34,007 bases of DNA, from the NCBI GenBank assembly GCA_015056105.1, contig SVGX01000020.1, positions 1 to 34,007 on the forward strand, written 5' to 3'. Position numbers and translations under genes: made by a program. How positions within the stretch are numbered: the stretch's first letter is position 1; each line of letters begins with the position of its first letter. Below, one piece after another: positions 1 through 34,007 of this stretch. This stretch comes from Clostridiales bacterium. GTDB lineage: Bacteria; Bacillota; Clostridia; Christensenellales; CAG-138. The notes below the pieces were generated by a model, which was given only the letters and a program-made list of their open reading frames with translations, did no database searches and was not told the DNA's origin.

Positions 1-400
1 GAGAATCCTCCGTCATAAGGATCTCTTCGCATACGACGCCCTTTTCCCGCTCGATATCCTCTTCCTCAAAGCGGGAATGGCGCACAATATCGGACAGCAT
101 GTCCGCTGCCTTGTCAACATGTTCACCCAGCACCTTCGCATAATAGCAGGTGCATTCCTTTGCGGTAAAAGCGTTCAGGTTACCGCCGATGGCATCCATC
201 TCCGCTGCGATATCCTGCGCGCTGCGGCGCTCTGTTCCTTTGAAGAGCATATGCTCGATAAAATGAGAAGATCCTGCCTCTGTACCCTGTTCGCATACGG
301 AGCCGGCATCCACCCATACGCCCATGGATACGCTGCGGTAATGAGGCATCTGCTCGCCGATCACGCGCATGCCGTTTTCAAGGGTATCACGAAAAATCAT
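1..400 (-). CDS. mlpA: M16 family zinc protease, N-terminal part (truncated by window edge)
   Basis: Minus-strand translation from ATG at 400: MIFRDTLENGMRVIGEQMPHYRSVSMGVWVDAGS..EAGSSHFIEHMLFKGTERR, with an HFIEH (HxxEH) zinc motif; lies after pnp and ylxY as in Bacillus. Confidence 0.85.
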   Translation of the reverse strand, partial: MIFRDTLENGMRVIGEQMPHYRSVSMGVWVDAGSVCEQGTEAGSSHFIEHMLFKGTERRSAQDIAAEMDAIGGNLNAFTAKECTCYYAKVLGEHVDKAADMLSDIVRHSRFEEEDIEREKGVVCEEILMTEDS

Positions 401-403
401 GTT

Positions 404-1093
404 TCATTCCAAGCCGAGCACACAGCCTGTGGGCACGGCTTCCAATCCTTTCTTTTGTAATCCGTCTATAAGAGCGGGAAGCGCTTCCGCCGCAGCCGCC
501 GTTGGCTGCAAAAGCAGGATACTCCCCGCAATAGGGCCTTCAAGACCGCGGGCGGCCACCGCTGCGGCATTGCCGCTTGCGGTGCGAAGGTCCAGCGTTT
601 CAAGCACATGGGTCAGCCCCAGCTTTTTTGCGGCACGGGCGGAATTTCTGATGCTGCGCGTGCCGGAATAGTAGATCTTCGGCCGTATGCCGCAGGCAGC
701 TTCCACTGCATCAAGGGCGGCGCGGATATCCTTTACAAGAAAAGAAATGCTGCCGTCGGATGCGCTGTCATCTCCCATCACGGCAAGCTCATGGCCCTCT
801 TGTGCCATGCGGCGAAGCAGCGCTTCATTATCCCTTGCCCATGCGCCGCTGACGGCAAAAGTGGCCTTTTTCCCTTTTTCCGACAGGACATGGAGGATAT
901 CTTCCACCGCCGCCGCATTCCAGGATACCGCAAACTGCAGCGCGATCCTGCCTTCCGCATGCCCGCGATAAACCGGGGACCCGGAAAACGCTGCCATCGC
1001 CGTTACCGCATCGGGTCTTGATGTCACATAGTACAGCGCCGCGATGAGCAGCAGCAGTATAAGATTGACAAGCGTCCCCTTCCGTTTCCGCAT
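404..1093 (-). CDS. ylxY: YlxY-like polysaccharide deacetylase (NodB fold), probably catalytically degenerate
   Basis: 229 aa, N-terminal TM segment, NodB-like pattern (VSWNAAAVEDILHVLSEKGKKATFAVSGAWARDNEALLRRMAQEGHELAVMG); synteny with pnp and mlpA. Confidence 0.75.
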   Translation of the reverse strand: MRKRKGTLVNLILLLLIAALYYVTSRPDAVTAMAAFSGSPVYRGHAEGRIALQFAVSWNAAAVEDILHVLSEKGKKATFAVSGAWARDNEALLRRMAQEGHELAVMGDDSASDGSISFLVKDIRAALDAVEAACGIRPKIYYSGTRSIRNSARAAKKLGLTHVLETLDLRTASGNAAAVAARGLEGPIAGSILLLQPTAAAAEALPALIDGLQKKGLEAVPTGCVLGLE

Positions 1094-1232
1094 CCAACAC
1101 TACCCCCGCATGTCCTTTACTTGCTTTAGGGTATTCAAAAACGAAGAAAATTATGAAGGAAAGGGAGAAATATGCCCTTTGCCGATATGCATGCGGGAGG
1201 GGTGTTTCCCCTCCCGCAATGTGCTTTTTGGT

Positions 1233-3344
1233 TTATTTCTTTGTCTCGTTCTTCTTGTCGTTGGGAAGAAGGCCCTTGCGGGTCAGGTCGATCTTGCCGT
1301 CGGGCTTGATGTCGATAACGCGGACGAGGATCTCATCGCCAACGGAAACGACGTCCTCCACCTTCTCCACGAACTTGTTATCCAGGTTCTTGATATGCAC
1401 AAGGCCCTTCTTGCCGGGCTTGAGCTCGACCTGCGCGCCGATGGGAAGGATGTTCACGACCTTGCCAAGGAAGACTTCGCCCACTTCGATATCCTTCACG
1501 ATGCTGTCGATGATCTTCTTCGCGGCAGCGGAAGCTTCCATATCGGGGGAAAGAATGGTAACGCGGCCATCATCTTCAATGTCGATTTTCACGCCGGTAT
1601 CGGCAATGATCTTGTTGATGGTCTTGCCGCCGGAGCCGATGACCTCGCGGATCTTGTCGGGATGGATGGTGAACTGCATAACGCGGGGCGCATAGGGGCT
1701 GATCTCCTCGCGGGGCGCGGAGATGGTCTCCATCATCTTGTCGAGGATGAAGAGGCGGCCGCGGCGGGCCTGCTCCAGCGCACGGGTGAGGATCTCCTCA
1801 TCGATGCCCTTGATCTTGATATCCATCTGGATGGCGGTGATACCTTCACGGGTACCGGCAACCTTGAAGTCCATATCGCCGAGGAAGTCCTCAAGGCCCT
1901 GGATGTCGGTCAGAACGGCGATGTTGCCGTTTTCAACATCCTTGATGAGGCCCATGGCAACACCCGCAACGGGCTTCTTGATCGGCACACCCGCATCCAT
2001 CAGAGACATGGTGCTGGCGCAGATGGAAGCCTGAGAGGTGGAGCCGTTGGAGCTGATGACCTCGGAAACAAGGCGGATGGCGTAGGGGAATTCTTCTTCG
2101 CTGGGGAGCATAGGCACAAGAGCGCGCTCCGCAAGGGCGCCGTGACCGATCTCGCGGCGGCCGGGGCTGCGCACGGGGCGGGTCTCGCCGACGCTGTAGG
2201 GCGGCATGTTGTACTGGTGCATGTAGCGCTTGTAGGTCTCTTCGCTGATGCCGTCAAGGGTCTGGCCGTCGCCGAGGGCGCCGAGGGTCGCAATGGTCAT
2301 AACCTGAGTCTGACCGCGTGTAAACACGGCGCTGCCGTGGGTGCGGGGCAGGATGCCGACCTCGCTCCAGATGGGGCGGATCTCTTCCTGCTTGCGGCCG
2401 TCGGGACGGATGCCGCGGTTGATGATCTTATCGCGGACGATCTCCTTGGTAAGGTTGTAGAGGATGGCGTCAACATCCTTGGCACTGTCCGGGAAGTTTT
2501 CGGCAAAATGCTCGGTGACTTCCGCCTTCACTTCCTGGGAGCGGGCTTCGCGTTCCTTGCGGTCGAAAGTATCGAGGGACCATTCCACCTTATCGATGGC
2601 GTATTCGCGCACGAGGGCAACGAATTCGGGATCGGGCTGATAGATGTTGACTTCCATCTTGGGCTTGCCGACTTCCGCAGCAATGCTGTCGATGAAGGCA
2701 ACGATCTCCTTGATGGTCTCATGGGCGAGAAGGATGGCCTTGAGCATTTCCGCTTCGGTCAGCTCGTTGGCGCCGGCTTCCACCATCATGACGGCGTCAC
2801 GGGTACCGGCAACGGTCAGCTGCAGGCGGCTCTTTTCGCGCTGTTCTGCGTTGGGGTTGATGATGTATTCGCCGTCCACGAAACCGACGCTGACAGCACC
2901 GGTGGGGCCCATGAAGGGCGCATCACTGATGGCGAGGGCGGCGGAGGAACCGATCATCGCCAGCACATCGGGCTGCACATCCTGCTCCACGGAAAGGCAG
3001 GTAGCGATGACCTGAATGTCGTTATAGAAGCCCTTGGGGAAAAGGGGGCGAAGGGGGCGGTCGATGAGGCGGCTCGCGAGGATGGCGCGCTCGGAGGGAC
3101 GGCCTTCACGCTTGATAAAACCACCGGGGATCTTGCCCACGGAATACATTTTTTCTTCGAATTCAACGCTGAGGGGAAGGAAATCAACGCCGTCGCGGGG
3201 CGCCTTGGCAACGGTGGCGCACACCATCACCGCGGTATCGCCGCAGCGTACGAGGACGCTGCCGCCCGCCTGCTCAGCATACTTGCCGGTTTCGACGGTC
3301 AGGGTCCTGCCCGCCAGCTGCATAGAGAATACTTTTCCTTGCAT
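1233..3344 (-). CDS. pnp: Polyribonucleotide nucleotidyltransferase (PNPase)
   Basis: 703 aa; two RNase PH domains, KH ([26 protein letters not shown]) and S1 domain at the C-terminus. Confidence 0.98.
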
Positions 3345-3473
3345 GTCTTCATGCTCCTTTGTTCTAAACTATTTTATTCAAACTAATTTATTATAGCGCA
3401 TTTCTCTGAAAAAAACATCCTCAATTTTCATGTTTTTTGCTTCTTTTTTCGGTTTTTTCAAGAAACAGAGCAT

Positions 3474-3500
3474 AAAAAGGGAGGCGCGCCTGCGCCTCCC
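3474..3500 (-). terminator. Rho-independent terminator after nifU-like gene
   Basis: GGGAGGCGC-aggc-GCGCCTCCC followed by TTTTT on minus strand. Confidence 0.75.
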
Positions 3501-3512
3501 GAAACAGCAGTC

Positions 3513-3950
3513 TTATTCTTCTTCCGCCTCGCCGTGATCATGCTCATGCTCTTCAACGATCGCGCCTTCCGGAATGGCGATGCCTTTGCGCTTGCAGTAA
3601 TCCACAATGGCGCTTTTGACCGCCTCTTCCGCCAGAACGGAGCAATGGATCTTTGCCGGGGGAAGACCTTCAAGGGCTTCCACAACGGCGGCATTGGTGA
3701 GAGCAAGGGCTTCTTCAATGGTCTTGCCCTTGATCATCTCCGTTGCCATGGAAGATGTGGCAATGGCTGCACCGCAGCCGAAGGTTTTAAAGCCGCAGTC
3801 TTCGATCACGCCGTCATCGCTGACCTTGAGGAAAATCTGCATGATATCGCCGCACTTTGCGTTGCCTACGATACCCATGCCGTTGGCATCCGCCACTTCA
3901 CCCATGTTGCGGGGATTGCTGAAATGATCCAAAACCTTTTCGGTATACAT
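3513..3950 (-). CDS. nifU: Fe-S cluster assembly scaffold NifU/IscU family
   Basis: MYTEKVLDHFSNPRNMGEVADANGMGIVGNAKCGD..., conserved cysteines; ATG at 3950 chosen inside a longer ORF; adjacent to nifS. Confidence 0.93.
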   Translation of the reverse strand: MYTEKVLDHFSNPRNMGEVADANGMGIVGNAKCGDIMQIFLKVSDDGVIEDCGFKTFGCGAAIATSSMATEMIKGKTIEEALALTNAAVVEALEGLPPAKIHCSVLAEEAVKSAIVDYCKRKGIAIPEGAIVEEHEHDHGEAEEE

Positions 3951-3993
3951 AAAATCTCTCTCCTTTTCACGAATAATCCTTGGTAAGCCTTGT

Positions 3994-5154
3994 TTAGCCG
4001 TGGTAAAGCGGGGACATTGCACGAAGCCGCTCTGCGATCTTCGGCAGCACTTCAAGCACATAGTCGATATCTTCTTCCGTGGTATCGTCGCCAAGGGTAA
4101 GCCGCACGGAACCGTGTGCGATCTCGTGGGAAAGCCCGAGGGCAAGCAGCACATGGGAAGGATCCAGCGATCCGGATGTGCAGGCGGAACCGGAAGATGC
4201 GGCAATGCCGTGCATATCAAGCATCAGCAGGATGGATTCGCCTTCGATATAGCGAATGGAGTAGTTGACATTGTTGGGAAGGCGCATGGTGGGATGGCCG
4301 TTGAGCTTGATCTCCGGAATGCGCTCCTTAAGACCATCGATGAGCTTATTGCGAAGGGCTGTCATCCTTGCGGCGCTTTCTTCAAGGTTTTCGCAGGCGA
4401 GTTCCACCGCAGCACCAAGGCCCACGATGCCCGCCACGTTTTCCGTACCCGCGCGGCGCTTTCTTTCCTGTGCACCGCCCATGATGTAGGCGGGAAGGCG
4501 GATACCCTTACGCATATACAGCGCGCCCACGCCCTTTGGGCCATGGAACTTGTGGGCGGAAAGGGACAGCAGGTCGATGTTCATTTCCTTGACATCGATC
4601 GGCACATGGCCGACGGCCTGCACCGCATCGGTGTGGAAGATGACGCCCCGCTCCCGGCAGATCTTGCCGATCTCGGCGATGGGCATGATAGTGCCGACTT
4701 CGTTGTTGGCAAACATAATGGATACGAGGATGGTTTTGTCGGTAATGGCTTCCGCAACCTGCTCTGCAGTCACCATGCCGTTTTCGTCAACGGGCAGGTA
4801 GGTGACTTCCACACCCTTCTTTTCAAGGGCTTCGCAGGTGTGAAGGATCGCATGGTGCTCGATGTTGGTAGTAATGATATGGTTGCCCTTCTTCGCATAG
4901 CGTTCCACGACGCCGATAAGGGCGGTATTATCGCTTTCCGTGCCGCAGCCGGTGAAGATGATCTCTTCCGACAGGGCGTTAAGAACCTTCGCCACCTGGC
5001 TGCGGGCGTTTTCCACGCCGCGCCTTGCCTCCTGGCCGAAGGAATGGGGGCTGGAGGCGTTGCCGTAAATGCCGGTCAGGTAAGGCATCATCTTTTCAAG
5101 CACCTTCGGGGAAAGCGCGGTGGTTGCCGCGTTGTCAAGGTATACTTTTCTCAT
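3994..5154 (-). CDS. nifS: Cysteine desulfurase NifS/IscS family
   Basis: 386 aa; MRKVYLDNAATTALSPKVLEKM, PLP lysine region LLSLSAHKFHGPKGVGALY, SSGSACTSGSLDPSHVL. Confidence 0.96.
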   Translation of the reverse strand: MRKVYLDNAATTALSPKVLEKMMPYLTGIYGNASSPHSFGQEARRGVENARSQVAKVLNALSEEIIFTGCGTESDNTALIGVVERYAKKGNHIITTNIEHHAILHTCEALEKKGVEVTYLPVDENGMVTAEQVAEAITDKTILVSIMFANNEVGTIMPIAEIGKICRERGVIFHTDAVQAVGHVPIDVKEMNIDLLSLSAHKFHGPKGVGALYMRKGIRLPAYIMGGAQERKRRAGTENVAGIVGLGAAVELACENLEESAARMTALRNKLIDGLKERIPEIKLNGHPTMRLPNNVNYSIRYIEGESILLMLDMHGIAASSGSACTSGSLDPSHVLLALGLSHEIAHGSVRLTLGDDTTEEDIDYVLEVLPKIAERLRAMSPLYHG

Positions 5155-5585
5155 GATCTCATTCTCTCCGTTTGGGTTTTATAGTCGTCCACCATGTCCT
5201 TTAAGGAGGTGGCAAATAGCACTTCGTTGATGCGCTGCTGCAGCTTGATCCAAAGCGGTCTTGCGCTGCAGGAGCAGGCGTTATCGCAGCCGGTACCGTC
5301 CGTCCCCACGCAGTCGCTGACAGCGGTGGAACCTTCCAGCACCTGCAGCACTTCGCCCACATTGATCTCTTCCGGGGCACGGGAAAGCGTATAGCCGCCC
5401 TGCGCGCCGCGGCTTGAAGTAACAAGCCCGGCCTTTCTTAAACTGCCGATGAGCTGCTCAAGGTATGCATCGCTCACCCCCTGCTGCGCCGCCAAAGAGG
5501 CGATGCTTACGCAGCCTTCACCGTAAGCGAGGGCAAGATCCACCATGGCTTTCAGGCCATAGCGGCTGCGGGTAGAGAGCTTCAT
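5151..5585 (-). CDS. Rrf2 family transcriptional regulator (IscR/CymR-like)
   Basis: MKLSTRSRYGLKAMVDLALAYGEGCVSIASLAAQQGVSDAYLEQLIGSLRKAGLV; Cys-rich segment CVGTDGTGCDNACSC; overlaps nifS by 4 nt. Confidence 0.93.
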   Translation of the reverse strand: MKLSTRSRYGLKAMVDLALAYGEGCVSIASLAAQQGVSDAYLEQLIGSLRKAGLVTSSRGAQGGYTLSRAPEEINVGEVLQVLEGSTAVSDCVGTDGTGCDNACSCSARPLWIKLQQRINEVLFATSLKDMVDDYKTQTERMRS

Positions 5586-5601
5586 ACCGTTTCACCTCAA
5601 T

Positions 5602-5659
5602 TCCAAGTAAGATGGTTGGATTTCAGCTATAATATACCATTACCGCAGTCTATTGTCAA
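5602..5659 (-). promoter_or_regulatory. Promoter plus candidate Rrf2 operator for the rrf2-nifS-nifU operon
   Basis: Minus strand TTGACA (5654-5659), 17 nt spacer, TATATT (5631-5636); inverted repeat TCCAAnnnnnnnnnTTGGA at 5602-5620. Confidence 0.6.
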
Positions 5660-5696
5660 TAATCCCTACCGATTTGCTTTGATTTCACAAAAACCA

Positions 5697-5727
5697 CAAA
5701 AAGGGCATGCCGAACGGCATGCCTTTT
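5697..5727 (-). terminator. Rho-independent terminator of pepV
   Basis: AAAGGCATGCCGTTCGGCATGCCCTTTTT on minus strand. Confidence 0.8.
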
Positions 5728-5743
5728 GATGGGTCATCCTATT

Positions 5744-7081
5744 TTATTTTGCCATTTCATACATCGCCGCTGCGATGATCTTTGCGTTCTTCATGAGTTT
5801 ATCAAGCTCCACATACTCGTTGGGCTTGTGCTCCACCGCTTCATCTCCCGGGAAGATGGGGCCGAACGCAACGATGTTGGGCATGGCCTTGGCATAGGTG
5901 CCGCCGCCCATGCTGATCAAGCGGGCAGGCTCACCGGTCTGCTCTTCGTATACCTTCTGAAGGCAGCGGATGAGCTCCGTCTCCGGAGGCATGTAAAGCG
6001 CCTTTTTATGGGTATGGGAGACCTCTTCAAAGCCGCCTTCCGCCATCTTGCTTACAAGGACCTTAAAGAACCCATCAAAATCAATGGTAACGGGATAACG
6101 GATGTTGACGGAAACGGAAAGGGTATCACCCTCAAGCTTTGCAAGGCCCATGTTGAGGGTCAAATCTCCGGAAACATCGTCACGGCGGGCAACGCCGAGG
6201 CTTTCGCCGCGGGTCTGCATGCCGATGTTTTCGGCAATGAATTTGACCGCTTCGCCCCAATCGCCGTCAAAGCCAAGCTTGTCCATAGCAATGAACAGCC
6301 TGCCGATGGCGTTTTCGCCAAGCTCCGGTGTGCTGCCGTGAGCGTTGACACCGGCGGCGCTGAGCACTTTGCCCTCCGCGGTGACCTTTTCGGGCAGTTC
6401 ACTCTCAATCTCAAAGCTGAGCTCTGCCTTGGCAAATTCGGGCACCACATTGGAAGCGATGCCGGCGTTGAAAGAAGCAATGCGCCTCTTCGCATCCGCG
6501 CTCAGCTTGCGGGCAAAGGTAGCGTTCACGATGCCCTTTTCCGCATAGATAATGGGATATTCGCCATCGGGCGTAAAGCCCATCACGGGCAGTTCTTCGC
6601 CCTTTGCCACATAATGTTTGATGCAGCGGGAGCCTTTTTCTTCATCAAGGCCGAAGATGATACGGATGCGGCGGGAAAGGGGTACGCCCGCATCCTTGAT
6701 GGCCTTGAGCGCATAGAAAGCGGCAATGGTGGGGCCCTTGTCATCCACAGTGCCGCGGCCGTACATGCGGCCGTTGTCGATCACCGCGCCGTAAGGCGGA
6801 TAGTTCCAGCCGTCACCTTCGGGCACCACATCCACGTGGCCGAGCACGGCGATCATCTCTTCACCCGAGCCGTATTCCACATAACCGGCCATATCATCCA
6901 CGCTGGCGGTACGGAAGCCCAGCTTCTCACCAAGGGCAAGGCATGCCTCAAGGCACGCGTGCGGCCCGTCGCCAAAGGGGTGTTCGCCGCCATCCTCGCC
7001 TACGCTTTTGATGCGGATCAGTTCCTGCAGGCTGGCGATGAGTTCGCTTTCAAGCGCATCAAGCTCCCTGTTAAAATTCAT
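5744..7081 (-). CDS. pepV: Dipeptidase PepV (M20 metallopeptidase)
   Basis: 445 aa; LGHVDVVPEGDGW, YGRGTVDDKGPTIAAFYALK, GLDEEKGSRC, MGGGTYAKAMPNIVAFGP. Confidence 0.93.
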   Translation of the reverse strand: MNFNRELDALESELIASLQELIRIKSVGEDGGEHPFGDGPHACLEACLALGEKLGFRTASVDDMAGYVEYGSGEEMIAVLGHVDVVPEGDGWNYPPYGAVIDNGRMYGRGTVDDKGPTIAAFYALKAIKDAGVPLSRRIRIIFGLDEEKGSRCIKHYVAKGEELPVMGFTPDGEYPIIYAEKGIVNATFARKLSADAKRRIASFNAGIASNVVPEFAKAELSFEIESELPEKVTAEGKVLSAAGVNAHGSTPELGENAIGRLFIAMDKLGFDGDWGEAVKFIAENIGMQTRGESLGVARRDDVSGDLTLNMGLAKLEGDTLSVSVNIRYPVTIDFDGFFKVLVSKMAEGGFEEVSHTHKKALYMPPETELIRCLQKVYEEQTGEPARLISMGGGTYAKAMPNIVAFGPIFPGDEAVEHKPNEYVELDKLMKNAKIIAAAMYEMAK

Positions 7082-7240
7082 TTGTTTCTCCTTTTTTACA
7101 TCATTGATGGGATATGGTAAACGCAGTATATTTTGTTTATCATATCATGGATGGAATGCCTTTTCAATCTTATTTCGCCCCGCGTTCCGCTGTTCTGTGC
7201 CGCTTCAGCGTGGATCTTGCCGACCAATGGCGCCAATCAA

Positions 7241-7272
7241 AAACGGTACCCGGCAAAAGCCGGGTACCGTTT
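7241..7272 (-). terminator. Terminator hairpin of DUF819 gene
   Basis: Perfect 14-bp inverted repeat AAACGGTACCCGGC-aaaa-GCCGGGTACCGTTT. Confidence 0.75.
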
Positions 7273-7315
7273 CCGGTTTGGATTTTTTCTGCGCCGCAGC
7301 GGCGCATTTTCTTTT

Positions 7316-8554
7316 TTACATGATGCTCAGCAGGCCATAGATCAAAGTGCCGAGGTAAGTACCGATCGCATAACCGAAGGTACCGATGAGCATGGCGGGG
7401 CCGATGAGCTTGGTCCAGCCCTGAGAGATCGCCATGGCAGCGGCGGTAGTGGGGCCGCCGATGTTGGCATTGGATGCAAGGATGATCTCCTCAAGATTGA
7501 ACTTGAAGATCTTGCCGAAACCGAAGCAGAAAGCCATATTCACGATGACCATCACGCCGGTAAGCACGAGGAGCAAGGGCGCATCGGTAATGAGCGCACC
7601 GATGGATGCCGGGCAGCCGATGACGAAGAAGAACAGGTAGATGAGGTAAGTACCGACTTCCTGAGAACCGGAAATCTTGGTGATCTGCTTTTCACCGAAG
7701 GTGGCAACAAGGATGGAGAAGGTGGTGATCCAAACATACTGGCTGCCAAGGAAGTTGTTGAGCATGTAGCAGATGAGGTTGGCATCAGCGGGGATGAGTC
7801 CTGCGATCCAGCCTGCAACAAGCTTGCCAAGGAACACGATGATCGCGGAGACAGCCACATTCATGGCGATATCCTTCAGGGAGATCTCTTTGCGGCCCCA
7901 GAAAGCGGCGGCACGGGTCTCGGCCTGCTTGAGTTCGGCTTCATCTACGCCGGCAGCAACTTCATCCATGTGGGGATGGGCGAACTTGTTGGCGAAGAAC
8001 TTCCAGGTGGGGATGGCGAGGAGTGCGAAGAAATAGAGGGCCATCAGCAGGTTATCCGCAACGGTCAGGGAGCCGATGGTATCGGTGCCGGCCATATACT
8101 GGGAAGCAACCGCGGAGAAGTTCACGCCGCCGCCGATGTAGGAACCGGTCATGGTGGCTGCGGAAGCCGCCAGGTTTTGGAGGTTGGTGCCCTTGAGCAG
8201 CAAGAAGGCAAGAACAGCGCCCACCATGGTACCCACGGAGCCGATCAGGAAGATTGCAAGGAAGCGGCCCGTATCCTTCCACATTTTCTTCAGGTTGCAG
8301 CGGAACAGCAGCATGGGAATGGCAAGCGGTACCGCAAAGCCCCATACAAAGTCATCAAAAATGGGAGCATTGGTGGGAATGATTTTGAGGTTGACAAACA
8401 AAAGTGCACCGATAAGAGCAATGATCGCGCCGGAAATCTTCGAGGCCCATTTATACTTCTGTTCAAGCCAAATGGAAAGCGCGACCCAACCACACATAAG
8501 CGCCAACAGCGGCCATGTCTGGTCAGCAGTAAAAAGAGTGCCGTTCGGGAACAT
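7316..8554 (-). CDS. DUF819 family integral membrane protein
   Basis: 412 aa polytopic membrane protein; NANIGGPTTAAAMAISQGW and GSYIGGGVNFSAVA match the DUF819/YjcL-like pattern. Confidence 0.85.
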   Translation of the reverse strand: MFPNGTLFTADQTWPLLALMCGWVALSIWLEQKYKWASKISGAIIALIGALLFVNLKIIPTNAPIFDDFVWGFAVPLAIPMLLFRCNLKKMWKDTGRFLAIFLIGSVGTMVGAVLAFLLLKGTNLQNLAASAATMTGSYIGGGVNFSAVASQYMAGTDTIGSLTVADNLLMALYFFALLAIPTWKFFANKFAHPHMDEVAAGVDEAELKQAETRAAAFWGRKEISLKDIAMNVAVSAIIVFLGKLVAGWIAGLIPADANLICYMLNNFLGSQYVWITTFSILVATFGEKQITKISGSQEVGTYLIYLFFFVIGCPASIGALITDAPLLLVLTGVMVIVNMAFCFGFGKIFKFNLEEIILASNANIGGPTTAAAMAISQGWTKLIGPAMLIGTFGYAIGTYLGTLIYGLLSIM

Positions 8555-8734
8555 AGTTTTTTACCCTCCTTATAAAATTGTCATGATTGCGTGTGCCGGA
8601 CAAAATAGATTTGTAAATAGATATGCATGCAGGCACGATTACATCCATGATTTATTATCGCACACTTTTTTATCTCCGTCAACACACAATTTGTTTTGTA
8701 AATTATTTTCTCATCAATTTGTGTCAACGTCATG

Positions 8735-8770
8735 AAAAGCAAAGCGGGCGGTGCTTTTACGCCGCCCGCA
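8735..8770 (-). terminator. Terminator hairpin downstream of the dipeptidase gene
   Basis: GCGGGCGGCGTAAAAGCACCGCCCGC then TTTGCTTTT on minus strand. Confidence 0.7.
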
Positions 8771-8800
8771 AAAAACGTTTTTTATTAAAACCGTTTTTTG

Positions 8801-9445
8801 TTATTCAATGGGGAAATCAAAATACGTATCGGGATAGGGTTCCGGATCGACGGCATAATGCCACCATTCGCTCTCAAAAAGTTTGAAGCCGTTTGCGCAC
8901 ATCACATCGCAAAGAAGCTTGCGGTTTGCTTCCTGCTGCGGCGTAAGACCCGGCGCACCGTGGTGGGAGCGTTCATCCATAAAATCGAAGATGGAGCCCA
9001 TGTCAAGTTCCTGCATGGTGGAAGCATCCACAAGGGTCAGATCCACCGCACAGGCGCGGGTATGGCCGCTGCGCTTGGCGATATACCCGTATTCAAACAT
9101 GTAGGCTTTTTCCACGTTGGGATAGTGAACAGGCTTGCGGCGGTCATCCTCCACCACCTTGCCCCAGGCAACGAAATCATCCACCGCGCGCTGCGGCCGG
9201 TAAGAATCGTAAAATTTCATCAGGTAACCCTTTTCACGGAACACGGCGGCAGCCTTCAGAAGGCGCTCAGCCGCCTCTTTGCAGACCACGACGAGCGGCG
9301 CATTGTAGCCTGCGGCAGGCCTGCCCATAAAGTTATCGGTTCCCGCATATTTTGCATCGATGATGCTGTCCTCTATCACCTCATCAACATAAAGGAAGCC
9401 TTCCGGCAGGCCTTTTTTGGGAACAAGTTTCGTGCTCTGGTTCAT
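8801..9445 (-). CDS. D-alanyl-D-alanine dipeptidase (VanX/DdpX, M15D)
   Basis: 214 aa; MKFYDSYRPQRAVDDF, SGHTRACAVDLTLVD (SxHxxxxAxD), EWWHY. Confidence 0.88.
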   Translation of the reverse strand: MNQSTKLVPKKGLPEGFLYVDEVIEDSIIDAKYAGTDNFMGRPAAGYNAPLVVVCKEAAERLLKAAAVFREKGYLMKFYDSYRPQRAVDDFVAWGKVVEDDRRKPVHYPNVEKAYMFEYGYIAKRSGHTRACAVDLTLVDASTMQELDMGSIFDFMDERSHHGAPGLTPQQEANRKLLCDVMCANGFKLFESEWWHYAVDPEPYPDTYFDFPIE

Positions 9446-9517
9446 AGATAACGCCCCTTTCCTTTTTTATTTATCTTAACAAGTTTCCGCTCCAAATGCA
9501 ATCATCACCAAAAAACA

Positions 9518-9551
9518 AAAGCTCCGGCAGATACCGAAGCTTTTTTCGCTT
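9518..9551. terminator. Terminator hairpin between zinc-ribbon gene and dipeptidase gene
   Basis: AAGCTTCGGtatctgCCGGAGCTT with T-rich flanks. Confidence 0.6.
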
Positions 9552-9646
9552 TTCTAATTCACCGTTATGCCGCATCGCGCGGAACAAAAGGGATTAGCCC
9601 CAGCTCGGGGTGCTGTACCCGTTTTCAGGCACAACGCGTTTGCTTC

Positions 9647-9919
9647 TTAGCCCCTGCGGCTCTGGAAGCAGGCGCTGCAGTAGATGGGCCTGTCGTTCTT
9701 GGGAACGAACGGGATCTTGGTGGGCGCGCCGCACTGTGCGCAGACCGCATCGTACATTTCGCGGTCGTTGGAGCGCTGGCTCTTGCGAGCGTTGCGGCAA
9801 GCCTTGCAACGGATGGGCTCATTCTGGAAGCCCTTCTCGGCATAGAATTCCTGTTCGCCTGCGGTGAAAACGAATTCAGCGCCGCAATCCTTGCATACCA
9901 ATGTCTTGTCCTGGAACAT
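9647..9919 (-). CDS. Small zinc-ribbon protein (multiple CxxC)
   Basis: 90 aa; CKDCGAEFVFTAGEQEFYAEKGFQNEPIRCKACRNARK and CAQCGAPTKIPFVPKNDRPIYCSACFQSRR, typical of the zinc-ribbon 'probable zinc-binding domain' family. Confidence 0.88.
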   Translation of the reverse strand: MFQDKTLVCKDCGAEFVFTAGEQEFYAEKGFQNEPIRCKACRNARKSQRSNDREMYDAVCAQCGAPTKIPFVPKNDRPIYCSACFQSRRG

Positions 9920-9959
9920 GTGTCTGATATCCCCTTGTAATAATTATATTTTTGTTATT

Positions 9960-10178
9960 GCAAACTTCGGCTGACCTGGTCTTTGCCCCCACACCCGCCG
10001 GCTGGAAGGTTCGCTACTAGGCATTCAAGCCGCCCACTACTGCTTCTCTCGGGATACCCCGGCCGGACTTACATCTAAGCCGCACCATGCTCACGGAAGC
10101 TTTGTTCCGCTTATGTGGATCGTTTCGCCTGCGACTGGCATCGACTTGCAACCACAGACCCGAAGTCTGAACAACTTT
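9960..10178 (-). ncRNA. Unassigned structured RNA or leader upstream of the zinc-ribbon gene
   Basis: GC-rich, non-coding-looking stretch between AT-rich flanks; hairpins on minus strand CAGAC-UUCGG-GUCUG, CGGAA-CAAAGC-UUCCG, CGGG-GUAU-CCCG; starts just after a near-consensus promoter. Confidence 0.6.
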
Positions 10179-10182
10179 TATC

Positions 10183-10211
10183 ATTATAAAGGATTCATTT
10201 TTAAAACGCAA
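10183..10211 (-). promoter_or_regulatory. Sigma-A-type promoter for the structured RNA
   Basis: Minus strand TTGCGT (10206-10211), 17 nt spacer, TATAAT (10183-10188). Confidence 0.7.
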
Positions 10212-10228
10212 TGCTTTTTTCATAAAAA

Positions 10229-10256
10229 AGAAACGGGCATTTTCACCGCCCGTTTG
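10229..10256 (-). terminator. Terminator of DUF436 gene
   Basis: AAACGGGCGGTGAAAATGCCCGTTTCTTTTTT on minus strand. Confidence 0.75.
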
Positions 10257-10299
10257 CAATTTCATAAATAATTCATAGCGTATTTTGTCCTGAAAAAGC

Positions 10300-10874
10300 C
10301 TATGCTTTCGGGTGCGGCATCTCATCATAGGCCGCACGGGGACCGCCCACATACTTGGGCCTTGTGCGCGCCATAGTCACATTGGCCGCGCCGATCTTCC
10401 GCGTTTTTGCATGAACGGGTACCACCACGGGGTGCATGTGCATGCCGATAAACGTTCCGCCAATATCCATGCCGGCACTCGCCCGGCCCTTGAGATCCTC
10501 TGCCATCACATAGTCTTCAAAGCGCACCAACGCCTGCATGGCAAAGGCGCCGCCCGCATGAAGCTGCGGTCTTACCCAAACCTGCTGCAGACCGTATTTT
10601 TCCAAGCATTCCCGCTCCACAACAAGGCAGCGGTTCAGGTGTTCACAGCACTGCACCGCAAGAAAAAGCCCCCGCTTCTTGACTTCCGGCAAAACAGCAT
10701 CCATAATAGCCTTAGCGGCTTCTTCGCTGGAACCGGTTCCGATCATCCTGCCCATCACTTCGCTGGTAGAGCAGCCGATCACAAAGATATTGCCCGGCCG
10801 GAGCGTATCCGCCGCCGCGAAAAGCTCCGCAAGGGCAGCCTTCGCCTGCTCGTGGATCATTGCATATGCTTCCA
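10300..10874 (-). CDS. ywlG: TIGR01440/DUF436 (YwlG) family protein
   Basis: MEAYAMIHEQAKAALAELFAAADTLRPGNIFVIGCSTSEVMGRMIGTGSSEEAAKAIM, CCEHLNRCLVVE, GMDIGGTFIGMHMHPVVVPV. Confidence 0.9.
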
Positions 10875-11002
10875 TTTTATTCACCTCATTCAAGCGGCAG
10901 TGCCGCATCATTCTCTTCGCTTATTATATCCCGCCCCCAGCGCATTGACAAGTGCCGCCGCATTTGCTGCAGTAAATCCACCGCGCTTTTTGAAAAAGAC
11001 AC

Positions 11003-11049
11003 TTGACAGATGGATAAAACTGGGTATAATAATATCAAGAATGATTCTT
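11003..11049 (+). promoter_or_regulatory. Rubrerythrin promoter with PerR/Fur-like palindrome
   Basis: TTGACA (11003-11008), 16 nt, TATAAT (11025-11030), then palindrome AAGAATGATTCTT (11037-11049) flanked by AT-rich extensions. Confidence 0.7.
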
Positions 11050-11150
11050 ATTATTAAAGTCATCAGTCTGATCACCGAATCCACGGCGCATGCCGCGCTG
11101 AAAGAGATAAAGCTAACAAACATTGTATTTTTGAAAGGAGACTTAACATC

Positions 11151-11693
11151 ATGAAGGAACTGAAAGGCACCAAGACCGAAGCGAATCTGCAGGCAGCATT
11201 TGCGGGCGAATCCCAGGCCGCGATCAAGTATACCTATTATGCCTCCGCTGCCAAGAAGGAAGGCTACAACCAGATCTCCGCCATCTTTGAAGAGACCGCG
11301 GGCAACGAAAAAGAACACGCCAAGCTTTGGTTCAAAGCGCTTCACGGCGGCAAGGTACCCAACACCACCACCAACCTTGAAGATGCCGCTGCCGGCGAAA
11401 ACTATGAGTGGACCGATATGTATGCGACCTTTGCAAAGGAAGCCCGTGAGGAAGGTTTCGAACAGCTTGCCAACCTGTTTGACGGCGTAGCGAAGATCGA
11501 GAAGGAACACGAAGAGCGCTACCGCAAGCTGCTTGCCAACATCAACGAGGGCAAGGTCTTCGTCCGTGACGGCGTATGCGTCTGGAAGTGCCTCAACTGC
11601 GGCCACATCCATGTTGGCGAAGCCGCTCCCATGGTCTGCCCCGTTTGTGCACATCCCCGCGCCTACTTCGAGCTTCGCGCCGAGAACTATTAA
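11151..11693 (+). CDS. rbr: Rubrerythrin
   Basis: 180 aa; ferritin-like diiron domain ([41 protein letters not shown]) plus rubredoxin-like [25 protein letters not shown]. Confidence 0.96.
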
Positions 11694-11743
11694 GTGATAT
11701 CCGCGCACACAGCGCAAAAGCCCGCCTCGGGCAACGGAAAAGC

Positions 11744-11779
11744 GAAAAAGCCAGGCTGTATCTTGCAGCTTGGCTTTTG
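11744..11779 (+). terminator. Terminator after rubrerythrin
   Basis: AAAAGCCAGGCTG-tatcttg-CAGCTTGGCTTTTGTC. Confidence 0.6.
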
Positions 11780-11850
11780 TCATTGTTACGCTGCGCGGTA
11801 GGATGCGGTGTAAAGAGGTTCTCCCTTCCGTTCGGCAAATTGGATTTCGT

Positions 11851-12366
11851 TTATTTCAATCCGCACAGCGAATACAGTTCTTCAATGCATGGAGTTTTGT
11901 ATTCGATATATTTATCTATATCATCAGAAAACAGCTCTGCTGCTTTTTCCTTCACTATACTGTATTTCTTAACAGCTGCGGTGTTATGTCGGAGAAAATC
12001 CCTGAATGTAATGTGACGATGTAATTCCTCTGAATACTGCGGACACACATACAAATGGTGCATCATCAAATGAGGCTTGTCAGCATATTTGAATGCCTCC
12101 CTGTCTTTTATGCCGAGATTGCCCTCGTGGATATATCCGATCGCTGCAAGTTTGTCGACAAGTTCACCAAAAATTGAATAATCCTTGATAACAACATCAA
12201 TATCAATACAAGGCTTGGCCGACAGACCTTTCACAGATGTGCTTCCAATATGTTCAATGCCGAGAATCATATTACCGATTACAGCTTCAATTTCTTTCTT
12301 TATTTCTTCAAAAGCAGATTCCCATGCTTCATCATAAGGTACAACTGTAACTCTTTTTGTTCGCAT
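11851..12366 (-). CDS. GrpB family protein (nucleotidyltransferase fold)
   Basis: 171 aa; VVPYDEAWESAFEEIKKEI...GIEHIGSTSVKGLSAKPCIDIDVVI...HLYVCPQYSEELHRHITFRDFLR. Confidence 0.92.
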   Translation of the reverse strand: MRTKRVTVVPYDEAWESAFEEIKKEIEAVIGNMILGIEHIGSTSVKGLSAKPCIDIDVVIKDYSIFGELVDKLAAIGYIHEGNLGIKDREAFKYADKPHLMMHHLYVCPQYSEELHRHITFRDFLRHNTAAVKKYSIVKEKAAELFSDDIDKYIEYKTPCIEELYSLCGLK

Positions 12367-12437
12367 CTGCAGCCTCCGCCAAATTCAAGTATCTTTACCT
12401 GACGTTATGGTATCGCAGTTTGGGAAAATATACAAGA

Positions 12438-12469
12438 ACAGACACAGCGGTTTGATCTGCTGTGTCTGT
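12438..12469 (-). terminator. Perfect 11-bp inverted repeat downstream of sigE, possible terminator
   Basis: ACAGACACAGC-10 nt-GCTGTGTCTGT. Confidence 0.5.
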
Positions 12470-12510
12470 TAGCTGCCTTATGCATATTGCTCCTTCCGGA
12501 GCGGGCTTTT

Positions 12511-13221
12511 TTATCCGTTTAGCGCTGTCATTTCTTTCCGCAATATTTTGATGATATGCTTTTCAAGCCTTGAAATATAGCTTTGGGAGATGCCCAGTTG
12601 ATCCGCCACCTGCTTCTGGGTGTATTCCTGCTTTCCCTTTAACCCAAATCGCATTTCCATGATCTGCTTTTCCCGCTCGCTGAGCCTGCCCATGGCGATC
12701 TCAAGCAGTTCCCTGTCCACTTCATCCTCAATATCCCGGGAAACAAGGTCGCTGTCCGTGCCGAGGATGTCGGAAAGCAGCAGTTCGTTGCCGTCCCAAT
12801 CCACATTGAGAGGCTCATCGAGGGAAACTTCGAGCTTCAGGCGGCAGCTGCGCCGCAGATACATGAGGATCTCGTTTTCGATGCAGCGGGAAGCGTAGGT
12901 GGCAAGCTTGATCTTCTTTTCCGTATCAAAGGTGTTCACCGCCTTGATCAGCCCTATGGTGCCGATGGAGATCAGATCCTCAATATTGACACCTGTATTT
13001 TCAAACTTACGGGCAATATACACCACAAGCCGCAGATTCCGCTCAATAAGCGTCCCCTTCACCGCTTCCTCCCCTGCACCGAGACGGCGAAGGCAGTCGC
13101 TTTCCTCTTCCTTTGAAAGGGGCGGCGGCAGCGCCTCGCCGGAATTGACGTAGTAAACGCCTTCTCCAAGCCCGAGCGCCCGATATAATTCCGCAAGGAT
13201 CCGACTGATAATGCGTTGCAT
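12511..13221 (-). CDS. sigE: RNA polymerase sporulation sigma factor SigE (pro-sigma-E)
   Basis: [26 protein letters not shown]...[69 protein letters not shown] at 13221 preceded by an AGGAGAGGAAT Shine-Dalgarno. Confidence 0.96.
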
Positions 13222-13987
13222 ATTCCTCTCCTTTTTCGTTTGATGGTTCCGCAAGGGCTGCGGGCAAAAGGGCATCCGTACCGGCAAGGGGTGCTTTTGT
13301 GATGGCGATAAGCGCATCGGCCTCCTCGCCGTCAATGCGGATATACGCCGGCAGAAGAGCGAAAAGGATATCCTGTCCCAAAACGCTTTTTGCAGGAACG
13401 GGAATGGATGCATAGGGTGCAAGCTCCGGCAGATATGCGATCACAACGCTTCTTCCGCTCAAAGGCTCCGCAAGGGCGTTTCCCGTATCGATAAGCGCCG
13501 AAAGCCTGTATTCCTTTCCCCCAGCGAAAAAAATGAGTTCCCGCCGAAAGCCGTTCTGCCGCCGCGCTGTACGAAAGCGCCGCACCGCCGCCGGCAGCAG
13601 TACCGCTGCAGCGGCAGCCGTCAGCATGCCGCGCACGGGGCTTGGCAGGATCACAAGACCGCCTTCCCTTTCGCCGAAAGAATATGCCGCCGCAAAGGCA
13701 AGCCCGCCCACAAGGAAGGCCGCCGCAAAAACGGAGACCGCCGTGTGCAAAAAGGCTTTTTTACTGCAAAAAGGAAAAAACAGCGTCAGTATGAGCCCTG
13801 TTATCAGCTTTCCCGGAAAGCGGAAAAGCGCGGGAAGAAACAGCGCCGCCCACGAAAGCAGCGCCCCCGCAAAAGCGCCAAGCATCAGCCGCCTTACGGG
13901 AAGATGCCGGGAAGCGATGGCCGCCGCAAGGCGCAGCAGCAAAAGATCCATCAGAAAATTATCGAGAAGAAAGGTTTCAAGATACAT
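13043..13987 (-). CDS. spoIIGA: Sigma-E processing peptidase SpoIIGA (aspartic protease)
   Basis: N-terminal multi-TM region ([23 protein letters not shown]), C-terminal [20 protein letters not shown] (DTG) motif; immediately upstream of sigE. The ORF runs 179 nt into sigE. Confidence 0.88.
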
Positions 13988-14093
13988 CCCGCTGCCCTCC
14001 GCATAGGCACAATATAGCATACGCACTTCACAATATATGTAGAACCAGCGGCACATATATAGGGAATCATTGTCGGAATGTGAAAATTTCTTC

Positions 14094-14141
14094 TTGACGG
14101 CGTAACATTGTTATGTTACTATGTGTTCGTAACATTGTTAC
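14094..14141 (+). promoter_or_regulatory. Promoter with tandem palindromic operator for yhbD-like operon
   Basis: TTGACG (14094-14099), 17 nt, TACTAT (14117-14122); GTAACATtgttATGTTAC (14102-14119) and GTAACATTGTTAC (14129-14141). Confidence 0.7.
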
Positions 14142-14159
14142 AAAGAGAGGAGGGAAGAA

Positions 14160-14549
14160 ATGGAGCAGGAACTGATCTCAAAAAAAGAACTGCTTGCAAA
14201 GTATGCGATTTCCTACGGCGCGCTGTATCGCTGGAAGCGGATGGGGCTTATCCCCGAAGATTGGTTCATCAAAAGATCCACCCCCACCGGGCAGGAAACG
14301 TTTTTTCCGAAAACGCTTATTCTCGAAAGAATGGAAGAAATCCTTTCGCAAAAGGATGACGCATCCCTTGAGGAGCTTTCAAACCGCTTCAACAAAAAAG
14401 CGAAGCAGGAACCCATGCTGGTGATCGACACGGCATACGGCAAAAAAACATTTCGGCTGAGCGAAGTGCGCGGCGTTTTTGTGGAGTTTGACGGCGAATG
14501 CCGTTCCCTGACAGAAGCCCTTCCCGGCCGGGAAGCAAAACAGGATTAA
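14160..14549 (+). CDS. YhbD-like (DUF4004) protein with MerR-type HTH
   Basis: MEQELISKKELLAKYAISYGALYRWKRMGLIPEDWFIKRSTPTGQETFFPKTLILERMEEI. Confidence 0.82.
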   Translation: MEQELISKKELLAKYAISYGALYRWKRMGLIPEDWFIKRSTPTGQETFFPKTLILERMEEILSQKDDASLEELSNRFNKKAKQEPMLVIDTAYGKKTFRLSEVRGVFVEFDGECRSLTEALPGREAKQD

Positions 14550-14562
14550 GAAAGGATACGCA

Positions 14563-15285
14563 ATGGATATCAGTATTTCAGGCAGTGGAAAAATTTCGGC
14601 AGGCGAATATGAAACCGTCAGGATCTCGGGCAGCGGCAGGCTTGAAGGGCCCATCAGCTGCGAAGAGCTGCGCGTTTCCGGTTCCGCAAACGGCAAAAGC
14701 CTTATCTGCAGCGGCGCGATGCATGTTTCGGGCAGCTGCAGCTTCACAGGCGATATTGCCGCAAAAAGCGCATCCGTTTCGGGTGCCCTCAAGTGCAGCG
14801 GCAGCGTCCGCACGGAGGGTGAATGTCGCATCTCCGGCGCGGGCAAATGCGAAGGCAGCATCAAATGCGGTGCGCTGCGCGTTTCCGGGCTTCTTTCCGC
14901 AGGCGGCGGCATTGAAGCGGAATCCGCCCGCATTTCAGGCGTTCTCAACTGCGGCGGTCTTCTCAATGCGGAGACCGTTGACATCAGCTTTTCAAACGGC
15001 ATCGATATCGGTGCCATCGGCGGCAGCAGCATCACCATTCACCGGTCAAAGGCAGAAAGGTCAAAGTTTTTCTCCCTGTTTTCCTTTGGCACAAAACCCC
15101 ATGGCACCGTGCATGTACGGCAATCCATTGAAGGCGATGAAGTGGATATTGAAGGTGTGACGGCGGAGCGTGTTTCCTGCCGCAGGGCCGTCATCGGCAG
15201 CGGCTGCGCGATCAAACTGCTGCAATACAGCGACAGTGCGGAGATCGCGCCGGATGCAAAGGTTGATACAGCAGAAAAGATTTGA
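14563..15285 (+). CDS. Bactofilin-like polymer-forming protein (YhbE/YhbF type)
   Basis: Repeated SISGSG/RISGSG/RVSGS/HVSGS motifs typical of a beta-helical repeat protein; downstream of the yhbD homolog as in Bacillus. Confidence 0.8.
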   Translation: MDISISGSGKISAGEYETVRISGSGRLEGPISCEELRVSGSANGKSLICSGAMHVSGSCSFTGDIAAKSASVSGALKCSGSVRTEGECRISGAGKCEGSIKCGALRVSGLLSAGGGIEAESARISGVLNCGGLLNAETVDISFSNGIDIGAIGGSSITIHRSKAERSKFFSLFSFGTKPHGTVHVRQSIEGDEVDIEGVTAERVSCRRAVIGSGCAIKLLQYSDSAEIAPDAKVDTAEKI

Positions 15286-15307
15286 GCCAGGATCCTTTTT
15301 TCCGCAA

Positions 15308-15335
15308 AAAAAGAGCCCCGCAGGGCTCTTTTTCA
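15308..15335. terminator. Bidirectional terminator between convergent genes
   Basis: AAAAAGAGCCCcgcaGGGCTCTTTTT. Confidence 0.85.
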
Positions 15336-15342
15336 AATTTCG

Positions 15343-16350
15343 TTACAGCAGGATGATGCCGGCCTTTTCGCAGCTTTCGATGGTCTCCTTATCCCAGATG
15401 GAGGACTGCACTTCGCCGATGTGGGCTTTGTTCATCAGCAGCATGCAAAGGCGGCTCTGGCCGATACCGCCGCCGATGGTAAGGGGCAGCTCGTTGTTGA
15501 GGAGCATGCTGTGGAAGGGAAGGCTGCGGCGATCATTGCAGTTCCGCTCGCTGAGCTGACGGTCAAGGGCTTCCGCATCCACACGGATACCCATGGAAGA
15601 GATCTCCATCGCGCAGTCGAGCAGAGGGAAATAGAACAGGATATCGCCGTTGAGCGTCCAATCGTCATAGTCCGGCGCGCGGCCATCATGGGGTTCACCG
15701 TTTGAAAGCCTGCCGCCGATCTGCATGAGGAATACGGTCTTGTATTGGCGCACGATGGCATGTTCCCGCTCTTTGGGGGAAAGATCCGGGTAAAGGTCAA
15801 GAAGCTCCTGAGAAGTGATGAACTTCACATCCCTCGTCAGCTCCGTAGTGATATGGGGATAACGGGCTTTGAGCGCATCAAGGGTATCACACACGCAGCC
15901 CACGATGGAACGGACGGTGCTGCGGAGGGTATCGATATTGCGGGTATCCCGGGTCAGAACCTTTTCCCAATCCCACTGGTCCACGTATACGGAATGAAGA
16001 TTATCAAGAGTCTCATCCCTGCGGATGGCATTCATATCCGTATAAAGGCCCTTGCCCGGATGGAAATCGTAGCGGTAAAGCGCCATGCGCTTCCACTTCG
16101 CAAGGGAATGAACCACCTGCGCATCAGTCCCGGCGCAGGGAATATCAAATGTAACGGCACGCTCAAAACCGTTCAGGTCATCGTTAAGACCGCTCTGAGG
16201 TTCCACAAAAAGAGGCGCGGTCACGCGCTTTAAGCGCAGCGCCCGGGAAAGGCCATCCTGAAAAGAACGCTTGATGAAGCTGATGGCATCCTGCGTTTCA
16301 TAAAGGGTCATCGTGGGGCGATAGCCCGCCGGAATGATGGTATTTGCCAT
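15343..16350 (-). CDS. asnA: Aspartate--ammonia ligase (asparagine synthetase A)
   Basis: MANTIIPAGYRPTMTLYETQDAISFIKRSFQDGLSRALRLKRVTAPLFVEPQSGLNDDLNGFERAVTFD...SVYVDQWDWEKV...LPLTIGGGIGQSRLCMLLM. Confidence 0.97.
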   Translation of the reverse strand: MANTIIPAGYRPTMTLYETQDAISFIKRSFQDGLSRALRLKRVTAPLFVEPQSGLNDDLNGFERAVTFDIPCAGTDAQVVHSLAKWKRMALYRYDFHPGKGLYTDMNAIRRDETLDNLHSVYVDQWDWEKVLTRDTRNIDTLRSTVRSIVGCVCDTLDALKARYPHITTELTRDVKFITSQELLDLYPDLSPKEREHAIVRQYKTVFLMQIGGRLSNGEPHDGRAPDYDDWTLNGDILFYFPLLDCAMEISSMGIRVDAEALDRQLSERNCNDRRSLPFHSMLLNNELPLTIGGGIGQSRLCMLLMNKAHIGEVQSSIWDKETIESCEKAGIILL

Positions 16351-16608
16351 ACAAAAGATCTCCTTACGCAAAAGCGGCGGCATTTCGCCGCACGGCATGG
16401 TTTTTGTCAAGTTCTCATATTATATCCCATATGCTTTTTTATTGCAAGAAATTCCAATGTCTGACATTCTGTTTCTGCATGCTTCCCTGCTGCCGGATCC
16501 GAACGTTCACGGCAGTTCTTTTATTTTTTCATACTCTGTTAACACGGCGGTCTTTTGTATTCGGACAAAAAGCGGTATAATGCTTGCATACGATAAGAAG
16601 GTGATAAG

Positions 16609-18165
16609 ATGTCCAAAAACAAAAAAGCGGGGAAGGTATTTCTTATCCTGCTTTGCACAGTGCTTCTGCTGCTGATCGCGGTAGCCGTTCTGTTCTATCT
16701 TCGCATCAACAATGCACCGGAAACGCTGTTTGACGATCCGCCCGCAGCGGAGATGACTGCTGCGCCCACAGAGCCCTCCATTCCCACGCCGGAAACAACG
16801 CCGGAACTGAGCGCAGCCCCCACCGCCACGCCTGTTCCCACGCCGGAGCCTACCCCCACCCCCATGAGCGAAGCGGCTATCGAGGCGCTGAGCGACCTCA
16901 GCTTTATGAAAAACCGGGTGAACATCATGGTGTTTGGCATCGACAAAAGCGAAGAGCGGGAAGCCTCCGGCTCCTTCCGCACGGATACCATGATCCTTGT
17001 CACGGTAAATTTCAAGAAAAATTCCGTGGATATGATCTCCATCCCCCGGGATACCTATGTGAAGCTTTACAACAAAAAAGGTGAGCTGATCGACGAGCTT
17101 GACCCCTACAACAAGATCAACAGCGCATTCTCTTTGGGCGGCGGTCTCAAAAAAGGCGGCTATCAGAGCTCCATGAACACAGTGAGCGCCCTTCTTGGCG
17201 GCATTCCCATCAATTACTATGTCAGCGTGGATATGAACGCCGTGAAGGATGTGGTGAACGCCATGGGCGGCGTCACATACGATGTGGATATCGAAGTCAA
17301 TATGAACGGCCGCACCCTCTCCCCCGGCCTTCAGCATCTTGACGGGCAGGCGGTGCTCGATTACTGCCGCCAGCGAAAGGGCAGCAGCGATGTTGCCCGC
17401 GCCGACAGGCAGCAGCGGATGCTGCTCGCTATCTTTAACCAGATGAAATCCACCGGCCAGATCGCCAACATCCCGAAGATCTACAAAGCCGTGGAAAGCA
17501 ATATCGACACGAACCTGAGCTTTGAGCAGATCTGTGCCCTTGCCCTTGTGGCAGTGCGCATGGATTTTGATGACCTTGCCCGGCACATGGTGCCCGGCGC
17601 TTACATGAGCCTTTACGACCGGGATATCTGGGCCCTTGATGCGAAAAAGCTGCAGGAACTTGTAAAGGATGTATTCAATGCGGATATCACCGTTGACCCC
17701 AATGCGGACGGCGAAACGCTCGCTTTGATCACGGAGCAGAACCGTGTCGCAATCGCAGCGGAGCTTGAGAGCGCAAACCGTGCCTATGCGGACGGAAAGT
17801 ATCTTTTGAATAACTACAGCCGCTCCATCCCCTCGGAATCAAAGAGCAGCCTGAAAGCCGCCATGAGCGAGCTTTCCACCGCCATCCGCCGTGAAAACAA
17901 GGCGCTGCTTGATACCTGCGCCCCCGTTGTCAGAAGCCTTGCAGACAGCATTTGGGCTTCCCTCGGCGGCAGCGGCCCCATCCCCTCCGGCGAGTATGCC
18001 GGCTACGATTATTACAGCAGCTGGAGCGGCGGTTCGGCAGATATCGGCAGCATCACGGGCGAAAGCAGTACCCTTGATGGCGGTGAAGCCGATGATGTTT
18101 GGGTGGATGACGGCACAAGCACCGGCGGACTCGGCAGCGGCGGACAGGCATGGGGTATCGGATAA
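16609..18165 (+). CDS. LytR-CpsA-Psr (LCP) family protein
   Basis: 518 aa; N-terminal TM, Pro/Thr-rich linker, LCP core (NIMVFGIDKSEEREASGSFRTDTMILVTVNFKKNSVDMISIPRDTYV; YVSVDMNAVKDVVNAMGGVTYDVD), Gly/Ser-rich C-terminal tail. Confidence 0.93.
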   Translation: MSKNKKAGKVFLILLCTVLLLLIAVAVLFYLRINNAPETLFDDPPAAEMTAAPTEPSIPTPETTPELSAAPTATPVPTPEPTPTPMSEAAIEALSDLSFMKNRVNIMVFGIDKSEEREASGSFRTDTMILVTVNFKKNSVDMISIPRDTYVKLYNKKGELIDELDPYNKINSAFSLGGGLKKGGYQSSMNTVSALLGGIPINYYVSVDMNAVKDVVNAMGGVTYDVDIEVNMNGRTLSPGLQHLDGQAVLDYCRQRKGSSDVARADRQQRMLLAIFNQMKSTGQIANIPKIYKAVESNIDTNLSFEQICALALVAVRMDFDDLARHMVPGAYMSLYDRDIWALDAKKLQELVKDVFNADITVDPNADGETLALITEQNRVAIAAELESANRAYADGKYLLNNYSRSIPSESKSSLKAAMSELSTAIRRENKALLDTCAPVVRSLADSIWASLGGSGPIPSGEYAGYDYYSSWSGGSADIGSITGESSTLDGGEADDVWVDDGTSTGGLGSGGQAWGIG

Positions 18166-18178
18166 AAAGGAGTTTTGC

Positions 18179-18631
18179 ATGAACATCAAAAGCATTCGGG
18201 AATGCCCCGAACGCATCGGTGCGGCGGCAAATTGGTTCCACGGAAAGTGGAAGGTGCCCGTCAGCGCCTATGTAGAAAGCATGGAAGCGGCGCTTTGCGC
18301 AGAAAAAGGCGTGCCGAACTGGTACATGATCGAAGACGGAGAGGAAAACACGATCGCAGGCATAGGCATCATCGAAAACGATTTCCACAAGCGGCCGGAC
18401 CTTGCGCCGAACCTCTGCGCACTGTATGTGGAAGAGCCTTACCGCAAGCGGGGACTTGCGAAGGCACTCCTTGACCGTGCCTGCAGCGACCTTGCGGCCT
18501 GCGGCATCGGAGATGCTTATCTAATTACAGGCCATACCGGCCTTTATGAACGTTACGGCTTCGATTTTTACGGCATGATCGAAGAGGATGATGGAAACAT
18601 GATCCGCATGTACCATAAGAAAACGAAATAA
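18179..18631 (+). CDS. GNAT family N-acetyltransferase
   Basis: ENTIAGIGIIENDFHKRPDLAPNLCALYVEEPYRKRGLAKALLDRACSDLAACG; ATG at 18179 after AAAAGGAG. Confidence 0.85.
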   Translation: MNIKSIRECPERIGAAANWFHGKWKVPVSAYVESMEAALCAEKGVPNWYMIEDGEENTIAGIGIIENDFHKRPDLAPNLCALYVEEPYRKRGLAKALLDRACSDLAACGIGDAYLITGHTGLYERYGFDFYGMIEEDDGNMIRMYHKKTK

Positions 18632-18638
18632 CGGCACA

Positions 18639-18677
18639 TAACAAAACGGCGCAGCTGCAAACCGCGCCGTTTTGTTA
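18639..18677. terminator. Bidirectional terminator between convergent genes
   Basis: TAACAAAACGGCGC-11 nt-GCGCCGTTTTGTTA, perfect 14-bp arms. Confidence 0.85.
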
Positions 18678-18691
18678 TGCTGTTTTATGTT

Positions 18692-19807
18692 TCAGATAAG
18701 ATTCATACCGGTTTCCTTGTTGAACATATGCACCACGTTGCCGCCGAAGGTGAAGTCCACCTTTGTGCCGAAGGTAAGATCCTGCTCACGGGCACCAAGG
18801 TCCAGCGTGGGGATGATGATGACCACATCCTTGCCGCCCATATTGGCATGCAGATGGATGGAACTGCCCATCATTTCGGAAACATCCACCGTTGCGGTAA
18901 TATGGGCATCCGCATCGCTTCTCGAGAGCATGATATGCTCGGGACGGATACCAAGGGTGATATCCTGCGCTTCGGCACCGGCAGCCCGCAGAGCGGCCTG
19001 TTTGTCTTCTGGCAGATAGACCTTCGCGCTGTCAAGCACCACGCTGTATCCCTTTCCGTCCTTTTCAAGACGGCCGTCGAAGAAGTTCATCTGCGGGGAG
19101 CCGATGAAGCCCGCCACGAAGATGTTGGCAGGGTGATTGAACACTTCCTGCGGGGTGCCGATCTGCTGGATGAAGCCATCCTTCATGATCACGATGCGGT
19201 CGCCAAGGGTCATGGCTTCGGTCTGATCGTGGGTCACGTAGACAAAGGTGGTGTTGATGCGCTGGCGGAGCTTGATGATCTCCGCGCGCATCTGGTTGCG
19301 CAGCTTGGCATCCAGGTTGGAAAGGGGTTCATCCATCAGGAATACCTGCGGATCGCGCACAATGGCACGGCCAATGGCAACGCGCTGCCGCTGACCGCCG
19401 GAAAGAGCCTTGGGCTTACGGTCAAGGTACTCTGTAATATCGAGGATCTCCGCAGCCTCACGCACCTTTTGGTCGATGACTTTCTTCTTCTCTTTGCGGA
19501 GTTTCAGGGCGAACGCCATGTTTTCATAGACCGTCATGTGCGGATACAGTGCGTAGTTCTGGAATACCATCGCGATATCGCGGTCTTTGGGCGGCACATC
19601 GTTCACAAGCTTGTCGCCGATGTATAGCTCGCCGGAAGAGATCTCTTCAAGACCCGCCACCATGCGCAGCGTGGTGGATTTCCCGCAGCCAGAGGGGCCG
19701 ACCAGTACGATGAATTCCTTGTCTGCGATCGTAAGATTGAATTCCTGGACCGCCACTACGTTTTTGTCGTAGACCTTCTTGACATCCTTTAACGTGACCT
19801 TTGCCAT
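18692..19807 (-). CDS. ABC transporter ATP-binding protein, MsmK/UgpC type
   Basis: [114 protein letters not shown]. Confidence 0.95.
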   Translation of the reverse strand: MAKVTLKDVKKVYDKNVVAVQEFNLTIADKEFIVLVGPSGCGKSTTLRMVAGLEEISSGELYIGDKLVNDVPPKDRDIAMVFQNYALYPHMTVYENMAFALKLRKEKKKVIDQKVREAAEILDITEYLDRKPKALSGGQRQRVAIGRAIVRDPQVFLMDEPLSNLDAKLRNQMRAEIIKLRQRINTTFVYVTHDQTEAMTLGDRIVIMKDGFIQQIGTPQEVFNHPANIFVAGFIGSPQMNFFDGRLEKDGKGYSVVLDSAKVYLPEDKQAALRAAGAEAQDITLGIRPEHIMLSRSDADAHITATVDVSEMMGSSIHLHANMGGKDVVIIIPTLDLGAREQDLTFGTKVDFTFGGNVVHMFNKETGMNLI

Positions 19808-20079
19808 ATTTCCCGGCTTTGGCGGCAAAGCCTCCGCTCATGTCGCCTCACACGCGCAGGCAGGCTGCGCCGTGCATTACGGCAGGTCTCCACACTGCCG
19901 CACCGCAAGCCAAACGGTAAAACGCTCCTTTTCTTTCGTACCGCCACGCATTTTGTGGAGTGCATGGCAGCCGCATGTTCATACATGGGAGCGTTCCCCT
20001 ATTCTGTGAAATTATCCCTTCTATGCATGTGGTATGCGAAAAGGCCGAAATGACTGTATTTTACCCGGATTTTTATATA

Positions 20080-20580
20080 TTAAAGTATAAGCTCCAGCGT
20101 GTGCTCCGTTTCATCTGAAGCGACCGGTGAAAAGCCCAGCGCAAGATGCATCCGCAGGGAAGCTTCGTTCCATTTGTAAACGGTGGAACCGCTGATCTTT
20201 TTTATACCAAGACTTCGAAGCCGTTCGATCACCGTTTTCATCACCGCCATGCCGATGCCTTTTCCCCGAAACCGCTCAAACCAGATGGCAACAGGCGGGT
20301 TTTCCGCTTTCACCGTTACATCACCAATGGGAATGAATGCCCCGTTTTCAAGGGTTTCGATGAAATACAGCTCGCCATGGGCATCAAGATATTCGCACAT
20401 CCCTTTCACATAAGAAAGATCCGGTTTTTGCGCATCGTCGAAGATCCCTTCCGAGTTTTGGTAGACATAAGGATCCTGATACCCGGGAAGAAGCAGAGCG
20501 TAGTTTCCATCGTATTTTCTCAGGCGAAGGTCATCCCGGATGGGAATGATCTCCGGCTGTGGAATATCCGCAAAAGGCAT
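20080..20580 (-). CDS. GNAT family N-acetyltransferase
   Basis: PPVAIWFERFRGKGIGMAVMKTVIERLRSLGIKKISGSTVYKWNEASLRMHLALGF. Confidence 0.8.
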   Translation of the reverse strand: MPFADIPQPEIIPIRDDLRLRKYDGNYALLLPGYQDPYVYQNSEGIFDDAQKPDLSYVKGMCEYLDAHGELYFIETLENGAFIPIGDVTVKAENPPVAIWFERFRGKGIGMAVMKTVIERLRSLGIKKISGSTVYKWNEASLRMHLALGFSPVASDETEHTLELIL

Positions 20581-20581
20581 A

Positions 20582-21370
20582 TTATATTTCCTCCCCATCC
20601 ACCATGCTTCTTAGCCGCTTTGCCGCTTTTGCCGCCCAGGCAAGGTATGCTTCCGGGGAAATATTGCTGTAGCGGTCGCGCCGGTACAGTTCCAGCATCA
20701 GCGTACCGCTGTAGTTTGCTTCCCGCAGCATCCGTGCCACATAGCCGTAATCAAGGGTGCCGTCAAAGGGGATAAGATGCTCATCCCGGTCCGCTATGCC
20801 GTGGTTGTCGTGAATGTGGGTGGTGATGAGCCGTTTGCCGAAAAGAGGCATATACCGCATGCCGCCCGCAAGGCTCTGTTCGTGGCCGCAGTCCCAGCAA
20901 AAGCCCGCGGCGGCATCATCAAAGGTCTCCATGGCCCAGGCGAGATTTGCAAGCTTCCTTTGGTTTTCAAAGGCGATCTTCACGCCCCTCTTCCGTGCAT
21001 ATTCCACAAGTTTCCCAAACCGCAGCCTGCCGATATCCGTTACAGGCGGTGCATTGACGCCGGAGGAAAGATGCACCACAGCGATCTTGGCACCTGCGAT
21101 AAGACAGTGCTCCACCGCTTCCCGCAGCTCCGCAAGCATGGCATCGCCGCCTTCCCCGGGCAACCAGATATCGTTGATATGGGAAAAGGGCGCATGCAGC
21201 GTTTCGCAGCAAATACCGTGCTTTGCACAGAGCGCCGCAGCAGCTTCCTGTTCTTTCAGCGGCAGCGTTTTCATAAAGGTGGCCGTAAAGCCAAGAGCTG
21301 CTATTTCCCTCAAAAAGGCGTTATCATCCATTCCTTTTATCGTGTGCATATTCATGCCGATCCTTCGCAT
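20582..21370 (-). CDS. Sugar phosphate isomerase/epimerase (AP endonuclease 2-like TIM barrel)
   Basis: LHAPFSHINDIWLPG, IAVVHLSSG, IAFENQRKLAN, CWDCGHEQSLAGG, THIHDNHGIADRDEHLIPFDGTLDYGYV, TLMLELYRRDRY. Confidence 0.88.
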   Translation of the reverse strand: MRRIGMNMHTIKGMDDNAFLREIAALGFTATFMKTLPLKEQEAAAALCAKHGICCETLHAPFSHINDIWLPGEGGDAMLAELREAVEHCLIAGAKIAVVHLSSGVNAPPVTDIGRLRFGKLVEYARKRGVKIAFENQRKLANLAWAMETFDDAAAGFCWDCGHEQSLAGGMRYMPLFGKRLITTHIHDNHGIADRDEHLIPFDGTLDYGYVARMLREANYSGTLMLELYRRDRYSNISPEAYLAWAAKAAKRLRSMVDGEEI

Positions 21371-21524
21371 GCGGCCGCTCCTCCTCGATAAAACTGTATT
21401 TTTATTGTACAGCCTTTACTCTGCTGCGTCACGTTTTTTCTCAAGACGGCCGAAGCCGCCCGGCAATCGTGCCGGGCAGCCTCGGTATGGGGATCATGCA
21501 TAGCAAAGCCTGTAATTATTCTCT

Positions 21525-21938
21525 TTAGCCTTCCGCTTTGAGGGCATAGGAGGCACCTGCGGTGACATCGGTCATATCCACGCCGGTCGTAGCATATTCG
21601 CCGTCAATGTAGAATGCCCAGTAAAGCGCATCCTCTTCCCAGCTGAGGGTCTCGCCGTTAACGGTTGTCACATAAAGGCCGTATTCGCTTTCTTCGCCGG
21701 CGATAAGCTCAACGGCAAGCAGCGCTTCGCCGACGGTCTTGGCATCGGTATTGACGGTCACGGCAATTGTTTCGCCGTCTTTACCCGTGATCTCAAGGGC
21801 AAATGCACTCGCGCCTTCGCCGAGCACATCGCCGTCCTTCGCCACGGCAGTGGCTTCGGTGTCACCTGCTTTGTCTGCACAGGCAAAAAGGGACAGCGCC
21901 ATCGTAAGCGCAAGAAGCAGAACAAGAATCTTTTTCAT
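21525..21938 (-). CDS. DUF4430 domain lipoprotein (predicted corrinoid-binding, transcobalamin-like)
   Basis: MKKILVLLLALTMALSLFACADK lipobox; TVNTDAKTVGEALLAVELIAGEESEYGLYVTTVNGETLSWEEDALYWAFYIDGEYATTGVDMTDVTAGASYALKAEG, a DUF4430 pattern; RBS AGGAG before ATG at 21938. Confidence 0.85.
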   Translation of the reverse strand: MKKILVLLLALTMALSLFACADKAGDTEATAVAKDGDVLGEGASAFALEITGKDGETIAVTVNTDAKTVGEALLAVELIAGEESEYGLYVTTVNGETLSWEEDALYWAFYIDGEYATTGVDMTDVTAGASYALKAEG

Positions 21939-22123
21939 TTTTTCATTCTCCTTTGTTTTAATCTTCCCCACGCCGGGGCCCACGGCGATGGGATAGGATA
22001 CAGCCCGCCTCCGCCTTCTTACCTTTTCATTTACGGCGGCGGTCACATACAGGTTTTTCACCTGCTTGGCAGGCCATGCTATCTTTTACAGCAAGCTGTA
22101 AAGACCGGTTTATGCGGGGCAAC

Positions 22124-22157
22124 AAAAAAGCGGCAATTCCTTTTTTGGAATCGCCGC
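22124..22157 (-). terminator. Terminator of the cobalamin riboswitch (expression platform)
   Basis: GCGGCGATTCC-AAAAAA-GGAATTGCCGC-TTTTTTG on minus strand. Confidence 0.85.
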
Positions 22158-22199
22158 AGCCGTTTTCCCGCGTCGTTTTCACCATTGCCCGTACTTGCA

Positions 22200-22413
22200 G
22201 GCAGAAGATGAACAAGATCGTCAAAGCAGTTCTCCTGACTTATGCATCAAAAGCTTTCACACAGCCTTCTCAGGTCTCCCCAATGGCCGGCTTTCACCAA
22301 TGTGTGAAGCCTCCGCATTTACAGTGGCGGTACCGTTCGTGAATTGCACACGATTCTCTTTCACCGCAGGGCTTTTACCGCACCCGCAGCTACTTCGGCG
22401 ATGATTCTGTTGT
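22200..22413 (-). promoter_or_regulatory. Cobalamin riboswitch (canonical) upstream of DUF4430 gene
   Basis: Minus strand contains GAATCGTGTGCAATTCACGAACGGTACCGCCACTGTAA and the B12 box AAGTCAGGAGAACTGCTTTGACGA, in canonical order and orientation. Confidence 0.92.
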
Positions 22414-22419
22414 GGCGTA

Positions 22420-22448
22420 AGGATATCACCCGCAGAAAAATTTGTCAA
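22420..22448 (-). promoter_or_regulatory. Promoter of DUF4430 riboswitch transcript
   Basis: Minus strand TTGACA (22443-22448), 17 nt spacer, TATCCT (22420-22425). Confidence 0.65.
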
Positions 22449-22463
22449 CCGCTAATTTTTTGA

Positions 22464-22492
22464 TTGCGAACGGCAAGGAATTGTGTTAGTAT
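22464..22492 (+). promoter_or_regulatory. Divergent promoter of ECF operon leader
   Basis: TTGCGA (22464-22469), 17 nt spacer, TAGTAT (22487-22492). Confidence 0.6.
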
Positions 22493-22498
22493 TTGTTT

Positions 22499-22717
22499 GC
22501 ATGCAAAAGCATGCGATGCATCCGATCAAAGGTTTCGGAATGGGGAAATCCCAACGGTACCAAGCCGCCGTAGACGGACACATATGCCCGATGTTCTCAT
22601 TGGCAAGCGCTGAGAAGAGACATCGCCACGGGCGTCCGGAGTCGGAATACAGGCCTTCGATCCGAGTGCGCAGGACTCTTGGGGGCTGTCCGGCGAGGCT
22701 TTTTGCACAGTTTATCC
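22499..22717 (+). promoter_or_regulatory. Divergent/atypical cobalamin-riboswitch-like leader upstream of ecfT
   Basis: CGGAATGGGGAAATCCCAACGGTACC...GCCGCCGTAGACGGA aligns by eye with the cobalamin core; B12-box-like GAGTCGGAATACAGGCCTTCG (22639-22659); P2-like pairing GATCAAAGG (22524-22532) with CCTTCGATC (22654-22662), one mismatch. Confidence 0.65.
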
Positions 22718-22746
22718 GCTCCCGTTTCCGGGAGCTTTTTCTTTTT
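22718..22746 (+). terminator. Terminator of the ECF leader (expression platform)
   Basis: GCTCCCG-tttc-CGGGAGC-TTTTTCTTTTT directly before the ecfT RBS. Confidence 0.85.
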
Positions 22747-22761
22747 ACGGAGGTCGTTTTC

Positions 22762-23643
22762 TTGAAGCAAGATGCGTTTTCCCGCTGCCACCCGGCGGTG
22801 AGCTTTCTGTTTTTCATCCTTGTGATGCTCTTTGGTGTACTCATCCAGCATCCGGCATTTGTTCTTGGCGGAATATGCGCGGCGCTCTCATATTACCTTC
22901 TGCTTACGGGCGCAAAAGGGCTTAAGTTCCTGCTCTTTTCCCTTCCCGCGCTGATTTTGATCGCGCTTCTGAATCCCCTTGCGAACCGCAGCGGCAAAAC
23001 GCTGCTTTTCACCGTTTTCAACATCCCCTACCCCCTCGAATCCCTTGTTTACGGCACGGTGCTTTCCGGCATCTTCCTGCTGATGATACTCTGGTGCGGC
23101 TGCTGCGGCGCCGTGATGACCAGCGACAAATTCACAAGCTTATTTGCGAACCTGATCCCCGCCCTATCGCTGCTTCTTGTGATGGTGCTTCGCATGATCC
23201 CGAATTTCATGCGAAAAGGCCGGCAGATCACCGGCGCACGGATGGCCATCGGCAAAAGCGTTGGCGGCGATGCCAAATATACGGAAAAAGCAAAAAACGG
23301 CATGCTGCTTCTGAGCAGCCTTACCGATTGGGCACTTGAAGGCAGCATCGTCACCGCCGATTCCATGCGCAGCAGGGGCTACGGCACAGCAAAGAGGACA
23401 AGCTTCATGCAATACCGCTTTACCCTGCGCGACGGTATCCTGATGGTGCTGATGGGGTTCCTTGGCGCGGGCGTGATCGTTTCCATGTTCCGGGGCAATA
23501 CAGCCGCCGCCTTTACGCCGCTTTGGGATGTAGCGCCCCTTTCCCCCTTCGGCCTTGGCTGTTATCTGCTGCTTTTGCTTCTTCCCACTTTTCTGCATCT
23601 GAAGGAGGCCCTTACATGGCACATTTTGAGATCCGGGATCTGA
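22762..23643 (+). CDS. ecfT: ECF transporter transmembrane T component (EcfT/CbiQ-like), TTG start
   Basis: VSFLFFILVMLFGVLIQHPAFVLGG..., LRMIPNFMRKGRQITGARM, ADSMRSRGYGTAKRTSF (CbiQ-type A-R-G motif region); SD ACGGAGG 8 nt upstream of TTG; longer ORF would run through the riboswitch. Confidence 0.87.
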   Translation: MKQDAFSRCHPAVSFLFFILVMLFGVLIQHPAFVLGGICAALSYYLLLTGAKGLKFLLFSLPALILIALLNPLANRSGKTLLFTVFNIPYPLESLVYGTVLSGIFLLMILWCGCCGAVMTSDKFTSLFANLIPALSLLLVMVLRMIPNFMRKGRQITGARMAIGKSVGGDAKYTEKAKNGMLLLSSLTDWALEGSIVTADSMRSRGYGTAKRTSFMQYRFTLRDGILMVLMGFLGAGVIVSMFRGNTAAAFTPLWDVAPLSPFGLGCYLLLLLLPTFLHLKEALTWHILRSGI

Positions 23644-25280
23644 GCTTTTCCCACGCCACGGCACGGGGAAAGGAATCCCTTTCCCATGTGGATCTCACTG
23701 TGGAAAAAGGCGAATATATTGTGCTTTGCGGCAGGTCCGGCAGCGGCAAAACAACGCTGCTGCGGCATCTGAAAACCGTGCTTGCCCCCGGCGGCAAAAA
23801 GAGCGGCGCCGTGCTCTTTGACGGCAGGCCTCTTGAAGACATACCTGTCGGCGAACAGGCCGCAAAGATCGGCTTTGTAATGCAGGATCCGGATGACCAG
23901 ATCGTAACGGACAAGGTATGGCATGAACTTGCCTTCGGCCTTGAAAGCCTTGGCGTAGAGCCGAGAGCCATGCGGGCCCGCGTGGCGGAAATGGCATGTT
24001 ATTTCGGCATACAGGATTGGTTCCACCGGGATGTGGAATACCTGAGCGGCGGTCAGAAGCAGCTTTTAAACCTTGCTTCCGTCATGGCCATGCAGCCGGA
24101 AGTGCTGATTCTCGATGAACCCACAAGCCAGCTTGATCCTATCGCCGCTTCGGATTTTCTCAACACTGTCAGAAAGATCAACATTGAGCTTGGCACCACC
24201 GTCATCCTGACGGAGCACCGCCTTGAAGATATATTTCCCTATGCGGACCGGGCAGTGGTCATGGAGGGCGGCCGGATCATCGCGGATGATGTCCCGGGAA
24301 ATATCGGCGCAAAACTTTGGGCGCAGAAAAGTGAAATGTTTTCTGCCATGCCTGCGCCGGTGCGTGTGTTTTACGGCGCAGATCAGCAGGGTTCCTCTCC
24401 CCTTACGGTCAGAGACGGGCGTACCTGGCTCAGCCGCAGCTTCCCGGAAGGCGCAGCGATCAAGGCGCTTCCCGATGTGCCCCTCCCTTTGCCGGGCGAT
24501 CCACCGGCACTTTCCTTAAAAGAAGTCTGGTTTCGCTATGAAAAGGAAGGCGCCGACATCCTGCGGGGCGTCAATGCGGAAGTGCCGCAGGGCTGTATTT
24601 ACGGCATCGTCGGCGGCAACGGCGCGGGAAAATCCACCGCGCTCAAAGCCATTGCGGGCATCGTAAAGCCCTACAGGGGCAAGGTAAAACTCTTCGGCAA
24701 GCCTATTGAAAAGCATAAAGCCGCGGAGCTGTTCCACGGCGGTCTCGCCATGCTGCCCCAGGATCCCAAGAGCCTTTTTGCGGCGAAAACCGTCCGCGAA
24801 GAGCTGCTTGAAATGTGCAAGGACGAAGCGAAGATCGCTGCCGCTGCGGAAAACTGCGATATCCTCACCATCCTCGAAAGCCACCCCTATGACCTTTCCG
24901 GCGGCGAACAGCAGCGCGCAGCCCTTGCAAAGGTGTTGCTGACTGAACCGAAGCTGCTGCTGCTTGATGAGCCCACAAAGGGCATTGACGGTTTCTTTAA
25001 GGAAAAGCTGGCGGAGATCCTGAAAAAGCTGACCGCTGCGGGTATCACCGTGATCATGGTATCCCACGATGTGGAATTCTGTGCCAAACATGCGGATCTT
25101 GTTTCCATGTTCTTTGACGGGCAGATCCTTACCACCGATACGCCGCGGCACTTCTTCGGCGGCAACAGCTTCTATACCACCGCCGCCAACCGTATGAGCC
25201 GCCATGTGTTTTCCATGGCTGTTACGGCGGAAGATGTGGTCGCCCTTTACCGCAGCAACCGGGAACAGGCACAGAAATGA
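23616..25280 (+). CDS. ECF transporter ATPase, two fused ABC domains (EcfA1-EcfA2 type)
   Basis: Two Walker A motifs (GRSGSGKTTLL; GGNGAGKSTALK), two signature motifs (LSGGQKQLLNLA; LSGGEQQRAALA); overlaps ecfT stop. Confidence 0.95.
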   Translation: MAHFEIRDLSFSHATARGKESLSHVDLTVEKGEYIVLCGRSGSGKTTLLRHLKTVLAPGGKKSGAVLFDGRPLEDIPVGEQAAKIGFVMQDPDDQIVTDKVWHELAFGLESLGVEPRAMRARVAEMACYFGIQDWFHRDVEYLSGGQKQLLNLASVMAMQPEVLILDEPTSQLDPIAASDFLNTVRKINIELGTTVILTEHRLEDIFPYADRAVVMEGGRIIADDVPGNIGAKLWAQKSEMFSAMPAPVRVFYGADQQGSSPLTVRDGRTWLSRSFPEGAAIKALPDVPLPLPGDPPALSLKEVWFRYEKEGADILRGVNAEVPQGCIYGIVGGNGAGKSTALKAIAGIVKPYRGKVKLFGKPIEKHKAAELFHGGLAMLPQDPKSLFAAKTVREELLEMCKDEAKIAAAAENCDILTILESHPYDLSGGEQQRAALAKVLLTEPKLLLLDEPTKGIDGFFKEKLAEILKKLTAAGITVIMVSHDVEFCAKHADLVSMFFDGQILTTDTPRHFFGGNSFYTTAANRMSRHVFSMAVTAEDVVALYRSNREQAQK

Positions 25281-25347
25281 CACGCTCGTTTCCACAGAAG
25301 AAAACAAACGGCGCTTTGCCGTGAAGAGAAAAGGAAACCATTCTGCG

Positions 25348-25932
25348 ATGAAACAGGAGCTGTTCACACTTGCGGCGCAAATGGGCTTCCATGCGGCGCT
25401 CATCCCCACGGAAGATGTGCCTGTAGATGGAAAATTCCGCGCTTTCTGCGAAGAAAACCTTTGCGGCCGGTATAACGCAAACTATTCCTGCCCGCCGGAT
25501 TGCGGCAGCGTGGAAGAGCTTCATGAAAGGCTGCTGCGGGAAAGGCATGCTCTTGTCGTTGAAACGGTACACCCCATTGAAAGCTATCAGGATAAAGCTG
25601 CCGTCCTGCAAGCAAAAACCAGTCACAACAAGGCTGTACTTCACCTGATGGAAGAGATGCACCGCCGCGGATATCAGGGCTTCTGCACGGGCTACAACGG
25701 CTGCCCGCTGTGCGAACCCTGCCTCAGAACAAAAAACCTGCCCTGCAGGTACCCCAGTCGGCGTATCAGCTGCATGAGCGCATACTGCATTGATGTGGCT
25801 TCCCTTGCGGCGCACTGCGGCCTTCCCTTTGCATGGGATCCCCGGAAGCTTCACCTTTTCGGGCTGATCGCCTTCCGCAGCGGCAATGCCGAATGCCCTT
25901 CCCCAACAGGAGGAACCTATGAAAAAAGCTAA
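25348..25932 (+). CDS. DUF2284 predicted metal-binding protein
   Basis: FCEENLCGRYNANYSCPPDCGSVEEL...CTGYNGCPLCEPCLRTKNLPCRYPSRRISCMSAYCIDV; Cys-rich DUF2284 pattern. Confidence 0.85.
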   Translation: MKQELFTLAAQMGFHAALIPTEDVPVDGKFRAFCEENLCGRYNANYSCPPDCGSVEELHERLLRERHALVVETVHPIESYQDKAAVLQAKTSHNKAVLHLMEEMHRRGYQGFCTGYNGCPLCEPCLRTKNLPCRYPSRRISCMSAYCIDVASLAAHCGLPFAWDPRKLHLFGLIAFRSGNAECPSPTGGTYEKS

Positions 25933-26614
25933 GATCGCGACGGTCATCGCGCTGATCCTGATCCCGCTGACAGTCATCTTCGGCAGAAAGCTGCCGGGCC
26001 GCTCCTATTATATGACGAGCATGCTCGTGATCGCGGAGATCATGGTACCCTTTTTCCTTTCCTTTGAAGGCAGAAAGCCGCAGGCGCGGGAGCTTGTTCT
26101 TCTCGCTGTGCTCTCCGCCCTTGCCATTGCAAGCCGCGTGGTGATCCCCATTCCCAATTTTAAAGCCACCTATGCGGTGATCATGCTTGCGGGCATCGCC
26201 TTCGGTGCGGAAAGCGGCTTCCTTGTCGGCGCAGTCACGGCGCTTGCCAGCAACTTTTTCTTCGGACAGGGGCCGCACACGCCGTGGCAGATGATGGCCT
26301 ATGGCGTAAGCGGCCTTGTGATGGGGCTGTTGTTTGCAAAAGGATGCCTGCCCCACAATCGACTTGCGATGGGATTCTCCGGCGCCGCGGCAGTCATGCT
26401 GATTACGGGCCCGCTTCTTGATTCAAGCTCCGTCTTTATCATGCTTTCAAGGCTCAGCCCGGAAAACATCCTCGCGATTTACCTTGCGGGTGTCCCCATT
26501 AACGCAAGCCAAGCGGTCTGCACATTCATCATACTCTTTCTTCTCGGCAAACCTTTCCTTGAGAAGCTGGAGCGCATCAAGCTCAGGTATGGGATGGGCG
26601 ATACGGTAAATTGA
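25919..26614 (+). CDS. ECF transporter substrate-binding S component (predicted cobalamin-type)
   Basis: MKKAKIATVIALILIPLTVIFGRKLPGRSYYMTSMLVIAEIMVPFF...VVIPIPNFKATYAVIMLAGIAFGAESGFLVGAVTALASNFFFGQGPHTPWQM; overlaps DUF2284 stop. Confidence 0.87.
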   Translation: MKKAKIATVIALILIPLTVIFGRKLPGRSYYMTSMLVIAEIMVPFFLSFEGRKPQARELVLLAVLSALAIASRVVIPIPNFKATYAVIMLAGIAFGAESGFLVGAVTALASNFFFGQGPHTPWQMMAYGVSGLVMGLLFAKGCLPHNRLAMGFSGAAAVMLITGPLLDSSSVFIMLSRLSPENILAIYLAGVPINASQAVCTFIILFLLGKPFLEKLERIKLRYGMGDTVN

Positions 26615-26623
26615 TAAGAAAAG

Positions 26624-26668
26624 AAAAGCGGGAACACATCGATCGAAATATTCCCGCTTTTGTTTCTT
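26624..26668 (+). terminator. Terminator of ECF operon
   Basis: AAAAGCGGGAA-loop-TTCCCGCTTTTGTTTCTTTTT. Confidence 0.75.
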
Positions 26669-26823
26669 TTTGAAGCATAAAGATGGCAGGCCGCATAATG
26701 GTCTTTATCCACCTTGTGGAAATCCGGCGTGACCCTGGTGCAGATATCCTTGCAGTAATCGCAGCGGGGCGCAAAGCGACAGCCCGCAGGCGGATCGATG
26801 GGCGCTGTGATCTTGCTCCGCAT
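26660..26823 (-). pseudogene. C-terminal remnant of an oligopeptide ABC transporter ATPase (OppD/DppD type)
   Basis: ITAPIDPPAGCRFAPRCDYCKDICTRVTPDFHKVDKDHYAACHLY is the Cys-motif C-terminus of Opp/Dpp ATPases; no ABC domain upstream; reading frame runs into the ECF terminator. Confidence 0.8.
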
Positions 26824-26915
26824 TTATTTTTGGCTATTGTGTTTGCATCCTTTTCGCACTAAAATGGTTATGTCCGGGTAATAAAACCGGTTTGGATACG
26901 GAAGGGATCGTGCAT

Positions 26916-27560
26916 ATGCAGCATACCGTTGAGATGATAGAACAGAATAAGATCATCGTGATCGTACGGGGTGTGGAAAGGGAAAACCTTGTTCCCCTTG
27001 CGGAAGCGATGTATGCAGGCGGCATCCGCCTGATGGAATGCACCTTTGATGCCGGCGGAAAAACGCCGGATGCGGTGGTTGCCGCAAACATCGAAATGCT
27101 GCAAAAACATTTCAACGGGCGTATGCGCGTGGGTGCAGGCACGGTTTTGACACTCCGGCAGGCGGAGCTTGTCAAAGCGGCAGGCGGCAGCTTTGCCATC
27201 TCCCCCGATACCAACACCGCCGTGATCGAAAAGACAAAATCCCTCGGTCTTGTTTCTATCCCCGGTGCCATCACGCCTTCCGAGATCTCCGCCGCCCACC
27301 GAGCAGGCGCGGATTTCATCAAGCTTTTCCCCATCGATTTTTACGGCGCAAAGTACATCAAGGCACTCAAAGCACCCCTTTCCCATATCAAGCTGCTTGC
27401 GGTGGGCAATGTGATGCCGGATGACGCTGTGGATTACATCGCAGCCGGTGCACACGGGGTCTGTGTGGGCTCCGCCATTGTCAGTAAAAAGCTGATCGCC
27501 GCCGGGGATTATGCGGGTATTACGGCTTTGGCACAGCAATTTACGGATCGCTTATTCTGA
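26916..27560 (+). CDS. eda: KDPG/KHG aldolase
   Basis: MIEQNKIIVIVRGVERENLVPLAEAMYAGGIRLMECTFD, VGAGTVLTLRQAELVKAAGGSFAISPD, ADFIKLFPIDFYG. Confidence 0.93.
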   Translation: MQHTVEMIEQNKIIVIVRGVERENLVPLAEAMYAGGIRLMECTFDAGGKTPDAVVAANIEMLQKHFNGRMRVGAGTVLTLRQAELVKAAGGSFAISPDTNTAVIEKTKSLGLVSIPGAITPSEISAAHRAGADFIKLFPIDFYGAKYIKALKAPLSHIKLLAVGNVMPDDAVDYIAAGAHGVCVGSAIVSKKLIAAGDYAGITALAQQFTDRLF

Positions 27561-27620
27561 AAACAATCGTACTGGTGGGCAGATATCTGCCCACTTTTTT
27601 TGTTTTGGCAGCAGCTCTTG

Positions 27621-27660
27621 TTGACGCAGCTGTTATAATTGTATATAATCATCATATACA
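27621..27660 (+). promoter_or_regulatory. Promoter with overlapping GntR/YtrA-type operator
   Basis: TTGACG (27621-27626), 17 nt, TATAAT (27644-27649); inverted repeat TGTATAT-7 nt-ATATACA (27640-27660) covers the -10. Confidence 0.7.
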
Positions 27661-27679
27661 GTTGATATGAGGTGATGCG

Positions 27680-28057
27680 ATGCACATTCTGATCGATAAC
27701 AAGAGCGGTGCGCCGATCTATGACCAGATCTGCAGCGAGATCAAAGGGCAGATCATTTCCGGCGCGCTGCGCGAGCATGATATGCTGCCCTCGATCCGCG
27801 GTCTTGCCAAGGATCTCGGCATCAGCTTTATCACCACCAAGCGGGCGTATGACGAACTTGAGCGGGCAGGCTTTATTTATACCGTGCAGGGAAAAGGCTG
27901 CTTTGTGGCACCGAAAAACACGGAATTGATCCGCGAAGAAAACCTGAAGAAGATCGAGAGCCATATCGATGAGATCATACGCCTTGCGGCGATTTCCGCC
28001 CTTTCCCGGGAGGATATCCTGGAAATGGTACGTTTTGCGACGGAGGATGCAACATGA
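27680..28057 (+). CDS. GntR family transcriptional regulator, YtrA type
   Basis: MHILIDNKSGAPIYDQICSEIKGQIISGALREHDMLPSIRGLAKDLGISFITTKRAYDELERAGFIYTVQGKGCFVAPKN. Confidence 0.95.
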   Translation: MHILIDNKSGAPIYDQICSEIKGQIISGALREHDMLPSIRGLAKDLGISFITTKRAYDELERAGFIYTVQGKGCFVAPKNTELIREENLKKIESHIDEIIRLAAISALSREDILEMVRFATEDAT

Positions 28058-28896
28058 ACGCACTTGAGATCAAAAACCTTTCTAAATCCTTTCCCGGCTT
28101 TCAGCTGTCCGATTTTAACCTGACGCTGCCTGCAGGCTGCATCCTGGGGCTGATCGGCGAAAACGGCGCCGGAAAAAGCACAGTGATCAAGCTCATACTC
28201 GGCATGCTGAAAAAAGAGGGCGGCAGCATTTCTATTTTGGGAAAGGAAAACGCCGATACGCTCACCCTTGTCAGGGAAGATGTGGGCGTTGTTCTTGACG
28301 AGGTGGGTATTCCGGAATGTCTGAACGCAAGGCAGGTCGGGAACATCATGCGCCATACGTTCGGAAACTGGGACGATACGGAATACGCAAGGCTTCTCAA
28401 GCAGCTTTCCCTTCCCGAAAACAAACCCTTCAGGGATCTTTCCCGCGGCATGAAGATGAAGCTCGGCATCGCGGTCGCCCTTTCCCACCACAGCCGGCTT
28501 TTGATCCTTGATGAAGCCACAAGCGGTCTTGACCCCGTCGTTCGGGACGAGGTGGTGGAAATGCTCGGCGCATTCACCCGGGATGAAAACCACTCCATTC
28601 TGATCTCTTCTCACATCGTCAGCGACCTTGAACGGCTTTGCGATTATGTGGCTTTCCTTCACAAGGGCAGACTGCTGCTTGTGGAAGAAAAGGATCGGCT
28701 GCTTGAAGAATACGGCATCCTGCATTGCACAAGGGAACAGTTTGATCGGCTTCCGTGTGCCGCCGTGCGGCGCAGAAAGGAAACGCCCTACGGGATTGAG
28801 GCCATCGTGCGGCGCGAAGCGATCCCCGCGGGCATTCATGTCAGCCCTATCAGCATTGAAGAACTGTTTGTATTTATGGTAAAGGAGGCAAGATAA
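28054..28896 (+). CDS. ABC transporter ATP-binding protein (YtrB-like)
   Basis: LIGENGAGKSTVIKLILGML, LSRGMKMKLGIAVALSHHSRLLILDEATSGLDP; overlaps GntR stop. Confidence 0.95.
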   Translation: MNALEIKNLSKSFPGFQLSDFNLTLPAGCILGLIGENGAGKSTVIKLILGMLKKEGGSISILGKENADTLTLVREDVGVVLDEVGIPECLNARQVGNIMRHTFGNWDDTEYARLLKQLSLPENKPFRDLSRGMKMKLGIAVALSHHSRLLILDEATSGLDPVVRDEVVEMLGAFTRDENHSILISSHIVSDLERLCDYVAFLHKGRLLLVEEKDRLLEEYGILHCTREQFDRLPCAAVRRRKETPYGIEAIVRREAIPAGIHVSPISIEELFVFMVKEAR

Positions 28897-28897
28897 G

Positions 28898-29524
28898 GTG
28901 AAGGGGCTTCTTCTGAAAGATCTCTATATGGCGGTAAAATACTGCAGGGCCTATCTGCTCATCGCCGTTGTCTTCCTTGCGGTCTCCTTTGCGGGACAAG
29001 GCGGCTTCTTTGTCATGTTCTATCCCTGTATTTTTGCCGGCATGATTCCTGTCACCCTGCTCGGTTATGATGAGCGGAGCAAGTGGCATGTTTACAGCGG
29101 CGCGCTTCCCTATACCCGGGGAGAGATCGTTTCCGCAAAGTATCTTGTCAGTCTGATCGTTCAGTGTGCCATGATACTACTGACAGCCGCCGTACATACC
29201 CTCCGCCTTTCCCTTTCCGGCAGCTTTGTACCGCAGAATCTTTTTGCGCTGCTTTCCGTGCTGTCCGCCATGAGTCTTGTTTCTTCTTCGCTGACACTGC
29301 CCTTTATGTTTCGTTTCGGCGTGGAAAAGGGCCGCATCGCCTATTACGTAACGGTGGGTATCTTTTGCGGCTGCAGCGCTGCCATGACATCCGTTGTGGG
29401 AGCAGATCTTGCCATGGATCTTTCCTTCGGCAATGCGTTTGCGCTGCTCCTGCCTGCCGCAGCGGGCATCTATGCCCTTTCCTGGTATCTTTCCATCCTG
29501 TTTTACAAAAAGCGTGAATTCTGA
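28898..29524 (+). CDS. ABC-2 type transporter permease, GTG start
   Basis: 208 aa, multiple TM segments; AAGGAGG RBS upstream of GTG; directly after the ATPase. Confidence 0.85.
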   Translation: MKGLLLKDLYMAVKYCRAYLLIAVVFLAVSFAGQGGFFVMFYPCIFAGMIPVTLLGYDERSKWHVYSGALPYTRGEIVSAKYLVSLIVQCAMILLTAAVHTLRLSLSGSFVPQNLFALLSVLSAMSLVSSSLTLPFMFRFGVEKGRIAYYVTVGIFCGCSAAMTSVVGADLAMDLSFGNAFALLLPAAAGIYALSWYLSILFYKKREF

Positions 29525-29576
29525 GACAGCACAAAAGCAAAAAGAGCCGCAAAGGCGTATCCCGATAAAAAAAGCG

Positions 29577-29609
29577 AAAGGCGCAAAAGCTGCGCCTTTC
29601 GTCTTTTTG
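29577..29609. terminator. Bidirectional terminator between permease and opp operon
   Basis: AAAGGCGCA-aaagc-TGCGCCTTTcgtcTTTTTG. Confidence 0.8.
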
Positions 29610-29619
29610 TTTTTGATTG

Positions 29620-30573
29620 TTACTCCTCGATGCCGAGCTGCTTGCGGTAAGCTTTGAGCTCGCTGGGAGAGCAGTACACGAAGTGATCCGGTTCCACTTC
29701 CACCATGCTGGGCTGCTCTTCGGAATAATCGTGGTCGCGCTCCGGGTCATAGTCCACACGCTGGCGGGTACGTTCCGTGATGGGATTGGGTTCCGGGATC
29801 GCGGAAAGCAGCGCCTTGGTATAGGGATGCAGCGGCTTCGCATACAGGTCATCACCGTTGGCGACCTCTACGAGACGGCCATAGTACATAACGCCGATGC
29901 GGTCGGAGAAGTACTTAACAACGGAGAGGTTGTGGGCGATGAACAGGATGGTAAGGCCCATCTCTTCCTTCAGGTCGTTGAGCAGGTTGATGACCTGTGC
30001 CTGAATGGAAACGTCAAGAGCGGATACCGGCTCGTCCGCAATGATCATGCGGGGCTTGACGATCATGGCACGGGCAATACCGACACGCTGACGCTGACCG
30101 CCGGAAAACTCGTGGGGATAACGGGTGGCATGCTCTTCGGTCAGACCGACCTTTTCGAGCATCTCATGAACCATCTTGCGGATCTCTTCCTTATCCTTCA
30201 TGCCGCGGACAGCAAGACCTTCGCCGACGATCTCCTCGATGGTCATGCGGGGGTTGAGGGATTCGATGGGATCCTGGAAGATCATCGCGATGTTATCGGT
30301 CAGATACTGGCGAAGTTCCTTAGTCATGGGACCGGAGATCTCGCGGCCGTCAAAGATGACCTTACCGTCGGTAGGATCATAGAGACGGATGATGGTACGG
30401 CCGGTGGTAGTCTTGCCGCAGCCGGATTCACCTACGAGACCGAAGGTCTCAGCAGGACGAACGGCGAAGCTGACATCGTCAACAGCCTTAACGGTAAGCT
30501 TGTTTTTGCCTTTACCGGAAGTGAAGTGACGGCAAAGATTTTTAACTTCCAACAGATACTTTTCTTCAGCCAT
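29620..30573 (-). CDS. oppF: Oligopeptide ABC transporter ATP-binding protein (OppF-like)
   Basis: [69 protein letters not shown]. Confidence 0.95.
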
Positions 30574-31624
30574 CGATCTCACCACTCTTTCTCATTCTGT
30601 CAATACGGGCCTGAAGCACTGCAGGCAGCTCCACTTTGGGTGCCTTGGGATGCAGCAGCCAGGTAGCCGCATAATGGGTGTCGGAAAGTTTGAAGTAAGG
30701 CGGTTCCTGCTCGTAGTCGATCTTGAGCGCATAACGGTTACGGGCCGCAAAAGCATCACCCTTGGGAGGATGGATCATGTTCGGCGGGGTACCCGGGATG
30801 GCAAGCAGACGCTCGTTGGTCTGCAGGTCAGGCATGGAGCTGAGGAGCGCCCAGGTGTACGGGTGGGCAGGCTTGAAGAAGATTTCTTCGCTGGTGCCGG
30901 TCTCAACGATCTTACCCGCATACATCACGTTCACGCGGTCCGCCATGTTCGCCACAACGCCAAGGTCATGGGTAATGAAGATAACGGAAAGGTTGCGCTC
31001 ACGCTTGATCTTGTTGATGAGCTCAAGGATCTTCGCCTGAACGGTAACGTCAAGGGCGGTGGTGGGCTCGTCGCAGATCAGGATCTCCGGGTCACCGGCA
31101 AGGGCAATGGCGATAACAATACGCTGGCGCATACCGCCGGAGAACTGGAACGGATACTGATCGAAGCGCAGCTCGGGCTGCGGAATGCCGACAGCACGCA
31201 TCAGGTCAAGCGCCTTTTCCTTGGCGGCTTCCTTGGTCATTTTCTTATCGTTGATCAGAAGGACTTCGGTGATCTGCTTGCCGATCTTCATGATCGGGTT
31301 CAGCGCACTCAGCGGATCCTGGAAGATAAGGCCGATGCGGTTGCCGCGGATGTGGTGGAAGTCTTCCTCGGTGACCTTGGTAAGATCCATGCCGTCATAC
31401 TCGATGCGGCCATCTTCGATGATGGCGTTACCGGCAAGGATACCCATGATTGCCTTAATGCTGACGGACTTACCGGAGCCGGACTCGCCGACGATGGCAA
31501 CAGTCTCGCCGCGCTTGACGTCGAAGCTGACGCCGCGTACGGCTTTCACAAGGCCGCCGTATGCACGGAAGGAGATGCGAAGGTCTTCAACCTTCAAAAC
31601 GGTTTCTTGCTTGATGTTTTCCAT
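30566..31624 (-). CDS. oppD: Oligopeptide ABC transporter ATP-binding protein (OppD-like)
   Basis: [64 protein letters not shown]. Confidence 0.95.
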
Positions 31625-31627
31625 ATC

Positions 31628-32779
31628 TTACTCCTCTCCGCGCTGAGAAGGATCGAGCGCGTCTCTGAGGCCATTCGCGAACAGGTTGAACGCGATCATC
31701 AGGAGGGAGATGAGAATGGCCGGGAACAGCGTCTGGTTCGGGTACTGCAGAAGTACATTCTGGCCATCAGCAAGAAGGATACCGATGGAAGGCTCCGGCG
31801 GGCTGATACCAAGACCGATATACGCAAGGAAGGATTCCGAGAAGATGGCGCCGGGGATGGCGATCATCGCACGGGTGATGAGGGGACCAACGGTGTTGGG
31901 CAGGATGTGCCTGAAGATGAGGGTGATATCCTTAACGCCGAGGGTACGGGCAGCAAGCACATATTCACGGCCCTTGAAGCGGTAGAACTGGGCACGGATC
32001 AGACGGGAAGTGCCGATCCAGCCCGTTACGCACAGCGCAAGGATGATGGAGAACATGCCTGGCCCAAGAAGGATCATGAAGAGGATCGTCATGACGATGT
32101 AGGGAAGGCCGTCGAGAACTTCCGCAAAGTGAGTCATGAGCATATCCACCTTGCCGCCGTAGTAGCCGGAGATCGCGCCGTAGATAACGCCGATGATCAC
32201 GTTGGTCACAACGGAGAAGAAGGCGATCAGCAGGGAGATACGGGTACCGCGGAACAGACGGGTCATCAGGTCACGGCCGAGGTAGTCGGTACCGAACCAA
32301 TGATACTGGCCTTCCGGAACACCAAGGTACTTGTAGTAGTCTACCTTTACGTCCACAACGGGGGTGCCCTTGTACTCGTATTCGTTTACGATCTCAATGA
32401 TGCAGCCCTCGGGAAAACGGTCGGGGTCTTCAAGGCTGGAAGCCTTGCGGTTAGTCAGAACACGGCTGCCGTCGGCAATCCCGAGCTTTTCGATGCCCGG
32501 GATCTTCGGGGGCAGATTCTTGAAGGAAACGTTCTGCTCATCGTACTTATAGCCGGTGAAGAACGGCACGATCAGAGCAGCAATGATGATCGCCACGATG
32601 ATGTAAAGGGAGATCATGGTAGGCTTGCTCTTACCCATACGACGCATGGCGTCCTTAAAGAAGCCGATAGGTTCCGTCTTAAACTTTTCGTCCTTAATAT
32701 TTTCCCGCTCAACAAGTTCAAACTGCTCTGCAGGGATATTGAGGATCTCTTCCGGGATGTTATGATCGATATACTTCAT
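31628..32779 (-). CDS. oppC: Oligopeptide ABC transporter permease (OppC-like)
   Basis: HWFGTDYLGRDLMTRLFRGTRISLLIAFFSVVTNVIIGVIYGAISGYYGGKVDMLMTHFAEVLDGLPYIVM, EYVLAARTLGVKDITLIFRHILPN. Confidence 0.95.
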   Translation of the reverse strand: MKYIDHNIPEEILNIPAEQFELVERENIKDEKFKTEPIGFFKDAMRRMGKSKPTMISLYIIVAIIIAALIVPFFTGYKYDEQNVSFKNLPPKIPGIEKLGIADGSRVLTNRKASSLEDPDRFPEGCIIEIVNEYEYKGTPVVDVKVDYYKYLGVPEGQYHWFGTDYLGRDLMTRLFRGTRISLLIAFFSVVTNVIIGVIYGAISGYYGGKVDMLMTHFAEVLDGLPYIVMTILFMILLGPGMFSIILALCVTGWIGTSRLIRAQFYRFKGREYVLAARTLGVKDITLIFRHILPNTVGPLITRAMIAIPGAIFSESFLAYIGLGISPPEPSIGILLADGQNVLLQYPNQTLFPAILISLLMIAFNLFANGLRDALDPSQRGEE

Positions 32780-33729
32780 TCTTTCCGGCCTCCAATTCTG
32801 ATGCGCGGGTCGATGATACCGTAGGAGATATCAATGATCAGCACGGTGCACAGGGAAATGGCAGAGTAGAAGATCAGAAGCGCAACGGTCAGGAAGTGGT
32901 CGCCCGCAAGGATGGAGTCGATGAGCTGGCCGCCCATGCCGGGAACGGCAAACATCTTTTCCACAACGAGGGAGCCGCCCATAACGCCCGTGATCAGCGG
33001 GATGATGGTGTTGGCAATCGGGACGAGGGAGTTCCTGAACGCATGGCGAACCGTAGCCTGCGCACGGGTAAGACCCTTGGTGCGTGCAAGCAGCAGGTAC
33101 TCGGAAGACAGGGTCTCGATCAATTCACCGCGGAGGTAACGCGCAATGGTCGCGATCGGGTTGAGCGCCAGCGCGATGATAGGCAGTGTAAGGGAGTGCA
33201 TCATCGCTGCAAAGCTGCCGGCTGCCGAGTCATACAGAGTCGGGAACAGGGGGAGCTTGAATGTAAATGTATACTGCAGCAACGACGCAAATACAAAGGA
33301 CGGCACGGAGATACAGATTACGATCAGGAAGGAGATCAGCGTATCGATCCACTTGCCGCGCTTCAGCGCCGCGATGGTACCAACGATGATACCCATCGGG
33401 ATAGAGAACAGCAACGATACCACGTTGAGCAATACCGTAGGCGGAATGCGGCTTTCGATGATCTCGAAAGCGGACATGCCCGGGCGGATCTTGACGGATG
33501 TACCGAAATCGCCCTCGGTAATAATACCTTCGATAAAGTAGTAGTACTGCATATACATCGGTTTATCCAGATGCATCTGCTCTTCCAACATTTTCTGGAT
33601 CGTCGGATGCACGTCGGGGTGCTCGAAAATGCTCATCGGCATAAGACGAATGATCCAGAAGGAAAGCGTCATGACGAGGAACAGCGTTAAAAGCATTGCC
33701 CCGAAACGCCCAAGGATATATTTGAACAT
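32776..33729 (-). CDS. oppB: Oligopeptide ABC transporter permease (OppB-like)
   Basis: MFKYILGRFGAMLLTLFLVMTLSFWIIRLMP..., SSEYLLLARTKGLTRAQATVRHAFRNSLVPIANTIIPLI. Confidence 0.95.
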   Translation of the reverse strand: MFKYILGRFGAMLLTLFLVMTLSFWIIRLMPMSIFEHPDVHPTIQKMLEEQMHLDKPMYMQYYYFIEGIITEGDFGTSVKIRPGMSAFEIIESRIPPTVLLNVVSLLFSIPMGIIVGTIAALKRGKWIDTLISFLIVICISVPSFVFASLLQYTFTFKLPLFPTLYDSAAGSFAAMMHSLTLPIIALALNPIATIARYLRGELIETLSSEYLLLARTKGLTRAQATVRHAFRNSLVPIANTIIPLITGVMGGSLVVEKMFAVPGMGGQLIDSILAGDHFLTVALLIFYSAISLCTVLIIDISYGIIDPRIRIGGRKE

Positions 33730-33750
33730 GTTTCCTCCCATCTTTCTAAC

Positions 33751-33824
33751 AGGGCTGCGTTATTAAGCGCAGCCCTGCCAGACTTGTTCAGGTCAATAGG
33801 GTGTGCTGCCGCTTACGCGGCAGC
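33751..33824 (-). repeat. Two strong hairpins in the oppA-oppB intergenic region
   Basis: AGGGCTGCG-8 nt-CGCAGCCCT (33751-33776) and GCTGCCGC-ttac-GCGGCAGC (33805-33824). Confidence 0.8.
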
Positions 33825-33857
33825 AACCAATGTTTCAGTGCTCGTTAAGAGTATGCC

Positions 33858-34007
33858 TTACTCAGCGAAATCGCCGAATTCGGTACCCCAACCAAAGCTG
33901 GGAACGTACTCGTCAACGGGGAGGATGAGCTTGTCGTTGAAGATGTCATAAGCAACATCCTGAACGATCGGGATGTGGATGACAACGTCAAGATAGTGCT
34001 CTTCGAG
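33858..34007 (-). CDS. oppA: C-terminal end of oligopeptide-binding protein (OppA-like), truncated by window edge
   Basis: Minus-strand frame ends ...LEEHYLDVVIHIPIVQDVAYDIFNDKLILPVDEYVPSFGWGTEFGDFAE*; position upstream of oppB. Confidence 0.7.
   Translation of the reverse strand, partial: LEEHYLDVVIHIPIVQDVAYDIFNDKLILPVDEYVPSFGWGTEFGDFAE

Follow-up and report, generated by a model that had tools for sequence, protein, structure and literature searches.

A divergent control region with cobalamin-type riboswitch leaders, probably serving a corrinoid uptake system in a gut bacterium

The region from 22.0 to 22.75 kb of the window (the whole 34,007-nucleotide stretch of DNA that was analysed) is likely to be the divergent control region of a corrinoid (B12) uptake system, with two outward-facing promoters that each feed a riboswitch leader. 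This architecture was drawn from sequence, homology, conservation and base pairing. It is clear that two cobalamin-type leaders lie back-to-back, as a preliminary description of this DNA had proposed; the minus-strand leader was identified by Rfam family RF00174 and the plus-strand leader by a family model, R1. Each has its own promoter and Rho-independent terminator, patterns that were found here and are kept in the sister genome, and 15 bp separate the two -35 boxes, in agreement with that description. Its view of two sensors serving two parts of one uptake system holds for the two divergent leaders and for the CbrT-like S component, but the number two does not, since a probable third element is present. 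The features are listed in Table 1.

The window makes up a single contig of a gut bacterium's draft genome, which is 1.8 Mb in size. The closest relative compared (G053, the sister genome) carries the same locus and retains all three cobalamin elements together with the promoters and terminators. A scan of a genome collection with the T protein returned one relative only, the sister MAG RGIG3058 (Clostridia, goat rectum). Elsewhere in the window are a large RNA, raiA (RF03072, 9962-10168, minus strand, 199.1 bits), and a malK-I RNA (RF03069, 19802-19978, minus strand, 140.8 bits) before a malK-like ABC ATPase gene (18692-19828, minus strand).

Table 1. Features of the divergent locus, in window coordinates.
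Feature	Position	Strand	Basis
DUF4430 lipoprotein gene; transcobalamin-C-like domain	21525..21938	-	PF14478 30.1 bits; PDB 3u7z E 2e-10
Hairpin aligned to P13 of RF01482	21971..21987	-	ahead of the Shine-Dalgarno sequence of DUF4430 by about 30 nt
Third, compact cobalamin-like element	22000..22077	-	P1, P4, P5, P6; P7 short or absent; between minus terminator and DUF4430
Rho-independent terminator, minus leader	22124..22157	-	pattern; kept in sister; strong
P13 hairpin, minus riboswitch; loop CAAGUA, GUAC complementary to L5	22186..22203	-	sequence; kept in sister
Class-I cobalamin riboswitch aptamer (RF00174), before DUF4430 lipoprotein gene	22208..22410	-	73.7 bits, E 1.5e-16
Minus promoter TTGACA / TATCCT, 17-nt spacer, extended -10	22420..22448	-	10/12 matches; kept in sister
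Plus promoter TTGCGA / TAGTAT, 17-nt spacer, TG extended -10	22464..22492	+	read by eye; 8/12
Diverged cobalamin-type aptamer, before ECF operon	22524..22662	+	R1 match; P1, P4, P5, P6, long P6 arm, B12 box AGUCGGAAUAC
P13 hairpin, plus leader	22673..22691	+	sequence; kept in sister
Rho-independent terminator, plus leader; stem 22718-22735 and T tract	22718..22746	+	pattern; kept in sister
ECF T component, TTG start	22762..23643	+	position, hydrophobic sequence, orthologues adjoining ECF ATPase
ECF ATPase, two fused ABC domains	23616..25280	+	TIGR04520, ABC_tran x2
DUF2284 predicted metal-binding protein	25348..25932	+	PF10050 131.8 bits
ECF S component, CbrT-like	25919..26614	+	PF07155 63.3 bits; best PDB match 6fnp_A E 5.9e-8

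The substrate of the system is indicated by its S component. The closest solved relative of this protein is chain A (CbrT) of 6FNP, the B12-specific ECF-CbrT complex (PMC5997447), with the second-best match at 0.009; the resemblance to a B12-specific component therefore makes the locus very probably a corrinoid uptake system. The T component gave no match to a Pfam family. The DUF4430 product, judged from its domain, is probably a corrinoid-binding lipoprotein. In many relatives the DUF4430 gene lies directly upstream of the T gene, and it therefore appears that one operon has probably been split into two divergent ones in the genus of the window. In three other genera (L060, L064, L166) the T-gene orthologue follows a cobalamin leader of matching orientation that is either canonical or strong. 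B12-binding domains are also encoded in the genome, one of them within an 825-aa frame.

Related arrangements were seen at other loci. Cobalamin-type leaders precede T genes in two further genomes, at L066 (1163-1336, plus strand) and L166 (1149-1274, plus strand), and one of the two (38.7 bits) has a greatly altered arm. At L084 (G024:C32) two tandem RF00174 aptamers (6670-6858 and 6937-7129, minus strand), 79 bp apart, lie upstream of an operon for an 878-aa protein, a lipoprotein, a T gene and an ECF ATPase.

The minus leader is, by its sequence, a class-I cobalamin riboswitch and a predicted corrinoid sensor. Its aptamer passes the RF00174 gathering cut-off (31.5 bits), has the core and B12 box quoted in the preliminary description, and is the sole RF00174 match in the source genome; its core scores 97.7 bits with R1, and the sister aptamer scores 75.3 bits with RF00174. 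The promoter boxes (TTGACA at 22448-22443, TATCCT at 22425-22420) stand just upstream of the aptamer, and the terminator consists of a stem (22157-22130) followed by a T tract. The GCAAGUACGG motif of the P13 hairpin is found again in L064. An antiterminator is not clear in the sequence of the minus leader.

The plus leader is more diverged. An Rfam scan of both strands, as the preliminary description had suggested, recovered the minus leader as RF00174, but for the plus leader none of the 4227 families scanned matched at E<=10, nor was the gathering cut-off reached. The plus leader thus fails the Rfam models and yet is recognised by R1, a covariance model built without it from the P3-P6 cores of 42 RF00174 matches in the same bacterial family. 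The R1 alignment includes the canonical minus-type aptamer of the sister genome (L085) and excludes both the plus element and the third element. Known helices were written onto this alignment and then checked by pairing: 96.3% of cells pair, two-sided changes occur in 20 of the 26 pairs, and no slid or shuffled version of the helices came near the real pairing. Run on the window with filters off, R1 matched the plus element (22535-22652) at 41.4 bits, with an E-value of 3.6e-9 in the window and 1.9e-7 at whole-genome scale, values that are rough since the calibration was shortened; the sister element scored 46.7 bits. Apart from the minus aptamer, the plus element and the third element, R1 found nothing in the window above 15.8 bits, a weak match at 26717-26793 (plus strand) that was taken as noise, and in the whole 1.8-Mb genome its best match outside recognised cobalamin elements was 11.3 bits. 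This score and its genome-scale E-value show that the plus leader descends from a cobalamin riboswitch. The plain Rfam scan was rejected as a refutation, because its E-values are multiplied by 4227 families and R1 detects the aptamer.

The preliminary description had called the plus aptamer from short motifs alone, which would be in keeping with a chance match, or with a mere reflection of the minus aptamer read in antisense. The E-values and the score of the sister element argue against this, as does the fact that the coordinates do not overlap those of the minus aptamer; score and conservation together refute such a reading, which we regard as scarcely credible. By DNA similarity search of 103 genomes of the family the plus leader was found in the sister genome only, the other five matches being fragments of 23-30 nt.

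The plus aptamer is class-I-like in its anatomy, with P1, P4, P5 and P6 helices and a B12 box. P1 pairs GATCAAAGGTT with GGCCTTCGATC, with one A.C mismatch that is A-U in the sister; P4 (UGGG/CCCA) closes a GAAAU loop, P5 (CGG/CCG) closes UACCAAG, and P6 is CCG/CGG, a pairing present in 13 of the 42 family members. Within the long arm is a motif typical of the family, CAUUGGC..GCUGAGAAG; the B12 box reads AGUCGGAAUACAGGCC. P2 is missing, L5 is enlarged, and there is no P3 next to the GGGAA strand, where the UCG/CAG positions form no helix. Downstream, CUUGG of L13 (22678-22682) is complementary to CCAAG of L5 (22560-22564), a match that is invariant in the sister; as an estimate of chance, a 5-mer complement within a hairpin loop arose in 2.5% of shuffles. 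A fold truncated at 22728 shows an antiterminator, in which UGGGGGC of L13 is able to pair with the terminator segment GCUCCCG. The promoter boxes (TTGCGA at 22464-22469 and TGT-TAGTAT with the -10 at 22487-22492) were unlisted by the promoter scanner, and their sequences and spacing are identical in the sister genome. A hairpin, GCATGC-AAAA-GCATGC (22499-22514), stands where the plus transcript is predicted to start; its sister counterpart, GCATGT-GATG-ACATGC, contains a compensated pair.

These differences from the canonical form raise the question of whether the plus leader still senses corrinoid. It could be a decayed or constitutive leader, of cobalamin descent but blind to corrinoid, with the lipoprotein side alone regulated; its lack of an Rfam match, its missing P2 and P3 and its occurrence in two genomes only would all fit. 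The aptamer core is, however, better conserved than the coding sequence of its gene: identity to the sister is 95% in the 60-nt core, 92% in the B12 box and 96% in the P13 hairpin, compared with 85% in the T gene. Furthermore, paired changes keep the arms, one being two-sided (A-U to G-C, in the arm) and several preserving wobble pairs, and the terminator and L5-L13 complement are also kept. Decay is quite unlikely in our view. The thermodynamic fold of the element in the window is weak (z -1.6), and the minimum-energy fold of the full-length leader prefers a structure that breaks P1 and disfavours the aptamer, in a calculation that ignores the kissing loop and the ligand. With the variant known from two genomes, covariation is thin.

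Alternatively, the plus leader may sense with an altered preference, for instance for cobinamide or another corrinoid, the two sides then differing in the corrinoid or the concentration to which they respond. Compared with the minus aptamer its J3/4 is changed (UCGGAAUGGGG), P3 is missing, L5 is larger and the B12 box is a variant, and corrinoid selectivity is known to vary among cobalamin riboswitches (PMC9600662). Box variants of this kind (AGUCAGAAUAC) are, however, also found in ordinary family members, e.g. L060 and L084, and a changed preference is considered unlikely.

Each leader is most likely a corrinoid OFF switch, a sign that we infer, together with ligand binding. In a repressing corrinoid riboswitch, pairing of L5 with L13 stabilises P13 and hence the terminator, with kissing-loop and antiterminator logic (PMC10653944); the plus leader has the same layout as that riboswitch, including the L5-L13 complement and the UGGGGGC/GCUCCCG antiterminator. 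The minus transcript would run through the class-I riboswitch and its terminator, then probably through the compact second cobalamin-like element, and into the DUF4430 gene; the plus transcript would run through the diverged class-I-like riboswitch and its terminator into the genes for T, ATPase, DUF2284 and the CbrT-like S component. When corrinoid is plentiful, each aptamer would bind it and L5 would pair with L13, stabilising P13 so that the terminator forms and both halves of the system are switched off. When corrinoid is scarce, the bases around L13 would instead pair with an arm of the terminator and transcription would continue. It is plausible that the two operons have different corrinoid thresholds.

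The third element, which is absent from the preliminary description, is probably also of cobalamin descent. R1 matched it (22006-22071, minus strand) at 20.5 bits, with an E-value of 8e-4 in the window and 0.05 at genome scale, and matched its sister counterpart at 29.0 bits (E 2e-6). Its best Rfam family in both genomes is RF01482 (AdoCbl), at 17.1 bits in the window and 18.6 in the sister, far under the gathering cut-off of 50 in each. It folds as a compact P1-P4-P5-P6 structure (z -4.0 in the window, -4.5 in the sister), and P1 shows one two-sided change (C-G to U-A) and two one-sided changes that keep pairing. A second model, R2, made from compact elements of other genera, has its best match in the window here at 17.6 bits, which is weak support, and gives none at whole-genome scale. 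Conserved residues of the binding core are lacking, UGCCAAG and CGGAGG/CGGCAGGGG standing in place of the GGGAA and B12-box strands.

The element might nevertheless work as a compact, class-II-like riboswitch, in which case the lipoprotein leader would be a tandem gate for a single ligand that acts first at the terminator and second, probably, at translation. Consistent with this are the R1 scores, the choice of the same Rfam family in both genomes, the compensated P1 and the fold, and tandem and bi-mechanism AdoCbl riboswitches have been described (PMC9481103). In several other genera, too, DUF4430 genes are preceded by compact R1 matches, and two of these matches pass the AdoCbl-II family RF01689 (G062, G070). 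Against it, the J3/4 GGGAA and the AGUCGGAACGCCU box of the relatives are altered, P7 is lost in the window, the genome-scale E-value is only 0.05, and identity to the sister is 76.5%, no better than in the flanks. Function of the element is rated at slightly under an even chance, and it may be a relic. It is unlikely, in our view, that the 0.75-kb region holds three working sensors of different structure (one of canonical class I, one derived from class I but without P3, and one compact and class-II-like whose core has been rebuilt), each set to its own corrinoid or concentration and together switching lipoprotein and transporter at different points.

Compact cobalamin elements before DUF4430 in other genera are those of L113, L114, L115, L117, L120, L121, L122 and L128, with L113 and L115 under the Rfam cut-offs. 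A further compact element (G000:C29:12333-12387, plus strand; L149, about 1501-1555) scores 47.7 bits with R1, is missed by RF00174 and precedes an apparent anaerobic ribonucleotide reductase gene; R1 also gave matches of the same size in three further genomes from that genus.

These results mean that scans of annotated genomes miss diverged cobalamin riboswitches, even ones driving a B12 transporter. The locus offers a natural side-by-side pair, perhaps a trio, of corrinoid sensors in which differences in threshold or selectivity are directly measurable, and it links DUF4430 lipoproteins with CbrT-like ECF transporters and with cobalamin riboswitches in what is probably a system for corrinoid capture. 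A literature search returned no paper on divergent cobalamin pairs; its coverage of older work was incomplete, so that absence from the literature is not established.

The arrangement had been described as unusual, a view that found no support: among the 150 matches listed, no fewer than 15 further genomes from the family have divergent RF00174 pairs, with aptamers 112-291 bp apart, at another locus (L069-L083). The divergent layout is therefore recurrent in the family. Those pairs resemble the present one in their head-to-head aptamers but differ in their genes, in having two canonical aptamers and in lacking an ECF operon; with gene names assigned by sequence reading, a permease, a BtuD-like ATPase and a cobyrinate amidase-like gene lie on one side and lipoproteins or a CbiK-like gene on the other. 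Compared with RF00174 class-I riboswitches, the minus aptamer is alike in full, whereas the plus aptamer shares P1, P4, P5, P6, the P6 arm motif, the B12 box, the L5-L13 complement and the terminator but differs in lacking P2 and P3, in its larger L5 and in falling under Rfam detection. The third element shares with AdoCbl (RF01482) and AdoCbl-II (RF01689) a short P1-P4-P5-P6 core before DUF4430, as in G062 and G070, but differs in scoring 17-19 bits against the RF01482 cut-off, in its altered core and in having no terminator of its own. If it works, the lipoprotein leader would be like the tandem pseudo-cooperative or bi-mechanism AdoCbl riboswitches (PMC9481103) in that two elements for the same ligand would follow one another ahead of a single gene; here, however, the series joins a class-I element to a compact one, and an additional leader points in the opposite direction. 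Relative to the ECF-CbrT transporter (6FNP), of which the S component is a sequence relative, the locus differs in its dedicated T component and fused ATPase, its extra DUF2284 protein and its DUF4430 lipoprotein. What is special to this locus is the mixture of riboswitch variants and the extra compact element.
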